From: Variovorax paradoxus EPS
GTDB lineage: Bacteria; Pseudomonadota; Gammaproteobacteria; Burkholderiales; Burkholderiaceae_C
Length of the DNA: 64,000 bases
Direction of reading: 5' to 3'
NCBI RefSeq assembly: GCF_000184745.1
Contig: NC_014931.1
Location: 4,712,001 to 4,776,000 of the forward strand
The position numbers and the translations under genes were made by a program. This document shows, one piece after another, positions 1 to 64,000 of this stretch. Below the pieces are notes generated by a model. That model was not told where the DNA came from. It was given only the letters and a program-made list of their open reading frames with translations, and made no database searches. Every line of letters begins with the position of its first letter. The first letter of the stretch is position 1.

Positions 1-847
1 CCTCTTCGAATGCCGCATGGATCTTCGCGACGATCGGATCGGGCGTGCGCGCCGGCACAGAGATGCCGCCCCACGACGTGAGCGACACGCCGGGCACGCC
101 CGCCTCGGCCAGCGTGGGCAACTCGGGCAGCGCCGGGTTACGCTGGCTGCCGGCCACTGCCAGCGCCTTGAGCCTGCCGGCCTGAACGTGCGGATAGGCG
201 ACGCTGAAGATCGGCATCGCGAAGAGCACTTGCTTGCCGAGCACCGCATTGACCAGCTCCGAGGCGCCCTTGTAGGGCACATGCATCGCCTGCACACCGG
301 CCGCGCTCAGGAACAGCTCCATGCCCAGGTGCGACGGCGTGCCCACGCCGCCGGACGCGTAGTCGAGCTTGCCCGGGTTGGCGCGCGTGCGCTCGATGAG
401 ATCGCGCACGGTGTCGATGCCCGACGAGGGATGGACGATCAGGAGGATGTCCGAGGTCGTCAATCGCATGATGTGGCGGAAGTCCTTGATCGCGTCGTAG
501 CCGGGGTTCGCGTACATGCGCATGTTGGCCGCCATTGGTGCGGCCGAGTAGATCCAGGTGTAGCCATCGGCCGGCGCGCGCGCCACCAGCCGCGCGCCGA
601 TGTTGCCGGCGGCGCCGCCGCGGTTCTCGATGACCACCGGTTGCCCGAGCAGCGTGCCGACCGCCTCGGCCAGCGCACGCGCGGTGTTGTCGGGGCCCGT
701 GCCCGCGAGATAGGGAAGCACCCATTTGATGGGGCGGCTGGGCCAATCGGCGTCCGCGGCGAACGCCGGCCATGCGGCGGGCAGCAGCGACGCGGCGAGT
801 GCCTTGCACAGTTGTCGCCGGGTGGCGAGGTGATCCTGGTGATTCAT
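1..847 (-). CDS. Bug-family tripartite tricarboxylate transporter substrate-binding protein (3' end missing)
   Basis: Extracytoplasmic solute receptor of the Bug/TctC family, which binds carboxylates in the periplasm, usually for a TctAB permease. The protein begins MNHQDHLATRRQLCKALAAS; the twin arginines followed by a hydrophobic stretch and AFAA look like an export signal. The mature part shows family features: WPSRPIKWVLPY near the start, GQPVVIENRGGAAGNIG, VPYKGASELVNAVLGKQV and ALPELPTLAEAGVPG. About 282 codons are visible and the stop lies beyond the left edge. It follows the acyl-CoA dehydrogenase on the same strand, which suggests uptake of the acid that the neighbouring ligase activates. 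The ligand cannot be read from sequence. No TctAB genes are visible here. Confidence 0.9.
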   Translation of the reverse strand, partial: MNHQDHLATRRQLCKALAASLLPAAWPAFAADADWPSRPIKWVLPYLAGTGPDNTARALAEAVGTLLGQPVVIENRGGAAGNIGARLVARAPADGYTWIYSAAPMAANMRMYANPGYDAIKDFRHIMRLTTSDILLIVHPSSGIDTVRDLIERTRANPGKLDYASGGVGTPSHLGMELFLSAAGVQAMHVPYKGASELVNAVLGKQVLFAMPIFSVAYPHVQAGRLKALAVAGSQRNPALPELPTLAEAGVPGVSLTSWGGISVPARTPDPIVAKIHAAFEE

Positions 848-897
848 GTCTGTCTTGTCTCTCGATCTGGTTCTTGTAGAAAGCGCGGCGCTTGCAA

Positions 898-2094
898 TCA
901 GGCGGCTGGATCGCCCAGCAGTTCGCGCGCGATGGTGTTGCGCTGGATCTCGCTGGTGCCGGTGAGCACGCGGTACATGCGCAGCATGCGGAACAGGAAC
1001 TCCACGCGCCGGCCCTGCACGATGCCTTCGCCGCCGTGGATCTGCACGGCCGAGTCCGCGATGCGGAACGCGGCTTCGGAGCAGAAAAGCTTGGCCATGG
1101 AAGCCTCGGCGCGCGCCTCGCCGCCGGCATCGATCTGGCGCGCGGTGGCGATCATCAGCCCGCGCGCGGCGGCAAGGTCGGTCGCCATGTTCGCCAGCAT
1201 GTGCTGCACGGCCTGGAACTGCGAGATCGCGCGGCCGAACTGGCGCCGGCCGCGTGCGTAGTCCAGCGCATCGTTCAACGCCACGCGCGCGAGCCCGACC
1301 ATCGCGGGGCAATGAAGCAGCCGGTTCACCGTGATGCGCCCGAGTGCGAGTGCGAGGCCGCGCCCCGGCTCGCCGATCATGTTGCGCGCCGGCACGCGGC
1401 AGGCTTCCAGCACGATGTCCCCGGTGTGCGACTGGCCGGCCATGGTCTTGTAGCCCGATTCCACGCGCGCCCCGGGCTGGCCGAGGTCGACGAAAAAGGC
1501 CGAAATCTCGCGCTGGGCGGGATCGGTCGCGGTCGAGGCCATGACCAGCGCGAAGTCCGCGAACGGCGATCCGGAAATGAAGCGCTTGCGGCCGGTAAGC
1601 AGGTAGTCGTCGCCCTGCCGCTCGGCGCGCGTCTGGACGGCGCCGGCGTCGGAGCCGGCTTCGGCCTCGGTCAACGCGAAGCAGATGGCCTTGTCTGCAT
1701 TCGCCACTGGTTGGATGAACGCTTCCAGCTGGTAGGGCGTGGCCTGCCGCGCCAGCGCGCCCACGCGGGGCGGTCCGCTGAGTTCGCCGAACACGTGTGG
1801 CGCGAGCGGCGAACCGCTGGCGTAGATGGCCTCCTTGATCAGCACGTGGTCGAGCACGGACAGGCCGAGGCCGCCCATCGCCTTGGGCAAGGTGATGCCG
1901 TAGAAGCCGAGTTCGTTCGAGCGCCGCCAGACACGCCGCAGCGTCTCGCGGTCGGGGCTGCGCTCATGGTTGATGCCGTGCTCGCGGACGATCGCGGCCA
2001 GTTCGCCGTGGATGAAATCGCCGATGCGCGCGGAGAGTTCGGCGGCCTCTGCCGAGCCTTCGAACGGGGCCGTTGCCGGGGTAGATGAAGTCAT
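898..2094 (-). CDS. acyl-CoA dehydrogenase family protein lacking both usual catalytic glutamates
   Basis: A 398-residue FAD-dependent acyl-CoA dehydrogenase homologue. The ATG at 2094 follows a clear GGAGG ribosome site 14 bases behind the ligase stop, so the two are one operon. Visible family blocks are ICFALTEAEAGSD (FAD/substrate loop), YLLTGRKRFISG, RRQFGRAISQFQAVQ and the C-terminal QIHGGEG and GTSEIQRNTIA. In medium-chain enzymes the base is the Glu of YEGTSQIQR; here the position reads LTGTSEIQR (Thr). In isovaleryl- and long-chain enzymes the base is a Glu in an earlier helix; by hand alignment that position is Asn (TVNR). The protein may use another base or carry out a different reaction. 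Overall family assignment is firm; the dehydrogenase reaction is not. Confidence 0.9.
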   Translation of the reverse strand: MTSSTPATAPFEGSAEAAELSARIGDFIHGELAAIVREHGINHERSPDRETLRRVWRRSNELGFYGITLPKAMGGLGLSVLDHVLIKEAIYASGSPLAPHVFGELSGPPRVGALARQATPYQLEAFIQPVANADKAICFALTEAEAGSDAGAVQTRAERQGDDYLLTGRKRFISGSPFADFALVMASTATDPAQREISAFFVDLGQPGARVESGYKTMAGQSHTGDIVLEACRVPARNMIGEPGRGLALALGRITVNRLLHCPAMVGLARVALNDALDYARGRRQFGRAISQFQAVQHMLANMATDLAAARGLMIATARQIDAGGEARAEASMAKLFCSEAAFRIADSAVQIHGGEGIVQGRRVEFLFRMLRMYRVLTGTSEIQRNTIARELLGDPAA

Positions 2095-2108
2095 GGGTCC
2101 TCCGTTCT

Positions 2109-3680
2109 TCAATTGACGCGCCGCGCGCGGTCGGCCCAGTACGGGGCCTGGATGGTCTTGCGCGCCACTTTGCCGTTGGCGTTCTTGGGCAGCGCCGAAA
2201 CGAACTCGATCATCCGAGGCCGCTTGAAGCCGCCGAGCCGGTCGGCACAGAAGGCGTCGAGCACGGCCGCATCGGGCGCCTCGCCGGGCTTGAGCACGAT
2301 GTGCGCGGCGACGGCCTCGCCCCATTTGTCGTCTGGCACTGCGAACACGCAGGCATCGGCGACGGCGGAGTGCTGGTAAAGCACCGCCTCGACCTCCGAC
2401 GGATAGACGTTGAAGCCGCCGGTGATCACCATGTCCTTCTTGCGGTCGACGATGTAGATGTAGCCGTCGTCGTCGGCACGCGCGAGGTCGCCGGTGTGAT
2501 AGCCGCCGTTCTTCAGCACTTCGGCCGTGAGTTCGGGCGCGCGCCAGTAGCCGGCGAAGACGTCGGGGCCGCTGACCACGATCTCGCCGATCTCGCCGAC
2601 TGCGACGGGCTGGCCTTCGTCATCGACGATGTCGACGCGTGACTCCAGGAACGGCCGGCCGCAGGACGCGAGCCGATCGGGCCGCGCGGCACGTGCGAAC
2701 AGATGGTCTTCGACCGAGAGGCCGCACACGCCCGAAGTCGTCTCGCCCGCGCCGTAGCCCTGCGAAAGAACGGGGCCGAACACGTCCATCGCCTGCAGGA
2801 TGCGCGCGGGCGCCATCGGCGCCGCGCCGTAGCCGAGCCGCTTCAGATCGGGCAGCGGGAGGTACTGGCCCTCGAGGTGCGCGAGCAGCATGTTGATCAT
2901 CGTCGGCACCATGAACGTGTGGGCGACGCGGTCGGCGCGCATGTCCGCAAGAAAGCGCCCGGGCTCGAAGCCGTCGAACAGGCGGATGGTCGCGCCGCTG
3001 CAAAGCGCCGGCACGAGTTGCATGCCCGAGGCGTGCGTGATGGGACCGACGAGTCCGAGCAGTTCGCCGGGGCGCATGCCGTCGGCGCGCATCAGGAACT
3101 TGCGCAGTTGCGCGAGGCGGTTGCCGAAGGTCTGCATGGCCGCCTTCAGCACGCCGCTCGAACCGGAGGTGTAGTGCAGCACGGCCAGTTCGTCGGAGCG
3201 CACGCGCACGGCTTCGAACGCATCGCTTGCGGCGGCCAATGCAGCCTCGTAGCTGTTCGAAGCGCCTTCCGGTTGGTCGATCAGCAGAAGGCGCGGCGCC
3301 GAAGTTTTCAGCAAGGGAAGAAACGCCTCGGCCCGTGCGGCGGTGGTCACGATCAGTTCGGCCTCGCTGTTCGCGATGACCTCTGCCACTTCGACGGGCG
3401 AGAGCCGCGAATTGATCGGCGCTTTCACCAGTGCCGCCTTGTAGCAGGCGAGTTCGAGTTCGACCACCTCGATGCAGTTCGGCAGGTACACGCCAACCCG
3501 TGCGCCGCGTGCGAGTCCCTGCGCGAGCAGCGCATTGGCCAGGCGGTTGGAACGCCGCTCGAGTGCGTCGTAGGTGATCGATCGCGTCGGGCTCTTGATC
3601 GCGATCTGTTTCGAGAACGCGCGGGAGGCGCGAGAGACGAGGCCGCCGACGTTGGCGACCTCGAAGGATGTGGAATTCAA
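2109..3680 (-). CDS. AMP-dependent acyl-CoA synthetase/ligase
   Basis: A 523-residue member of the ANL superfamily that activates a carboxylic acid to an acyl-AMP and then an acyl-CoA. The adenylate-forming loop reads YTSGSSGVLKAA, a variant of the usual TSGTTGxPK in which the proline is lost. Further motifs are GYGAGETTSG, YHTGDLARADDDGYIYIVDR, KDMVITGGFNVYPSEVE and the C-terminal NGKVARK with the catalytic lysine. Length fits the family. It is the first gene of a three-gene unit (ligase, dehydrogenase homologue, Bug protein), with the LysR gene 100 bases upstream on the same strand. Substrate is unknown; medium- or branched-chain or aromatic acids are all possible. Confidence 0.9.
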   Translation of the reverse strand: MNSTSFEVANVGGLVSRASRAFSKQIAIKSPTRSITYDALERRSNRLANALLAQGLARGARVGVYLPNCIEVVELELACYKAALVKAPINSRLSPVEVAEVIANSEAELIVTTAARAEAFLPLLKTSAPRLLLIDQPEGASNSYEAALAAASDAFEAVRVRSDELAVLHYTSGSSGVLKAAMQTFGNRLAQLRKFLMRADGMRPGELLGLVGPITHASGMQLVPALCSGATIRLFDGFEPGRFLADMRADRVAHTFMVPTMINMLLAHLEGQYLPLPDLKRLGYGAAPMAPARILQAMDVFGPVLSQGYGAGETTSGVCGLSVEDHLFARAARPDRLASCGRPFLESRVDIVDDEGQPVAVGEIGEIVVSGPDVFAGYWRAPELTAEVLKNGGYHTGDLARADDDGYIYIVDRKKDMVITGGFNVYPSEVEAVLYQHSAVADACVFAVPDDKWGEAVAAHIVLKPGEAPDAAVLDAFCADRLGGFKRPRMIEFVSALPKNANGKVARKTIQAPYWADRARRVN

Positions 3681-3780
3681 AGGCTATCTCCTGTGCGCCA
3701 CCTCTGCATGCGGGTGGACTGCCGCCACTATCGCGGCACGGGCGCTCGAGGAGGAAATACCGTTTGCTGATGCGAAGGCA

Positions 3781-4788
3781 TCAATCTTTCTGATGGCCGG
3801 GCGGGCGTTCGGCCTTCCAGATTCCTTCGCCGACCATGCGCTCGATCTCTTCGCGCAGCACATCGATCAGCGCCTGTGCGACCGGATCGACCGCACGGTT
3901 CGCGGGCGTCGCGAGCGTGTAGCTGCGCTTGAGTTCGGGCTCGGTCACGCGGGCGCAGATCCAGTGTTCGTTCGTCAATGCCGAGGCGTCGAGCGCGCAT
4001 CCGGGCGTGAAAGTGAAGCCTGCGCCGGCCTGGTAGAGCGAGCGCAGCACGCGTGCCGAATCGTGTTCGTAGGCCACGTTGAGTTCGATGCCGAGGTTCG
4101 ATGCAGCGCCTTCGACCTGCTGCCGGATATTGAAGCGCCGCGACTGCAGCACCAGCGGGAGCTGCGCCGCTTTTGCGAAGGCAATGTCACCGATGCCGCG
4201 CCGCGCGACCGCCTTGCCGGATGCGGACTTGCGCGGGCGCTTCACCAGCGGTGCTGCAATGCCGCCGACATCGAAACCGCAAAGAAAGATCGACTCTTCC
4301 GCCAACGGATCGCACGCCATGCCTTCGAGCACGGGCGTGTCCACCAGGATGCCGACATCGGCCCGGCGATCGAGCATGGCTTTCTTCACCATGAGGCTCA
4401 GATCGTCCAGCACGAAGACGCGCACGAGCGGATGCCGCTCTTTCAGCCGCATCAGCACAGGGCCGAGCAGCAAGGATGAAAGCAGCGAGGGAATTGCCAG
4501 CGTGACCGAACCTTCGAGACCGTTCGGCGGCCGCTGGAAGCGCTCCCGCAGCGCTGCCGCATCGGACAGCAGCCGGCGCGCGTCGTGATAAAGCTGCATG
4601 CCCGCGGTCGTCGGCGTGACGCCCGCATGCGAGCGTTCGAAGAGCTGGGTGCCGAGTTCGTTCTCGAGCTTTTTTATCTGCGCCGTGAGCGCAGGCTGGG
4701 CCACGTAGAGCGAAGCCGCGGCCCGGGAGAGGCTTCCCGCCTCGAGCACTGCGATGAAGTAGCGAAGCGCGCGAAGGTCCATGTGCAT
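3781..4788 (-). CDS. LysR-family transcriptional regulator
   Basis: A 335-residue LysR-type regulator. The N-terminal helix-turn-helix is typical: LRALRYFIAVLEAGSLSRAA, then QPALTAQIKKLENELGTQLF. A periplasmic-binding-protein-like effector domain follows, starting near VTLAIPSLLSSLLLGP. A second ATG at 4782 (MDLRALRYF) is an equally good start; neither has a convincing ribosome site. Unusually it is encoded on the same strand as, and upstream of, the ligase operon instead of divergently, with about 100 bases between. It is the obvious candidate regulator of that operon. A stretch around residue 180 (KRPRKSASGKA) is longer than in most family members. Confidence 0.93.
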   Translation of the reverse strand: MHMDLRALRYFIAVLEAGSLSRAAASLYVAQPALTAQIKKLENELGTQLFERSHAGVTPTTAGMQLYHDARRLLSDAAALRERFQRPPNGLEGSVTLAIPSLLSSLLLGPVLMRLKERHPLVRVFVLDDLSLMVKKAMLDRRADVGILVDTPVLEGMACDPLAEESIFLCGFDVGGIAAPLVKRPRKSASGKAVARRGIGDIAFAKAAQLPLVLQSRRFNIRQQVEGAASNLGIELNVAYEHDSARVLRSLYQAGAGFTFTPGCALDASALTNEHWICARVTEPELKRSYTLATPANRAVDPVAQALIDVLREEIERMVGEGIWKAERPPGHQKD

Positions 4789-4818
4789 TGCCAGCGGTTG
4801 GGGCAGCCCACAAAGAGG

Positions 4819-4852
4819 AAACCCCTCGAAGCTCGAAAGCTGCGAGGGGTTT
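4819..4852 (-). terminator. Rho-independent terminator behind the tRNA-Asp gene
   Basis: A 10-bp perfect stem (AAACCCCTCG and its complement) encloses a 14-base loop that can itself pair. It lies five bases past the CCA end of tRNA-Asp, and read on the minus strand is followed by TTTCCTCTTT. It should end the tRNA transcript. The other strand also has a short T run, so it may act in both directions. Confidence 0.75.
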
Positions 4853-4856
4853 TATC

Positions 4857-4933
4857 TGGCGGAGTGGACGGGACTCGAACCCGCGACCCCCGGCGTGACA
4901 GGCCGGTATTCTAACCAACTGAACTACCACTCC
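4857..4933 (-). tRNA. tRNA-Asp (GTC)
   Basis: Complete 77-base cloverleaf with GGAGTGG acceptor strand, loop CTGTCAC with anticodon GTC, T-loop TTCGAGT, discriminator G73 and genomically encoded CCA. Last of three tandem tRNAs transcribed Ala-Glu-Asp downstream of gltX. It serves as the housekeeping comparison for the very different tRNA-Asp at 52549-52624. Confidence 0.97.
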
Positions 4934-5002
4934 TGGTAGACAACGTTCACTCCTTGCGGAGCCAAGTGCTGACGACTTGTGCCTGCTTCACTTGCATGAA
5001 AC

Positions 5003-5078
5003 TGGCGACCCTACGGGGATTCGAACCCCGGTAGCCACCGTGAAAGGGTGGTGTCCTAGGCCTCTAGACGATAGGGTC
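5003..5078 (-). tRNA. tRNA-Glu (TTC)
   Basis: Complete 76-base cloverleaf: acceptor GACCCTA, loop CTTTCAC with anticodon TTC, T-arm CGGGG-TTCGAAT-CCCCG, G73 and encoded CCA. Middle gene of the Ala-Glu-Asp cluster. It lies close to gltX, the gene for the synthetase that charges this tRNA. Confidence 0.97.
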
Positions 5079-5133
5079 AAAACCTTAGGAACCGTGCTGC
5101 GATCAGCACTTATCTTCTTCTCGACACTTTTGA

Positions 5134-5209
<76 letters not shown>

Positions 5210-5282
5210 AATTTGACTTTCGGGCTTTTCTTTTCAGAATTACCGTGTGTCGGTGTCGAGCCTCAAATTATAGACCGAAAAA

Positions 5283-6671
5283 TCAGGCCCTTTTCAAACG
5301 CTCCACAACTTTTTCGCGAGAAAAGATGGCGAGCACCGAATCGAGGGATGGCGTCTGCGGTGTTCCCATCACGAGGACGCGAACCGGCATGGCCAACACG
5401 GGCATTTTCACAGAATGCGCGGCCAGAACTTCCTTGATGGCCGCGGCGATCGAAACTTTTTCCCACGTCACGTCCGCGAGCTTCTCGGCGAGTGCTGCGA
5501 TGACAGGCTTCACCGCATCGGTGACGTGCTGCGCGAGATCGGCGTCGCTCGGCGTCACGTCCGCGTAGAACGCCGCGGCCCAGTCGGCCAGCGCGACGGT
5601 GGTTTCGCAGCGATCCTTGAAGAGCGCGCAGATGGCGACGAGCCGGTCGTCCGCCTCGATGCCGCGCTTCTTCAGTTGCGCGGCCACGAGCGGCGCGAGC
5701 TCCGCATCGGCCTTCGCCTTGATGTACTGCGCGTTCACCCACGCGAGCTTCGCCGCATCCCATTGCGCGGGGCTCTTGGAAAGGTGCGAACCGTCGAACC
5801 AGCTCACCATCTGCTCGCGCGTGAAGAGTTCGTCGTCGCCATGGCTCCAGCCCAGGCGCGCGAGGTAGTTCAGCATCGCTTCGGGCAGGTAGCCGTTCTC
5901 TTCATAGGCAGTGACGCTCACCGCGCCGCGGCGCTTCGAGAGCTTCTGCCCGTCGTCGCCCAGGATCACCGGCACGTGGCCGAACTGAGGAAGCGGTGCG
6001 CCCAGCGCGCGGAAGATGTTGATCTGCCACGGCGTGTTGTTGATGTGCTCGTCGCCGCGGAACACGTGCGTGATGTTCATGTCCCAGTCGTCGACCACCA
6101 CCGCGAAGTTGTAGGTGGGCACACCGTCGGGCCGCAGGATGATGAGGTCGTCGATCTCGCGGTTGTTGATGGTGATCTCGCCCTTGACCAGGTCGTTCCA
6201 GGTCACGTCGCCTTCGGGCGGATTGCAGAAGCGCACCACCGGCGGCACGCCTTCGGGCACGGGCGGCAGCACCTTGCCCGGCTCGGGGCGCCAGCGGCGG
6301 TCGTACAGCGTCTTTTCGCCGCGCGCGCGTTGCGCCTCGCGCATCTCGTCGAGCTCGGCGGGCGTGCAGTAGCAGTGATAGGCCGTACCGGCCGCGAGCA
6401 TCTGCGCGATGACTTCGCGGTAGCGCTCCAGCCGCTGCATCTGGTAGATCGGGCCTTCGTCGTAGTCGAGGCCGAGCCAGTGCATCGACGCAAGGATCTG
6501 GTCGGTCGAGTCCTGCGTGGAGCGGGCCACGTCGGTGTCCTCGATGCGCAGCACGAATTCGCCGCCGTGGTGGCGCGCGTAGGCCCACGAATAGAGCGCG
6601 GTGCGGGCCGTGCCCAGGTGAAGGAAGCCGGTGGGAGACGGAGCGATGCGGGTGCGAACTTTGCCGGTCAT
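5283..6671 (-). CDS. gltX: glutamate--tRNA ligase
   Basis: Class I aminoacyl-tRNA synthetase of 462 residues that charges tRNA-Glu. The HIGH-type ATP motif reads [15 protein letters not shown] near residue 11, and the KMSKS-type loop reads [13 protein letters not shown]. The block [22 protein letters not shown] is typical. It ends the folC-to-gltX gene run, 10 bases after the metZ stop, and is followed by three tRNA genes including tRNA-Glu. Length agrees with bacterial GltX. Whether it also mischarges tRNA-Gln cannot be decided from sequence by eye. Confidence 0.97.
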
Positions 6672-6681
6672 GAAACTCGAT

Positions 6682-7902
6682 TCAGGAATTCAGGGTGCTC
6701 AGGCCGCGCGAAAGGTCGGCCGTGATGTCGTCGATGTATTCGAGGCCGACCGCAACGCGGATCAGGCCCTGGCTGATGCCAGCCGCCTGGCGTTGCACTT
6801 CGGTAAGGCGGCCGTGCGAGGTCGTGCCGGGGTGCGTGACGATGGTCTTGGTGTCGCCCAGGTTGGTGGCAATGCTCACCACGCGCGTGCTGTTGATCAC
6901 ATGGAAGGCATTGGCGCGCGCCGCTTCCGGCGTGTCGCCGACCACGTCGAACGACACCACCGCCCCGCCCTGCCCCGACTGCTGGCGCATCGCGAGCTCG
7001 TGCTGCCCATGCGAAGCGAGACCGGGGTAATAGACGCGCGCGACGCCCGGCTGTTGCTCTAGCCACTGCGCCACGGCCAATGCATTCGCGCACTGCGCCT
7101 TCATGCGGATGCCGAGCGTTTCAAGGCCCTTCAGCACGACCCATGCATTGAACGGCGACAGCGCCATGCCGGCGGTGCGCACGATCGGGCCGAACACATC
7201 GACGATGAGCTTCGACGGACCGCAGATCGCGCCCGCCATCACGCGGCCCTGCCCGTCGAGATACTTGGTGCCCGAATGAATGATGAGGTCGGCGCCGAGT
7301 TCGGCCGGCCGCTGCAGCACCGGCGTGCAGAAGCAGTTGTCGACCGCGAGCAGCGCGCCCGCGCCATGGGCCAGCTCGGCGAGTGTCTTGATGTCGCAGA
7401 CTTCCGTCAGCGGATTGGTCGGCGTCTCGGCGAACAGCAGCTTGGTGTTCGGCTTGATCGCCGCACGCCACTCGGCCACGTCGGTCTGCGAGACGAAGGT
7501 GGTCTCGACGCCGAACTTCGCGAACTCCTTGCCGAACAGGTTCAGCGTCGAGCCGAACACCGAGCGCGAACAGATCACATGGTCACCGGCCTTCAGCAGG
7601 CCCATGCACATCATGAGGATCGCGCCCATGCCGGTGGACGCGCCGATGGCCGCTTCGGTGCCTTCGAGCGCGGCCAGGCGCTGCTCGAAACTGGTCACGG
7701 TCGGGTTGGAGGTGCGCGAGTAGGTAAAGCCCTGCTCGGTGCCGGCGAAGCGGCGTGCCGAGGTTTCGGCGTCGGGCTGCACGAAGCCGCTGGTCAGGAA
7801 CAGCGCTTCGGAATGTTCGCCATGCTGGCTGGGCGCCAGCCCGGTGCGCAGCGCGAGCGTGTCGCGGTGCAGTCCGGGCGGCAGGGTTCGTTCGTCGGTC
7901 AC
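6682..7902 (-). CDS. metZ: O-succinylhomoserine sulfhydrylase
   Basis: A 406-residue PLP enzyme of the Cys/Met metabolism family that makes homocysteine from O-succinylhomoserine and sulfide. The start is a GTG at 7902, eight bases after the purF stop; a GAGAG sequence overlapping that stop serves as ribosome site. Visible features are [59 protein letters not shown] and the PLP-lysine region [16 protein letters not shown]. The position directly after purF, with cvpA before that, is the usual place of metZ in beta- and gamma-proteobacteria. A cystathionine gamma-synthase activity cannot be excluded, but context favours MetZ. Confidence 0.93.
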
Positions 7903-7910
7903 TTCAGCTC

Positions 7911-9416
<1,506 letters not shown>

Positions 9417-9427
9417 GAGCGATTCCT

Positions 9428-9913
9428 TCAGGGCAGGTAGCTTGCCAACTTTTCAGGCAGCGCGGGTTTCAGGCCCTGCAATGCCGCATCGAGAACACCG
9501 GCACTGAGCGAGTCGCGCCACCAGGCACTGTCGCTCAACACCAGCAAATGAACAATGACTGCCAGCACGAGCAGGGCCACTGCGCCCCGCGCCGCACCGA
9601 AGGCAGCTCCCAAAATCCGGTCCACGGGCCGAAGGCCCACCACGGTGATCAGCTTGCGCGTGAGGGCCGCAACGAGCCCCACACCGAACGCCACTCCCAC
9701 GAACACCAGCACGAAGGCCAACGGATAACGCCACGTCGCCTGCGGCTCGCCGAACGGCAGCCACGCCGCCACATCGGAAGCCAGCCACTGGGCGGCGATG
9801 AATGCAGCCACCCAACCCGCCAGCGAAATCACTTCGAACACCAGCCCCCGCATGAGGCCGAACAGCATCGACACCACGATGAGCGTGACGGCGATCCAGT
9901 CGAGCAGGGCCAC
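9428..9913 (-). CDS. cvpA: CvpA family inner-membrane protein
   Basis: A 161-residue membrane protein of the colicin V production family. It starts with GTG at 9913 and four hydrophobic segments are visible: residues about 5-22, 30-47, 63-84 and 105-127. The conserved glycine-rich segments LMRGLVFEVISLAGWVAAF and DRILGAAFGAARGAV are present. CvpA has been linked to envelope stress tolerance and colicin V release, but the mechanism is unclear. Placement directly before purF is classical. Confidence 0.93.
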   Translation of the reverse strand: MALLDWIAVTLIVVSMLFGLMRGLVFEVISLAGWVAAFIAAQWLASDVAAWLPFGEPQATWRYPLAFVLVFVGVAFGVGLVAALTRKLITVVGLRPVDRILGAAFGAARGAVALLVLAVIVHLLVLSDSAWWRDSLSAGVLDAALQGLKPALPEKLASYLP

Positions 9914-9931
9914 GGCAACAGGCGCCTGCGT

Positions 9932-10813
9932 TTACAACGTGAGGATCGCGGCCGGCAAAGACAAGCCCTTGACCTTTTCCGCGGCCTTGTCCGCTTCGGC
10001 ACGCGACGCGAAGGGGCCGACACGCACACGCGTGCGCTCGCCATCGGCCGTCTTGGCAACGTGAACGTAGGTCTTGAGGCCGGCGCGCTCCAGCTTCTGC
10101 CGGACTTCGCGCGCCTTGTCGGCATCGGCGAAGGCGCCGACTTGCACGATGAAGCGGCCGGCAGCCTCGTCGGCGGCGGCAGGCTTGGGCGTGGCGCTGA
10201 TGGGCTTGCCTTCGAGCAAGGCCCGGGCGCGTGCACCATCGTCCGCCGAGGCAGCGGGCTTGGGCTCCGGCTTCGGCTTGGCCTCGGGTTTCGGTTCAGG
10301 CTTTGGCTTGGGTTCCGGCTTGACTTCGGCCTTGGGTTCCGGCTTTGGCTTGACCTCCGGCTTCGGCTCGGGTTTTGGCTCGGGCTTGGGTTTGGTCTCG
10401 ACGGCAGGCGGCGTGCTGGCCACCGGCTTGCCGGAGTCGATCACCGTGCCGTCGGCGGTCTCGGTGATCATGCCGCCGGCCGAGGAGGCGGCCGCCACGC
10501 GGGAACTGCTTTCGGGTGCGGTCGGTGCGCTGCTCGTCGCAGGAGGCGTTGCAGGTGCGGCGGGCACCGGCAGCGGCTTGATCTTGTTGCGGTCCGGAAT
10601 CTCGATGGGGATGTCGACCGACACGGGGCGCGGCTGGGTGTCGAACAGCAGCGGGAATCCGATCACGCCCAGCAGCACCAGCACCGCGGCGCCGAGCAGC
10701 CGGTGGCGCGCGCGCCGACGCATGGTTTCGACACTTTCCGCAGGGACGGCCGCCGGGGCGCTGCGTCCTTCGTTGCCTTGTGGGCCGCGCGTGCGGAACT
10801 TGAAAAACGCCAT
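9932..10813 (-). CDS. SPOR-domain membrane protein (DedD-like)
   Basis: A 293-residue bitopic protein. A basic cytoplasmic N-terminus is followed by one membrane segment (LLGAAVLVLLGVIGFPLLF, about residues 39-57). Next come a Ser/Ala/Pro-rich linker and a long repeat of Lys-Pro-Glu-Pro units (about residues 140-190). The C-terminal SPOR domain starts at RFIVQVGAFADADKAREVRQ and ends in RVRVGPFASRAEADKAAEK. SPOR domains bind denuded septal peptidoglycan, so a role at the division site like that of DedD is likely. It sits between folC and cvpA, as dedD does in many proteobacteria. The KP-rich linker probably spans the periplasm as an extended rod. Confidence 0.9.
   Translation of the reverse strand: MAFFKFRTRGPQGNEGRSAPAAVPAESVETMRRRARHRLLGAAVLVLLGVIGFPLLFDTQPRPVSVDIPIEIPDRNKIKPLPVPAAPATPPATSSAPTAPESSSRVAAASSAGGMITETADGTVIDSGKPVASTPPAVETKPKPEPKPEPKPEVKPKPEPKAEVKPEPKPKPEPKPEAKPKPEPKPAASADDGARARALLEGKPISATPKPAAADEAAGRFIVQVGAFADADKAREVRQKLERAGLKTYVHVAKTADGERTRVRVGPFASRAEADKAAEKVKGLSLPAAILTL
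10258..10398 (-). repeat. In-frame repeat coding for the Lys-Pro-Glu-Pro linker
   Basis: Imperfect tandem short repeats (units of about 12-18 bases such as GGCTTCGGCTTG on the plus strand) inside the SPOR protein gene. They encode alternating KPKPEP, KPEP and KPEV blocks. Such repeats can change length by slippage, so the linker length may vary between strains. Confidence 0.75.
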
Positions 10814-10873
10814 GAAGTTCGATCCCTGAAGGAGTGCAGCGAGGTGATGCCAGATGGTGCGGAGACCTGTCGG

Positions 10874-12181
10874 TCAGCCGCCCGGCGACAGGTGTTTGGC
10901 TTGCAGCCGGGGGGTGCCGTTTTCGAGCACGCCACCCACGGTGAAGAACGATCCGAAGACCACGATTCTATCAGCGGGGTCTGCGTGCTCGATGGCCGCG
11001 CGCAACGCGTCCATGGGGCTTGCGTGCACGCTCGCGGAGGCGTCGGCGCGGGTGTTCTGCGCCTGCCAGGCGGCCTGCAGATCGGCACCCTTGGCGGCCC
11101 GTGCGGTCGGCAGGTCGGTGAAGTACCAGCGGTCGATCAGCGGGCCGATGCGCGCCAGGATCGGCGCGAGGTCCTTGTCGGCCATGATGCCGAACACGCC
11201 GTGCGTCGTGGGAAAGAAACCCATCGCATCGAGGTTCTCGGCGAGCGCCGCGACCGCGTGTGCGTTGTGCGCCACATCGAGCACCAGCGCGGGCTCGCCC
11301 GGCACGATCTGGAAGCGCCCCGGCAACTCGACCATCGCGAGACCGTTGCGCACCGCTTGCGCCGTGATCGGCAATTGCGGACGCAGCGCCTCGAGCGCCG
11401 CGAGCACGCCCGCGGCATTGATGAGCTGGTTGGCGCCACGCAGCGCCGGATAGGCCAGCCCGCTGTAGCGCCGCCCGCGGCCCGACCAGCCCCACTGCTG
11501 CTTGTCGCCCGACACGTTGAAGTCGGCCCCGAAGCGCCAGAGGTCGGCGCCGATGGCGTTCGCATGATCGATCACGCTCTGCGGCGGCATCGGATCGCTC
11601 ACGATGGCCGGCTTGCCGGCGCGCAGGACGCCGGCCTTCTCGAAGCCGATGCTTTCGCGGTCGGGGCCGAGATAGTCCATGTGGTCCAGGTCGATGCTGG
11701 TGATGACCGCGCAGTCCGCATCGATGATGTTGACCGCGTCGAGCCGGCCGCCGAGGCCGACTTCGAGGATCGCCACATCGGGCTTTTCCTCGATCATCCG
11801 GTGCAGGATGCCGAGGGTGGTGAACTCGAAGTAGGTCAGCGCCATGTCGCCGCGCGCCTTTTCCACCACTTCGAAGCTTGCTATCAGTTTGGAAGCATCG
11901 ACCGATTCGCCCTTCAGCCGCAGCCGCTCCTCGAAGTGCACAAGGTGCGGGGAGGTGAACACGGCGGTGCGGTAGCCCGCATGCGTGAGGATCGACTCGA
12001 GCATCGCGCAGGTCGAGCCCTTGCCGTTGGTGCCGGCCACCGTGATGACGGGGCAGCCGAATTTCAGGCCGAGGCGCCCGGCCATCTCCTTGGCGCGGTC
12101 GAGGCCCAGTTCGATGTTCTTGGGATGGAGTTGCTCGGCGCGCGCGAGCCAGTCGTTAAGGGTTTCCATGGAGGCCGGCAT
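10874..12181 (-). CDS. folC: bifunctional dihydrofolate/folylpolyglutamate synthase
   Basis: A 435-residue Mur-ligase-fold enzyme that makes dihydrofolate and adds glutamates to folates. The ATP P-loop is VAGTNGKGSTCAM (about residues 48-60). It is followed by FTSPHLVHFEERLRL, EVGLGGRLDAVN, ITSIDLDHMDYLG, EKAGVLR and the C-terminal domain block VLDVAHNAHAV. It is the first gene of the minus-strand run leading to gltX. A second ATG four codons in (12169) is an alternative start; no strong ribosome site supports either. It is divergent from the ArsC/Spx-like gene, with 36 bases between. Confidence 0.96.
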   Translation of the reverse strand: MPASMETLNDWLARAEQLHPKNIELGLDRAKEMAGRLGLKFGCPVITVAGTNGKGSTCAMLESILTHAGYRTAVFTSPHLVHFEERLRLKGESVDASKLIASFEVVEKARGDMALTYFEFTTLGILHRMIEEKPDVAILEVGLGGRLDAVNIIDADCAVITSIDLDHMDYLGPDRESIGFEKAGVLRAGKPAIVSDPMPPQSVIDHANAIGADLWRFGADFNVSGDKQQWGWSGRGRRYSGLAYPALRGANQLINAAGVLAALEALRPQLPITAQAVRNGLAMVELPGRFQIVPGEPALVLDVAHNAHAVAALAENLDAMGFFPTTHGVFGIMADKDLAPILARIGPLIDRWYFTDLPTARAAKGADLQAAWQAQNTRADASASVHASPMDALRAAIEHADPADRIVVFGSFFTVGGVLENGTPRLQAKHLSPGG

Positions 12182-12217
12182 TGTCGCCGACCCGCCGGGC
12201 GCGGCATCATGGCGGCC

Positions 12218-12571
12218 ATGACAACCCTATACGGCATCCCGAACTGCGACACCGTCAAGCGCGCCCGCGCCTGGCTCGACGAACACAACGTGGCCTACAC
12301 CTTCCACGATTTCAAGAAACAGGGCGTGCCCGAGGCCGAGCTCGACCAGTGGCTGAAGAAGCCCGGCTGGGAGGCGCTGGTCAACCGCCGCGGCACCACC
12401 TGGCGCAAGCTGGACGAAGCCACCCAGAACAGCGTGGTCGATGCCGCCTCGGCCCGCGCCGTGCTGCTGGCCAACCCGAGCCTGATCAAGCGGCCGGTGG
12501 TCAACTGGGGCGCGAAAACCGGCGTTACGACGGGATTCGACGCCGCAAGCTGGGCTGTGAACGCCGTGTAA
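12218..12571 (+). CDS. ArsC/Spx family protein (YffB-like)
   Basis: A 117-residue thioredoxin-fold protein of the ArsC/Spx family. It begins MTTLYGIPNCDTVKRARAWL. Only one cysteine (Cys10) stands in the active-site position, followed by DTV, so there is no CxxC pair. Other family features are YTFHDFKKQGVP, RRGTTWRKL and NPSLIKRPVV. An in-frame ATG nine bases upstream (12209) is a possible alternative start. The group is annotated as Spx/MgsR or YffB-like, with glutathione-dependent reductase activity proposed for some members. True arsenate reduction is not supported, because no ars genes are nearby. Confidence 0.9.
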   Translation: MTTLYGIPNCDTVKRARAWLDEHNVAYTFHDFKKQGVPEAELDQWLKKPGWEALVNRRGTTWRKLDEATQNSVVDAASARAVLLANPSLIKRPVVNWGAKTGVTTGFDAASWAVNAV

Positions 12572-12628
12572 ACCCCGGAACCCCGCCTCGCCGGCCGGCC
12601 TCCAAACCCGATCTGCAGGAGAGACACC

Positions 12629-13297
12629 ATGAACAGACACGTTTTTCGCACCCTCGCGGGGCTTTCGGTGGTCGGGCTGTTGACCACGGGCGCAGGCATC
12701 GCGCAGGCCCAGCAAGTGGTCCAGGCCCGGGTCATTTCTGCCACGCCGATCCGCGAAACGACCGGCAGCGACGTCAGCTACAACGTCACCTACGAATACC
12801 AGGGTCGCCAGTACACGACCCGCACCACCAGCCGGCCGGGCGCGACCATTCCGGTCCAGGCCAGCGCCTACGGCGTGACCACTTCGGGTGCGACCACCGC
12901 GCCCGTGCAGCCGCAATCGCAGTTGCAGCCCTATCCGGTCGAGGCGAATAACAACAGCCAGCCATACCAGCAGCAGTATCAGTATCAGCAAGACCCGCAG
13001 TCGCAGCAGCAATACCAGGGCCAGGGCAGCGGTTCGCCCTGGGACAGCGTCGTGCCCGAACCCGGCGTGGTGGTGTCCAACGCGCCCGCGCCGGTCTACG
13101 TGCAGCCGGCGCCGGTGTATGCGCCGCCCGTGTACGTGCAGCCCGCCTACACCTACCCGTACGCACAGCCCTACGTGTACCCGCCGGTGGGCATCTCGCT
13201 GAACCTGGGCTATTCGCGCGGCTGGGGCGGCGGCTACTACGGGCGGGGCTACGGGTATCGCGGCTACGGCGGTTACCGCGGCGGCTGGCATCGCTGA
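12629..13297 (+). CDS. secreted low-complexity protein of unknown function
   Basis: A 222-residue exported protein. A signal peptide (MNRHVFRTLAGLSVVGLLTT, cleavage probably after AQA near residue 28) is followed by a short conserved-looking region, VVQARVISATPIRETTGSDV, with a TYEYQGRQYTTRT block. The rest is low complexity: Gln/Tyr-rich (about 105-140), Pro/Val/Tyr-rich (about 150-190) and a Gly/Tyr/Arg-rich tail ending GGWHR. A good AGGAGAG ribosome site precedes the ATG. The N-terminal part resembles small periplasmic proteins that often carry a glycine-zipper, but no zipper is present. I do not recognise a function; an envelope or surface role is a guess. Confidence 0.8.
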   Translation: MNRHVFRTLAGLSVVGLLTTGAGIAQAQQVVQARVISATPIRETTGSDVSYNVTYEYQGRQYTTRTTSRPGATIPVQASAYGVTTSGATTAPVQPQSQLQPYPVEANNNSQPYQQQYQYQQDPQSQQQYQGQGSGSPWDSVVPEPGVVVSNAPAPVYVQPAPVYAPPVYVQPAYTYPYAQPYVYPPVGISLNLGYSRGWGGGYYGRGYGYRGYGGYRGGWHR

Positions 13298-13421
13298 GAA
13301 GGTGTGAGCGGCTGGGGCCTGGGCAAGCCCCTAAAATCGAGGACTTTTCCAACCCCTGAGGGGTGCGCCGCCTGCGCGGTGCGTCCTCGAATGCCGACCG
13401 CCCGCGCGCCGGCGCCACCCA

Positions 13422-15105
<1,684 letters not shown>

Positions 15106-15126
15106 GCCGAACGCGCTTCAATGACG

Positions 15127-15154
15127 AACGGGCCCGATGGGCCCGTTTCTCTTT
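15127..15154 (+). terminator. Rho-independent terminator of argG
   Basis: Perfect 9-bp stem AACGGGCCC/GGGCCCGTT with a three-base loop (GAT), followed by TCTCTTT. It lies 22 bases after the argG stop, and the converging gene on the minus strand ends just beyond it. Confidence 0.85.
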
Positions 15155-15169
15155 GGCGTGTCGCGTCGG

Positions 15170-16003
15170 TCAGTCGCCGCCTCCGCCGCAGCCCCCTCCG
15201 CAACCGCCACCGCTGTCACCGCCGCCGGAGTCCCCGCTTCCCCCACCATCGCCGCTGCTGCTCGATTCGCTGCCGCCGAAACCACCGGCATCACCCGAGC
15301 TGCCGCCGTCCGACGAGGACTCGCCGAATTCGCTGCCGCACTGCGAGGTCGAGCCGTTGTGCCGGTCGACCGCCTTGCAATCGGGCACGTACTCGAAGCC
15401 GCCCGGAATCGCGAACTTGATGTCCAGCGCGAACAGAAGCGGCAGGCGCGCGGGCTTGCGCGGATCGATGCTTTCTTCCTTGCACGCCCAGTACCAGGTT
15501 CGGCGCAGGCCGTCGTTGCGCTTGGGGTCCTTGCCCAGCACCTCGGCCGGGCTGTGGTGCAGCATGCCGCCGAAGGCTGCCTTGCACCAGTTCTGGTAGC
15601 CCTGCGTGTGCAGGATGAACTCGTGCCAGGCGGTGTCGACCACCTTGGAGGGCATGGCGACGAACTTGCGGTCGCTGCGCAGGTGCGCCATGAAGAACTG
15701 GCGCAGGCCCCGCAGCACCAGTTCGGCGTCGCGGCGGCTCAGTTGCGGATGGGCTTCGCGTAGCTTGCCGATCAGGAAGGGCGGCAGTCGCGCTTCACGA
15801 ATGAACTGGCGGCGCAAGCTCACTTCGATGCGGCTCAGGAGCGCCGCGAAACAGAAGGCTGCGATGAACAGCAGCGCCGATCCCCACCAACGCGCCGGCA
15901 CTAGGAACACCGAGGCAATGCCAGCCACGATGACGATCCGCTGCGCCCACACCAGCGCGGCGATGCGCCGGCGGTAATTCAGGTGCAGGAAGTCGAGATC
16001 CAT
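15170..16003 (-). CDS. membrane protein with glycine-rich-protein (GRDP-like) domain and Cys/Gly tail
   Basis: A 277-residue protein of unknown function. After a short basic N-terminus there are two hydrophobic segments (about residues 22-36 and 40-58). The central part contains VDTAWHEFILHTQGYQNWCK, which resembles the WHxH-type core of the glycine-rich domain proteins (DUF1399 family). A Ser/Gly/Asp-rich tail of about 60 residues ends in the pattern GGGCGGGCGGGGD. Such tails are typical of this family in both bacteria and plants. It stands alone, converging with argG and 11 bases downstream of murB on the same strand. No function is established; the family relation is judged from the single motif and the tail. 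Confidence 0.75.
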   Translation of the reverse strand: MDLDFLHLNYRRRIAALVWAQRIVIVAGIASVFLVPARWWGSALLFIAAFCFAALLSRIEVSLRRQFIREARLPPFLIGKLREAHPQLSRRDAELVLRGLRQFFMAHLRSDRKFVAMPSKVVDTAWHEFILHTQGYQNWCKAAFGGMLHHSPAEVLGKDPKRNDGLRRTWYWACKEESIDPRKPARLPLLFALDIKFAIPGGFEYVPDCKAVDRHNGSTSQCGSEFGESSSDGGSSGDAGGFGGSESSSSGDGGGSGDSGGGDSGGGCGGGCGGGGD

Positions 16004-16014
16004 TGATTACTTTG

Positions 16015-17067
16015 TCAGACCACCACCGGCTCGGGCTCCAGCCGGATGCCGAAGCGCTCGTACACGCTGGTCTGGATCGCCTTGGCCAGCGTCATCACCT
16101 CGCCGCCGGTCACCGGGTTCTCGCTGCCGCCGCGGTTGACCAGCACCAGCGCCTGCCGCTCGTACACGCCGGCATTGCCGACCGACTTGCCCTTCCAGCC
16201 GCACGCGTCGATGAGCCAGCCGGCCGCCAGCTTGATGCTGCCGTCGGCCATCGGGTAGTGAACGATCTTGGGGTCGCGCGCAATGATGTCGGCGCACTGC
16301 TCGGGCGTGACGGTCGGGTTCTTGAAGAAGCTGCCGGCGTTGCCCAGCACGCGCCAGTCGGGCAGCTTGGCGCGGCGGATGGCGCAGACCCAATCGAAGA
16401 TGTCGACGGCGCTCGGCGTAAAGTTGCCGGTTTCTTCCATCTTGCGTTCGAGGTCGAGGTAGCCGACCACTGCCTTCCAGGGCTTGGGCAGCCGGAAGCG
16501 CACGCGGGTGATGAGCGCGCGGCCCGCAAGGCCGAAGTCGTTGGGGCCGCTGCGCACATGCTTGAACACCGAATCGCGGTAGCCGAAGGCGCACTGGGCG
16601 GCATCGAGCGTGAAGCTGCGGCCGGTGTCCAGGTCGATGGCGTCTAGCGATTCGAAGCGGTCCTGCAACTCGACGCCGTAGGCGCCGATGTTTTGCACGG
16701 GAGCGCCGCCCACGGTGCCCGGGATCAGCGCCAGGTTTTCGAGGCCGGGATAGCCGTTGCGCACCATCCATTCGACCGCGTCATGCCAGATCTCGCCCGC
16801 GCCGGCTTCCACGATCCAGGCCCGCGGCGTCTCTTCGACCAGCCGCAGACCCTTGATTTCCACCTTGAGCACCAGCGGCTTGACGTCGCCGGTCAGCACG
16901 ATGTTGCTGCCGCCGCCCAGCACGAAACGGGGGGCGCCCTGCCAGTCGGGGCCGGCCAGAAGCTCGGCGATATCGGCCTCGTCCGTGATGCGCGCCAGGC
17001 GCTGCGCGCGCGCGACGATGCCGAAACTGTTGTACGGCTGCAGGGGGACGTTGTGCTCCACGATCAT
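16015..17067 (-). CDS. murB: UDP-N-acetylmuramate dehydrogenase
   Basis: A 350-residue FAD enzyme that reduces UDP-GlcNAc-enolpyruvate to UDP-MurNAc in peptidoglycan synthesis. Type I MurB features: [19 protein letters not shown] at the N-terminus, [11 protein letters not shown] in the FAD site, [30 protein letters not shown] and [11 protein letters not shown] with the catalytic serine, and [15 protein letters not shown]. Length fits the E. coli type. It is divergent from yajQ, with 45 bases between the starts. Confidence 0.97.
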
Positions 17068-17112
17068 GGGAGAATTGTCGCATTCAGCACCCGCAAGAAT
17101 TCAGGAGAGCCC

Positions 17113-17598
17113 ATGCCGTCTTTCGATACCGTCTGCGAGCCCAATTTGCCCGAAGTGAAGAACGCGGTCGAGAACACCGCCAAGGAAATCGCGACGCGCT
17201 TCGACTTCAAGGGCACCGCCGCCGCCGTCGACCTCAAGGACAAGGAAATCACCATGATCGGTGACGCCGAGTTCCAGCTCGTGCAGGTCGAGGACATCCT
17301 TCGCAGCAAGCTCACCAAGCGCAGCGTCGATGTACGCTTTCTCGACAAGGGCGACGTCCAGAAGATGGGCGGCGACAAGGTCAAGCAGGTCATCAAGGTC
17401 AAGAGCGGCATCGAAAGCGAGCAGGCCAAGAAGATCACCCGCATCGTCAAGGACAGCAAGCTCAAGGTGCAGGCCGCGATCCAGGGCGACGCCGTGCGCA
17501 TCACCGGCGCCAAGCGCGACGACCTGCAGGCCGCCATGGCGCTGATCAAGAAGGACGTGCCGGACATGCCCCTGTCGTTCAACAACTTCCGCGACTGA
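17113..17598 (+). CDS. yajQ: YajQ family cyclic-di-GMP-binding protein
   Basis: A 161-residue cytoplasmic protein beginning [20 protein letters not shown], with an AGGAGA ribosome site at 17103. It has the double ferredoxin-like fold sequence of the family, for example [23 protein letters not shown] and the end [11 protein letters not shown]. YajQ proteins bind nucleotides, and the Xanthomonas homologue binds cyclic-di-GMP and tunes a transcription factor. Seven bases separate it from the next gene, so the two are probably cotranscribed. Confidence 0.96.
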
Positions 17599-17605
17599 TC
17601 TCCTC

Positions 17606-18256
17606 ATGAAACCCCTCGCCCTTGCGACGGCAGCGTGTCTTCTGGCTGCCGTTGCGGTGGCGCATGCTGCAAGCTCGGTGATGCTCACCGGCACCATCGG
17701 CAGCCGCGCGATCCTGATCGTGAACGGCGCACCGCCCAAGACCGTGGCGGTCGGCGAGAGTTTCCAGGGGGTCAAGCTCGTGTCGCTGCAGGCCGAGCAG
17801 GCGGTGGTCGAGCTCGAAGGCAAGCGCGTCAACCTGCGCATGGACACGCCGGTGAGCATCGGCGGCGGTGGCGGTTCAGGCGGTGGCGGCAACCGCATCG
17901 TGTTGTCGCCCGACAGCCGCGGCCACTACATGACACAGGGCGCCATCAACGGCCGCGCCGTCACGTTCATGCTCGACACGGGCGCCACCTCGATCGCGCT
18001 CTCGGCCGCCGATGCCGAGCGCATCGGCCTGGACTACAGCAAGGGCCAGCGCATCCAGATGAACACCGCCAACGGTGTGTCTCAGGGCTACAAACTGCGC
18101 GTGCAGTCGGTGCGTGTGGGCGATGTGGAGGTGTACGACATCGATGCTGTCGTCTCGCAGCAGCCGATGCCCTTCGTGCTGCTGGGCAACAGCTTCATCA
18201 ACCGCTTCTCCATGCGCCGAGACGCGGACCAGATGGTCCTGGAAAAGCGGTACTGA
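17606..18256 (+). CDS. secreted retropepsin-like aspartic protease (clan AA, TIGR02281 type)
   Basis: A 216-residue exported protein. The signal peptide covers about residues 1-21 (LALATAACLLAAVAVAHAA). A small N-terminal region and a GGGGGSGGGG linker (about 86-95) precede a single retropepsin-like domain. The catalytic motif is FMLDTGATSIALS with Asp124, and the C-terminal flap partner is FVLLGNSFINRFSM. Such proteins must dimerise to form the active site. The substrate is unknown. It lies seven bases behind yajQ and converges with the RidA gene. Confidence 0.88.
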   Translation: MKPLALATAACLLAAVAVAHAASSVMLTGTIGSRAILIVNGAPPKTVAVGESFQGVKLVSLQAEQAVVELEGKRVNLRMDTPVSIGGGGGSGGGGNRIVLSPDSRGHYMTQGAINGRAVTFMLDTGATSIALSAADAERIGLDYSKGQRIQMNTANGVSQGYKLRVQSVRVGDVEVYDIDAVVSQQPMPFVLLGNSFINRFSMRRDADQMVLEKRY

Positions 18257-18262
18257 ATAACG

Positions 18263-18616
18263 TCAGGCCGCAGCAGCGGTAACGACGATCTCGATCTTGT
18301 AGGCCGCATTGGCCATCTTGGCCTGCACCGTCGCGCGCGGCGGCGTGTTGCCGGCCGGAATCCACGCATCCCACACCTCGTTCATCGCCGTGATGTCGGT
18401 GATGTCGGCCAGGAAGATCTGCGTCATGAGAATGCGCGACTTGTCGCTGCCGGCCTCGGCCAGCAGGCGGTCGACCATGGCGAGCACCTGCGCGGTCTGG
18501 CCGCGGATGTCCTGCGTGGTGTCGTCTGGCACCTGACCGGCGAGGTAGATGGTGCCGTTGTGCACGGCCGTCTCCGAGAGACGCGGGCCGACGTGAAAGC
18601 GGGTGATGTTTGCCAT
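18263..18616 (-). CDS. RidA family protein
   Basis: A 117-residue YjgF/YER057c/UK114 protein, starting MANITRFHVGPRLSE. Family blocks are GTIYLAGQVPDDTTQDI, SRILMTQIFLADITDI and AGNTPPRATVQAKMANAAYKIEI. RidA itself hydrolyses reactive enamine/imine intermediates; the arginine of PPRAT that contacts the substrate carboxylate is present. The Rid subgroup is not certain. It follows plsY by eight bases in the same direction. Confidence 0.93.
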   Translation of the reverse strand: MANITRFHVGPRLSETAVHNGTIYLAGQVPDDTTQDIRGQTAQVLAMVDRLLAEAGSDKSRILMTQIFLADITDITAMNEVWDAWIPAGNTPPRATVQAKMANAAYKIEIVVTAAAA

Positions 18617-18624
18617 GGTGTTGT

Positions 18625-19260
18625 TCAAGCCTTTTTCTTCGAGCCGAGTTTCGACTCCGTGCCGGCCGCGAGCCGGCGGATGTTTTCGCGGTGCCGCCAG
18701 ACCAGCAGCAGACTCATGATGATGATCGCGATCAGCACCGCGCGGTCGAGCGGCCATGCAATGTTGCCGCCCAGCAGGTAATAGGCCGGCGCAAAGAAGG
18801 CCGCCACCAGCGACGACAGCGACGAGTAACGGAAGAAGACCGCGATGATCAGCCAGGTCGCGCCGGTCGCGAGCCCCAGCCAGGGCGCGATGCCCACCAG
18901 CACGCCCGCCGCGGTCGCCACGCCCTTGCCGCCCTGGAAGCCGAAGAACACCGGGTACAGGTGGCCGAGGAAGGCCGCGAGGCCCGCCACGGCGGCCACG
19001 CCATCGCCCAGGCCCCACTGCGCGCCGTAGTGGCGGATCAAAAACACCGGCAGCCAGCCCTTGACCGCATCCAGCACCAGCGTGGCCAGCGCCGCGCCCT
19101 TGTTGCCCGAGCGCAGCACGTTCGTGGCGCCCGGGTTGCCACTGCCGTAGCTGCGCGGATCGGCCATGCCGAGCGACTTGCTCACGATGACCGCGAACGA
19201 CAGCGAGCCGATCAGGTACGAAGCCACGATGGCAATGAGGGACGGCAGGTGAAAGCTCAA
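18625..19260 (-). CDS. plsY: glycerol-3-phosphate acyltransferase
   Basis: A 211-residue integral membrane acyltransferase that uses acyl phosphate to start phospholipid synthesis. No ATG is available before the conserved sequence, so the start is taken as TTG at 19260 ([20 protein letters not shown]), about nine bases behind a GGAG site. Motifs are [37 protein letters not shown] and [11 protein letters not shown]. About five membrane segments are visible. A Lys-rich end (GSKKKA) is also seen. Confidence 0.95.
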
Positions 19261-19333
19261 GGCAGCGCTCCGCGGGGAAATGGTTGTTCTTTTTTGTCGA
19301 AGGGCGCCATCGTGGGCCGACGCGCCGCGGCGG

Positions 19334-19837
19334 CTATTCTGCCAGCGCGCACTGCACCGGCTTGGCCCCCAGCAGCGCCACGCACACCTGCGGATCGATG
19401 CCGACGAGGTAGCCGCGCCGTCCGCCGTTGAGCACGATCTTCGGCAGTTCGAGGATGGTCGACTCGATGTACACCGGCATCTCGCGCCGCGTGCCAAAGG
19501 GCGAGGTGCCGCCTACCATGTAGCCGCTGTGGCGCTGCGCCACCTCGGGCTTGCAGGGCTCGACCGACTTGGCGCCGATCTGCCGCGCGAGGTTCTTGGT
19601 CGACACCGTGCGGTTGCCGTGCATCAGCACGATGAGCGGCCTGGCGTCCTGGTCCTGCATCACCAGCGTCTTGATGACCGTGAACGGATCGAGCCCCAGC
19701 ATCTCGGCGCCGCGCTGCGCGCCGCCGTGCTCCATGTACTCGTACGGATGCTCGGTGAAGGCGACCTTGTTCGCCCGCAGCAGTTGCGTCGCGGGCGTTT
19801 CGGAAACGTGGACCTTCTTCACCTTCTGGTCTTTCAC
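19334..19837 (-). CDS. ybaK: Cys-tRNA(Pro)/Cys-tRNA(Cys) deacylase
   Basis: A 167-residue YbaK/EbsC editing domain protein that hydrolyses misacylated Cys-tRNA(Pro). The GTG start at 19837 shares four bases (GTGA) with the stop of the aldo/keto reductase gene, so translation is coupled. Visible motifs: [40 protein letters not shown], a [17 protein letters not shown] block and [12 protein letters not shown]. An ATG-free N-terminus ([19 protein letters not shown]) makes the exact start less certain. Confidence 0.93.
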
Positions 19838-20895
19838 GCCGCCGGGTCCCGGATGTCCCAGCGGATCTTGTCGATCTCGGCCAGGATTTCCGGCGACAGC
19901 GTGGTGCCGTAGGCATCGATGTCCTCGTCGAGCTGCTCGAGCGTGCGCACGCCGATGATCGTGCTCGCCACCTGCCACTTGGTGTAGCAGAAGGCCAGCG
20001 CGAGCTGCGTGGGCGTCAGGCCGTTGTCGCGCGCGAGCTGGTTGTACAGGCGCGCGGCCTTCAGCGCATCGGGCCGGCCCCAGCGCAGCTTGCGCACCGA
20101 CTCGTAGCGCGTGATGCGCGCTTCGGCGGGCGCGTCGGGCCCTGTGATGCCGCTCTGGTCGTACTTGCCGGTGAGGAGGCCATAGGCCAACGGCGAGTAG
20201 GCCAGCAGCGACACGCCCAGCCGGTGCATCGTTTCGTCCAGCCCGTTTTCCACGCCGCGGCTCGCGAGGTTGTAGACGTTCTGCACCGTCGCCACGCGCG
20301 GCAGGCCGTGCTGCTCGGCCAACCGAACGAACTCGTGCACGCCGTAGGGCGTTTCGTTCGACAGGCCGATCGCGCGGATCTTGCCGGCATTCACCAGCTT
20401 GCCGAAGGTCTCCAACTGCTCGTGGATCGGCGTCTGCGTGACTTCCTTGGCCGGGTCGTAGTAGATGTTGCCGAAGGCCGGCACGTGGCGCTCGGGCCAG
20501 TGGATCTGGTAGAGGTCGATCGTGTCGGTCTTCAGGCGCTTCAAGCTCGCATCGCACGAGGCCACGATGTCGGCGGCCGTCATGCCCACGCCTTCGCGCA
20601 CCCAGGGCGTGTTGCGCAGCGGGCCCGCGACCTTGGTGGCCAGCACCAGCTTCTGGCGCGCGCCGGGGTTGGCGGCGAACCAGTTGCCGATGATGGTTTC
20701 GGTGACGCTGTAGGTTTCCTCGCGGGTGGGCACCGAGTACATCTCGGCGGTGTCGATGAAGTCGACGCCGCGTTCCAGAGAACGGCTCAGGATGGCGTGG
20801 GCGGTGGGTTCGTCCACCTGCTCGCCGAAAGTCATGGTGCCGAGGCAGATCGGGGTGACGTGCAGGTCGCTCTGACCGAGTTGGATCTTTTTCAT
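19834..20895 (-). CDS. NADP(H)-dependent aldo/keto reductase (Tas-like)
   Basis: A 353-residue TIM-barrel oxidoreductase close in length to E. coli Tas (346). It begins MKKIQLGQSDLHVTPICLGT. The catalytic residues fall in DFIDTAEMYSVP (Asp, Tyr), VLATKVAG (Lys) and YQIHWPER (His). The C-terminal cofactor block ASTIIGVRTLEQLDEDI is present. It is cotranscribed with ybaK and divergent from the hydrolase gene. The physiological substrate is unknown. Confidence 0.93.
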   Translation of the reverse strand: MKKIQLGQSDLHVTPICLGTMTFGEQVDEPTAHAILSRSLERGVDFIDTAEMYSVPTREETYSVTETIIGNWFAANPGARQKLVLATKVAGPLRNTPWVREGVGMTAADIVASCDASLKRLKTDTIDLYQIHWPERHVPAFGNIYYDPAKEVTQTPIHEQLETFGKLVNAGKIRAIGLSNETPYGVHEFVRLAEQHGLPRVATVQNVYNLASRGVENGLDETMHRLGVSLLAYSPLAYGLLTGKYDQSGITGPDAPAEARITRYESVRKLRWGRPDALKAARLYNQLARDNGLTPTQLALAFCYTKWQVASTIIGVRTLEQLDEDIDAYGTTLSPEILAEIDKIRWDIRDPAA

Positions 20896-21030
20896 GCGCG
20901 GGATGCTACCGCCCTCCCCCGCAACGCGCTGACCGCGCGGCCAAAGCCCGAGCGGCAGTTGCCCGCGGCCGTCCGCACCTGTCGTCTGCCGGACTGCCCG
21001 AAAGCGCCCCGCTCCTTATCATCGGCGCCC

Positions 21031-21957
21031 ATGTACCAAGCCCTCCGTCCCTCGCGCAGCGAATTCGTGCCCGTGCGCAACCTCAGCTACCACGTGCGCC
21101 TCTGGGGCCAGCCCTCGGCCGAACGCCCGCCGCTGGTGCTGGTGCACGGATGGATGGACGTCGCCGCCTCGTGGCAGTTCGTCGTCGATGCGCTGGCCGA
21201 AGACCGCTTCATCATCGCCCCCGACTGGCGCGGATTCGGCCTCACCGACGGCGGCGGCGTCGACAACTACTGGCTCGCCGACTACCTCGCCGATCTCGAA
21301 TGGCTGCTCGACCACTACGCAGGCGAAGGCGACGACGCCCGCCCGGTCGACCTCGTCGGCCACAGCATGGGCGGCAACGTCGCGATGCACTACGCGGGCG
21401 TGCGACCCGCGCGCATCCGCCGCCTCGTCAACCTCGAAGGTTTCGGCATGCCCGCGCGCAAGCCCGACGAAGCGCCCGCGCGCTACGGCCAATGGATCGA
21501 CGAACTCAAGGGCCTGCACCGCGGCGAGAAGGCGCTCGCCGGCTACTCGGCCGTGGACGGCGTGGCCCGCCGCCTCATGAAGACCAACCCGCGCCTCTCT
21601 CAAGACAAGGCCGACTGGCTCGCCAGCCACTGGTCGGCCGGGCAGCTTCAGCCCGACGGCAACACGCGCTGGCAGATCCTCGGCGATGCGGCGCACAAGA
21701 TCGTCAATGCGCACATCTTCCGCGTCGATGAAACCCTCGCGCTCTATGCACGCATCACCGCGCCGACGCTGATGGTCGAGGCCTCCGACGACAGCCTGCA
21801 GGGCTGGTGGAAGAACCGCTACACGCTCGATGAATTCCACGAGCGCCTGAAGTCCGTGCCCTCGGTGCGCATCGAGCGGCTCGACGACGCGGGCCACATG
21901 CTGCACCACGACCAGCCGCAGCGCGTGGCGCGGATGATCGAAGACTTCCTGGCCTAG
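21031..21957 (+). CDS. alpha/beta hydrolase
   Basis: A 308-residue alpha/beta-hydrolase fold enzyme. Oxyanion region LVLVHGWMDVAASWQ, nucleophile elbow LVGHSMGGNVAMHYA with the catalytic Ser, and the late histidine in DDAGHMLHHDQP are all present. Length and motifs suit an epoxide hydrolase, esterase or haloalkane dehalogenase-like role, but no substrate can be assigned. Its TAG stop lies in the palindrome CTAG that also gives the stop of the converging racemase gene. Confidence 0.92.
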   Translation: MYQALRPSRSEFVPVRNLSYHVRLWGQPSAERPPLVLVHGWMDVAASWQFVVDALAEDRFIIAPDWRGFGLTDGGGVDNYWLADYLADLEWLLDHYAGEGDDARPVDLVGHSMGGNVAMHYAGVRPARIRRLVNLEGFGMPARKPDEAPARYGQWIDELKGLHRGEKALAGYSAVDGVARRLMKTNPRLSQDKADWLASHWSAGQLQPDGNTRWQILGDAAHKIVNAHIFRVDETLALYARITAPTLMVEASDDSLQGWWKNRYTLDEFHERLKSVPSVRIERLDDAGHMLHHDQPQRVARMIEDFLA

Positions 21958-22652
21958 TTTTTCTGCGCGGCCCGGCGCAATGCCGCACGCGCCAGCAGCC
22001 GCGTCGAATCCAGCGTCTGCAGCGGCGAATTCGCGTCGCTCATGATCAGCGGAATCTCGGTGCAGCCGAGCACCACGGCATCGCAGCCTTCCTCGTCCTT
22101 CATGCGCTGCATCACGCGCTGGAAGGTGGCCACGGCCTCGGGCTTGAAGACGCCGTAGACCAGCTCTTCCATGATGATCCGCGCGATCTCGTCGCGCTCC
22201 TCGATGGTGGGGCGAACGTATGCCAGGCCGCGGGCCGAGAGCTTCTCGGGATACACCTCGCTGTCGGTCAGCCAGCGCGTGCCCGTGATGCCGATGCGCC
22301 TGAAGCCGCGCTGCACCGCCTCTTCAGCGACGCACTCCGCAATATGCAGCCAGGGCAGCGGCGAGCGCCCTTCGATAAACGGCAGCGCCTGGTGAATGGT
22401 GTTGTCCGGGCAGACCAGGAAATCCGCGCCGATCTTCGCGAGCTTGTGCGCCGAGGCGAGCATCACTTCGCCCACGCCGTGCCAGTCGTCGCGGTAGATG
22501 TGTTCCATGTAGTCCGACAGGGAGGGCGTGTGCATCGAGACCTCGGGATGCGCATGCGGCCCGAGGAATTTCGCGCCCTCCACGCAGATCGTCTGGTAGC
22601 AAAGCGATGCGCCTTCGGCGGAGCAGCCGACGATTCCGATGTGCTGGGTCAT
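21954..22652 (-). CDS. aspartate/glutamate racemase family protein
   Basis: A 232-residue cofactor-independent racemase family protein. It begins MTQHIGIVGCSAEGASLCYQ. The two catalytic cysteines lie in DFLVCPDNTIHQA and DAVVLGCTEIPLIMS. The family includes aspartate, glutamate and hydantoin racemases; aspartate racemase-like activity is the closest guess. It converges with the hydrolase gene (shared CTAG) and is divergent from the MetQ-derived small gene. Confidence 0.9.
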   Translation of the reverse strand: MTQHIGIVGCSAEGASLCYQTICVEGAKFLGPHAHPEVSMHTPSLSDYMEHIYRDDWHGVGEVMLASAHKLAKIGADFLVCPDNTIHQALPFIEGRSPLPWLHIAECVAEEAVQRGFRRIGITGTRWLTDSEVYPEKLSARGLAYVRPTIEERDEIARIIMEELVYGVFKPEAVATFQRVMQRMKDEEGCDAVVLGCTEIPLIMSDANSPLQTLDSTRLLARAALRRAAQKN

Positions 22653-22700
22653 GGCGGCATCCTACAAAAGGCGCGGATCGACGTCATCGCCCTCCCCTCC

Positions 22701-22721
22701 GATATCCGCCGGCCGGATATC
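22701..22721. promoter_or_regulatory. Palindrome between divergent racemase and MetQ-remnant/monooxygenase genes
   Basis: Perfect inverted repeat GATATCCG ... CGGATATC with five bases between, lying 49 bases from the racemase start and 84 bases from the small gene. Its position in a divergent promoter region suggests an operator. The protein that binds it is unknown. Confidence 0.45.
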
Positions 22722-22804
22722 CAAGCGCGCAAATCTTCGTTCGCGCGACAGGCACCGCCGCCTAGAGTGCGCGACTCCTGTTGCCGTCTCCCGGAGTTGT
22801 CGCC

Positions 22805-23008
22805 ATGCCTTCCTTTTCGCGCGCGCCCTCGTGGCTGCGCCGCCTCGCGCCGCTGTCCGGCGGCCTCGCACTGAGCCTGCTTCTTCACATCTGCGCGAAG
22901 TTCGCGAAAGACATCGTGGCCGCCTACCAGTCGCCCGAGTTCCAGAAGTTCTTCAAGGCCAACCCGGTGTGGGCGGGCTACCGGATGCCGGATTACTTCA
23001 ACCAATGA
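22805..23008 (+). CDS. 67-residue MetQ-derived remnant (signal peptide plus C-terminal end)
   Basis: A small intact gene whose product has a signal-like N-terminus (MPSFSRAPSWLRRLAP then GGLALSLLLHICA). It then passes straight into FAKDIVAAYQSPEFQKFF and ends in MPDYFNQ. The second half matches the extreme C-terminus of MetQ/NLPA binding proteins; compare AKDIVEAYHSKEFKTVVDTK and AKRLVAAYQSPEVKSFIE in the two full-length copies of this window. About 200 central residues are absent, so it looks like an internal deletion that kept the frame. The stop overlaps the monooxygenase start (ATGA), keeping translational coupling. It may survive only as a leader that couples translation. An in-frame ATG at 22781 is an alternative start. 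Confidence 0.65.
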   Translation: MPSFSRAPSWLRRLAPLSGGLALSLLLHICAKFAKDIVAAYQSPEFQKFFKANPVWAGYRMPDYFNQ

Positions 23009-24360
23009 GCGACGACAACAAGGGCGCTCCGCGCAGGCAACTGCACCTCAACGTCAACATCCTGCATTCGGGATTCGTGCCCTCTGCCTGGCGCCTGCCG
23101 GAGAGCGACCCGTGGGCATTCGCCGACATCCAGCACTACATCCGAACCGCGCAGATCGCGGAAGCGGCCAAGCTCGATGCGATCTTTCTTGCGGACAACG
23201 CGGCGATCGTGGACCAGATCCACTTCCGCCCGATCACCGCGCTGGAGCCCACCATCCTGCTGGCCTGCGTGGCCGCGGCGACGACGCACATCGGCCTGAT
23301 CGCCACCGCCTCCACCAGCTACAACGAGCCCTACAACATCGCGCGCCGTTTCTCCACGCTCGACCACGTGAGCAACGGCCGCGCGGGCTGGAACATGGTG
23401 ACCACGGCCGACCTGCCCTCGGCCCGCAACTTCGGCCTGGACACCACGCCCGACCACACGAAGCGCTACGCCCGCGCCTCGGAGTTCGCCGGCATCGTGA
23501 AGGCGCTGTGGGACAGCTGGGAAGACGACGCCTTCGTCGGCGACAAGGCCAGTGGCAGCTTCATCGACCCAACCAAGGTGCATGCGATTGCGCACCGCGG
23601 CGAGCACTTCGCGGTGCAGGGGCCGCTGAACCTGCCACGTGCGCCGCAGGGGCATCCGGTGCTGGTGCAGGCCGGCGCTTCGGCCGATGGACGCGAACTT
23701 GCATCGCGCCACGCGGAAGCCGTGTTCTCGGCTTCGCAGTCCTTTGAAGAATCGCTGGCCTACGCACGCGCCCTCAAGACTCGCGCCGCCGAATTGGGCC
23801 GCGGCCCCGATGCGGTGAAAGTGCTCGCCGGCCTCACCACCATCGTGGGCGGCACCGAGGCCGAAGCGCGCCGACGCCGAGACGAACTGGTCGACCTGAT
23901 CCCGTGGGACTACAGCCTCACGCGCTTGGCCGGCACGCTGGGCATCACGCCCGATCGCCTGAAGCTGGACGAGCGCCTGCCCGACAACCTGCCGCTCCCG
24001 GGCAATGGCAACGGCAACCACACGTTTTTCAACGCGGTGGTCGCGGCCGGACGCACGCATGGCTACACGGTGCGCCAGCTGATCCGCGAACTCGCGGGCG
24101 GCGGCGGGCATCGCGTGATCGTGGGCACGCCCGAGCAGATCGCCGACGACATCGAGCACTGGTTCAAGGGCGGTGCGGCGGACGGGTTCAACCTGATGCC
24201 CGATGCGCTGCCGCACGGGCTGCAGGACTTTGTCGATGGCGTGGTGCCGATCCTGCAGAAGCGCGGGCTCTTCCGAACCGAGTACGAAGGGCGCACGCTG
24301 CGCGATCACCTCGGGCTGGCGCGGCCTGGTGGGCGAGCGGCGCAGCGGCTGGCGGCCTGA
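23005..24360 (+). CDS. LLM-class flavin-dependent monooxygenase (NtaA/SnaA/DszA type)
   Basis: A 451-residue bacterial-luciferase-like FMNH2-dependent monooxygenase. It begins MSDDNKGAPRRQLHLNVNIL, and the start overlaps the stop of the upstream small gene. Family blocks are AKLDAIFLADNAAIVDQIHF, SRTVSTSYNEP-like TASTSYNEPYNIARRFSTLD, SNGRAGWNMVTTADLPSARN, HRGEHFAVQGPLNLPRAPQG and DGFNLMPDALPHGLQDFVDG. Relatives act on nitrilotriacetate, sulfonates or dibenzothiophene sulfone. The nearby MetNIQ-type importer and the MetQ remnant hint at an organosulfur or related substrate, but this is inference. A reductase partner is not visible here. Confidence 0.92.
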   Translation: MSDDNKGAPRRQLHLNVNILHSGFVPSAWRLPESDPWAFADIQHYIRTAQIAEAAKLDAIFLADNAAIVDQIHFRPITALEPTILLACVAAATTHIGLIATASTSYNEPYNIARRFSTLDHVSNGRAGWNMVTTADLPSARNFGLDTTPDHTKRYARASEFAGIVKALWDSWEDDAFVGDKASGSFIDPTKVHAIAHRGEHFAVQGPLNLPRAPQGHPVLVQAGASADGRELASRHAEAVFSASQSFEESLAYARALKTRAAELGRGPDAVKVLAGLTTIVGGTEAEARRRRDELVDLIPWDYSLTRLAGTLGITPDRLKLDERLPDNLPLPGNGNGNHTFFNAVVAAGRTHGYTVRQLIRELAGGGGHRVIVGTPEQIADDIEHWFKGGAADGFNLMPDALPHGLQDFVDGVVPILQKRGLFRTEYEGRTLRDHLGLARPGGRAAQRLAA

Positions 24361-24380
24361 AACGTGACCTTGGACAAGAA

Positions 24381-24452
24381 CCGTTCGGGCTGAGCTTGTC
24401 GAAGCCTTGCGCCCACCGAGAACAGCCCTTCGACAGGCTCAGGGCGAGCGGT
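24381..24452. repeat. Inverted repeat element (GAGCTTGTCGAAG family), copy 1
   Basis: Arms CCGTTCGGGCTGAGCTTGTC and the approximate complement ending GGCTCAGGGCGAGCGG surround a short centre. The same core forms the tandem array at 61861-62340. Elements with this core are scattered in many beta-proteobacterial genomes, usually between genes, as here behind the monooxygenase gene. Confidence 0.8.
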
Positions 24453-24497
24453 GTAAAGGATTGATTCGCGGCTTCACGATTCAAATCACCCCAACAA

Positions 24498-24557
24498 CCG
24501 TTCGGGCTGAGCTTGTCGAAGCCTTGCGCGGCGCTTCGACAAGCTCAGCGTGAACGG
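24498..24557. repeat. Inverted repeat element (GAGCTTGTCGAAG family), copy 2
   Basis: Second copy 45 bases after the first, better conserved: CCGTTCGGGCTGAGCTTGTC on one side and GACAAGCTCAGCGTGAACGG on the other. The two copies fill most of the 226 bases between the monooxygenase gene and the converging hypothetical gene, and may act as terminators. Confidence 0.82.
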
Positions 24558-24586
24558 TTCCTGGGAATGTTCGGCATGAGTTGGCA

Positions 24587-24940
24587 TCAGTCTTCGTCGG
24601 TTGCGTTGCCGGTCAGGGACAGCACTTCCTCAACAAAGGCCTCGAACAGCGGCAGCGCAGCAGGCAGACCGTCGAGAGTTTCCGCCTCCCCAGCATCGAA
24701 GAAATGCAGCTGGTCGGAGGGAATGGAAACCCACTCGCCCCCTTCGAACAACAACCCCAGATACCCATCCGCAGTGGGCAGATAGAACAACCCCGCCCCT
24801 TCGAGCGCGCGCTGCCCCTTCTTCGCCTTGCCCCGCCCCCAACTCACGCCCTGCTTCGCAAGATGCTCGGTGATCCATCCGTCGCACACATGCGTGTCGC
24901 GCCAGTTGGCTTGGGCATCGAATACGGCGAGCACGGGCAT
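24587..24940 (-). CDS. conserved-looking hypothetical protein
   Basis: A 117-residue acidic soluble protein that I do not recognise. It starts MPVLAVFDAQANWRDTHVCD with a good AAAGGAC ribosome site, and has LEGAGLFYLPTADGYLGLLF and GGEWVSIPSDQLHFFDAGEA in the middle. No signal peptide, membrane segment or known catalytic motif is visible. Its start is 24 bases past the metQ stop on the same strand, so it may be the last gene of the metNIQ operon. The start and codon use look genuine; function unknown. Confidence 0.7.
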   Translation of the reverse strand: MPVLAVFDAQANWRDTHVCDGWITEHLAKQGVSWGRGKAKKGQRALEGAGLFYLPTADGYLGLLFEGGEWVSIPSDQLHFFDAGEAETLDGLPAALPLFEAFVEEVLSLTGNATDED

Positions 24941-24964
24941 GGGGCGTCCTTTGTCGAGGTTGGA

Positions 24965-25786
24965 TTACTGCAGGAAGCTGGGCTTGGCGTAGCCCTGGAA
25001 CTTGGTATCGACCACCGTCTTGAATTCCTTCGAGTGGTAAGCCTCGACGATGTCCTTGGCCCAGGCCGAGTTCTTGTCGCCGGTCTTCACCGCGACCACA
25101 TTGAGGTAGTAGTCGGGCGTCTTCTCCAGCACCACGGCTTCGCTGAGCTTCAGGCCCGACGAGATCGCGAAGTTGCCGTTGACGATGGCGTACTCGGTGT
25201 CGCCCAGCGAACGCGGCAGTTGCGCGGCTTCGAGCGGAATGAACTTGAGCTTCTTCGGGTTCTCGGCCACGTCTTTTTCAGACGCACGGATCGGGTCCAC
25301 GCCGGCCTTGATGGTGATGAGCTTGTTCTGCTCCAGCAGCACCAGCGCGCGCGCCAGGTTGCTCGGGTCGTTCGGGAGCGTCACGCGGTCGCCCTCTTTC
25401 ACGTCGGCCAGCGTCTTGCGCTTGGTCGAGTACACACCCAGCGGCGCGATCGGGCCCTGCACCAGTTCGGCGAGGTCCAGCTTCTGGTCGGCCGAGAACT
25501 TCTTCAGGTAGACCTGATGCTGGAAGAAATTGGCGTCGAGCGAGCCCTGAGCGAGCGCGAGGTTGGGCTGCACGTAGTCGTTGAACTCGACCAGCTTCAC
25601 CTTGTAGCCCTTCTTCTCGAGGATGGGGACGATGCCGACCTTCAGTTGGTCGATGTTCGAGCCGGCGGTGCCGCCGATCACGAGGTTCTTCTTGGCGTCT
25701 TGCGCCTGCGCGAGCGACAGGCCGCCGAACGACAGCGCGACGAGGGAAACGGCGAGGACGGAGCGGCGCAGCAATGCGGTTTTCAT
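24965..25786 (-). CDS. metQ: MetQ/NLPA family ABC transporter substrate-binding protein
   Basis: A 273-residue periplasmic binding protein of the methionine uptake family. The signal peptide (residues 1-29, LAVSLVALSFGGLSLAQAQ) lacks a lipobox cysteine, so it is probably soluble rather than a lipoprotein. Family blocks are KVKLVEFNDYVQPNLALAQG, SLDANFFQHQVYLKKF, GPIAPLGVYSTKRKTLADVK and PKKLKFIPLEAAQLPRSLGD. Third gene of metN-metI-metQ. Related proteins bind methionine, but in this genetic setting another sulfur compound is possible. Confidence 0.93.
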   Translation of the reverse strand: MKTALLRRSVLAVSLVALSFGGLSLAQAQDAKKNLVIGGTAGSNIDQLKVGIVPILEKKGYKVKLVEFNDYVQPNLALAQGSLDANFFQHQVYLKKFSADQKLDLAELVQGPIAPLGVYSTKRKTLADVKEGDRVTLPNDPSNLARALVLLEQNKLITIKAGVDPIRASEKDVAENPKKLKFIPLEAAQLPRSLGDTEYAIVNGNFAISSGLKLSEAVVLEKTPDYYLNVVAVKTGDKNSAWAKDIVEAYHSKEFKTVVDTKFQGYAKPSFLQ

Positions 25787-25829
25787 GGAATGAGCAACAG
25801 GAGAAAAGAGAAAGGGAGAACGAAGGAAA

Positions 25830-26492
25830 TCAACGCTTGTCCAGCCTGCGTGCCGTGGTGTTCCCCACGAATTGCAGGATCTGTACCAGCACCACGAGCA
25901 GCGCCACGGTGAGCACCATCACGTCGGTCTGGAAGCGGTAGTAGCCGTAGCGGATCGCCAGGTCGCCGATGCCGCCGCCGCCCACCACGCCGGCAATCGC
26001 CGAGTACGAGAGAAAGCTCACCGCCAGCACCGTGAGCGCGAGCACCAGGCCCGAGCGCGCCTCGACCACCAGCACGCGCCAGACGATCTGCAGTTCCGAG
26101 GCGCCCATGGCATGCGCCGCCTCGATCACGCCGCGCGGCACTTCGCGCAGGCACTGGTCCACCAGGCGCGCGAAGTACGGAATGGCCGCGAACGACAGCG
26201 GCACCGCGGCCGCCAGCGGCCCGATGGAGGTGCCCGCGATGATTCGCGTGAACGGCACCAGCGCCACCAGCAGGATGATGAAAGGGAAGGAGCGGACGGT
26301 GTTCACGATCCAGTTGAGGATGAGGAACGCCGGCTTGTTCTCCAGCGACTGCCCCGGCCCCAGCAGGAACAGCAGGATGCCCAGCGGCCCGCCGATCAGC
26401 ACAGCAGCCGAAAGGCCGATGGCCAGCATCATGAAAGTCTGGCCCGTGGCGGTCCAGAGCTCGGGAAGGATGGGAGTGATGTTTTCAAACAT
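25830..26492 (-). CDS. metI: MetI-type ABC transporter permease
   Basis: A 220-residue inner-membrane permease with about five hydrophobic segments. It begins [20 protein letters not shown]. The family signature NTVRSFPFIILLVALVPFTR is near residue 63, and the coupling-helix region reads EAAHAMGASELQIVWRVLV. The start overlaps the end of metN by eight bases, so the two are coupled. Confidence 0.95.
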   Translation of the reverse strand: MFENITPILPELWTATGQTFMMLAIGLSAAVLIGGPLGILLFLLGPGQSLENKPAFLILNWIVNTVRSFPFIILLVALVPFTRIIAGTSIGPLAAAVPLSFAAIPYFARLVDQCLREVPRGVIEAAHAMGASELQIVWRVLVVEARSGLVLALTVLAVSFLSYSAIAGVVGGGGIGDLAIRYGYYRFQTDVMVLTVALLVVLVQILQFVGNTTARRLDKR

Positions 26493-27357
26493 AGGCCACC
26501 TCCTCGGCATTGCGCGCGGCGGATGCGGAACGCGGCTCGACCGGCAGGCGTGCCTCGCGCTCGCGGCGGCGCACCAGTTCGTCGATCTCGCGGCCCAGCG
26601 CGGTCTTGCGCTCTTCGCTCGGCGCATCGACGGCGAACTGCTCGACCAGCCGGCCCTTTTCAAGGATCGCCACGTTGCGGCACAGCACCTCGACCACCGA
26701 GAGTTCGTGCGTGACGATCACGATGGTCACGCCGATCTTCTGGTTGATGTCGCGCAGCGTTTCGAGCAGCGAACGGGTTGTTTCGGTGTCGAGCGCCGAG
26801 GTGGGCTCGTCGCACAGCAGCACCTGCGGACGCGGTGCGAGGGCGCGGGCGATGGCCACGCGCTGCTTCTGGCCGCCGGAGAGCTGGGCCGGGTAGGTGT
26901 CGATCTTCTCGGCGAGGCCCACGAGGTCGAGGCATTCGCGCACCCGGGTGTTGATCTCGGCCTTGGAGTGGCGGCCGTGGATCTTCAGCGGGAAGGCCAC
27001 GTTGTCGAACACCGTTGCGTTCTGCAGCAGGTTGAACTGCTGAAAGATCATGCCGATGTTCTGGCGCGTGTCGCGCAGCTCGCGGCGCGAGAGCGTGGTG
27101 AGGTCGCGCCCGCCGACGAGCACACGGCCCGCATCGGGCCGCTCCAGCAGGTTGATGAGGCGCAGCAGCGTCGACTTGCCGGCGCCGCTCTTGCCGATCA
27201 GGCCGAACACGTCGCCCTGGTGGATGTCGAGCGAGAGCGATTGCACGGCGTCGAACACCTCGCCGCTGGGCAAGGCAAAGGACTTCTGCACCGATTGAAG
27301 ACGGATGACCGGCTGCTCCGCGTCGCCGCGGGCCGTATCAGGCGAATGGTTGGTCAT
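26485..27357 (-). CDS. metN: MetN-type ABC transporter ATP-binding protein, no C-terminal regulatory domain
   Basis: A 290-residue ATPase. Walker [22 protein letters not shown]-loop FQQFNLLQ, signature [15 protein letters not shown], Walker [13 protein letters not shown] and the switch His in VTHELSV are complete. E. coli MetN has about 343 residues, with a C-terminal NIL/ACT domain that binds methionine and shuts the pump off. Here only about 40 residues follow the ATPase core (ending RNAEEVAYV), so that domain is missing. An upstream in-frame start up to 27435 exists, but the sequence before MTNHSPDT does not look conserved and has no good ribosome site. Confidence 0.92.
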
Positions 27358-27458
27358 GGAGAGGAGGCGCAGCCAGCGTGAAAGCCGGTCGCGGAGTTCG
27401 CAAAAAGGTGCCGAGTATGTAAACAACCGCCCCAAAAGGGAACGAACAAATCGGCGCT

Positions 27459-27484
27459 TGCTTATGCATGAAAACGCATAAGCA
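27459..27484. promoter_or_regulatory. Palindrome in the divergent metN/metQ2 promoter region
   Basis: Perfect 9-bp inverted repeat TGCTTATGC ... GCATAAGCA with eight bases between. It lies in the 236-base region between metN and the second metQ. A second, weaker repeat (CGGATT ... AATCCG, 27521-27544) follows. An operator for a shared regulator is likely; no regulator gene is adjacent. Confidence 0.5.
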
Positions 27485-27593
27485 TTTCAAAACGCCTGCC
27501 GCGAGCGCCATAACGATATGCGGATTGGTTCGTTCCCAAATCCGTGCGGCAGTGCCACATTCGCGCCTTCATTTTTGATTCGCGCACAACAAC

Positions 27594-28409
27594 ATGCACA
27601 GCACTTTCCGCCGCCGCACCCTGGCACTTGCCGCTTTGGCCACCGCTCTTTTCGCCGGCAGCACCGCCTTCGCGCAGGACAACAAGAACACGCTCAAGGT
27701 CGGCGTCTCCGTCGGCAACGGCGAGCAGATCTTCGAAGTGGTGAAAAAGGTCGCCGCCAGGGACGGCCTGAACATCCAGGTCGTGGTGTTCAACGACTAC
27801 CAGCTGCCCAATGCGGCACTGGCCTCGGGTGATCTGGACGCCAACGCCTTCCAGCATCAGCCCTTTCTCGACAACCAGAACAAGGCGCGCGGCTTCGACA
27901 TCGTGCCCGTGGGCCTGACCATCACCGCGCCGCTGGGCTTCTACTCGCGCAAGATCAAGTCCATCGACCAACTGCCGGACGGCGCTTCGGTCGGCATTCA
28001 GAACGATCCGTCGAACGGCAACCGCGCGTTGCTGCTGCTGCAACAGGCCGGCCTCATCACGCTGAAGCCCGAGGCGGTGAAGAACAACAACGCCACGCCG
28101 CTGGACGTTGTGACGAACCCCAAGAAGCTCAAGCTCGTGGCGCTCGATGCGGCGCAGCTGCCGCGCTCGCTCGATGACCTGACCATCGCCTCGATCAACA
28201 ACGACTACGCGGAGAAGGCGGGCCTGTCGCTGAACAAGGATGCAGTGATCAAGGAAGCGCCAAAGAGCCCCTACGCCAACCTGATCGCCGTGCGCCGTGC
28301 GGACAAGGACAAGCCGTGGGCCAAGCGCCTGGTGGCGGCTTATCAGTCGCCGGAGGTGAAGAGCTTCATCGAGACGCAGTTCAAGGGGTCGCTGGTTCCG
28401 GCGTTCTGA
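27594..28409 (+). CDS. second MetQ/NLPA family substrate-binding protein
   Basis: A 271-residue periplasmic protein, divergent from metNIQ. Signal peptide residues 1-27 (LALAALATALFAGSTAFAQ), again without a lipobox. Family blocks are VVVFNDYQLPNAALASGDLD, ANAFQHQPFLDNQNKARGFD, TITAPLGFYSRKIKSIDQLP and PKKLKLVALDAAQLPRSLDD. It is related to, but clearly different from, the metQ product at 24965. The pair probably feeds one permease with two ligands. A good terminator follows. Confidence 0.92.
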   Translation: MHSTFRRRTLALAALATALFAGSTAFAQDNKNTLKVGVSVGNGEQIFEVVKKVAARDGLNIQVVVFNDYQLPNAALASGDLDANAFQHQPFLDNQNKARGFDIVPVGLTITAPLGFYSRKIKSIDQLPDGASVGIQNDPSNGNRALLLLQQAGLITLKPEAVKNNNATPLDVVTNPKKLKLVALDAAQLPRSLDDLTIASINNDYAEKAGLSLNKDAVIKEAPKSPYANLIAVRRADKDKPWAKRLVAAYQSPEVKSFIETQFKGSLVPAF

Positions 28410-28427
28410 TCGACACGTAGATTCCCC

Positions 28428-28465
28428 AGCCCCCTGTGTGCGCGACGTGCCCAGGGGGCTTTTTG
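28428..28465 (+). terminator. Rho-independent terminator of the second metQ gene
   Basis: Perfect 9-bp stem AGCCCCCTG/CAGGGGGCT with a 15-base loop, followed by TTTTTGCTTTTT. It begins 19 bases past the stop codon. Confidence 0.88.
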
Positions 28466-28646
28466 CTTTTTGGTGAATTCAGAGAGAACCGGAACCCGAA
28501 CCGGAAAATCGGTGTGCGACCAGTCTCGATAACTCGTTGATCGGCAAAGCCTTTTGGCTTGGCGCAAGCGGAAACTCAACCGGAATTCAGACCGGTAGCT
28601 CGAAGGTGAAATGCGAAGAACGAGGATCGCGCTCTGCCTTTGACTT

Positions 28647-28758
28647 GCTCCCTCCCCTCCCGGGGGAGGGGAGGGGTGGGGGCACGCGGCCTCGAACACT
28701 GTCGCGGCATTGAAGCCGCCGGCCCCCATCCCCACCTTCCCCCAGAGGGGAAAGGCGC
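28647..28758. repeat. Long G/C-rich inverted repeat element (CTCCCTCCCC family), copy 1
   Basis: GCTCCCTCCCCTCCCGGGGG at one end and an imperfect complement near CCCCACCTTCCCCCAGAGGG at the other, with a unique centre of about 30 bases. A closely related copy lies inside the soeB-like gene at 57732-57849. It occupies the intergenic stretch before prfB. Bases 28468-28646 next to it show no gene. Confidence 0.75.
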
Positions 28759-28846
28759 AATACCGGGCCTCTCCAAAGCCGGTTTCCCGAGCGTGAGAAA
28801 ATGCCGGGTTCCCCCGAACACCAACCTCACACAGTCAGGACACCCC

Positions 28847-29951
28847 ATGGACGCAGAACAGATCAACCAAATCGGCGCAATGCTCGCGGACCTGAGCGTC
28901 CGTACGGTCGATTTACGGAGGTATCTTTGACTACGATGCCAAAGCTGAACGACTGAGGACAGTCAACGCATCGCTCGAAGACCCGAACGTCTGGAACGAC
29001 CCGAAGAAGGCCCAGGAACTGGGCCGGGAAAAGAAGTCGCTCGACGACGTGGTCGTCACGCTCGACCGGCTCACCAATGGCCTGTCGGACAACTCCGAGC
29101 TCTTCGAGATGTCGAAGGAAGAAGGCGACATGGATGGCCTCCAGTCCATCTCCGATGACGCCGCCACGCTCGAAGCCGACATCAAGCAGCTCGAATTCCG
29201 CCGGATGTTCAACAACCCGGCCGATCCGCTGAACGCCTTTGTCGACATCCAGGCCGGCGCCGGCGGCACCGAGGCTTGCGACTGGGCCAGCATGCTGCTG
29301 CGCCAGTACCTCAAGTACGCCGAGCGCAAGGGCTTCAAGACGCAGATCGAAGACGAAACACCCGGCGACACCGCCGGCATCAAGGGCGCGACCATCAAGG
29401 TCGAGGGCGACTACGCCTTCGGCTTGCTGCGCACCGAAACCGGCGTGCACCGCCTGGTGCGGAAGTCCCCGTTCGACTCCTCGGGCGGCCGCCACACCAG
29501 CTTCGCATCGATCTTCGTGTACCCGGAAATCGACGATTCGATCGAGATCGACATCAACCCTTCCGACGTGCGCACCGACACCTTCCGTGCCTCGGGCGCG
29601 GGCGGCCAGCACATCAACAAGACCGACTCGGCCGTGCGCCTGACGCACATTCCGACCGGCATCGTGGTGCAGTGCCAGGACGGCCGCAGCCAGCACAGCA
29701 ACCGCGACGTGGCGTGGAAGCGCCTGCGTTCGCGCCTGTACGACCACGAGATGCGCAAGCGCCAGGAAGAGCAGCAAAAGCTGGAAGACAGCAAGACCGA
29801 CGTGGGCTGGGGCCATCAGATCCGCAGCTACGTGCTGGACAACAGCCGCATCAAGGACCTGCGCACCAACGTCGAAGTCTCGGCCACGCAGAAGGTGCTC
29901 GATGGCGATCTCGATGTGTTCATCGAAGCCTCTTTGAAGCAAGGCGTGTAA
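28847..29951 (+). CDS. prfB: peptide chain release factor 2 (programmed +1 frameshift)
   Basis: RF2 recognises UAA and UGA stops. The first 27 codons ([20 protein letters not shown] to RRYL) end in an in-frame TGA at 28928-28930. The sequence CTTTGAC allows a +1 shift to GAC at 28929, and the rest continues [20 protein letters not shown] for 340 residues, giving 367 in total. The peptidyl-tRNA hydrolysis motif [17 protein letters not shown] shows Gly-Gly-Gln, and [15 protein letters not shown] matches the stop-recognition region. Annotators that ignore the shift would start it too late, at 29049. Confidence 0.96.
28917..28931 (+). promoter_or_regulatory. prfB programmed frameshift site
   Basis: An internal Shine-Dalgarno sequence GGAGG (28917-28921) stands three bases before CTT, followed by TGA C. 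This is the classical autoregulatory arrangement: low RF2 leads to slow UGA decoding and a +1 shift. Confidence 0.93.
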
Positions 29952-29956
29952 ACCCA

Positions 29957-30643
29957 ATGAGCTTGACGCACGGGAAGGTCGAAGCCTTCATCTTCGACAT
30001 GGACGGCACCATGATCGAGTCCATGCCCTGGCATGCGCGCTCGTGGGTGGAGTTCGTGGCGCGCCACGGGCTGAAGCTGGACGTGAGCGACATCCTCGCG
30101 CGCACCACGGGCCGCACCGGCGTGGAATGCATGCACGAGCTGTTCGAGCGCAAGCTCTCCGACGACGAAGCCCAGGCCATGGTGCACGAGAAGGAAGAGA
30201 TCTACCGCGAGCTCTTCCATGACAAGTTCGAAGAGGTCGCGGGCTTCACCGCCTTCGCCAAGGCCGCCGTTGCGCGCGGCCTCAAGGTGGCGGTGGGCAC
30301 GGCGGGCGACAAGCACAACATCGAGTTCGCGATGTCGCGCCTGAAGATGGACCCGCTGCCGCTCGCCATCGTCGGTGGCGACGAAGGCTTCAGCGGCAAG
30401 CCGACGCCTGCCATCTTCCTGGAAGCCGCGCGCCGCATCGGCGTAGCGCCCGAGCGCTGCATCGTCTTCGAAGACGCGCCCTTCGGCATCGAAGCCGCCC
30501 GCCGCGGCGGCATGCGTGCCGTGGCCGTGTGCAGCACCCATACCGCCGCCGAGTTGGCCGGCCCCCATGTGATTGCCGCGGTTCGTGACTACAACGAACT
30601 CGCCCATTCGAATTTTCTGGAGACACTCGATGATGCTGCGTGA
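29957..30643 (+). CDS. HAD superfamily phosphatase (beta-phosphoglucomutase/CbbY-like)
   Basis: A 228-residue HAD hydrolase, subfamily IA. Motif I is FIFDMDGTMIESMPWHARSW, with nucleophile Asp and acid/base Asp. The middle motif is VAVGTAGDKHNIEF, with a threonine in place of the more usual serine region. Motif III/IV is EGFSGKPTPAIF and CIVFEDAPFGIEAARRGGM. It begins five bases after prfB and overlaps pepN by 14 bases, so the three form an operon. Sugar phosphatase or phosphoglucomutase activity is likely; the substrate is not identifiable. Confidence 0.9.
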   Translation: MSLTHGKVEAFIFDMDGTMIESMPWHARSWVEFVARHGLKLDVSDILARTTGRTGVECMHELFERKLSDDEAQAMVHEKEEIYRELFHDKFEEVAGFTAFAKAAVARGLKVAVGTAGDKHNIEFAMSRLKMDPLPLAIVGGDEGFSGKPTPAIFLEAARRIGVAPERCIVFEDAPFGIEAARRGGMRAVAVCSTHTAAELAGPHVIAAVRDYNELAHSNFLETLDDAA

Positions 30644-33335
30644 TGCCCAAGGGCAACCCATTGCCATTCGCCGCGAAGACTATGCGGCGCCCGGCTACTG
30701 GATCGACACCGTCGACCTCACCTTCGACCTCGACCCCGCCAAGACCCGCGTGCTCAACCGCATGCGCCTTCGCCGCAACCCCGATGCGCCGATCCAGCCG
30801 CTGCGCCTCGACGGCGACGAGCTCAACCTCGCGCGTGTGCTCGTCAACGGCCAGGGCGCCTCGTTCCGCATGGAGGGCGACCAGCTCGTCATCGACGGCC
30901 TGCCCTACGCGGAAGAAGGCGACTTCGAGCTCGAGATCTTCACCACCTGCTGCCCCATCAAGAACACCAAGCTGATGGGCCTGTTCGTGAGCGAAGACAC
31001 CTTCTTCACGCAGTGCGAGGCCGAGGGCTTTCGCCGCATCACCTACTTTCTGGACCGCCCGGATGTGATGTCGACCTACACCGTCACGCTGCGCGCCGCC
31101 AAGGCCGCGTACCCGGTGCTGCTGTCGAACGGCAACCTCGTCGAGCAGGGCGACCTGCCCGAGGGCCGCCACTTCGCGAAATGGGTCGACCCGTTCCGCA
31201 AGCCCAGCTACCTCTTCGCGCTCGTGGCCGGCAAGCTGGTGGCGCGCGAGCAGCGCATTACCGCGCGCAACGGCAAGGAACATTTGCTGCAGGTGTACGT
31301 GCGCGCCGGCGACCTCGACAAGACCGAGCACGCGATGAATTCGCTCATCAACTCCGTGCTGTGGGACGAGGCTCGCTTCGGCCTGCCGCTGGACCTCGAC
31401 CGCTTCATGATCGTTGCCACCAGCGACTTCAACATGGGCGCGATGGAGAACAAGGGCCTGAACATCTTCAACACGAAGTACGTTCTGGCCAACCAGGCCA
31501 CCGCCACCGATGCGGACTACAGCAACATCGAAAGCGTGGTCGGCCACGAGTACTTTCACAACTGGAGCGGCGACCGCGTGACCTGCCGCGACTGGTTCCA
31601 GCTCTCGCTGAAGGAAGGCCTCACCGTCTTCCGCGACCAGGAGTTCAGCCAGGACCTGTGCGCCGATGCGTCGGCCCGCGCGGTGAAGCGCATCGAAGAC
31701 GTGCGCGTTCTGCGCACCGCCCAGTTCCCCGAAGACGCCGGCCCCATGGCCCACCCGGTGCGGCCCGACAGCTACATCGAGATCAGCAACTTCTACACCG
31801 TCACCATTTACGAAAAGGGTGCCGAGGTCGTTCGCATGATGCAGACGCTGGTCGGCCGCAAGGGCTTCGAGGCGGGTATCACCCTCTACTTCGAACGCCA
31901 CGACGGCCACGCCGTGACCTGCGACGACTTCGCGCAGGCCATTGCCGATGCCAACCCCGAATCGGAACTCGCGCGCCTGTTGCCCCAGTTCAAGCGCTGG
32001 TACAGCCAGGCCGGCACGCCCCGCCTTGCGGCACACGGCGTGTACGACGCGCAGAACCGCAGCTACACGCTGAGCGTGGTGCAAAGCTGCCCGCCCACGC
32101 CGGGCCAGCCGACGAAGGAGCCCTTCGTCATTCCGCTGAACATCGGCCTGCTCGATGCCAACGGGCGCGAACTGCCGATCCAGCTCGAAGGCGAAAGCGA
32201 TGTGACGCGCGGCACCCGCACCGTCGTGCTCTCGCGCGCCGGCGAGCAGCTCACCTTCGTGGGCCTCGATGCCGAGCCCGTGCCGTCGATCCTGCGTGGC
32301 TTCAGCGCGCCGGTGATCCTCGACTTCGACTACACCGACGCCCAGCTGCTCACCCTGCTGGCCAACGACCCCGACCCGTTCAACCGCTGGGAAGCCGGCC
32401 AGCGCCTGGGCCTGCGCGCCGCGCTGCAGGGCATTGCGGCCCTGGCGACCGACACCACCCCGGTGCTGAACGACGCCTACATCGACGCCATGCGCAGCGT
32501 GCTGCGCAACCCGCAACTCGACGCCGCCTTCAAGGAGCTGGTGCTCACGCTGCCGTCGGAAACCTACATCGCCGAGCAGCTCGACGTGGTCGATCCGCAG
32601 CGCGTGCACCTCGTGCGCGAAGCCATGCGCGCCCAGCTCGCCACCGCCCTCTTCGCCGACTGGGAGCAGGTGTACGAAGAGAACCACGACACCGGCGCCT
32701 ACACGCCCGACCCGACCTCCTCGGGCCGCCGTGCGCTGGCCGGCATGGCGCTCAACTTCCTGTGCCTGGCGGCGCGCGCCTCGGGCGACACCGTGTGGCC
32801 CGGCAAGACGCTGCAGCGCTTCAAGGACGCGGGCAACATGACCGACCGCTTCAACGCGCTCAACGCGCTCGTGTCGTCGGGCCACACGCTCGCGGCGCAG
32901 GCGCTCGCGCGGTTCCACGCCATCTTCAAGGACGAGGCGCTGGTCATCGACAAGTGGTTCTCGCTGCAGGCTGGCGCCAGCGACCGCGGCGGCGACATCC
33001 TGCCGCTGGTCAAGCAGTTGATGAAGCACCCGGACTTCTCGCTCAAGAACCCGAACCGCGCGCGCAGCGTGATCTTCAGCTACTGCAGCGCGAACCCCGG
33101 CGCCTTCCACCGCCCCGACGCGGCCGGCTATGTGTTCTGGAGCGACCGCGTGATCGAGCTGGACGCCATCAACCCGCAGGTGGCCGCACGCCTGGCGCGC
33201 TCGCTCGACCGCTGGAGCAAGCTGGCCGAGCCGTACCGCAGCGCCGCGCGCGAAGCGATTGCGCGCGTGGCCGCGAAGCCGGACCTGAGCAAGGACACCC
33301 ACGAAGTCGTTACCCGCGCGCTCGCCGGTAACTGA
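30630..33335 (+). CDS. pepN: aminopeptidase N
   Basis: A 901-residue M1-family zinc aminopeptidase. The substrate N-terminus motif FNMGAMENKGLNIFN and the zinc motif VVGHEYFHNWSGDRV, with a downstream Glu in LSLKEGLTVF, are in place. Length agrees with E. coli PepN (about 870). Two adjacent ATGs (30630, 30633) are possible starts; either overlaps the end of the HAD gene. The alanine/leucine-rich C-terminal helical domain continues to the end ALAGN. Confidence 0.97.
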   Translation: MMLRDAQGQPIAIRREDYAAPGYWIDTVDLTFDLDPAKTRVLNRMRLRRNPDAPIQPLRLDGDELNLARVLVNGQGASFRMEGDQLVIDGLPYAEEGDFELEIFTTCCPIKNTKLMGLFVSEDTFFTQCEAEGFRRITYFLDRPDVMSTYTVTLRAAKAAYPVLLSNGNLVEQGDLPEGRHFAKWVDPFRKPSYLFALVAGKLVAREQRITARNGKEHLLQVYVRAGDLDKTEHAMNSLINSVLWDEARFGLPLDLDRFMIVATSDFNMGAMENKGLNIFNTKYVLANQATATDADYSNIESVVGHEYFHNWSGDRVTCRDWFQLSLKEGLTVFRDQEFSQDLCADASARAVKRIEDVRVLRTAQFPEDAGPMAHPVRPDSYIEISNFYTVTIYEKGAEVVRMMQTLVGRKGFEAGITLYFERHDGHAVTCDDFAQAIADANPESELARLLPQFKRWYSQAGTPRLAAHGVYDAQNRSYTLSVVQSCPPTPGQPTKEPFVIPLNIGLLDANGRELPIQLEGESDVTRGTRTVVLSRAGEQLTFVGLDAEPVPSILRGFSAPVILDFDYTDAQLLTLLANDPDPFNRWEAGQRLGLRAALQGIAALATDTTPVLNDAYIDAMRSVLRNPQLDAAFKELVLTLPSETYIAEQLDVVDPQRVHLVREAMRAQLATALFADWEQVYEENHDTGAYTPDPTSSGRRALAGMALNFLCLAARASGDTVWPGKTLQRFKDAGNMTDRFNALNALVSSGHTLAAQALARFHAIFKDEALVIDKWFSLQAGASDRGGDILPLVKQLMKHPDFSLKNPNRARSVIFSYCSANPGAFHRPDAAGYVFWSDRVIELDAINPQVAARLARSLDRWSKLAEPYRSAAREAIARVAAKPDLSKDTHEVVTRALAGN

Positions 33336-33389
33336 TCAAGCACCAAGCTAGCCAACCAGCAAGCAGACAAGCAAGGAACACAGAAGCAC

Positions 33390-34409
33390 ATGGCTCAACA
33401 ACAGCAGAAGATCTCCCTCACCCGCTACCTCGTCGAACAACAGCGCGCCGACGGCCTCATTCCCGGCCAGTTGCGCCTGCTGCTCGAAGTGGTGGCCCGT
33501 GCGTGCAAGAGCATCAGCCAGGCCGTCAACAAGGGCGCGCTGGGCGGTGTGCTCGGCACGGCCGAGAGCGAGAACGTGCAGGGCGAGATCCAGAAGAAGC
33601 TGGACATCATCGCCAACGAAGTGCTCATCGAGGCCAACGAATGGGGCGGCCACCTCGCGGCCATGGCCAGCGAGGAAATGGACAGCATCTACGTGGTGCC
33701 CAACCGCTACCCGCAGGGCGAATACCTGTTGATGTTCGACCCGCTGGACGGCAGCAGCAACATCGACGTGAACGTGAGCATCGGCACCATCTTCAGCGTG
33801 CTCAAGAAGCCCGACGACACCCCCGGCGTGCAGGAGGCCGACTTTCTGCAGGCCGGCACGCAACAGGTGGCCGCGGGCTACTGCATCTACGGCCCGCAGA
33901 CCACGCTGGTGCTCACCGTGGGCAACGGCGTGGACATGTTCACGCTCGACCGCGAGCAAGGCAGCTTCGTGCTGACGCAGCAAGACATCCAGATTCCGGC
34001 GGATACAAAAGAATTCGCGATCAACATGAGCAACATGCGCCACTGGGACGAGCCCATGAAGCGCTACATCGACGAGTGCCTGGCCGGCAAGGAAGGCCCG
34101 CGCGGCAAGGACTTCAACATGCGCTGGATTGCCAGCATGGTGGCCGACGTGCACCGCATCCTGATGCGCGGCGGCGTGTTCATGTACCCGTGGGACAAGC
34201 GCGAGCCCGAGAAGGCCGGCAAGCTGCGGCTGATGTACGAGGCCAACCCGATGAGCTGGCTGGTCGAACAGGCCGGCGGCGCGGCCACCAACGGCAAGCA
34301 GCGCATCCTGGACCTGAAGCCCACCAAGCTGCACGAGCGGGTGAGCGTGATGTTGGGTTCGCGTAACGAAGTTGAGCGTTTGACCCAGTACCACGCCGAA
34401 AAGGCCTGA
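33390..34409 (+). CDS. fbp: fructose-1,6-bisphosphatase class 1
   Basis: A 339-residue class I FBPase, the gluconeogenic enzyme converting fructose 1,6-bisphosphate to fructose 6-phosphate. The metal and phosphate motif is [20 protein letters not shown], followed by [20 protein letters not shown] and the substrate region [21 protein letters not shown] good AAGGAACAC ribosome site precedes the ATG. It is 54 bases after pepN and may share its transcript. The AMP regulatory N-terminus cannot be judged by eye. Confidence 0.97.
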
Positions 34410-34418
34410 TGAGGTGGC

Positions 34419-34424
34419 TATAAT
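34419..34424 (+). promoter_or_regulatory. Promoter -10 element of tRNA-Thr
   Basis: TATAAT, a perfect -10 hexamer, lies 10 bases before the tRNA-Thr gene in the narrow gap after fbp. No convincing -35 element is visible, as expected if a GC-rich discriminator is used. Confidence 0.6.
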
Positions 34425-34434
34425 CTGAGGCTTC

Positions 34435-34510
34435 GCCGGTGTAGCTCAGTCGGTAGAGCAGCTCATTCGTAATGAGAAGGTCGGGTGTTCGATTCATCTC
34501 TCCGGCACCA
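34435..34510 (+). tRNA. tRNA-Thr (CGT)
   Basis: 76-base cloverleaf: acceptor GCCGGTG, D-arm GCTC...GAGC, loop TTCGTAA with anticodon CGT, T-loop TTCGATT, A73 and encoded CCA. The T stem contains two G-U pairs and the acceptor has one T-T mismatch, so it is less regular than the Asp, Glu and Ala tRNAs. The GC content drops just downstream, making this a possible past insertion point. Confidence 0.93.
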
Positions 34511-34515
34511 AATAG

Positions 34516-34550
34516 AAAGCCCCGCTATTGAAAAATAGCGGGGCTTTTTT
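34516..34550 (+). terminator. Rho-independent terminator of tRNA-Thr
   Basis: Stem AAGCCCCGCTATT/AATAGCGGGGCTT, 13 bp with a tiny A-rich loop, followed by a run of six T. It sits five bases beyond the tRNA CCA end. Confidence 0.92.
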
Positions 34551-34594
34551 CATTACCTCAGATATCTGAACTAACGAATTCGGTCGATTTCTAT

Positions 34595-35443
34595 TTATCG
34601 ATTTTCTTTTGGCTCAATTATCAAAAGCCTCTCGATAAGCTCTTTATTTCTTGTTTGCGCATATTCGCCATAATGAACTTCACGGTGACAGGCGGGACAG
34701 AGAGCCGCGACAAATTGGGGATGATCTGGCCCACCGTCTGAAACACGGGTCGTGTGATGGGGCTCTAAATATGCACTCCCCCCCGTTCGGCGAAACGGAG
34801 CAGACTTCTCGCAAAGCTCGCATATTCCCGAAGCACGGCGCAACACATAGTCGCGAACAATGCGGCTTCGCTCGTAGATCGTTCGACGACCGTGCCTAGT
34901 ATCCTTTGAGGCATCGACTTTTGCTGCGGCAATTGCACGTCGCCTTGCCTCGTCAAGCGTCAAATCGATCAGCGGTTCACTAATTCCCGTTAACTCGTCT
35001 TGCTCAAGTCGCGCTACCGGCACAAGCCGAAAGACAATCGCCTTTCGCATCTTTTTATCCACATCAAGCGCATCAATCCATTCGTGGTCTTGGTAGACAA
35101 ACTCGCCAAGATATTTTTGCCCTTTGCCTTTTCCGATTGTACGGAATAAATGCAGCGCCTTACCTCGCGAGGAATGATCGCGAATAGCGAGATTGCCTCG
35201 CTTAAATAACATGTCTCCCCGCTGTCCTTCTCCGGTAAAAAAGAAAGTTCCATCTTCGTCAAACCGGTCACTGTACCCGTAGCGCTCTCCGCTATCGCCA
35301 GTGAATAAAAAAACAACGAGAAAACGCGCAGATTCGGAAATTCCGCTTTGCCTGCTTCCGCCAAATGGCTCGTGCAACTCCGATTTGCGCCGATAAACCT
35401 TACTCAGGACAAAAGATGGTGCAGCTAAATTTAAATCTGGCAC
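34595..35443 (-). CDS. HNH endonuclease, probable modification-dependent (type IV, McrA-like) restriction enzyme
   Basis: A 282-residue two-domain protein. The GTG start at 35443 follows an excellent GGAGGG site by eight bases. Residues about 15-120 form a recognition-type domain with YRRKSELHEPFGGSRQSGIS, VFLFTGDSGERYGYSDRFDE and FTGEGQRGDMLFKRGNLAIR. I associate this pattern with the SRA-like domain of ScoMcrA-type enzymes that bind modified DNA. The C-terminal HNH domain shows zinc ligands CELC (208-211) and CPAC (249-252), the HH pair of EPHH (229-230) and HREVH (253-257). DNA composition is clearly AT-richer than the surroundings, a sign of transfer. Cleavage of methylated foreign DNA is the likely role. 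Domain naming is from memory and not searched. Confidence 0.82.
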   Translation of the reverse strand: MPDLNLAAPSFVLSKVYRRKSELHEPFGGSRQSGISESARFLVVFLFTGDSGERYGYSDRFDEDGTFFFTGEGQRGDMLFKRGNLAIRDHSSRGKALHLFRTIGKGKGQKYLGEFVYQDHEWIDALDVDKKMRKAIVFRLVPVARLEQDELTGISEPLIDLTLDEARRRAIAAAKVDASKDTRHGRRTIYERSRIVRDYVLRRASGICELCEKSAPFRRTGGSAYLEPHHTTRVSDGGPDHPQFVAALCPACHREVHYGEYAQTRNKELIERLLIIEPKENR

Positions 35444-35505
35444 AGGTTCGTCCCTCCAAGGTGGCGGCTCTTAATCAGCGTTTAGTTTACTATTGGTAAT
35501 ATACC

Positions 35506-35790
35506 TTAACTTGTGTCTCTTGCAAATGGGGAAAAATCTGACGCGCGCATGTTGCACCGCTCACTCACGGCGATAGCAGAGCCCGCCGAAGCCGCCCGCT
35601 TAGCTTTTACATAGTCGACTGGATATTCACACGACAGCGCTCGTTTTGCAAAGGAGCTGGCGGACTGACCAAAGTCCGCTGAAATGGCGTGAAAGATGCA
35701 CCACCTTGCGGTGTGCTGATCTAGAGATTTTCCCGAAAGCGCTATCGCTCTCAGAAAGAGAAATTCAGTGACCTCATATTCGAGGCTCAA
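35506..35790 (-). CDS. small hypothetical protein in the low-GC region
   Basis: A possible 94-residue protein that I do not recognise, MSLEYEVTEFLFLRAIALSG at the start. The only in-frame start before residue 80 is a TTG at 35790 without a clear ribosome site, and two stops lie just upstream. Codon use looks protein-like. It falls between the probable nuclease gene (47 bases upstream) and the HNH gene (62 bases downstream), all on the minus strand, so it would be part of the same unit. It could be an immunity or adaptor protein, or not a gene at all. Confidence 0.35.
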   Translation of the reverse strand: MSLEYEVTEFLFLRAIALSGKSLDQHTARWCIFHAISADFGQSASSFAKRALSCEYPVDYVKAKRAASAGSAIAVSERCNMRASDFSPFARDTS

Positions 35791-35837
35791 AATTCATTAA
35801 GTTAATGTTTTTTTGAGCGGCGAAAAACTTAAACTTA

Positions 35838-37415
35838 CTACGATGATTCGCCTCTAAAAAGAGCGTCCCAGACCTTGCGCCACAAGGGAGGACCGTCGGG
35901 GAATTCACTAATTGAAGTCGCGTGCCACTTCATTGAATCAGACTGCCACATTCCTTGATCTTTTAGAAGCTGTTGAATAATTTCCACCGACTCGGCTACA
36001 AGGTTTTCGTCACGAACAACCATGAGGAGAAAATCCACGGAAATCGTTTTTGTCGAATATGGCTCCATTGCGATGCCAAGAACCTCTTTCAATTGTTGGT
36101 TTTTTAACTTGCACCCTTCACAATAAATCATAAGTTGATGCTGGCGATGCTCACGATAAGCCGCATAAGACATATCAGGCGGTTTCGCTAAAGTCATGAC
36201 CACATACGCCCTTGCACTATCGCGGCGTCCGAAAATTGTTGATGTGAATCGCGCACCTTTCTTCTTCACTTTGCGCGCTCGATCGACAGCCGCCCCAAGG
36301 GTTCGCCGAATGACTCGAGGCTCTTCCGCCATTTTTCGGAGAATCGCTTCTTGCTGCGCTGAGGCTATAAGACCGTCCATCAAATTCGATGAGCCAAGAA
36401 AACCTGACGAGCCAGCCAATATGTGTGAAGTTTGAAATTCGATAAGTTCATCCCATAAATAGCTCACGCGATTTGCTTGTTTACGGCTTCGATATTGCTT
36501 GCTACCTCTTATCTCTTTCCACTCGCCCTCCCCCAGAAGAAAGCTCGCTTCAGCGGGTACATCAGGGAATTTTGGACCGACAGACCCGTATACCAATGAC
36601 GAAAGATAACAGGCAAGAAGATCTTCCTCGCCGGGAATAATAGCGACGCTCGGCTCCATTCTTAAAAAATCTTCTTTTTTTCTTAGATATAGAATGAAAT
36701 CAGGGAGTGTGTCTAATTCGCCTAAAACTATGTCCAGTGTTTCCTCATCGAACACGTGAACCATGTGCGCCCTGCCAAGCGGCCAGCCCACCTGAAAAGG
36801 CGTAGTTTTATGTTCCGCTCCTTCTATATTGGTGCGGATCATCAAACTTCCTGAACTGGGTCCGGATTTGCTCTCGAAAAGCTCGCCCACCTCAGCTAGC
36901 TCTCTCGCCTTTTCCTGCCAATATTTGGCGGCGTGCTCAGCGGCACCTTTTGCAACAGCGATTAAATGAATTCGACTGTTTTTTAATTCCGGCAGCGATA
37001 TCGGAAGTCTATACTCACATTGACGATCGAGATAAATCCGATTTGAATAGCGAATAATCCAAGATTTCGCGCCGGCCAATTGATTGGCCGATTTCTCTAT
37101 TGCACGCTTGTACCAGCGCGCCCAAGCCACGTTAATGTCGGCGCATGGTTTGAATTCGCACTGCTTATCCGAAAAAATTAGGATGTCGTTGCCAAAGACG
37201 ACCAATAGATCGCAAAGCTCCTTGCCGTCGCCTTTGCCCTTGCTTCTCCCTTCGTCCGTAAACACATTTGGATAGCTCCAAAGCGTCAGGAAGGCCCTCC
37301 GCGCTAGGGCCGTCAGATAGCGTTCAGAGCTCGTTTGAGAATCACCGATCAGGGCTTTGTGCCACGCACTCAATGGAGTTTCCGGCGGCAGGTCGGCGAA
37401 TGGCAGTGATCTCAT
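35838..37415 (-). CDS. uncharacterised protein with possible PD-(D/E)XK nuclease motif
   Basis: A 525-residue protein from the ATG at 37415 (552 from a TTG at 37496). I do not recognise a named family. Near the N-terminus GKELCDLLVVFGNDILIFSD is followed by KQCEF. This gives an acidic residue (Glu66, Asp69) before a hydrophobic strand and then Ser-Asp-Lys (82-84), as in PD-(D/E)XK nucleases. A helix with AWARWYKRAIEKSANQLAGA follows, as such folds often have. The remaining 380 residues hold no motif I can name; a Lys/Arg-rich stretch (AVDRARKVKKKGARFTSTIF) and a late CEGCKLKNQQ are notable. It is low in GC and lies upstream of the HNH gene on the same strand. A role in defence is inferred from company and composition. 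Confidence 0.75.
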   Translation of the reverse strand: MRSLPFADLPPETPLSAWHKALIGDSQTSSERYLTALARRAFLTLWSYPNVFTDEGRSKGKGDGKELCDLLVVFGNDILIFSDKQCEFKPCADINVAWARWYKRAIEKSANQLAGAKSWIIRYSNRIYLDRQCEYRLPISLPELKNSRIHLIAVAKGAAEHAAKYWQEKARELAEVGELFESKSGPSSGSLMIRTNIEGAEHKTTPFQVGWPLGRAHMVHVFDEETLDIVLGELDTLPDFILYLRKKEDFLRMEPSVAIIPGEEDLLACYLSSLVYGSVGPKFPDVPAEASFLLGEGEWKEIRGSKQYRSRKQANRVSYLWDELIEFQTSHILAGSSGFLGSSNLMDGLIASAQQEAILRKMAEEPRVIRRTLGAAVDRARKVKKKGARFTSTIFGRRDSARAYVVMTLAKPPDMSYAAYREHRQHQLMIYCEGCKLKNQQLKEVLGIAMEPYSTKTISVDFLLMVVRDENLVAESVEIIQQLLKDQGMWQSDSMKWHATSISEFPDGPPLWRKVWDALFRGESS

Positions 37416-37430
37416 TCGGCGAATCGTAGC

Positions 37431-37456
37431 CTTCAGCCGCGTCAAAGTGGCTGAAG
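37431..37456. promoter_or_regulatory. Inverted repeat upstream of the candidate nuclease gene
   Basis: Perfect 8-bp arms CTTCAGCC ... GGCTGAAG with ten bases between, 16 bases before the ATG of the 525-residue protein. If the TTG start is right it would lie inside the gene. It could be an operator or a translation-controlling hairpin. Confidence 0.4.
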
Positions 37457-37515
37457 GCCGATGAAGGCGTTTCCGATCGAAAGATCGCTCGGCCAATCAA
37501 TCTCTGCGGACGCCG

Positions 37516-37767
37516 CTAGGCGTTTTTCAATTCCACTCGAGGCAGCAGTCGCTCAACGTCCTCTGCAAGGTCCGCGGCAATCCACATGATGTTGCCCCGA
37601 TGCTCCGCCCCAATCGCCTCAAACAGTTCCTGCTCTTCCCCATAGCAGCAGTGCAGCAGCGACCTCAGCTGGGTCAACTTGTTCTCAAGAATGTCTTTCG
37701 CGTCCTGCGCTGAGGTTGTGTCGGCGGAGGTGGGCGTGTTCTGCCCGGCGATAATTTGATCAGCCAT
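37516..37767 (-). CDS. small hypothetical protein (83 residues)
   Basis: An 83-residue acidic protein starting MADQIIAGQNTPTSADTTSA, with the sequence LHCCYGEEQELFEAIGAEHR in the middle and ending LLPRVELKNA. It looks helical and soluble. Small proteins of this general type (DUF3077-like) are common near phage or island edges, but I cannot assign the family. It is 19-100 bases upstream of the candidate nuclease gene, depending on its start, on the same strand and could be its regulator or partner. Confidence 0.65.
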   Translation of the reverse strand: MADQIIAGQNTPTSADTTSAQDAKDILENKLTQLRSLLHCCYGEEQELFEAIGAEHRGNIMWIAADLAEDVERLLPRVELKNA

Positions 37768-38061
37768 TGATGTGCTCGCTTTCCAAAGTTAGTGCACGTT
37801 GATTGGTCAGACGGCCATGGTGTTAGCGCACCTTGGCCGTCGCCTTTTCTGCCTCACATCGACATCGCTGCGGTGTGCATTTCGATGTCCCGCCGTGAGG
37901 CGCGGCGGTCGACAAATATACGAACAGAAGCGCTTCAACGGAGCGCTTGTGCGGCGAGCAAATCGCGCATCGCGCCAACTTTGCCCACATCGGCAAACCA
38001 AAACAAAATGCCCTCTGTCTCGGCATGGGTCGCGGCAATAAATCGGCAATGAATCGACGAC
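37768..38061. other. Intergenic stretch at the right edge of the low-GC region
   Basis: 294 bases without a convincing gene. It holds an inverted repeat GACGGCCA ... TGGCCGTC (37810-37841) followed on the plus strand by GCCTTTTC, which looks like a terminator although no plus-strand gene ends here. The divergent promoters of the 83-residue gene and the XRE gene must also lie here. GC content rises back to the genome level within it, so it marks the end of the atypical segment. Confidence 0.6.
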
Positions 38062-38637
38062 ATGCAAGACCCCGTCATCACCATCACCACCCCCGCCACT
38101 CAACCTCAATTGGGCGCGGCGCTGAAGCGTTGGCGCCTGCTGCATCGCGTGAAGCAATCGCACGCGGCCGAGCTCTTCAACGTCAATCAATCGACCATCT
38201 CGCGCTGGGAGTCCGGCACGCAGGCGATGGAGCCCGCCGAGCGCGCACGTGCCGAGGCGCTGTTGTCGGCGCGGCTCGATGCGGCCGCCGACCATGCGCT
38301 GGCCAGGCTGGTCAACGAGAGCCCGCGGCCGGTGCATCTGGTGTGCGACATCACGCATCGCCTGCTGGCCTCGTCCGCGCGCAGGGCCGCCGAGTTCGGC
38401 GCGCCGCTCTCGCTGCTCTTGGGCCGCTCGCTCTGGCGCTATGCCACGCCGGAGATCGCGGGCAAGGAGGCGATGCTCGACGGCATCGGCTGGCGCGATG
38501 CGCTCGCGCCGCCCTCGCTGGAGTTCGCGACGGGCACCAACAGTTCGCAGCTCGTGCCCATTGCGCAGAGCCGTTGCCGGTGGACGCGGCTCACGCTGTC
38601 CGATGGGACATCGGCGCGGTTGGTCGAAACGCTTTAG
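38062..38637 (+). CDS. XRE-family transcriptional regulator
   Basis: A 191-residue regulator. The N-terminal helix-turn-helix reads LGAALKRWRLLHRVKQSHAA, then ELFNVNQSTISRWESGTQ (about residues 18-55). The C-terminal part (PRPVHLVCDITHRLLASSAR onward) resembles a small sensory domain. It lies 55 bases before the MFS exporter gene in the same direction and probably controls it. High GC again, so it belongs to the core genome side of the junction. Confidence 0.88.
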   Translation: MQDPVITITTPATQPQLGAALKRWRLLHRVKQSHAAELFNVNQSTISRWESGTQAMEPAERARAEALLSARLDAAADHALARLVNESPRPVHLVCDITHRLLASSARRAAEFGAPLSLLLGRSLWRYATPEIAGKEAMLDGIGWRDALAPPSLEFATGTNSSQLVPIAQSRCRWTRLTLSDGTSARLVETL

Positions 38638-38692
38638 GCATGCGCGGGGGTTCCTCTGCGACTGGCGCTGCGTCGCTATGCTCGCCAAGCCC

Positions 38693-40162
38693 ATGACCTC
38701 TGCTCCCCCCGATCCAACTGCGCCGGCCGCTCCCGCCGCGCTGGCCGCCGACCCGCCGCGCAGCCGGCGCGTCGCCTTCCTCGTCGCTGCCGCGTTCTTC
38801 ATGGAGAACCTCGACGCCACCATCATCACCACCGCCGTGCCGGCCATGGCGCAGAGCTTCGGCGTGGCGCCGGTGGCGCTGTCGATCGGCATCAGCGCCT
38901 ATCTGCTGGCGCTGGCCGTGTTCATTCCGGTGAGCGGCTGGGTGGCCGACCGCTTCGGTCCGCGCCAGGTGTTCGCGAGCGCCGTCCTCCTCTTCACGCT
39001 GGCCTCGGTGGCCTGCGGCCTCGCGCAGAGCCTGCCGGTGTTCGTGGCGGCGCGCATCCTGCAGGGCATCGGCGGCGCGCTGATGGTGCCGGTGGGTCGG
39101 CTGGTGGTGTTGCGCAGCACGCCCAAGAGCGGGCTGGTGAAAGCCATTGCCACGATCACCTGGCCCGGGCTGGTCGCGCCGATCCTGGGCCCGCCGCTGG
39201 GCGGCTGGATCGCCAGCGCATGGACCTGGCACTGGATCTTCTTTCTCAACGTGCCGCTGGGCGCCGTGGCCCTGGTGCTGGCGCTGCGCTGGATCGACGG
39301 CGCACCGGGGGAGCGGCGGCCATTCGACTGGCCCGGCTTCTTTGCGAGCGGCGCGGGTCTTGCCGCGCTGATGTACGGGCTCGACCTGTTGAGCCACACC
39401 GCGATCGACTGGCCGCAGGCGCTGGCCTTCGTGGCGGGTGGCGCGTGTTCGCTCGCGTGGGCGCTGTGGCACCTGCGGCGCACGAGCCATCCGCTGGTCG
39501 AGCTGTCGGCCTTCGGCGTGCAGACGTTCCGGGTGTCGGTGTTCGGCGGGTCGCTGTTTCGGGTGGCGATCAGCACGGCGCCGTTTCTGCTGCCGCTGAT
39601 GTTCCAGCTGGCCTTCGGCTTCAGCATGGTCGCCTCGGGCTTCATGATGCTGGCGCTGTTTGCGGGCAACCTGGGCATGAAGCCGGCCACGGGCTGGGTG
39701 ATGCGGCGCCTTGGCTTTCGCGGCACGCTGATGGTCAACGGCGTGCTGGTGGCGCTGGGGTTCGTGGCCTGCGCGGCGCTGTCGCCGGACACGCCGCTCG
39801 CGGTGATGGCCGCGGTGATGGTGGTGGGCGGCATGTGCCGCTCGATGCAGTTCACGGCCTTCAACACGCTGGCCTTTTGCGACACCACGCCCGCGCAGAC
39901 GAGCAGCGCGACGACGCTGTTCAGCATGTTCCAGCAACTGAGCGCGGGCATCGGCATCGCGTTCGGCGCGATCGCGCTGAGCGTGGCCCAACGCTTCACG
40001 GGGCACGCGGGCCATCCGGGCGTGGCGGACTTTCGGATCGCGCTGGGGTTGGTGGCGGCGCTGGCGTTGCTGGCGCTGATCGACGCAGCGAGCTTGCCGC
40101 GCAACGCGGGGGCGCGTGTGAGCGGGCACGGCGACGCTGCTGCGCCGCAGGCTTCGCGCTGA
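38693..40162 (+). CDS. MFS transporter (DHA2-type multidrug exporter)
   Basis: A 489-residue membrane protein with about 14 hydrophobic segments. It has the early motif FFMENLDATIITTAVPAMAQ and the loop 2-3 signature GWVADRFGPRQVFASAV. The antiporter motif C reads ITWPGLVAPILGPPLGGWIA. The acid residue of FMENLD in the first segment is typical of drug-proton antiporters of this group. An in-frame ATG at 38678 is an alternative start. The substrate is unknown. Confidence 0.92.
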   Translation: MTSAPPDPTAPAAPAALAADPPRSRRVAFLVAAAFFMENLDATIITTAVPAMAQSFGVAPVALSIGISAYLLALAVFIPVSGWVADRFGPRQVFASAVLLFTLASVACGLAQSLPVFVAARILQGIGGALMVPVGRLVVLRSTPKSGLVKAIATITWPGLVAPILGPPLGGWIASAWTWHWIFFLNVPLGAVALVLALRWIDGAPGERRPFDWPGFFASGAGLAALMYGLDLLSHTAIDWPQALAFVAGGACSLAWALWHLRRTSHPLVELSAFGVQTFRVSVFGGSLFRVAISTAPFLLPLMFQLAFGFSMVASGFMMLALFAGNLGMKPATGWVMRRLGFRGTLMVNGVLVALGFVACAALSPDTPLAVMAAVMVVGGMCRSMQFTAFNTLAFCDTTPAQTSSATTLFSMFQQLSAGIGIAFGAIALSVAQRFTGHAGHPGVADFRIALGLVAALALLALIDAASLPRNAGARVSGHGDAAAPQASR

Positions 40163-40261
40163 ACGGCTGATGGCGCCCGGCCCTTGGCAACAACGGTGCT
40201 TGCTGCAAACTCCGCTGACTGCATCTGCCCGTCCGCCCCTCACCCATCTTTCGGAGCTCGC

Positions 40262-41248
40262 ATGGCGTCTTCTTCTCCTTCTTCTTCGTCTTCTTCAACT
40301 CTTCACTCCGCCGCGCCGCACCCGCACTACGACCGCCTGATCGCCGCCGCCCGCGCCCTCCCCCCGCTGCGGGTCGCGGTGGTCCACCCGGTGAACGCGG
40401 TGTCGCTCGAAGCGGCGCTCGCCTCCGCCGCGCTGGGCCTCATCGCGCCGACGCTGGTCGGCCCGCGCGCAAAGATCGAAGCCGCGGCGCGCGAGGCCGG
40501 TGCCGACATCTCGCACCTCACCATCGTCGATGCGCCGCACAGCCACGCCGCGGCCGACGCTGCCGTGGCGATGGCCTTGCGCGGCGAGGTCGATGCGTTG
40601 ATGAAGGGCAGCCTGCACACCGACGAGCTGATGGGCGCGGTGGTGCGGCGCGAAGGGGGCCTGCGCACCTCGCGGCGCATCAGCCACTGCTTCGTGATGG
40701 ACATTCCGGGCCACGCGCAGCCGCTGGTCATTTCCGACGCGGCGATCAACATCGCGCCCACGCTCGAAGAGAAAGTCGACATCGTGCAGAACGCCATCGA
40801 CCTCGCGCATGCGCTGCACATGCCCGCGGTGCGGGTGGCGATTCTCTCGGCCACCGAAACGGTGAACGCCAAGGTGCCCTCCACGCTCGACGCCGCCGTG
40901 CTCTGCAAGATGGCCGACCGCGGCCAGATCACCGGCGCGCAGCTCGACGGCCCGCTCGCCATGGACAACGCCATCGACGCCGAGGCCGCACGCATCAAGG
41001 GCATCGTTTCGCCGGTGGCCGGCCGCGCCAACGTGCTGATCGTGCCCGACCTTGACGCGGGCAACATGCTCGCCAAGAGCCTCACATTTTTGGGCGGCGC
41101 CTATGCGGCGGGCATCGTGCTGGGCACGAAGGTGCCGGTGATCCTGACGAGCCGGGCGGATTCGGAATCGGCGCGGCTGGCGTCTTGTGCGGTGGCTTCG
41201 ATGTTGGTGAAGGCGGGGCGGGATCGGTTGATCAAGGCGGTCGGGTGA
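40262..41248 (+). CDS. phosphate acetyltransferase (short PTA/PTB type)
   Basis: A 328-residue phosphotransacylase of the PTA_PTB family that interconverts acetyl phosphate (or butyryl phosphate) and the CoA ester. A serine-rich start (MASSSPSSSSSSTLHSAAPH) precedes the domain. Conserved blocks: VALRGEVDALMKGSLHTDEL-like AMALRGEVDALMKGSLHTDE, MDIPGHAQPLVISDAAINIA, DAEAARIKGIVSPVAGRANV and DAGNMLAKSLTFLGGAYAAG. It lacks the extra N-terminal domain of long Pta. With Xsc and acetate kinase elsewhere in the window, it could feed acetyl phosphate into acetyl-CoA, although it is 22 kb away. Confidence 0.9.
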   Translation: MASSSPSSSSSSTLHSAAPHPHYDRLIAAARALPPLRVAVVHPVNAVSLEAALASAALGLIAPTLVGPRAKIEAAAREAGADISHLTIVDAPHSHAAADAAVAMALRGEVDALMKGSLHTDELMGAVVRREGGLRTSRRISHCFVMDIPGHAQPLVISDAAINIAPTLEEKVDIVQNAIDLAHALHMPAVRVAILSATETVNAKVPSTLDAAVLCKMADRGQITGAQLDGPLAMDNAIDAEAARIKGIVSPVAGRANVLIVPDLDAGNMLAKSLTFLGGAYAAGIVLGTKVPVILTSRADSESARLASCAVASMLVKAGRDRLIKAVG

Positions 41249-41417
41249 TGGGCGCTTGATCTTTTCGGCCTACGTCCGAGGGGCCGCATGACGCGGCATC
41301 TTGTGGAAAGGTCGCCGCTCCCATTTCGCGCACTGACTGCACAAGCAATGCCTCGAAGTCCTGGCTGGCTTCGAAGGCGGCCAACTCTGCATCGCTCATC
41401 GTTTTTTTCTGCGTCAT
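41232..41417 (-). CDS. small hypothetical protein, antitoxin-like N-terminus
   Basis: A 61-residue protein with a good AAGGAG ribosome site before the ATG. The start MTQKKTMSDAELAAFEASQD and the following FEALLVQSVREMGAA look like the amphipathic N-terminal half of small antitoxins that are followed by an XRE domain. No such domain and no toxin gene are present, so it may be a truncated orphan. Its 3' end overlaps the end of the phosphate acetyltransferase gene by 17 bases on the opposite strand. Confidence 0.6.
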   Translation of the reverse strand: MTQKKTMSDAELAAFEASQDFEALLVQSVREMGAATFPQDAASCGPSDVGRKDQAPITRPP

Positions 41418-41531
41418 CGCGTAACTCCTTCAATGTTTCACCGGGGATCGACCGGCGAAGCTAACCCCGCAAGCTGCCACGCATATCTCATGCGTGGACG
41501 TCGCCCCATCGCCTGCCTACGATCCCCGCCG

Positions 41532-42113
41532 ATGAACATCGAGCAACTCAAAGGCAAGCTCGCCTTCCTGCGAGAGGCGGAAAAACTCAAGGACGTGCTG
41601 CGCAGCGGCCACACCTCCTCCGGCCGCGCGGAGAGCACGGCCGAGCACAGCTGGCGCCTCAGCCTCATGGCGATGGCGTTCGAAGAAGAGCTGGCCGGGC
41701 TCGACCTGCTGCGGGTGCTGAAGCTATGCGTGGTGCATGACCTGGGCGAGGCGATTCATGGCGACATTCCGGCGATCAGCCAAGACGCGCACCCCGACAA
41801 GAGCGAGCGCGAGCGCAACGATCTGCTGACGCTGATGGCGCCGCTCGATGCCAAGCTGCGTTGCGAGCTGCTCGCGCTGTGGGATGAGTACGAAGCCGCC
41901 GCCTCGCCCGAGGCCAAGGCGGTGAAGGCGCTCGACAAGCTCGAGACGATCCTGCAGCACAGCCAGGGTGCGAACCCGGACGACTTCGACTACGCGTTCA
42001 ACCTTGGATATGGGCGCAAGCACACGGGGACCGCGCCGCTTTTCAGCACGCTGCGCGAACTGCTCGACGACGCCACGCGGCGCAGGATGTCGGCGGCGCC
42101 GGTCCACCGGTAG
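41532..42113 (+). CDS. HD-domain phosphohydrolase (YfbR-like 5'-nucleotidase)
   Basis: A 193-residue HD-domain protein. Metal ligands are in ESTAEHSWRLSLMAMAFEEE (His), CVVHDLGEAIHGDIPAIS (the HD pair) and the late Asp of VKALDKLETILQH. This arrangement matches the YfbR/HDDC2 group, which dephosphorylates deoxynucleoside monophosphates. The start is ATG at 41532. Substrate assignment is by family only. Confidence 0.88.
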   Translation: MNIEQLKGKLAFLREAEKLKDVLRSGHTSSGRAESTAEHSWRLSLMAMAFEEELAGLDLLRVLKLCVVHDLGEAIHGDIPAISQDAHPDKSERERNDLLTLMAPLDAKLRCELLALWDEYEAAASPEAKAVKALDKLETILQHSQGANPDDFDYAFNLGYGRKHTGTAPLFSTLRELLDDATRRRMSAAPVHR

Positions 42114-42331
42114 CGCAGGGAGAGCGAGGTTCTGCCTCGCGGTGCGATCACACGCGGCCCGCAGTGACCAAGAGCGTCACTGACGACGCTCTACCGCCCC
42201 GGCCTGCACTTTGATCACCTGAGTTCCGCCCCGCCGGCTGCTGCCGGCGTCGGTCGCGACTCGGGCTCTCATCTACCGCAAGTTGCATAAAACACACAAA
42301 AAGTGTTTCTGTAATGTAAGTAACAAATGCT

Positions 42332-42347
42332 TGTGACACTTTTCACA
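42332..42347. promoter_or_regulatory. CRP/Vfr-type binding site upstream of the secreted HELEH protein gene
   Basis: TGTGA-CACTTT-TCACA, a perfect match to the palindromic CRP consensus with a six-base spacer. It lies 39 bases before the ATG at 42386. Nested around it are AATGTAAGT (42313-42321) and its exact complement ACTTACATT (42354-42362). The 272-base region 42114-42385 is AT-rich at this end and also contains two overlapping small hairpins at 42162-42192. Confidence 0.6.
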
Positions 42348-42385
42348 CACTAAACTTACATTTTTGAAACAACTTCACGTGTTCG

Positions 42386-44254
42386 ATGCGCACTTCTTTT
42401 TCGCTGATTGCAGGTGCGCGTCGCCTCGGTGTGGTGCTTGGCTGTTGCGCCGTGTTCTTCGGCCCGGCGGTCGCCTGGGCCGGGTTGAACGAAGTCGGCA
42501 AGGCCACGCCTAGCGTCCATCGGCTGAAGCTTTTCGTCGATCCCGTGCTGGCCGACGGCATCGGCGCCGCGGAAGCCGGCCGGCGCCTGGCGCAGTACGT
42601 GGCCGACGTCAACACGGTGTTCACGCGCGAGACGGTGCGCAGCTTCGTCTTCGATCCGGTCAACGACCTGCAGCTGATCGCCCCGGCCGATGCGTCGGCA
42701 TGCAGCCACAACGGCCTGGTGAACGGGGAGATTGCGGTGTGCATCTCCAAGTCGGCCCGGGGCTACAGCCATGGCGGCCTTGCCGCGAGCTGGACCTTTC
42801 CGCAGAAGGGCGTGACCTGGAACCTGAACTGGATCGCGATTCACGATCCGCTGCGCCTGTCGCGCGACATCACCAAGGCCGCGCCCGAGTCCACAGAAAA
42901 AGACTACCTGGGCCGCCAACTCAAGACGCTGCTGCACGAGCTGGAGCATGTGTTCGGCGCCGGCGCGGGCGAGTACTACAACGCCTCGGCGGTGAAAGAC
43001 ACCACCGGCACCGCACCCCAGGCCGACCTGGCGCTGATGAGCGACACCGACCGCTACTGGTGGACGCGCCAGAGCTGGCGGCTCGACCCGCTGCTGGGCA
43101 CGGTGTTCGAGCAGCGGCGCGACCCGGCGACGAACCGCGTCATCACGCTCAACATGATTCGCTTCACCGCGGGCACCAAGGCGAACATCAACACCGACTG
43201 GAGCGACTGGCCGAAGTACGGCACGTCGAAATTCATGGCGGGCACGACGGCGACGCAGGTGCGTATCACCGATCGCGGAACGGGCGCCGCATTGCCGGGC
43301 GCACAGGTGTCGGTGTGGCGCAATGCGGGCACATCGACGGAGCAGCCGATGGTGTTGCTGGCTCAGGGCGTGGTCGATGAGGCGGGGCGTTTTTCTTTCG
43401 ATTGGGCTTGCGGCTTCACCTGCTTCAACAGCGCGAAGTCGACGCTGCTGGTGAAGGCATCGGCGCCAGGGCGTTCGCCGACGGCGAGCTGGTTCACGAT
43501 TTTTGATGCGTTCGAGCAGAAGGCGGTGAAGGGACAATCGACCTTCACCATCGACATGTCGCTGGGCGGCGTGGACAACGTGCCGCCGACGGTGTCGGTC
43601 TCGGCGCCCGCGATGGCCACGCTGGGCCAGCCGGTCACCATTGCGCCGGCCGTGGTGGACAACGTGGGCGTGTGGGGCGTGAAGGTGGCGGGGGCCGATG
43701 GCATTCCGATCTGCACTTTCGAAGCACCGCCCTTCACCTGCACCTGGACGCCGATGACCCCGGGCATGCAGACGATCCGCGTGATCGGCGTGGATGCGGC
43801 GGGCAACTCGGCGATGGCGACTGCGAATGTGATGGTGAATACGCCTGCGGATGTGGCGCCGCCGGTGGTGTCGGTGGCGGTGCCCGCGGCGACGGGGGTC
43901 AGCAAGACGACGACGCTGTCAGCTGCGGCGCAAGCCAACTCGGGCATTGCGGAGCTTCAGTTCATCGTGGATGGGAAGACGCTGTGCACGGTGAAGGCGG
44001 CGCCGTATACGTGCAACTGGACGCCGGGTGCGGCGGGTTACGCGAGCATCGAGGCGCGGGCGGTGGATGCGATGGGGAACATCGCTAGCGTGTCGGCGAA
44101 CATGCAGGTGAATGCGCAGATCACGCCGTACCGGGCGCTGGCTTTGAAGGATGGGGAGAAGGATGTGGCGGAGCAGTTGATGACGCAGGCTGCTGCGCCG
44201 GCGGCGCCAAAGGTCCGGACGGCGGTGGCTTCGCGGGATCGCAGTAGGCTTTGA
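42386..44254 (+). CDS. secreted zincin-like protein with Ig-like repeats
   Basis: A 622-residue exported protein. Signal peptide about residues 1-32 (LGVVLGCCAVFFGPAVAWAG). The motif LLHELEHVFGAGAGEYYNAS contains HELEH, a HExxH zinc-protease signature, in a region of about 300 residues without other named features. Further on, a carboxypeptidase-regulatory-like segment (RITDRGTGAALPGAQVSVWR) precedes two bacterial Ig-like repeats. These begin at NVPPTVSVSAPAMATLGQPV and APPVVSVAVPAATGVSKTTT and share TCTWTPMTPG/TCNWTPGAAG ends. A peptidase acting outside the cell is likely, but the third zinc ligand is not obvious. Expression may be cAMP-CRP controlled, given the upstream site. Confidence 0.8.
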   Translation: MRTSFSLIAGARRLGVVLGCCAVFFGPAVAWAGLNEVGKATPSVHRLKLFVDPVLADGIGAAEAGRRLAQYVADVNTVFTRETVRSFVFDPVNDLQLIAPADASACSHNGLVNGEIAVCISKSARGYSHGGLAASWTFPQKGVTWNLNWIAIHDPLRLSRDITKAAPESTEKDYLGRQLKTLLHELEHVFGAGAGEYYNASAVKDTTGTAPQADLALMSDTDRYWWTRQSWRLDPLLGTVFEQRRDPATNRVITLNMIRFTAGTKANINTDWSDWPKYGTSKFMAGTTATQVRITDRGTGAALPGAQVSVWRNAGTSTEQPMVLLAQGVVDEAGRFSFDWACGFTCFNSAKSTLLVKASAPGRSPTASWFTIFDAFEQKAVKGQSTFTIDMSLGGVDNVPPTVSVSAPAMATLGQPVTIAPAVVDNVGVWGVKVAGADGIPICTFEAPPFTCTWTPMTPGMQTIRVIGVDAAGNSAMATANVMVNTPADVAPPVVSVAVPAATGVSKTTTLSAAAQANSGIAELQFIVDGKTLCTVKAAPYTCNWTPGAAGYASIEARAVDAMGNIASVSANMQVNAQITPYRALALKDGEKDVAEQLMTQAAAPAAPKVRTAVASRDRSRL

Positions 44255-44279
44255 TGGCTGAGAGATAGAGGGACAGTGA

Positions 44280-45269
44280 TCAGATGCTGTCCTTCGCACG
44301 TCCGCTCTCAGGCCGTAGCCTGTGCGTCGGATCGGCCTTCAAGTCTTCCTCGGTGATCGCCGTACCTAGCGCATCCACTACCTCTTGCGGCCAACTCACC
44401 TTCTGCGCAGTCAACACCACAAAGCGATTGACGATGAAGAACACGGCGAACAGCGGCAAGGCCAGGTGTTGCCACAGCTGGGTCCATGGAAACTCCCTCC
44501 AGTCCTGCCAGTAGTTCTTCTTGCGTTGCTTCAACGCTTCGACCATGTCGAAGATCGCACCTTTGTAAGGCGGCGCCTCGCCGGCAATCAGAGGAGCCGC
44601 GTCGCGCTCCATGTAGCGGCGGATGTACTCCCACAAGGCACTGGGGAAGTCGACGGGTCCGATAGGGTAGGCATCGACGATGGTGGGATCGGTTGTGCTC
44701 TTGCGCATGAGAAACACCAGGTAGTGATCCCGCGAAACGCTGGCCGTGCTGGCACGGGCCTTTGTGTGATGCTCGGCATCGACCAGCGACCAATCGATGA
44801 CACGGGCTTCGACCGTCGAGGCGCCGAACAGAATGAAGCGCCTGCGCCCGGAGCGATGCACGTAGTAGACCTTGCGACGGGCGCGATCGAAGTAGATCGG
44901 CGATTCACTTGGGCCAAACATCTCGAAATAGATACCGATGAAGAAAACGCAAAATGGAACGAGCAGGCCCAACAGAGTAAGAGGGTAGTAGCCCATCTCG
45001 AACGTTTCGTAGATGGAATGCCTCAGAAAGTACACACCTACCAGGCCGCAGATCAATCCATAAGCCGTAGTGAATCCCCCGGCTGCAATCAGCGATCCAC
45101 CATTGATTTCGATCGCGTTGCGGTAAACCCCCGACAGACGCCCTTGGTGTCCGGCTTTCCCGCCTGCCGCCCGCTTCTTGTCGTAGCGCTTGACCAGGCC
45201 GAAGACCCTGTCGTCCGCTCGCGCCTCGTCCGTACTCTCCCCGCTGGTGTCGAATCCGATCAGCTTCAC
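44280..45269 (-). CDS. DUF6708-type membrane protein of the T6SS island (candidate immunity protein)
   Basis: A 329-residue protein with GTG start at 45269. It is predicted by eye to have two adjacent membrane segments (about residues 58-80 and 92-115) and one near 272-290. Between them lies a cytoplasmic domain containing RRKVYYVHRSGRRRFILFGA and LVFLMRKSTTDPTIVDAYPI. Proteins of this kind are encoded beside VasX-like effectors and are filed under DUF6708, to my recollection. It is the last gene of the vgrG operon, 24 bases after the effector. An inner-membrane partner that protects against the pore-forming effector is a reasonable inference; a co-effector is the alternative. Confidence 0.75.
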   Translation of the reverse strand: MKLIGFDTSGESTDEARADDRVFGLVKRYDKKRAAGGKAGHQGRLSGVYRNAIEINGGSLIAAGGFTTAYGLICGLVGVYFLRHSIYETFEMGYYPLTLLGLLVPFCVFFIGIYFEMFGPSESPIYFDRARRKVYYVHRSGRRRFILFGASTVEARVIDWSLVDAEHHTKARASTASVSRDHYLVFLMRKSTTDPTIVDAYPIGPVDFPSALWEYIRRYMERDAAPLIAGEAPPYKGAIFDMVEALKQRKKNYWQDWREFPWTQLWQHLALPLFAVFFIVNRFVVLTAQKVSWPQEVVDALGTAITEEDLKADPTHRLRPESGRAKDSI

Positions 45270-45293
45270 GATTTAATGCCTTGTGTTAGCAAC

Positions 45294-48230
45294 TCAGCCA
45301 TAGTTTGCCGCTTCCGTTGCGAGGTCACGCTCTAGCAGCGCAGCCCCCTTCACCTCATCAACCACAGCAACGCCCAACGCCTTGGCAAGTTCAGTGTCCT
45401 CTTCGGCCGCCGTCTTGAACTTGGGCTTGTCATCTTCCCCGTTGCCGAAATAACTGCGGGCGGCCCAGCGTTGGAGTTCTGTGCGGGTGGACACAATGGC
45501 GAACACGGTGGCGCCGATGCCAACGATCAGCAGGACAAGCCCTACACCGGAAACAAAGGCTGCTACGCCGGCCGCAGACGCGGCCAGCACGTCGGTCGCC
45601 ACCACGCCTGCAGCACGCAGCAGGACGCGGCGAGCGATAAGGCGGCTTACCGCACCGCTGCTTGCGGCATCAGCAGCGGCAAAACCACTGGTGAAAGAAG
45701 TCCCGACGAACATTGCTTCAGCAGTCGTGTAACCCACATAAGCCAGCATGTCCCCCTCTTCCTTCGCTCCCTGCGCCTTGTATGCCGACATCACCGCATT
45801 CAACGCCCCACCCGCCACCCCCGCCAAACCCGCCACCGTCTTGAGCACTGCCAGCTTCGTACTCATTTGGATCAATTGCTTGCCCGCCGCCTGATTCATC
45901 AACGCGGCCTTGTGCGCTCCGGCCAACGTGTCAGCAGTCGCACCAGTGAACCCGCTCACGCCATCGGCCACGCTCAGCGCCGCGTCACGCAGCTTTTCCC
46001 CACCGGGACCATTGATCTCCTTGAACAGAGCAGGCAGCGCCTGATACAGCCCGATGGCCTGCACGATCATTCCGCCGATGCCCAGCCGCTGGTCGATTCG
46101 CCCTTCGGCCACGAGGTTGGCGGCTTCGATCTTTCTGTATTGCTGCACCCGCTCGATGGCCGATTCGGTGGTCACGACGGCATTCAATGACTTGGCTCGC
46201 TCCTTCACGGCCTCGAAAGCCTTGGTGCTGGGCGCCCCTTTCGCATAACCCCGCATTCGTGGTGCCTCGCCCGGCCGCAATGTCACTGCGCCGCTTTCGG
46301 TGTTCACATCCGAGAGCTCCAGCACCAGCACTCTTTTTTCGTTCTGATTGAAGGCGGTGCGGTCTCGCTGGGAATACTGACCCTGGGGTGCCGCGGCCAC
46401 TCGGTTGACGGCCTGCGCTGCGGTCACCCGGCGCTCCACCAGAATCGCCATGTTCGGCTCGCCCCCATTGACCGCCGTTTCGATGGCCATCAGCAAGGTG
46501 TTGTGCACCACGGCCAACTTTGGCAACTTCTGCAGATAGGTGGCCGCTTGCGCCGGGTTGCCGCGCAAGAGCAGAAATGCCGCGGCACCCAAAGCGGTTT
46601 GGTGGCCGCCGGCAAAGGCAGCCACGGCATCGGTCATCCAGGAGTATTTTTTTCCGCCCTCCAACGTAAACAGGCCCTTGAGCATGTCGTACGTCTTGTC
46701 GCGCATGTTGTCGCTGTTGCCGCGGTCGGCATCGCCCGCGAGCAGCCCGTTGACCTGTTCGATCACCACTTTTTGATTGCCGAACATGGCGCGCAGCGCG
46801 ATGGCCTGCTTGTCGGTGATGGGCTTGTCGAGCAGATGCTCCAGATATTCCTTGTAATGGCGCTGGCTGCTCAACGGCTGCGGCAAGTGCACCAGGCTGC
46901 TTTCGCTGCAATAGATTTCGCCCGGACTGACTGGCGCGATGACCCTGTTGGGCTCGTCTTCATCGAAATGGCATTCGAAGTACTTCAGCGTCGAGATCGA
47001 TTTCATGGCTTTGAGCCAATCTGCTTCATACGGCTCGAGTTTCCTGCCGTCTTCCTCGACTCTGTTTCTGGCTCTTGTCACGAGCTGATTGCGACGCGCT
47101 TCGTCGAGTTGGCTGCCGATCTTGGCCCAGTCGCTTTCACCGAGTTTCTTGCCACGCGCCGCAATGGCTCTTTCGCGACGGGCATCAGGAGGCCCGATGA
47201 TCTGTCCGTTGGCGCTGCCGTCCGCTGCCTTGCTGCCGTCAGATGAAGGCTCCCAGCGGTAGCCGCCTTCCGTGACGTAGCGCGAGTCCTTTATCTTGTT
47301 CCATGCACTCTCCGAAGTGCTGCCATTGGCTTCGTTCTGCGCGCGCACGGCCGCCACCGCGCGGATCGCCTCCTCCAGGCCACGCAATGCGGCATCGCTG
47401 GCCAATGCACGCGCATCTGTCGAGTTGGCCAGTGCTTCCTTCAGCGCCTTGTCCTTCGCGATCCGGATGCCATTGAGGTCCGCCGCCAACCCCGCCGGAT
47501 CGGGGATCGCCAGCACCAGCTCCTTGTCTTTCGTGGAGGGGCTTGCCTCGGCCTGCTTGCGCATGACCATTGCCAGGCTGACTGCGGCGGCTTCGCCCGC
47601 CTTTGCAGGATAGAACGGCGTTGCGCTCTCGACGTTGGCGTGCGTGAAATCGCACAGGGCGTAATCGGCCACGTGTTGTCCAATGAGCGCGGCGTCGGCC
47701 TTGAAGCCGCTTGGTTGCGTGGCCGAGCCGAGGTCGACCTTGACCATCCCGGCAGCTCCTGGATCCTTGGCGACCGTTGCCTTGATCTTGTCGCTCCACC
47801 AGTTCATGCTGAAGCCTATCCATACAGTCCCCACCTGCTCGGGTTCCTCGATACAAATGGTGCGAAGGTCGTGGGGATGCGTGGACTTACGGCTGCAGGC
47901 CGCCTCCGTCTTGTCGAAGACAAACTCCCCCTCAGGCAGCATCGCACCCTGCGCGGAGACTCGATAGGCCTCCCAGCTTTTTCTCAACTTCTGCGGTCTG
48001 CCGATCGGATAGTAGACATACACGTAGCCGCCTTGGCGCAGGAGCCGCAGCACATAGCGCGATTGCTCGATTCGAGGCAACCCGAGAGACTGGATGACGG
48101 CGTCATGAGTGAGTAACTTGCTGGCGCCCGCGGATGCAAACGCATCGTCTTTCGCGATGGCGGTCGGACGCACCAGCAAGATCGACAAGCCGTTCTTGTC
48201 GCAGCGTCTGCATTGAGAGGAGCTTGCCAT
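45294..48230 (-). CDS. VasX-like type VI secretion effector (BTH_I2691 family)
   Basis: A 978-residue protein. The N-terminus MASSSQCRRCDKNGLSILLV with VRPTA resembles the VasX N-terminal region, including the CxxC motif and the later YVYVYYPIGRP. The middle is long and mainly helical. Near the C-terminus come hydrophobic segments: LAVLKTVAGLAGVAGGALNA (about 795-815) and VLAASAAGVAAFVSGVGLVL with LIVGIGATVFAIV (about 885-920). This fits a colicin-like pore former delivered into target membranes. It follows the DUF4123 adaptor and VgrG in one operon, the usual order for a VgrG-loaded cargo. Toxicity is inferred from family and context. Confidence 0.85.
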   Translation of the reverse strand: MASSSQCRRCDKNGLSILLVRPTAIAKDDAFASAGASKLLTHDAVIQSLGLPRIEQSRYVLRLLRQGGYVYVYYPIGRPQKLRKSWEAYRVSAQGAMLPEGEFVFDKTEAACSRKSTHPHDLRTICIEEPEQVGTVWIGFSMNWWSDKIKATVAKDPGAAGMVKVDLGSATQPSGFKADAALIGQHVADYALCDFTHANVESATPFYPAKAGEAAAVSLAMVMRKQAEASPSTKDKELVLAIPDPAGLAADLNGIRIAKDKALKEALANSTDARALASDAALRGLEEAIRAVAAVRAQNEANGSTSESAWNKIKDSRYVTEGGYRWEPSSDGSKAADGSANGQIIGPPDARRERAIAARGKKLGESDWAKIGSQLDEARRNQLVTRARNRVEEDGRKLEPYEADWLKAMKSISTLKYFECHFDEDEPNRVIAPVSPGEIYCSESSLVHLPQPLSSQRHYKEYLEHLLDKPITDKQAIALRAMFGNQKVVIEQVNGLLAGDADRGNSDNMRDKTYDMLKGLFTLEGGKKYSWMTDAVAAFAGGHQTALGAAAFLLLRGNPAQAATYLQKLPKLAVVHNTLLMAIETAVNGGEPNMAILVERRVTAAQAVNRVAAAPQGQYSQRDRTAFNQNEKRVLVLELSDVNTESGAVTLRPGEAPRMRGYAKGAPSTKAFEAVKERAKSLNAVVTTESAIERVQQYRKIEAANLVAEGRIDQRLGIGGMIVQAIGLYQALPALFKEINGPGGEKLRDAALSVADGVSGFTGATADTLAGAHKAALMNQAAGKQLIQMSTKLAVLKTVAGLAGVAGGALNAVMSAYKAQGAKEEGDMLAYVGYTTAEAMFVGTSFTSGFAAADAASSGAVSRLIARRVLLRAAGVVATDVLAASAAGVAAFVSGVGLVLLIVGIGATVFAIVSTRTELQRWAARSYFGNGEDDKPKFKTAAEEDTELAKALGVAVVDEVKGAALLERDLATEAANYG

Positions 48231-48263
48231 GGCGCGTTCAGAAAGATAAAAAATCGGAGCGCT

Positions 48264-49187
48264 TCAGATCGATCGATCGACCCAATTCGCGCGCTGCTCT
48301 GCAAGCATGTCTTGCACGCGACCGCCAAACCGTCGCAACGAAATCAATTGATCGTCAAGGCCCTGCCAGCTTTCGAATGCCTCATGGCACAGCGCCTCGG
48401 CCGAATAGGCCGCCTGATCCTGCGGATCGACGATACCGCGGCGCTGCGCGTTCGCCACCTTGCGCAACACCTGCACCGTGGCGTCAGCCGGCAACGGATA
48501 GCGCTGCTGCTGCCACGCCATCAGCGTGCGGTTGATGGCTTCGGCCTGCAGTGGTAGCGCCCAATGCCGCTCCTTCAAATTGAGCGGAAGAATTCGCAGC
48601 TCGCCTGGCGCACCCTGCAGGCTTTGCAGCTTGAAGTTCATGTCGAGATAGATCCATTCGGTCACGCCCTTGAGCACTTCGGGCCAATCGATGGCCGGCA
48701 TCGGTGATTGGTTCTCCAAATGAGGCATCTGATGCAACAGCGCAAGCATTCGTCGATCTGCGAGCCGCAGGTAGCGCTTTGCATTCGGTGCCCCTCGCGC
48801 CCTGAACAAATGGCTCAATTGCCTTGCCAGCAATGCGCCGCTGCTGTGGTCCGTCTGCAGCCAGGCACCGATCCGGAACGCGCCGCTTCCCACCGTGCAC
48901 GCGACCAGATGCTCGCGCACGGCGATGGCCAGGCTCGCGTCCAGCAAGGGGTCGTGTCTGTCCTCGAGTTCGATCAAATAGGGTGATCGATCCGGCGGGA
49001 CATCGAAAGATTTGCCATCGATCGGATACTTGGCGCGGTGGTCGTCCAGGCCCTTCTCATCGCCCAGGAAAGGATCGATCAGGAGATAGATGGGACGACC
49101 AGGCGCAAAGCGAGACATCAGTTGCGCGGACAGCGATTCGACCAGCGCAGCGGGTACGTCGTCCCAAGGCCAATCCGGCAAGCGCAT
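48264..49187 (-). CDS. DUF4123 type VI effector adaptor (Tap/TEC)
   Basis: A 307-residue adaptor. The ATG at 49187 overlaps the vgrG stop by one base (TGATG), so it is coupled. DUF4123 features: PIYLLIDPFLGDEKGLDDHR at the N-terminus, SPYLIELEDRHDPLLDASLA and a QTDHSSGALLARQLSHLFRA block. C-terminal residues (FESWQGLDDQLISLRRFG) are helical. Such proteins load a specific effector onto VgrG without being secreted themselves; the downstream VasX-like protein is the expected client. Confidence 0.9.
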   Translation of the reverse strand: MRLPDWPWDDVPAALVESLSAQLMSRFAPGRPIYLLIDPFLGDEKGLDDHRAKYPIDGKSFDVPPDRSPYLIELEDRHDPLLDASLAIAVREHLVACTVGSGAFRIGAWLQTDHSSGALLARQLSHLFRARGAPNAKRYLRLADRRMLALLHQMPHLENQSPMPAIDWPEVLKGVTEWIYLDMNFKLQSLQGAPGELRILPLNLKERHWALPLQAEAINRTLMAWQQQRYPLPADATVQVLRKVANAQRRGIVDPQDQAAYSAEALCHEAFESWQGLDDQLISLRRFGGRVQDMLAEQRANWVDRSI

Positions 49188-52030
49188 CAGATCAGTCCTC
49201 CGCCACCAACTGCAGTTGTTTCGGCCGCGGGAGCGCACCCCTTGAAGTCGCCGCTTGGCAAGTCATTGCTCGCACTGTCCCCCTGCGGTCCGACGAAGTT
49301 GTGCATTCCCCTGAACGTCACCTTCCCCGGTGCATGGATCTTGATGCTCGAGCCTTCCAGCTTGATGTACGCCCCGGCGCTTGTCAGCAGCACGTGTTTG
49401 GGCGCCTCGACGTCGACGTTCTTCGTCGTGCTGGCGATCGTCACCTTCTTGTCGGCCGCGATCTTGGTCGCGCCCTTCTGGCTTTGCAGCGTCACGCTGC
49501 CGCTGGCTGCGTGCAGCGCGATGCCGCGCTCCTGGTTGGGTTCTGCCCCCTCACCCGCCTTGGCACCGACGGTGTACAAGCTCACCCCCTTGGCTACGCT
49601 CACCGCGATCTGCCCCTGCGCGGGCAAGTCGATGTCCTGGTTGGCGACGATGGCGGTGTGCTTGCCGCTGACGGCAATCACCTCCTTCGGCGTGACGAAG
49701 CCGATTCCCTTGGGCGCGCTGAACTGCAGGTGCGGCTCGCTATAGGCAGTAACGCTGCCCTGACCGCCTTCGGTGGCTTTGATGTCGCCGCCGCTGCCGT
49801 TTACTCCGCTTGCTGACGCGCCCTCCTGCGTCGCCCCGAGCACCTCGGCCACGTGCTTCAGTGCCTCGATGGCCGGCAGCTTGTCCGGCGCCTCTTCGCC
49901 CTTGATCTGCGCCTTCTGCGTCTGCGCACTGTTGGCCAGCGAGGTCGCAAGTTCTTCGGCCTGCTTCGTCTGCTGCTGCGCTTCGCGACTGGCCATGAAC
50001 GCACCCTTGGCGTTCTGTTGCGCATGTGCGCTCACGAGCAACCCTGACCCCGTGCGGATGGCACCCTGCGCGGTCGTTGCGAGTTCAGCCCCATGCCCCC
50101 GCGCCTTGCCGCGCGCGTTGTCGTCCTGCTGCTTGTGGTGCCCCAGGTGCAGCCGGCTCATGGCCTGCGTGGTCGCGAGGCTCGTGCTGCCCTGCCCCGG
50201 CGTGTCGTCGAAGACCAGCTGGTTGTAGCCGCCATCGCCGCTCTGGCTGGCGCTCAACTCCTGGGTCTTGATGCCCGAGAAGACGGCGTTGTGCGCGTGC
50301 TCCTTGGCTTCCTTGCCTTCACCCGCGAACCAGGCGGGGGCGTTGCCTGTGGACTGGGCCGCGCCCGCGGACTTCTCGTTGTGCTGGGCGTCGGCCTGGC
50401 CAGCACCGTTGTAGAGGGCTGCAACGACGACGGGGCGGTCGATGTCGCCATGGTGGAATTCGACCAGCACTTCCTGTCCCACACGCGGCAGGGTGACCTG
50501 GCCCCAGTTGTCGCCAGCAGCGCTGGCGGCCACGCGCACCCAGGCGCCCAATCGATCCGCGGCCGGCGCATTGTCCTGGCCGTCGGGGCGGGGCTGTCTT
50601 GCGCTGGAGCCGCTGCCGCGCTGCCAGTGGAACTGCACCTTGACGCGGTGGTCGCGGTCGGTGTGCACGGGAGCGTTCTCACCCACGCCGATCACGATGG
50701 CGCTCTGGCTGCCGTGCACGCTGGGCTTTGGGTGGATGCGCTGGCCGTGGCCGTCCACGCTCAGCGGGCGGTAGGGAGTGGCCGCGCGCACTGTCGTGAA
50801 GTCATTGCGGTAGTGGGTGACGGTGTCGGGCTTGGCTGCGGCATTGCCGCTGTCACTGTCACTGTCCTCCGATGCATCGAACACGGTGGCGATGTCGGGC
50901 AGTCCGAGGCGTTCACCGACACCGGCCTTCAAGGCTTCGTCGAAGTTGTTGCGCGCGATGTGGCGCACGGCCAGCACAGCGAAGCGGCGGTCCTCTTCGC
51001 TGTCCTTGTCGTGCTGCTCGTGGCCGCTCAGCGTGAAGGTGGTGGCGGGTGCCAGCGTGCGCACGGCGCTCTGGCCTTCGAAGCGCTTGTTGCGAAGCTC
51101 CAAGGCTTGCAAGGCGTTGGACAGGAGGCGTTCGCCTTGGGCCGAGGTCTCCCAGCCGTAGGCACCAGGGTCGTCGCTCCACTGCAGAGTGCGGTGGCCT
51201 GCGCCACGGCTTTGCTGCTGCACGGGCCTCGCACTCACGCTCTTGTAGTCCCAGCTCTGCTGCGCGAGGCTGTTGGTCTGCAGCTGGCGGCTGCCGCGCC
51301 ATTGCTGGATGGTGTCTTCGCGCTCGCTCGCGTCGGCGCGGTGAAAGCGGATGGTGGCTTGCGTGTTCGCGCGGAAGGCGCCGTTGTGGTCGGCGATGAC
51401 GAGAGTGTGGCTGCCCAGGTCGCCGTCCTTGCCGGTGGCGTGTTCGAACCAGTAGCACAGGCCTTCTTCGGCGAGCAGCCGCGCAACGAAATCGAAGTCG
51501 CTCTCGTGGTACTGCGTGGTGATGCCGCGCACGGGATAGATGTCCCGCTGGGCAATCTCCCAGCGCCATTGCACGGCCAGCTTGCCCTGGCTTTGGTACC
51601 GCGCGAACACGGCGTCGACGATGTCGAACACGCTCTGGTGCTGAAAGAGGCAACTGTCCTGGCGGTGACGCAGGAATGCGAGCCAGGGTTCGATGACGAT
51701 GCGGTAGCGCGCCATGCCGCCGTTGCTCGAGACGCACTCGGCCTCGGTCACGTGGCCGTGGAAGGGGCGGAGGTCAGTGCGGCTCTGTGCGGTCTGCAGA
51801 TCGAGGCGCACGCCTTGGCCCATGAGGGTCTTGAGTTCGATGTTCGCGTCGTCGCTCAGCGCTGTGAGTTCGAAGCGGAAGCCGCCGTCGTCAAGAGACT
51901 CCACGCCTTCGATACGTTCGGCCAGCAGCTTGTTGGCACCCAGTGGTGTGTGCAGCACCAGCAGGCGATCGCGCTGCGTCGTGCCCGCACGCAGCATTGC
52001 GCCCAACGACGCAGAGTTGAAGTTCGACAT
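49187..52030 (-). CDS. vgrG: type VI secretion system tip protein VgrG (VgrG/Rhs with DUF2345)
   Basis: A 947-residue spike protein. Residues about 20-420 form the gp27-like part (LAERIEGVESLDDGGFRFEL, YHESDFDFVARLLAEEGLCY). Residues about 470-590 form the gp5 OB-fold part (VKVQFHWQRG, WGQVTLPRVGQEVLVEFHHG, DIDRPVVVAALYNG). The C-terminal part is a DUF2345 beta-needle (ERGIALHAASGSVTLQSQKG, VTIASTTKNVDVEAPKHVLL). It ends AVGGGGLI. The ribosome site GGGGAGAG before the ATG is good. No other T6SS structural genes are in the window, so this is an orphan vgrG island depending on an apparatus encoded elsewhere. Confidence 0.95.
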   Translation of the reverse strand: MSNFNSASLGAMLRAGTTQRDRLLVLHTPLGANKLLAERIEGVESLDDGGFRFELTALSDDANIELKTLMGQGVRLDLQTAQSRTDLRPFHGHVTEAECVSSNGGMARYRIVIEPWLAFLRHRQDSCLFQHQSVFDIVDAVFARYQSQGKLAVQWRWEIAQRDIYPVRGITTQYHESDFDFVARLLAEEGLCYWFEHATGKDGDLGSHTLVIADHNGAFRANTQATIRFHRADASEREDTIQQWRGSRQLQTNSLAQQSWDYKSVSARPVQQQSRGAGHRTLQWSDDPGAYGWETSAQGERLLSNALQALELRNKRFEGQSAVRTLAPATTFTLSGHEQHDKDSEEDRRFAVLAVRHIARNNFDEALKAGVGERLGLPDIATVFDASEDSDSDSGNAAAKPDTVTHYRNDFTTVRAATPYRPLSVDGHGQRIHPKPSVHGSQSAIVIGVGENAPVHTDRDHRVKVQFHWQRGSGSSARQPRPDGQDNAPAADRLGAWVRVAASAAGDNWGQVTLPRVGQEVLVEFHHGDIDRPVVVAALYNGAGQADAQHNEKSAGAAQSTGNAPAWFAGEGKEAKEHAHNAVFSGIKTQELSASQSGDGGYNQLVFDDTPGQGSTSLATTQAMSRLHLGHHKQQDDNARGKARGHGAELATTAQGAIRTGSGLLVSAHAQQNAKGAFMASREAQQQTKQAEELATSLANSAQTQKAQIKGEEAPDKLPAIEALKHVAEVLGATQEGASASGVNGSGGDIKATEGGQGSVTAYSEPHLQFSAPKGIGFVTPKEVIAVSGKHTAIVANQDIDLPAQGQIAVSVAKGVSLYTVGAKAGEGAEPNQERGIALHAASGSVTLQSQKGATKIAADKKVTIASTTKNVDVEAPKHVLLTSAGAYIKLEGSSIKIHAPGKVTFRGMHNFVGPQGDSASNDLPSGDFKGCAPAAETTAVGGGGLI

Positions 52031-52350
52031 GTTTTTTTCTCTCCCCGAGACTCTCGATCCGCATTCGCGTTCAGCGGCGCCCCGGTTGATCCTGCAACGC
52101 TACTCATCGCTCTTGCTGCAGTCGGCTTTGATGGATGAAGCTCGAGCCGATCGGCTCTACCTGTCGCACGAATGCGCAGTGCGCAACCACCAGCCGCAGG
52201 GCTTGTACAAATGATATCCCGCACGTTCTGCCCAATGAAGACGAAGTCACGTGCCAGTGCTACTTTCAGGCTACTAGAAACAGCGCCCAGTGAAAAATAA
52301 CAGGAGGGCCGCGGCATACAAAAGTACAAGTGCACAGACCAACACCCAAA
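52031..52350. other. Intergenic stretch between vgrG and the tRNA array
   Basis: 320 bases without a gene. It must contain the vgrG operon promoter and the end of the tRNA array transcript, but I see neither a strong promoter nor a clear terminator. It is AT-richer near 52200-52330 than its surroundings. Confidence 0.5.
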
Positions 52351-52424
52351 TGGAGGCGCGGCCCGGAGTCGAACCGGGCTGGACGGATTTGCAATCCGTT
52401 GCATGGCCACTTTGCTACCGCGCC
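52351..52424 (-). tRNA. tRNA-Cys (GCA), last gene of the tRNA array
   Basis: 74-base cloverleaf: acceptor GGCGCGG/CCGCGCC, loop ATTGCAA with anticodon GCA, T-arm CCCGG-TTCGACT-CCGGG, discriminator T73 and encoded CCA. T73 is the expected identity base for tRNA-Cys. It is the most regular member of the array. Confidence 0.93.
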
Positions 52425-52446
52425 GAAGATTCAATGCATGAGTGAG

Positions 52447-52530
52447 TGGTGGATCGTCTTCGAGTCGAACGAAGTATTCCGAAGAGGCGGGGTTACAGCC
52501 CGCTGCAGTCGCCAGTGCTGCTCACGATCC
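52447..52530 (-). tRNA. tRNA-Tyr (GTA) in the array
   Basis: 84-base class II cloverleaf: perfect 7-bp acceptor GGATCGT/ACGATCC, D-stem GCAG/CTGC, anticodon stem GCGGG/CCCGC with loop CTGTAAC (anticodon GTA). A variable arm of about 12 bases is followed by T-arm CTTCG-TTCGACT-CGAAG, A73 and encoded CCA. It is easy to miss because its body is atypical. Confidence 0.88.
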
Positions 52531-52548
52531 AGATGAAAGTTGTATGTG

Positions 52549-52624
52549 TGGCGTTCCGCAGGGGAGTCGAACCCCTGGCTTCCTCCGAGACAGGGAGGCA
52601 CTCTGGCCACTGAGTTAGCGGAAC
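52549..52624 (-). tRNA. tRNA-Asp (GTC), divergent copy in the array
   Basis: 76-base cloverleaf: acceptor GTTCCGC/GCGGAAC, D-stem ACTC/GAGT, anticodon stem CCTCC/GGAGG with loop CTGTCTC (anticodon GTC), T-arm AGGGG-TTCGACT-CCCCT, G73 and encoded CCA. G73 and C38 agree with aspartate identity. Outside the universally conserved positions it shares little with the housekeeping tRNA-Asp at 4857-4933. Confidence 0.88.
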
Positions 52625-52637
52625 GAAGAGAAAAAAA

Positions 52638-52713
52638 TGGCAGGCCCTCAAGGGTTCGAGTCTTGGATGCCGGGATCAAAACCCGGTGCCTTGGGCCTCT
52701 AGGCGAAGGGCCA
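52638..52713 (-). tRNA. tRNA-Gln (TTG) in the array
   Basis: 76-base cloverleaf: D-stem GCCT/AGGC, anticodon stem CCGGG/CCCGG with loop TTTTGAT (anticodon TTG), G73 and encoded CCA. The 1-72 position is a T-T mismatch; a weak first pair is a known feature of glutamine tRNAs. The T-loop reads TCGAACC within an irregular T-arm, so this gene is less well formed than its neighbours. Confidence 0.78.
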
Positions 52714-52721
52714 TCAAATGC

Positions 52722-52797
52722 TGGAGCCTCGTGTGGGATTCGAACCCACGATCTTCGGGATGAAAACCCGATGTCCTGGCCGCTAGACGAACGAGAC
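52722..52797 (-). tRNA. tRNA-Glu (TTC), divergent copy in the array
   Basis: 76-base cloverleaf: acceptor GTCTCGT/ACGAGGC, D-stem GTCT/GGAC, anticodon stem TCGGG/CCCGA with loop TTTTCAT (anticodon TTC), T-arm GTGGG-TTCGAAT-CCCAC, T73 and encoded CCA. The housekeeping tRNA-Glu at 5003-5078 has G73 and a different acceptor and anticodon stem. Confidence 0.9.
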
Positions 52798-52812
52798 GAT
52801 GAAAGAAAAAGA

Positions 52813-52888
52813 TGGCGCGCCCGGAAGGATTCGAACCTTCAACCGCTGGGTTTGGAGTCCAGTGCTCTGCCAGTTGAGCTACACACGC
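52813..52888 (-). tRNA. tRNA-Trp (CCA) in the array
   Basis: 76-base cloverleaf: acceptor GCGTGTG/CGGGCGC with one G-G mismatch, D-stem GCTC/GAGC, anticodon loop CTCCAAA (anticodon CCA) with one mismatched stem pair, T-arm GAAGG-TTCGAAT-CCTTC, G73 and encoded CCA. The mismatches suggest relaxed selection. Confidence 0.85.
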
Positions 52889-52905
52889 GTGAATGAAAAA
52901 AAGAA

Positions 52906-52983
52906 TGGTCTGAGTGGCAGGATTTGAACCTGCAGCCTCCTGCTTCCAAGGCAGGCCGTCTACCAGATTGACACTACACCCAG
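52906..52983 (-). tRNA. tRNA-Pro (TGG) in the array
   Basis: 78-base cloverleaf: acceptor CTGGGTG/CACTCAG (C1-G72 as in proline tRNAs), anticodon stem CCTGC/GCAGG with loop CTTGGAA (anticodon TGG), T-arm GCAGG-TTCAAAT-CCTGC, A73 and encoded CCA. The D-arm is somewhat long and irregular. Confidence 0.85.
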
Positions 52984-53007
52984 AGAAAAATCAAACACTA
53001 AAAAGGT

Positions 53008-53084
53008 TGGTGCCCCAGGGGAGATTCGAACTCCCAGAATTCCGCTTCTAAGGCGGACACGTATGCCGGTTCCGTCACCGGGGC
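53008..53084 (-). tRNA. tRNA-Leu (TAG) with a short variable arm, first gene of the array
   Basis: 77-base cloverleaf: acceptor GCCCCGG/CTGGGGC (one G-T pair), anticodon stem TCCGC/GCGGA with loop CTTAGAA (anticodon TAG, reading CUA), T-arm GGGAG-TTCGAAT-CTCCC, A73 and encoded CCA. The D-arm is leucine-like (GGAACCGGCATACG). Only five bases (ATTCT) stand between anticodon stem and T stem, whereas bacterial tRNA-Leu normally has a long variable arm. Confidence 0.85.
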
Positions 53085-53194
53085 GGTGGATAAATGAATG
53101 GATGTGCCGCGAACTTTTAATGAGCATCCACCGATTCGAAGCGCGGTGTCATGCAGTGCGATCACTGCGTGTGTGTTGAACGTTGAACAACAAA

Positions 53195-53232
53195 ACAAAA
53201 AAGGCCCGGAACCTTTCGGTGTCCGGGCCTCT
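53195..53232 (-). terminator. Rho-independent terminator behind the 67-residue gene
   Basis: Perfect 9-bp stem AGGCCCGGA/TCCGGGCCT with an 11-base loop. Read on the minus strand it is followed by TTTTTTGTTTTG. It ends a minus-strand transcript between the small gene and the tRNA array; partial read-through could feed the array. Bases 53085-53194 hold no other gene. Confidence 0.82.
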
Positions 53233-53259
53233 GTGCAAGAGAGCTTGGGAGTTACACGC

Positions 53260-53463
53260 CTAAGCGCTTCCTCCACCCGGTGTCACCCGATCCTCATCAG
53301 CGCAATCCCACAGGTTGGCCTGCAGCGCTTGAATGGAATCCGGGTATTGATTGAGCAGCCGCTGCTGCGGCAACACGCCGACGCCATCGCACAGCGCGAC
53401 GCACACGAGCGAACGGCCCGATGCGGGTCGAATGCTGTGGATGCGGATGGCTGCGGTCTTCAC
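53260..53463 (-). CDS. 67-residue hypothetical protein upstream of the tRNA array
   Basis: A small gene with GTG start at 53463, preceded by AGGAACC. The product begins MKTAAIRIHSIRPASGRSLV and contains CVALCDGVGVLPQQRLLNQY and LQANLWDCADEDRVTP. Three cysteines are spread along it. I do not recognise it. A promoter about 70 bases upstream and a strong terminator just downstream support a real transcript. It is cotranscribed at most with the tRNA array. Confidence 0.55.
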   Translation of the reverse strand: MKTAAIRIHSIRPASGRSLVCVALCDGVGVLPQQRLLNQYPDSIQALQANLWDCADEDRVTPGGGSA

Positions 53464-53534
53464 GATGGTTCCTGGTCGATGCTGCTGTGCGTGTTTGCTG
53501 AAAATATTTGCGGCCTGAACCGCGAGTGGGTTGG

Positions 53535-53563
53535 ACTGTAAATAGTCTTTACCCGATCGTCAA
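53535..53563 (-). promoter_or_regulatory. Sigma-70-type promoter for the 67-residue gene/tRNA array
   Basis: On the minus strand TTGACG (53563-53558) and TACAGT (53540-53535) are separated by 17 bases, five of six and four of six matches to the consensus. The region is AT-rich compared with the flanks. It points toward the small gene and, beyond its terminator, the tRNA array. Confidence 0.55.
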
Positions 53564-53591
53564 CAAGTTAGTCGATTATTTTCAACACGAA

Positions 53592-55049
53592 CTACGGCGC
53601 CTTGCGATCGAACAACGCCTGGTCGAAACGCAGCGTGATCACTTCCGTGTCGTCCGGGTTGCCCGGCACGCGTCCGTCCTCGGTCGGGAAGTTCGAGTCG
53701 ATGGCCACTGCCAGCGTGTGCTCGTCCACCACCTCGACGCTCTCGATCGAATCGAAAGGCATGCTGAACTTGCCATCGGCCACGCCGGCCAGCGGTCCGC
53801 CGATGTCCTTCGGATCGGAGATGTTCAGCAAGTCCACCAACAGCGTCTTCTTGAGCGCGCCATCGGCGTCCTTCACGTTCAGGTCGATCATGTACAGGCG
53901 CTTGACCACCGCCTTCGCACCGAACAGGCTGTCGCGCTCGATCAGCACGAAGCGGCTGCCGCCCACATGCGTCATGTCGCCGATCACGATCTGGTTGTCC
54001 TTGGCTGGACCGTCCTTCTTGTAGACCAGGTTCTTGCCGGTGTAGAGCATCGCGGCCGGATCGAACTCGAAGATATTCAGATAGCGCTCGTCATCAGCTA
54101 CGGGCCGAAGCGAGGCCAGCGAGGGCGCGGCTTCGGGCACCGCATAGAGCCGGCTGCGGTCGCCGTTGAACGCGAGGCTCTCGAAGCCGCGGCTCGCGAG
54201 CGAAGTGACGCTCGCGCCGTTGTTCATCACCTCGGGATTCGAAGGGCTGCGCAGGAACGGATGCGGCACGGGGTCGCTCATGAGCGTGCCATCCTTGTCG
54301 AAGTGCAGGATGTAAGGGCCGAACTCCTCGCCCACGAAGTAGGTGCCGTCGCTCGCGTGTGCAATCGATTCGACGTCGAGGTCGAAGCCCGTGAGCAGCC
54401 GTCCGCTGCGGATGCGCGCATCCACCGGCTTGCCGCTGTCGACCAGGTTGTTGCCCGAAACGGTCTGGTAGTTGGCGAAGTCGGCGGTGATCTTCAGGTC
54501 GACGCCCTTGCCGTCTTTCAGGAAGCCCTTGGCATCGTTGAAGTCGACGCGGCTGTTCAGCTTGATCGCGCCCGGCACGCTGGTGCCGTTCGACGCCGTA
54601 CGGAAGTCGATGCCGATGTTGTAGATGCCGATCACGAAGTCGGCCGAATTGCCCTTGCTGCCGTAGCCGTTGTCGGCCATGGCGGTCCAGGTGCCGTCGT
54701 CGTTCTTCAGCAGCGCGGAGAAGCCGGGAATCGGCTGGCCGTCGATGAAGGGCGGCGTGACGCCGAGCGCGGCGGTGATGAACTGCCCAGTCGTCGGGCC
54801 GGGCCAGCGCGCGGTGTCCGAGAGCGAAGCCCAGCCGGTCAGTTGGTGCGGCAACCCGGCGCCTTCTTGCGCAGGAGGCGGAGCCGGTGGTGCCGGGGCG
54901 GGAGCGGGCGCGGGTGCCGGCGGCGGTACCACGAATGGAAAACCACCACCTCCTCCGTCGCCGCCGCCGCCACATGCGGCGATCACGGTGCAGGCGGCAA
55001 CAGCCACCAGGCGGCGCTGCCAGATCGAATCGATGAATCCTCGGGTCAT
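53592..55049 (-). CDS. lipoprotein with esterase-like activity of phytase domain
   Basis: A 485-residue exported protein. The ATG at 55049 follows GAGGAGGG. The N-terminus has a lipoprotein signal (LVAVAACTVIAACGGGGDGG, lipobox IAAC with Cys near residue 26). A Pro/Ala-rich linker (about 38-60) follows. The rest matches the phytase-like esterase domain (PF13449 type): FSALLKNDDGTWTAMADNGY, FDLDVESIAHASDGTYFVGE, GFESLAFNGDRSRLYAVPEA and FVLIERDSLFGAKAVVKRLY. Phosphate ester hydrolysis in the envelope is the expected but unproven role. It is divergent from the SMP-30 gene. Confidence 0.88.
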   Translation of the reverse strand: MTRGFIDSIWQRRLVAVAACTVIAACGGGGDGGGGGFPFVVPPPAPAPAPAPAPPAPPPAQEGAGLPHQLTGWASLSDTARWPGPTTGQFITAALGVTPPFIDGQPIPGFSALLKNDDGTWTAMADNGYGSKGNSADFVIGIYNIGIDFRTASNGTSVPGAIKLNSRVDFNDAKGFLKDGKGVDLKITADFANYQTVSGNNLVDSGKPVDARIRSGRLLTGFDLDVESIAHASDGTYFVGEEFGPYILHFDKDGTLMSDPVPHPFLRSPSNPEVMNNGASVTSLASRGFESLAFNGDRSRLYAVPEAAPSLASLRPVADDERYLNIFEFDPAAMLYTGKNLVYKKDGPAKDNQIVIGDMTHVGGSRFVLIERDSLFGAKAVVKRLYMIDLNVKDADGALKKTLLVDLLNISDPKDIGGPLAGVADGKFSMPFDSIESVEVVDEHTLAVAIDSNFPTEDGRVPGNPDDTEVITLRFDQALFDRKAP

Positions 55050-55193
55050 GAATGCCCTCCTCGTTGTGTTGAAGCGAAGGCGGCAATCTATAAAGGCGCG
55101 GTGACGCATTCATGACGTCTCGATGAAACGTGCAAAGCGCGGCGGGAAGCCGCAAACTCGCAACCCCGCACACGCCAGCGCATGGAGACCCCG

Positions 55194-56123
55194 ATGCACA
55201 TCCGCGAACTCGCCACCGGCCTGCAATTCCCCGAAGGCCCGATCGCCATGGACGATGGCTCGGTGCTGCTGGTCGAAATCGCACGCGGCACGCTCTCGCG
55301 CGTGCGGCACGACGGACTGGTGCAGGTGGTGGCCGACCTCGGCGGTGGCCCGAACGGCGCGGCCATCGGGCCGGACGGCGCGGTCTACGTCTGCAACAAC
55401 GGCGGCTTCAAATGGCACACCGAGGCTGACGGCTGCCATCGCCCCGTGGGGCAGGCCGCGGACTATTCGGGCGGCCGCATCGAGCGCGTGAACCTGGCCA
55501 CCGGCCGCGCCGAGCGCCTGTTCGACACGGTCGAAGGCGGCGCGCTCTGCGGTCCCAACGACATCGTGTTCGATGCGCACGGCGGCTTCTACTTCACCGA
55601 CCTCGGCAAGACCCGCGAGCGCGACATGGACCGGGGCGGCCTCTTCTACGGCCACGCCGACGGCCGCGAAGCCCGCGTGATCGCGCGGCCGGTGATGACG
55701 CCCAACGGCATCGCGCTCTCACCCGATGGCGACACGCTCTACTACGCCGAGACCGAGGGCGCGCGCGTCTGGGCTTTCGACATCACCGCGCAGGGCCGCG
55801 TGCGCAAGGACGGCTGGCCTTCGCCGCATGGCGGCCGCATGCTCTGCGCCTCGCCGGGCGGTCACTACCAGCGCTTCGATTCGATGGCGGTCGATGCGCT
55901 GGGCAACCTGTGCGTGGCGACGCTGCTGCACGGCGGCATCAGCATCGTCGCGCCCGATGGCGGCTCGGTCGAGCACGTGCCGCTGCCCGACCGCTACACC
56001 ACCAACATCTGCTTCGGCGGGCGCGACCGGCGCACGGCCTACATCACGCTCTCGGGCAGCGGAAGGCTGATTGCCATCGACGACTGGCCGACGCCCGGGC
56101 TTGCGCTGAACTACGAGGCCTAG
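55194..56123 (+). CDS. SMP-30/gluconolactonase/LRE family protein
   Basis: A 309-residue beta-propeller hydrolase. The ATG at 55194 (MHIRELATGLQFPEGPIAMD) has a GGAG ribosome site at the proper distance; the ATG at 55182 is an alternative. Metal ligands are expected at the Glu of FPEGP, the Asn of CGPNDIVFDAHGGFYFTDLG, the Asn of VMTPNGIALSPDGDTLYYAE and a late Asp in FDSMAVDALGNL. Lactonase activity on a sugar acid is typical. The stop shares the palindrome CTAG with the converging membrane subunit gene. Confidence 0.92.
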   Translation: MHIRELATGLQFPEGPIAMDDGSVLLVEIARGTLSRVRHDGLVQVVADLGGGPNGAAIGPDGAVYVCNNGGFKWHTEADGCHRPVGQAADYSGGRIERVNLATGRAERLFDTVEGGALCGPNDIVFDAHGGFYFTDLGKTRERDMDRGGLFYGHADGREARVIARPVMTPNGIALSPDGDTLYYAETEGARVWAFDITAQGRVRKDGWPSPHGGRMLCASPGGHYQRFDSMAVDALGNLCVATLLHGGISIVAPDGGSVEHVPLPDRYTTNICFGGRDRRTAYITLSGSGRLIAIDDWPTPGLALNYEA

Positions 56124-57052
56124 GAAACGACCTGGTAATACAGGTTCTGCGGGTGCTTGGCCTGTGCAAAGAAGAACCAGCGCTCGGCCAGCAGGCCCGG
56201 CGCCTGCACCAGCACCGCGAGCAGCCACGGCAACACGGCCGCGCTCGCGAGGCCCCACGCCAGCAGCAGCGCAGGCAGCACGAAGGCAAACAGCAGGAAG
56301 CCGAGCTTGATGTTCTTCAGCGCGGCCAGCGATGCGCCATGAAAGAACTCCCGCGTATTGAACGACCCGGCCGACATGCCCATCGACTTCTGCACCAGCT
56401 TTTCCGTGCGGATGCCGGTGGCCGATTGCAGCGTCGACTTGTGGCGAATGCCCGCGTTACGCCGCAATGCCTGTCCGCGCGCGGCCCACGCCGCCAGCGT
56501 GGCGCCGAGCGCGTACGGTCCGAAGACCTGCACGAAGCGCGCCTCGCCGGCGACGGCCGCCATCGCGCAGGCCAGCACCAGCCCCGACGACAACCCGATC
56601 AGCGTGAAATTGACGATGGTGAGCGGATGCGCCCATTCCTCGATGAAGCGCAGGCACGCATAAATCATCGCGGTGCAGTACCAGAGCGCGACAGCACCGA
56701 ACAGCACCAGCACGGGCAGCAGCCACGACCACGGCGCGCCCACGCCGAAGCGCAGCGACAGCCACCACAGCGCCACCAGCGCGATGAAGGCCGGCAGCAC
56801 GATGACCTCGCGCGACATCCACGAGGTGCGCCACATCAGCACCGCGCGCCATGCGCGCGTCTTGCGGCCCAGGTGCATGAACGAGGCGGCGAGCCCCGCC
56901 ACAAGCAACACCTCGGCCAAGCCCAATGCGATCGTCAGAAAGCCCGGCGCCATCTCCAGACCGAACAGCGCACCGAGCGCCAGCGTGAACACAAGCCCCT
57001 GCGCCGCGCCGGCCAGCGTGGTGAAGAAAAGGATCGAGAACGCGGGATGCAT
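56120..57052 (-). CDS. DmsC/SoeC-type membrane anchor subunit
   Basis: A 310-residue integral membrane protein with about eight hydrophobic segments. It begins MHPAFSILFFTTLAGAAQGL, typical of the DmsC family that anchors molybdoenzymes and passes electrons to or from quinone. The block RTSWMSREVIVLPAFIALVA carries the conserved SREV motif. It is the last gene of the three-gene complex operon, four bases after the iron-sulfur subunit. In SoeABC complexes this subunit would deliver electrons from sulfite to quinone. Confidence 0.88.
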   Translation of the reverse strand: MHPAFSILFFTTLAGAAQGLVFTLALGALFGLEMAPGFLTIALGLAEVLLVAGLAASFMHLGRKTRAWRAVLMWRTSWMSREVIVLPAFIALVALWWLSLRFGVGAPWSWLLPVLVLFGAVALWYCTAMIYACLRFIEEWAHPLTIVNFTLIGLSSGLVLACAMAAVAGEARFVQVFGPYALGATLAAWAARGQALRRNAGIRHKSTLQSATGIRTEKLVQKSMGMSAGSFNTREFFHGASLAALKNIKLGFLLFAFVLPALLLAWGLASAAVLPWLLAVLVQAPGLLAERWFFFAQAKHPQNLYYQVVS

Positions 57053-57056
57053 GCCG

Positions 57057-57887
57057 TTACCCCTGCGCGTCCGTCGATTGCGTGATGCGGCGCGGAAGGT
57101 ACTGGTTGGCCGGGTTGGTCTCCCACTCCGGCATCAGTTGGTAGCCGCCGCGTTCGCGGATCGCCTTCGACACCTCGGAGTCCGGGTCCTTCACATCACC
57201 GAAGAGGCGCGCGCCCGTGGGGCAGGCCTTCACGCAGGCGGGCTTGCGGTCTTCCTTGGGCAGCAGCTCGTCGTAGATGCGGTCCACGCAGAGCGTGCAC
57301 TTGGTCATGACCTGGCGTTCTTCATCGAGCTCGCGCGCGCCGTAGGGACAGGCCCATGCGCAGTACTTGCAGCCGATGCACTTGTCGTAGTCGACGAGCA
57401 CGATGCCGTCTTCCTTGCGCTTGTAGCTCGCGCCGGTCGGACACACGGGCACACAGGGCGGGTCTTCGCAGTGCAGGCAGCTCTTGGGCAGGTGCACCGT
57501 CTCGGTCGCCGGAAAGGCGCCGGCCTCGTAGGTCTGCACGCGGTTGAAGAAGGTGCCGGTCGGGTTGGCGGCGTAAGGTCGCTCGTCGGCAAGCGGGCCG
57601 GCGCTGCCGGAGGTGTTCCATTGCTTGCACGAGGTCACGCAGGCGTGGCAGCCGACGCAGACGTTCAGGTCGATGACGAGGGCGAGTTGCTTGGCGAGCG
57701 TTTCGCCGGGCTCCGCGCGTTTGGAGGTATTGCTCCCTCCCCTTCCGGGGGAGGGTTGGGGTGGGGGCAGCGGCGCTTCTACTGGATGCCGCGCTTCGAT
57801 GAAGGCCGCCGTGCCCCCACCCCAGCCCTCCCCCGGAAGGGGAGGGAGCGAAACCGGGGCCATCAGGTCCTTGAGCCACTGCATCAT
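57057..57887 (-). CDS. 4Fe-4S iron-sulfur subunit (SoeB/DmsB-like) with in-frame repeat insertion
   Basis: A 276-residue ferredoxin-type subunit. The ATG at 57887 overlaps the catalytic subunit's stop (ATGA). Four cysteine clusters are visible: CVGCHACVTSC (residues 77-87), CLHCEDPPCVPVC, CIGCKYCAWACPYG and CTLC...ACVKAC, enough for four [4Fe-4S] centres. Between MMQWLKDLMA and the first cluster, about 40 residues (PVSLPPLPGEGWGGG to LPPPQPSPGRGG) are encoded by a genomic inverted repeat (57732-57849) rather than by family sequence. The frame is kept, so the subunit may still work with a longer N-terminus. Without it the protein would be near the usual length of 230-240. Confidence 0.9.
   Translation of the reverse strand: MMQWLKDLMAPVSLPPLPGEGWGGGTAAFIEARHPVEAPLPPPQPSPGRGGSNTSKRAEPGETLAKQLALVIDLNVCVGCHACVTSCKQWNTSGSAGPLADERPYAANPTGTFFNRVQTYEAGAFPATETVHLPKSCLHCEDPPCVPVCPTGASYKRKEDGIVLVDYDKCIGCKYCAWACPYGARELDEERQVMTKCTLCVDRIYDELLPKEDRKPACVKACPTGARLFGDVKDPDSEVSKAIRERGGYQLMPEWETNPANQYLPRRITQSTDAQG
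57732..57849. repeat. Long G/C-rich inverted repeat element (CTCCCTCCCC family), copy 2, inside a gene
   Basis: 118 bases with nearly perfect 37-40 base arms: GCTCCCTCCCCTTCCGGGGG at the left and the complement ending GGGAGGGAGC at the right. The centre of about 40 bases is unique. It is related to the intergenic copy at 28647-28758. Here it is translated as PLPGEGWGGG and PPQPSPGRGG. Confidence 0.85.
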
Positions 57888-60823
57888 TTCTTGCCCCTCC
57901 CCGCAAAGTACGTCAACACACTCGCCGCCTTGCCCAGCACCCCAGGCACGCTCGGCATGCTCGCGATCTGCGGATAGCTCTCTTCCGGTTCGCCCGGTTC
58001 CGCCGGCCGTATGCGCACCCGCACGTCGTACCAGCCCGCCTGCCCGGTGATCGGATCGGAATTGCTGATGCGCCCGCTCGCCGTGCCCTCGCATGGCAAT
58101 TCCTCGCTGATCAGGTGATTGAGAAGGAAGCCCTTGCGCGCCTCATCCGAACCGGGTGCGAGCTGCCATGCGCCATCGGCCTTGCCGATCGCATTCCATG
58201 TCCACACCGTGCCGGGCTCCACCGCCTCGCTGTAGCGCAGCATGCAGCGCACCTTGCCCCACTGGCTCTCGACCCAGCACCAGCCGCCATCCGCAATACC
58301 CGCGGCCTGCGCGGTCAGTGGATTCACATGCAGGTAGTTGTGGCTGTGGATCTGCCGCAGCCACGCGTTCTGCGAATCCCACGAGTGGTACATCGCCATC
58401 GGCCGTTGCGTGAGTGCGTTGAGTGGATAGGCTTCCAGGTCGGTCGCGGCCTCCTCGAGCGGCGGATACCAGAACGGCAGCGGATCGAAGTAGGTGTCGA
58501 TGCGCTCACGCAGTGCATCGGGCGGCTGCCGCCCCGGGCTTTTGCCCTGCGCGGCGAGGCGAAAGCTCTGCAGCGTGTCGGAGTACAGCGCCAGCTGCAC
58601 CGGGTCGTTGCGCTGGCGCCAACCCTTGTCCTTCGCGAAATCGAGGTACTCCCGGTTCCAGTTGCGCATGTAGTGCATGGTCTCGGGCATGTGGTACTGG
58701 AACACGCAGTTGTTCGCTGCATAGGCCTCCCACTGCTTCGGATTCGGCGCGCCGCGCAGATGCTCGGTACCGTCCTTGCCGCGCCAGCCCATCAGAAAAC
58801 CGATGCCCGGTTGCGGCTCGAAGTTGACGACGAAGTCCGGATAGCCCGTGTACTTGCGCCCGCCCTCCGGCGTGGTGAACGCCGGAAACTTCAGCCGCGA
58901 CGCCAGCTCGATCAGCACCTCCTGGAAGGGCTTGCACTCGCCGGTCGGCGGCACCACGGGCACGCGCACCGAATCGACCGGCCCGTCGAACTCCGAGATC
59001 GGCCGATCGAGCATGCCCATCACGTCGTGCCGCTCCAGGTACGTGGTGTCGGGCAGCACGAGGTCGGAAAAAGCCACGGTCTCGCTCTGGAAGGCATCGC
59101 ACACCACGAGGAAGGGAATCATGTGCTCGCCCTTCTCGTCCTTGCGGTTGAGCATCTCGCGCACGCCCATGGTGTTCATGCTCGAATTCCACGCCATGTT
59201 GGCCATGAAAATCAGCAGCGTGTCGATACGGTAGGGGTCGCCCTTCACCGCGTTGGTGATCACGTTGTGCATGAGCCCGTGCGCCGACAGCGGGTGCTCC
59301 CACGAGAAGGCATGGTCGATGCGAATCGGCGAGCCGTCGGGGTTGATCGCCAGCTCTTCCGGGTTCGCCGGAAAGCCCAGCGGCGCGGCGTTGAGCGGCG
59401 TGTTCGGCTGGATCATTCCGGGGTCGTTGAACGCGCGGTAGTTCGGCACGATGTGGCGCGGATACGGCGCCTTGTGCCGAAAGCCGCCGGGCGCATCGAT
59501 GGTGCCGAGCACGCTCATCAGCACCGCGAGCGCGCGCACGGTCTGGAAGCCATTGGAGTGCGCCGCCAAGCCGCGCATCGCATGGAAGGCCACGGGCCGC
59601 GCCTGCGTGGTCGGGTGCTTCTTTCCCCACGCATCGGTCCACGGAATCGGCAGCTCGAAGGCCTGCTGCAGCGCGGTCTCGCCCATCTCGCGCGCGAGCT
59701 TGCGGATGCGCGCCGCATCGATGCCGGTGATGCCCTCTGCCCATTCGGGCGTGCAGAGCGCCACGCGCTCGCGCAGCAACTGGAACGACGGCGCGACGCG
59801 CGTGCCGTCGGCCAGCGTGTAGTGGCCTTCGAGCGCTGGGTCGCAGCCATCGGCGATGCCTTCGGGGTAGGCCGGCTTCACGCTGCCGCTGGCCTTGTCC
59901 CACACCAGCTTGTTGTGCGGGTTGCGCCCGTCGCCGGGCACACCACGCTCGGGGTCAAAAGCGAACAGCCCTTCGCGCTCGCAGTCGTCCAGCACCACGA
60001 GCTGCGGTGCATTGGTAAAGCGCTTGAGGAACGCATGGTCCACCAGCTCGTCGCCGATGAGCTCGTGCAGCAGCGCCATGAACAGCGCGCCGTCGGTGCC
60101 GGGCTTGATCGGAATCCACTCGTCCGCAATCGCCGAGTAGCCGGTGCGCACCGGGTTGATCGAGATGAAACGCCCACCCGCACGCTTGAACTTGCTGATC
60201 GCGATCTTCATCGGATTGCTGTGGTGGTCTTCGGCCGTGCCGATCATCACGAACAGCTTGGCGCGCTCCAGGTCGGGCCCGCCGAATTCCCAGAAGCTGC
60301 CGCCGATGGTGTAGATCATTCCCGCGGCCATGTTGACCGAGCAGAAGCCGCCGTGCGCCGCGTAGTTGGGTGTGCCGAACTGGCGTGCGAAGAGGCCTGT
60401 GAGTGCCTGCATCTGGTCGCGCCCGGTGAAGAGCGCGAACTTCTTCGGATCGGTCGCGCGGATCTTGCCGAGCCGCTCGGTCAGCATGTCGTAGGCGCGC
60501 TCCCAGCTGATGGGCTCGAACTCCCCCGCCCCGCGTTCGCTGCCGGCCTTGCGCAGCAGCGGCTGCGTGATGCGCGCAGGCGACACCTGCTTCATGATTC
60601 CCGAGGAGCCCTTGGCGCAGATCACGCCCTGGTTCAGCGGGTGGTCCGGGTTGCCATCGATGTAGCGAACCTCGGGGCCCTTCTCGCCTTCGCGCAGGTG
60701 CACGCGGATGCCGCAGCGGCAGGCGCACATGTAGCAGGTGGTGGTCTTGACCTCGGTGTCCGCCGTGGGCGTCGGCGCTTTGAGCGGATCGTGGACGGGC
60801 TCTTTGGACAGGAAACTGAACAC
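57884..60823 (-). CDS. molybdopterin oxidoreductase, probable sulfite dehydrogenase catalytic subunit (SoeA-like)
   Basis: A 979-residue DMSO-reductase-family molybdoenzyme. GTG start at 60823 behind AAAGGACC. The N-terminal [4Fe-4S] ligands are Cys30, Cys33, Cys37 and Cys69 (CYMCACRCG ... GVICAKG). The likely molybdenum ligand is Cys161 in AAHGGFCSVNMAAGM. No twin-arginine signal is present (MFSFLSKEPVHDPL), so it should face the cytoplasm as SoeA does. C-terminal cofactor-binding domain around NYLHVNPLTAQAAGIADGGW. Genes for FeS and DmsC-type subunits follow, and xsc lies 3 kb away, which makes cytoplasmic sulfite oxidation the best guess. Other substrates (formate, thiosulfate, DMSO) remain possible. 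Confidence 0.88.
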   Translation of the reverse strand: MFSFLSKEPVHDPLKAPTPTADTEVKTTTCYMCACRCGIRVHLREGEKGPEVRYIDGNPDHPLNQGVICAKGSSGIMKQVSPARITQPLLRKAGSERGAGEFEPISWERAYDMLTERLGKIRATDPKKFALFTGRDQMQALTGLFARQFGTPNYAAHGGFCSVNMAAGMIYTIGGSFWEFGGPDLERAKLFVMIGTAEDHHSNPMKIAISKFKRAGGRFISINPVRTGYSAIADEWIPIKPGTDGALFMALLHELIGDELVDHAFLKRFTNAPQLVVLDDCEREGLFAFDPERGVPGDGRNPHNKLVWDKASGSVKPAYPEGIADGCDPALEGHYTLADGTRVAPSFQLLRERVALCTPEWAEGITGIDAARIRKLAREMGETALQQAFELPIPWTDAWGKKHPTTQARPVAFHAMRGLAAHSNGFQTVRALAVLMSVLGTIDAPGGFRHKAPYPRHIVPNYRAFNDPGMIQPNTPLNAAPLGFPANPEELAINPDGSPIRIDHAFSWEHPLSAHGLMHNVITNAVKGDPYRIDTLLIFMANMAWNSSMNTMGVREMLNRKDEKGEHMIPFLVVCDAFQSETVAFSDLVLPDTTYLERHDVMGMLDRPISEFDGPVDSVRVPVVPPTGECKPFQEVLIELASRLKFPAFTTPEGGRKYTGYPDFVVNFEPQPGIGFLMGWRGKDGTEHLRGAPNPKQWEAYAANNCVFQYHMPETMHYMRNWNREYLDFAKDKGWRQRNDPVQLALYSDTLQSFRLAAQGKSPGRQPPDALRERIDTYFDPLPFWYPPLEEAATDLEAYPLNALTQRPMAMYHSWDSQNAWLRQIHSHNYLHVNPLTAQAAGIADGGWCWVESQWGKVRCMLRYSEAVEPGTVWTWNAIGKADGAWQLAPGSDEARKGFLLNHLISEELPCEGTASGRISNSDPITGQAGWYDVRVRIRPAEPGEPEESYPQIASMPSVPGVLGKAASVLTYFAGRGKK

Positions 60824-60905
60824 TGGCGGTCCTTTGTTTTCAAGCGGGGCAGCGCCGATGTTAGGGAGCCGCGATCAATCGGAAAAGCGGAGAATATCGC
60901 TCACC

Positions 60906-61838
60906 ATGACCGGAAAATCAGATCAACAGCTTCCTCAGCGCCTGCGCCTGAACCTGCGCCAGCTCGAGGTGTTCGTGGCCACGGCGCGCGGCGGCAGCAC
61001 CCGCGCGGCCGCCGATCGCGTGGCCCGTTCGCAGTCCGCTGCGAGCAGCGCGCTGGCCGATCTGGAGTCGTCCGTCGGCGTGCTGCTGTTCGACCGCATC
61101 GGCCGCCGGCTGGTGCTCAACGAAAACGGCCGCGCGCTGCTGCCCAAGGCGCAGGCGCTGCTCGACCAGGCGGGCGAGGTGCAGGCGCTCTTCAGCGGCG
61201 AGCATGCGGCGCCGCTGCGCGTGGCGGCCAGCTTCACCATCGGCGAATACCTGCTGCCCGAGCGCGTGTCGCAATGGACCGCGCTGCATCCGCAGAGCCA
61301 GGTGCACCTGCACATCGCAAACACGCGCGACGTGATCGAAGCGGTGGCCGGTTTCGAGGTGGACGTGGGCTTCATCGAAGGCCCGCAGACGCACCCCGAT
61401 CTCGTGGTGCGCGCATGGCGCGAAGACGAGTTGGTCATCGTCGCCGCGCCGGGCCATGCGCTTGCGAACCGCATCGCCACGCACCGCCAGCTCTCGCAGG
61501 CCACCTGGGTTCTGAGAGAGCTGGGCTCGGGCACGCGGCAGGTCACCGATGCGTGGCTGATCCAGAACCTGGAGCAGGTGCAGGTGGGCTTCGAACTCGG
61601 CAGCACCGAAGCCATCAAGCGCGTGGTGGCCTCGGGCACGGCCCTGGCCTGCCTCTCGCGCTACACGGTGGCGCAAGCACTGGAAGACGGGCATCTCGTC
61701 GAGTTGCGCACGCGGCTGCCCGCAGGCATGCGGCGGCTCGCGACGGTGATGCACCGCGACAAATTGCTGGGGCGTGCGACGGCCGATTTCCTTCGGCACT
61801 GCGGCGCGACCGTGCCTCGTGCTTCTGCAGGACGCTGA
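60906..61838 (+). CDS. LysR-family transcriptional regulator (CysL/CbbR-like)
   Basis: A 310-residue LysR protein, divergent from the molybdoenzyme gene with 82 bases between. N-terminal helix-turn-helix: LRLNLRQLEVFVATARGGST, then SQSAASSALADLESSVGVLL. The effector domain begins at APLRVAASFTIGEYLLPERV, a sequence typical of the CbbR/CysL group. It most likely controls the soe-like operon and perhaps the ackA-xsc genes, sensing a sulfur intermediate. The exact ligand is unknown. Confidence 0.9.
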   Translation: MTGKSDQQLPQRLRLNLRQLEVFVATARGGSTRAAADRVARSQSAASSALADLESSVGVLLFDRIGRRLVLNENGRALLPKAQALLDQAGEVQALFSGEHAAPLRVAASFTIGEYLLPERVSQWTALHPQSQVHLHIANTRDVIEAVAGFEVDVGFIEGPQTHPDLVVRAWREDELVIVAAPGHALANRIATHRQLSQATWVLRELGSGTRQVTDAWLIQNLEQVQVGFELGSTEAIKRVVASGTALACLSRYTVAQALEDGHLVELRTRLPAGMRRLATVMHRDKLLGRATADFLRHCGATVPRASAGR

Positions 61839-61860
61839 TTCCATTTCCAATCACCCCCAG

Positions 61861-62340
61861 CCCGTTCACGCTGAGCTTGTCGAAGCGCCGCGCAAGGCTT
61901 CGACAAGCTCAGCCCGAACGGTTTCTGATTCTTGGTCGATGGACCTCCAGCGCTAATACCCCAACCCGTTCACGCTGAGCTTGTCGAAGCGCCGCGCAAG
62001 GCTTCGACAGGCTCAGCCCGAACGGTTTCTGATTCTTGGTCTATGGACCTCCAACGCTGATACCCCCAACCCGTTCACGCTGAGCTTGTCGAAGCGCCGC
62101 GCAAGGCTTCGACAGGCTCAGCCCGAACGGTTTCTGATTCTTTGTCGATGGACCTCCAGCGCTGATACCCCCAACCCGTTCACGCTGAGCTTGTCGAAGC
62201 GCTACGCAAGGCTTCGACAGGCTCGGCCCGAACGGTTTCTGATTCTTGGTCGATGGACCTCCAGCGCTGATACCCCCAGCCCGTTCACGCTGAGCTTGTC
62301 GAAGCGCCGCGCAAGGCTTCGACAGGCTCAGCCCGAACGG
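61861..62340. repeat. Tandem array of about 105-bp units carrying inverted repeats
   Basis: Four complete units start at 61861, 61965, 62070 and 62175 and a partial fifth at 62280. Each begins CCCGTTCACGCTGAGCTTGT, has a short centre (GCGCCGCGCAAGG, once GCGCTACGCAAGG) and the complementary arm GCTTCGACAGGCTCAGCCCG. A spacer of about 45 bases with CTGATTCTTGGTCGATGGAC is nearly identical in all. The inverted repeat core is the same as in the elements at 24381 and 24498. The array fills the gap between the LysR gene and the converging acetate kinase gene. Confidence 0.92.
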
Positions 62341-62382
62341 TTGGACTGGTTGGGCAGGGCTGGGTTCTTGTCAGGGCCTGAA

Positions 62383-63582
62383 TCAGCCGCCCGTGCGCAG
62401 CACTTGCGCGGTGTGCCGCGCGATGACCGCCTCTTCGTCGGTGCGCAGCATCCAGGCGCTCACGGGACTCTCGGGCGTCGTGAGCCGCGCATGGCCCGCG
62501 CCGTTGGCGGCCGCATCGACGTGCACGCCGAGCCAGTCGCACTCCTCGAGGATGCGCTCGCGCAACGCACTCGCGTTCTCGCCGATGCCACCCGTGAAGA
62601 TCACCGCATCGACACCGCGCAGCGCCGCAGCAAGACTGCCCATGTTCTGCACGACTTGCTCGATGAAATGCGCGATCGCCTCGGCGGCTTCGGGTGCGGC
62701 GGAGGCCTCGAGCTCACGCATGTCGCTCGAGACACCCGACAGGCCGAGCAACCCCGATTCGCGGAACAGCAGCGTCTCGACCTGCTCGGCCGACATGCCG
62801 TGCGAGCGCATCAGGTACAGCACGACGGCCGCGTCGAGGTGCCCGCAGCGCGTGCCCATCGTCAAGCCGTCGAGTGGCGAAAAGCTCATCGTCGTCGCGA
62901 CCGAGCGCCCTTGCGCCATCGCGCACATCGAGGCGCCGTTGCCCAGGTGCGCAACGATCACGCGCTTGCCAGCCAGTCCGGGCGCAAGCCGCGTGAACTG
63001 CGCAACGATCGATTCGTACGAAAGCCCGTGGAATCCGTAGCGCCTGACGCCCGCATCGTGCAAGGCGCGAGGCAACGCGAAGCGGCGGTTGACCTCGGTC
63101 TGCGTCGAATGAAAAGCCGTGTCGAAGCACGCCACCTGCGGCACGCCATCGAAAGCCTTCATGGCGGCGCGAACGCCCGCGAGGTTGTGCGGCTGGTGCA
63201 GCGGCGCAAGCGGTTCGAGCGCGGCCAGCTCGGCAAGCACCGCATCGTCGATGCGCACCGGCGCCACGAAGTTCACGCCGCCATGCACGATGCGATGGCC
63301 GACCGCGGCGATGCGGTCGCCACCGCCTTGCTGCGCATGCCATTCGAGCAGCGCCGCAAGTGCGCCCTGGTGCGAGCGCCGGTCGCCATCGAGCGCCGCG
63401 TCGTGCAGCGTGCGACCTGCCGCATCGCGCACGCGCAGCCGCGCCTTCAAGCCGGTGCCGAGCCCATCGGCCTGCCCCGACCAGCGCGCAGCCGGCAGCG
63501 CATCGCCGTCGCCGCCCGCCGCGAACAGCGCGACCTTGATCGACGACGACCCGGCGTTCAGCGTGAGCAGCGATTCGGTCAG
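62383..63582 (-). CDS. ackA: acetate kinase (acetate/propionate kinase family)
   Basis: A 399-residue ASKHA-fold kinase that converts acetyl phosphate and ADP to acetate and ATP. It has the N-terminal motif LLTLNAGSSSIKVALF, then AVGHRIVHGGVNF, CFDTAFHSTQ and RRYGFHGLSYESIV. HLGNGASMCAMAQGRSVATT, MGTRCGHLDAAVV and IFTGGIGENASALRERI complete the ATP and substrate sites. No ATG, GTG or TTG stands near the expected start. A CTG at 63582 overlaps the xsc stop (CTGA) and has AAGGA seven bases upstream, so CTG initiation is likely. The direct link to xsc suggests it handles acetyl phosphate from sulfoacetaldehyde. Confidence 0.9.
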   Translation of the reverse strand: MTESLLTLNAGSSSIKVALFAAGGDGDALPAARWSGQADGLGTGLKARLRVRDAAGRTLHDAALDGDRRSHQGALAALLEWHAQQGGGDRIAAVGHRIVHGGVNFVAPVRIDDAVLAELAALEPLAPLHQPHNLAGVRAAMKAFDGVPQVACFDTAFHSTQTEVNRRFALPRALHDAGVRRYGFHGLSYESIVAQFTRLAPGLAGKRVIVAHLGNGASMCAMAQGRSVATTMSFSPLDGLTMGTRCGHLDAAVVLYLMRSHGMSAEQVETLLFRESGLLGLSGVSSDMRELEASAAPEAAEAIAHFIEQVVQNMGSLAAALRGVDAVIFTGGIGENASALRERILEECDWLGVHVDAAANGAGHARLTTPESPVSAWMLRTDEEAVIARHTAQVLRTGG

Positions 63583-64000
63583 ACGTAGTCCTTGTACTTG
63601 TCCAGGAAGCGCACCGGCTTGGAGAGCGCGTCGCGGCGGAACGGGTCGCCCAGCTCGCGGGTGCACATGATCTCGATCACGCAGGTCTTGCCTTCGTTCA
63701 TCTGCATGTCGATGGCCTTCTTGAGCGCGGGGCCCACGTCTTCGAGCTTGTCGACCACGATGCCCTCGGCGCCCATCGCCTTGGCGATGCCCGCGAAGCT
63801 CTCGCTTTCGAGCTCGCCCGCAACGAAGCGGCGATTGTAAAAGTCGACCTGGTTCTTCTTCTCCGCGCCCCACTGGCGGTTGTGGAAGACCACGGCGGTC
63901 ACCGGAATGTCGTGGCGCACGGCCGTCATGATTTCCACCATGCTCATGCCCCAGGCGCCGTCACCGGCGTAGGCCACGGCCGGACGGTCGGGCGCGGCGC
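63579..64000 (-). CDS. xsc: sulfoacetaldehyde acetyltransferase (5' end missing)
   Basis: C-terminal 140 residues of a thiamine-diphosphate enzyme; the gene continues past the right edge. Visible are APDRPAVAYAGDGAWGMSMV with the GDGAW cofactor motif, FHNRQWGAEKKNQVDFYNRR and the C-terminal ELGDPFRRDALSKPVRFLDK. The stretch with NQVDFYNRRFVAGEL is characteristic of Xsc rather than acetolactate synthase, from memory. Xsc splits sulfoacetaldehyde with phosphate into acetyl phosphate and sulfite. It is followed at once by acetate kinase, and the sulfite-oxidising candidate lies beyond. Confidence 0.9.
   Translation of the reverse strand, partial: AAPDRPAVAYAGDGAWGMSMVEIMTAVRHDIPVTAVVFHNRQWGAEKKNQVDFYNRRFVAGELESESFAGIAKAMGAEGIVVDKLEDVGPALKKAIDMQMNEGKTCVIEIMCTRELGDPFRRDALSKPVRFLDKYKDYV

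Follow-up and report, generated by a model that had tools for sequence, protein, structure and literature searches.

A 64,000-nucleotide stretch of the Variovorax paradoxus EPS chromosome, here called the window, contains a low-GC segment immediately behind a tRNA-Thr gene, and the question it raises is whether the four open reading frames in this segment make up one acquired anti-phage module, as a first-pass annotation had proposed, or whether they came together as separate genes. We favour the second reading, at a probability of roughly 0.6: in Variovorax, whose members are mostly associated with soil and plants, the segment would occupy a defence-gene hotspot, and its cargo would be two independent genes, one for an SRA-HNH enzyme and one, which we call BIG, for a likely stand-alone defence protein.

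The drop in base composition behind tRNA-Thr and its probable terminator is real. In 2.9-kb windows the segment has a GC content of 0.489, as compared to a mean of 0.653 (sd 0.023, minimum 0.591) over the 552 windows elsewhere in these 64 kb that lie clear of it, and GC stays at 0.43-0.52 between about 34.5 and 37.5 kb. Third codon positions agree, with GC3 values of 0.452 for the HNH gene and 0.485 for BIG versus 0.86-0.92 in the fbp, pepN, XRE and PTA-like genes, and a value in between, 0.714, for the 83-aa gene. The coordinates in Table 1 confirm that all four reading frames (34595-37767) lie on the minus strand. The recovery of GC at the far end was likewise seen correctly, but its position at about 37.8 kb needs correction: the insert ends near 37.5 kb, the 83-aa gene being part of the border. 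The BIG reading frame has a further possible start at 37496, and the 94-aa frame has zero relatives in the protein database and in 199 further genomes from its family. In the Rfam scan the gathering score was reached by the tRNA alone, and the segment has 3 promoter-like and 6 terminator-like sites, versus 3.3 and 4.5 in shuffled sequences.

Table 1. Features in and around the variable segment (window coordinates).
Feature	Position	Strand	Role	Basis
tRNA-Thr (CGT)	34435..34510	+	left border of variable site	ARAGORN; Rfam RF00005, 61 bits
Hairpin and T run	34516..34547	+	probable terminator	sequence; 14-pair stem in scan
Gene for a probable type IV restriction endonuclease (SRA-HNH, McrA/ScoMcrA-like), 282 aa	34595..35443	-	cargo gene 1	PF01844, PADLOC and PDB matches
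94-aa ORF, TTG start	35506..35790	-	probably not a gene	no relatives found
BIG, 525 aa, unnamed family	35838..37415	-	cargo gene 2, candidate solo defence gene	
83-aa gene	37516..37767	-	chromosomal border gene, not cargo	kept at empty sites
XRE-type regulator gene	38062..38637	+	right flank	HTH_31, E 4.5e-5, slightly below Pfam cut-off

Related Variovorax genomes were compared at the same site, 60 sites being taken down the score list from 97 fbp-bearing genomes (G099, G029, G016 and G063 were skipped). All 60 have the tRNA-Thr. Both borders are visible at 38 of them, with gaps of 95 bp to 12.5 kb, while the other 22, where the far border is absent within about 15 kb (one contig ends after 481 bp), were omitted; the border in G027 is a weak match. 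The comparison proposed by the first-pass annotation did uncover empty sites, in G020 and G055, and both keep the hairpin behind tRNA-Thr as well as the 83-aa gene. The latter is present at 28 of the 60 sites, and at 10 of these it is followed, after some 270-790 bp, by an XRE relative. Elsewhere in the genus the cargo is largely restriction-type, together with other defence-type genes: among the 115 cargo proteins scanned (those of at least 130 aa out of 138 ORFs, gene calls in the relatives being simple ORF picks), the most frequent Pfam matches are C5 methylases (12), ResIII (9), SLFN-g3, AspBHI, Vsr and Mrr_cat (7 each) and HNH (6). Conserved flanks, variable occupancy including empty versions and several kinds of defence gene mark the stretch from fbp/tRNA-Thr to the 83-aa/XRE genes as a Variovorax defence-gene hotspot. 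Among the matches listed in searches of open-access full texts for the genus, no paper dealt with it.

The view of the segment as transferred DNA at a tRNA gene thus stands, with acquired cargo, a variable site and empty versions in related genomes; uniform presence in these genomes, which the first-pass annotation had named as refuting, was not found. Its description as a defence island holds for the restriction- and defence-rich cargo seen at the same site elsewhere and fails for the 83-aa gene, which lies outside the insert. We also considered a tRNA-integrated mobile element with att repeats and rejected it: there is no integrase gene among the ORFs of the window insert, and no exact repeat of 10 or more bases, as a direct repeat of the tRNA end would give, links the tRNA region to that of the right border. 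Because neither was seen here, we infer that recombination within the conserved flanks probably refills the site.

The first of the two cargo genes had been described as an HNH endonuclease with a probable modified-DNA recognition domain, and both parts of that description are supported. The HNH domain matches PF01844 above its cut-off (E 1.8e-5; 25.2 bits, cut-off 21.4), the McrA structure 6ghc aligns with the HNH half at E 6.4e-19, and the PADLOC model mREase_IV matches the protein at E 4.4e-20. Relatives of the 282-aa protein carry precomputed PF26348, which we take to be the ScoMcrA-like SRA domain. At its N-terminal end, residues 13-149 match, albeit weakly, the region that follows the sulfur-binding domain in ScoMcrA (5zmn, E 0.0018; also domain 1 of 5zmm), with construct limits from PMC6224610. 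Residues HH 229-230, H253, C208, C211, C249 and C252 are invariant in seven full-length hotspot relatives; the position of the HNH asparagine is Q in the window protein, and the relatives read there mostly have Q, K, R or H. This is a probable SRA-HNH, McrA/ScoMcrA-like type IV restriction enzyme, and by homology its SRA half would read modified cytosine in incoming DNA, while its HNH half would cut nearby. Compared with the known SRA-HNH and SBD-SRA-HNH enzymes (TagI, ScoA3IV, ScoMcrA) and E. coli McrA, it shares the HNH half of McrA and the SRA part of ScoMcrA, but its N-terminal half differs from that of McrA and, unlike the SBD-SRA-HNH enzymes, it has no sulfur-binding domain. Its own genome gave zero C5-methylase matches at E 1e-10, and HNH-type genes and C5 methylases do not overlap at the hotspot sites, an exclusion to which strict sets lend weak support (P 0.07; one-sided, 0.08). 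Viral contigs yielded a single, weak HNH relative.

BIG belongs to a broadly distributed family. At least 1,196 relatives occur among the 8,000 candidates scored in the protein search, and a locus search with two patterns gave at least 65 loci spread over many phyla, both counts being lower bounds because of those two patterns and that number of scored candidates. Within Variovorax its occurrence is patchy (5 of 101 genomes), and a survey of the order recorded, in three genomes besides this one, two remote split matches and one 37-residue fragment. BIG is also plasmid-borne: 140 plasmid records carry it, of which 90 are conjugative, and in E. coli a near-identical IncN form is carried on plasmids in all 21 carrier genomes out of 5,426. 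Phage records gave no match. Neither Pfam nor PADLOC (2023) nor NCBIfam (2026) gave a match at E 1, and of two PDB profile searches, with different alignments, one gave none at E 10 and the other a single chance-level match (E 0.3). Enterobacteria plasmid proteins annotated as "SEC-C metal-binding domain-containing" or "YecA family" are BIG relatives that align along some 89% of the protein with an identity of about 30%; their C-terminal end carries a SEC-C motif, found in 10 of 65 aligned members, whereas BIG has none, and their names describe that motif only. Our literature searches did not find SEC-C tied to a defense island and phage, nor to IncN hypothetical proteins, and found no paper for the three protein accessions searched; among the matches listed, the SEC-C motif was absent from antiphage and nuclease papers. 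BIG may be among the DefensePredictor candidates (PMC13092281), the main text of which does not contain "SEC-C" or "YecA".

What surrounds BIG bears on its role. The expectation that homologues of the 525-residue protein would lie near restriction or other defence genes is borne out, its neighbours being richer in defence genes than the control, and the opposite case, relatives never near defence genes, was not found. The scan covered 229 ORFs of 140 aa or more, not over two per side and less than 3.5 kb from BIG; L065, where ORF picking missed BIG, contributed no neighbours. One set of 104 neighbour proteins matches 277 PADLOC families and a second set of 125 matches 133, as compared to 7 for the 110 control ORFs. 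These controls come from 20 stretches, each of 8 kb, of Variovorax and further genomes in its order, a narrower choice of genomes than the BIG loci; the PADLOC tallies are of families and overstate gene counts because one protein can match 50 families. Among the matches listed, mad3, mad8 and AriA are background, as they are seen in the control as well. BIG has no fixed partner, the commonest neighbour cluster occurring in 5 of 66 loci.

The first-pass annotation had further pointed to a possible PD-(D/E)XK motif in BIG. A suggestive conserved pattern is indeed present, E-x2-D...F-S-D-K, and it resembles the PD-(D/E)XK core; the spacing from D69 to S82-x-K84 equals that from D to E-x-K in NERD sequences. 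BIG differs from NERD and PD-(D/E)XK proteins in having serine for D/E and a long C-terminal part with no known domain: where [DE]-x-K is expected, 63 of 65 members have S-D-K and two have F-D-R. Assignment to a known family of this kind (NERD, Mrr/AspBHI or Vsr) was rejected, since profile comparisons are not significant, with hhalign probabilities of 0.3% for NERD, no better than for unrelated sets, and 0.1% each for AspBHI/Mrr and Vsr. With a local NERD profile, unrelated neighbours outscore every BIG member, and Pfam NERD gives one sub-threshold match (E 0.057) among the 65 members and none for the window protein. Nuclease chemistry for BIG is a tentative proposal, somewhat short of an even bet. 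As a separate observation, Shedu (SduA_C) is present in 4 of 100 genomes surveyed.

On these grounds several other readings can be weighed. The four-gene module does not survive: the 83-aa gene marks the border, no relatives were found for the 94-aa frame, and BIG and the HNH gene travel independently. A reduced version would make the latter two a two-gene system, in which the HNH enzyme recognises a modified base and BIG supplies a second cut or back-up response. The two genes lie on the same strand, 394 bp apart, with similar GC3, and a BIG relative (P0003, 73%) and an HNH relative (P0123, 79%) may lie together because the longest contig recorded for each is 44,662 bases. A relative of the window HNH protein also directly precedes BIG in L058 (E 7.6e-7), but there the gene order is opposite, and this is the only such case in 66 loci. 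HNH-type genes occur without BIG at this site in 11 other genomes, or 6 if full-length relatives alone are counted; 5 of the 12 HNH-type sites (G003, G023, G031, G032, G069) share little beyond the HNH domain with the window gene, and an extra HNH match past the border gene in G092 was left uncounted. The window cargo is most likely two independent genes, the pair mostly travelling apart, and we consider a two-gene system the least probable of the alternatives. Only slightly less improbable is BIG as a non-catalytic binder with a degenerate nuclease-like core, to which the serine and the two F-D-R members would point; E66, D69 and D83 are invariant in 65 of 65 members, and K84 and Q112 in 63 of 65, which argues against such decay.

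Alternatively, BIG might have nothing to do with phages. As a factor for maintaining plasmids or islands or for competition, for instance against other plasmids, it would fit the many plasmid records, the lack of phage ones, the wholly plasmid-borne IncN form in E. coli and the recombinases and integrases close to several copies; many chromosomal copies, however, adjoin known anti-phage genes, and we regard this reading as unlikely, if the strongest of the rivals. BIG could also be non-immune cargo piling up in variable regions, which carry unrelated genes: neighbour Pfam lists hold integrases, transposases and metabolic genes, and 5 of 10 author-chosen adjoining genes (from 10 of the 66 loci) have no PADLOC match at 1e-5. 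The strong conservation of the acidic/lysine pattern across distant phyla and the enrichment of defence genes over the control argue against this, and we rate it as improbable as the degenerate binder. A defence function for BIG is probable, although one relative (L176) sits on a plasmid among metabolic and resistance genes instead of defence genes. Most likely BIG acts alone against phages or plasmids, and its C-terminal part may sense a trigger and release the nuclease-like N-terminal domain. More speculatively, BIG could found a new, broad family of single-gene immunity, with an S-D-K core, a novel sensing C-terminus, sometimes a SEC-C zinc knuckle and no partner, protecting bacteria and conjugative plasmids alike; we hold this at a little under even odds.

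The Variovorax locus is, in effect, a slot where defence genes are swapped. It resembles cDHS1/2 of P. aeruginosa and the E. coli hotspots, described in PMC10250203 and PMC10121019, in its variable defence cargo, conserved flanks and empty versions, and differs in genus and site, in its inserts of at most 12.5 kb (38 bordered sites) and in the prominence of restriction-type genes. If the pattern noted above is true, the hotspot can be used to test the mutual exclusion of 5mC-dependent restriction enzymes and C5 methylases. BIG is the best lead at the site, given its presence in many phyla and on conjugative plasmids, those of E. coli included, with no Pfam, NCBIfam or PADLOC model; should it protect cells alone, it would be a simple immune gene the action of which is directly testable.

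We note that in this genome (6.55 Mb, a single contig) GC content falls to 0.43-0.52 after tRNA-Thr and its probable terminator, up to about 37.5 kb of the window; the low-GC segment stands at 0.489 as against 0.653 ± 0.023 elsewhere (2.9-kb windows, n = 552, minimum 0.591), and GC3 is 0.45-0.49 in the cargo genes compared to 0.86-0.92 in four flanking genes. Of the Variovorax genomes, 97 have fbp; about 15 kb behind it was fetched for 60 of these, and all 60 sites carried tRNA-Thr. The 83-residue protein lay on the far side in 28 of them, with an XRE relative about 270-790 bp behind its gene in 10 of these 28 and any flank gene (XRE, MFS or PTA-like) visible there in 17; in 10 further sites a PTA-like gene was the first recognisable flank (a weak match in genome G027). 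The gap between tRNA and border ranged from 95 bp to 12.5 kb across the 38 bordered sites, and at two empty sites (G020 and G055) the distance from tRNA to the end of the 83-residue gene was 173 and 178 bp, with the terminator in place.

The site is a genuine defence hotspot, a known kind of place, as described for P. aeruginosa (PMC10250203) and E. coli (PMC10121019); no report of the Variovorax site behind fbp/tRNA-Thr was present among the literature matches listed. Since we found neither an exact repeat of at least 10 bases common to both borders nor an integrase in the insert, cargo is most likely swapped by way of the conserved flanks. Five hotspots carry a pair consisting of a 137-161-residue protein, probably MazG-like, and a 625-633-residue protein, probably an SLFN-g3 helicase, a candidate two-gene defence module; the large partner stands alone in G061 and G079.

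Coordinates of features in the window and in related loci
Feature	Location	Strand	Remark
tRNA-Thr(CGT)	window 34435-34510		downstream of fbp; hairpin and T run follow
83-residue gene	window 37516-37767		border gene, kept at empty sites
tRNA cluster	window 52351-53084	minus	eight genes: Cys, Tyr, Asp, Gln, Glu, Trp, Pro, Leu
probable MazG-like/SLFN-g3 pair	L117:3746-6038		hotspot
probable MazG-like/SLFN-g3 pair	L120:7090-9382		hotspot
probable MazG-like/SLFN-g3 pair	L123:1555-3847		hotspot
probable MazG-like/SLFN-g3 pair	L160:1378-3670		hotspot
probable MazG-like/SLFN-g3 pair	L124:3709-6073		hotspot
1,223-residue protein	L003:1737-5408		adjoins the V. paradoxus ISL-79 BIG (63% identity)
1,706-residue relative	L027:16254-21374		near BIG in Caballeronia

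The first-pass annotation had proposed that four genes of the segment form one anti-phage module, and this did not hold. The 83-residue gene belongs to the border and not to the cargo, because it is still present at the empty sites; the 94-residue reading frame has no relative in 5.8 billion proteins, nor among 199 further genomes from its family; and the genes for the HNH enzyme and the 525-residue protein (here BIG) mostly occur apart. An HNH relative does precede BIG at one locus (L058), and a BIG relative (P0003) and an HNH relative (P0123) may lie on one contig of 44,662 bases. The same annotation took the large protein to be the novel part, which is borne out. BIG is unnamed and at E 1 has no match in Pfam, PADLOC or NCBIfam.

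The 282-residue protein, judged by its matches, is a fairly ordinary type IV enzyme: Pfam assigns it an HNH domain, PADLOC places it with type IV restriction (E 4.4e-20), it is similar to McrA (6ghc, E 6.4e-19), and its residues 13-149 match ScoMcrA in the SRA region (5zmn, E 0.0018), placed by published construct limits (PMC6224610). The SRA-HNH enzyme TagI is described as cutting 5mC and 5hmC DNA while sparing glucosylated 5hmC DNA (PMC6212794), and a preference for 5hmC DNA is reported for ScoMcrA (PMC7461809). Two checks bear on a modification-dependent reading of the window's enzyme. The host genome has no C5-methylase match at E 1e-10. Among 38 hotspots, HNH-type genes (12 sites) and C5 methylases (11 sites) have no site in common (P 0.006, or 0.07 with only the seven full-length SRA-HNH sites, kinship ignored in both), and the genome-wide figures are 1/8 versus 41/93 (one-sided P 0.08, two-sided 0.13, kinship likewise ignored). 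This exclusion is suggestive support for a modification-dependent enzyme. In the hotspots of G003, G023, G031, G032 and G069 this position is taken by a second kind of HNH protein (332-373 residues where intact), which has little beyond the HNH domain in common with the enzyme of the window.

BIG has at least 1,196 relatives at E 0.001 (8,000 candidates scored), and no precomputed Pfam domain is present among the 120 listed. Its distribution is patchy: 5/101 Variovorax genomes and 4/300 of the order including its own, the other three being remote or fragmentary. The 65 GTDB loci span alpha-, beta- and gammaproteobacteria, Myxococcales, Acidobacteria, Chloroflexi, Bacteroidetes, Nitrospinota and several candidate phyla. 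BIG occurs in 140 plasmid records, 90 of them conjugative, and was not found in phage records; its IncN form is present in 21/5,426 E. coli genomes, on a plasmid every time, and in the one IncN record examined a type II restriction enzyme and a cytosine methylase are encoded close to it.

Of 66 BIG loci, at most five share any one neighbour cluster. At E 1e-10 the neighbours matched 277 PADLOC families from 104 proteins and 133 from 125, compared to seven for 110 control genes, figures that exceed true gene counts because a single protein may hit many families at once (one helicase hit 50). Among the named matches are HamA/HamB, pAgo, AbiEii, GajB, type III restriction, CBASS-type effectors and methylases. 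By Pfam, 6/229 neighbours are integrases. Ten adjacent genes viewed directly gave four strong PADLOC matches (STK_OB, an LmuB-like protein, an RTasHel/GajB-type helicase and a PDC-M48B/LmuA-type protein), one weak and five none, and a K. aerogenes plasmid neighbourhood holds no defence gene by annotation. The 1,223-residue neighbour at L003 has no Pfam match at 1e-6 and no PADLOC match at 1e-10.

All 65 BIG members have E66, D69, F81, D83, W98, R100 and W101, and S82, K84 and Q112 are each kept in 63; the divergent L063 and L072 have F-D-R instead of S-D-K, T instead of Q112 and a SEC-C-like C-terminal end. A SEC-C motif is present in 10/65 aligned members. Read by eye, D69 stands as far from S82-D83-K84 as D does from E-x-K in NERD sequences, and the hhalign path places both in that register at a probability of 0.3%, no higher than for unrelated sets; with a local NERD profile no BIG member exceeds the inclusion threshold and some unrelated proteins score higher. 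These comparisons gave no significant match, and it is the residue pattern that suggests a possible nuclease-like core.

Because BIG occurs solo, the simplest fitting model is that it would act as a stand-alone sensor-effector. It may overlap the 42 new systems of DefensePredictor, many with PD-(D/E)XK domains (PMC13092281); no report of BIG relatives was found among the literature matches listed. We regard BIG as an unnamed, widespread candidate defence family.
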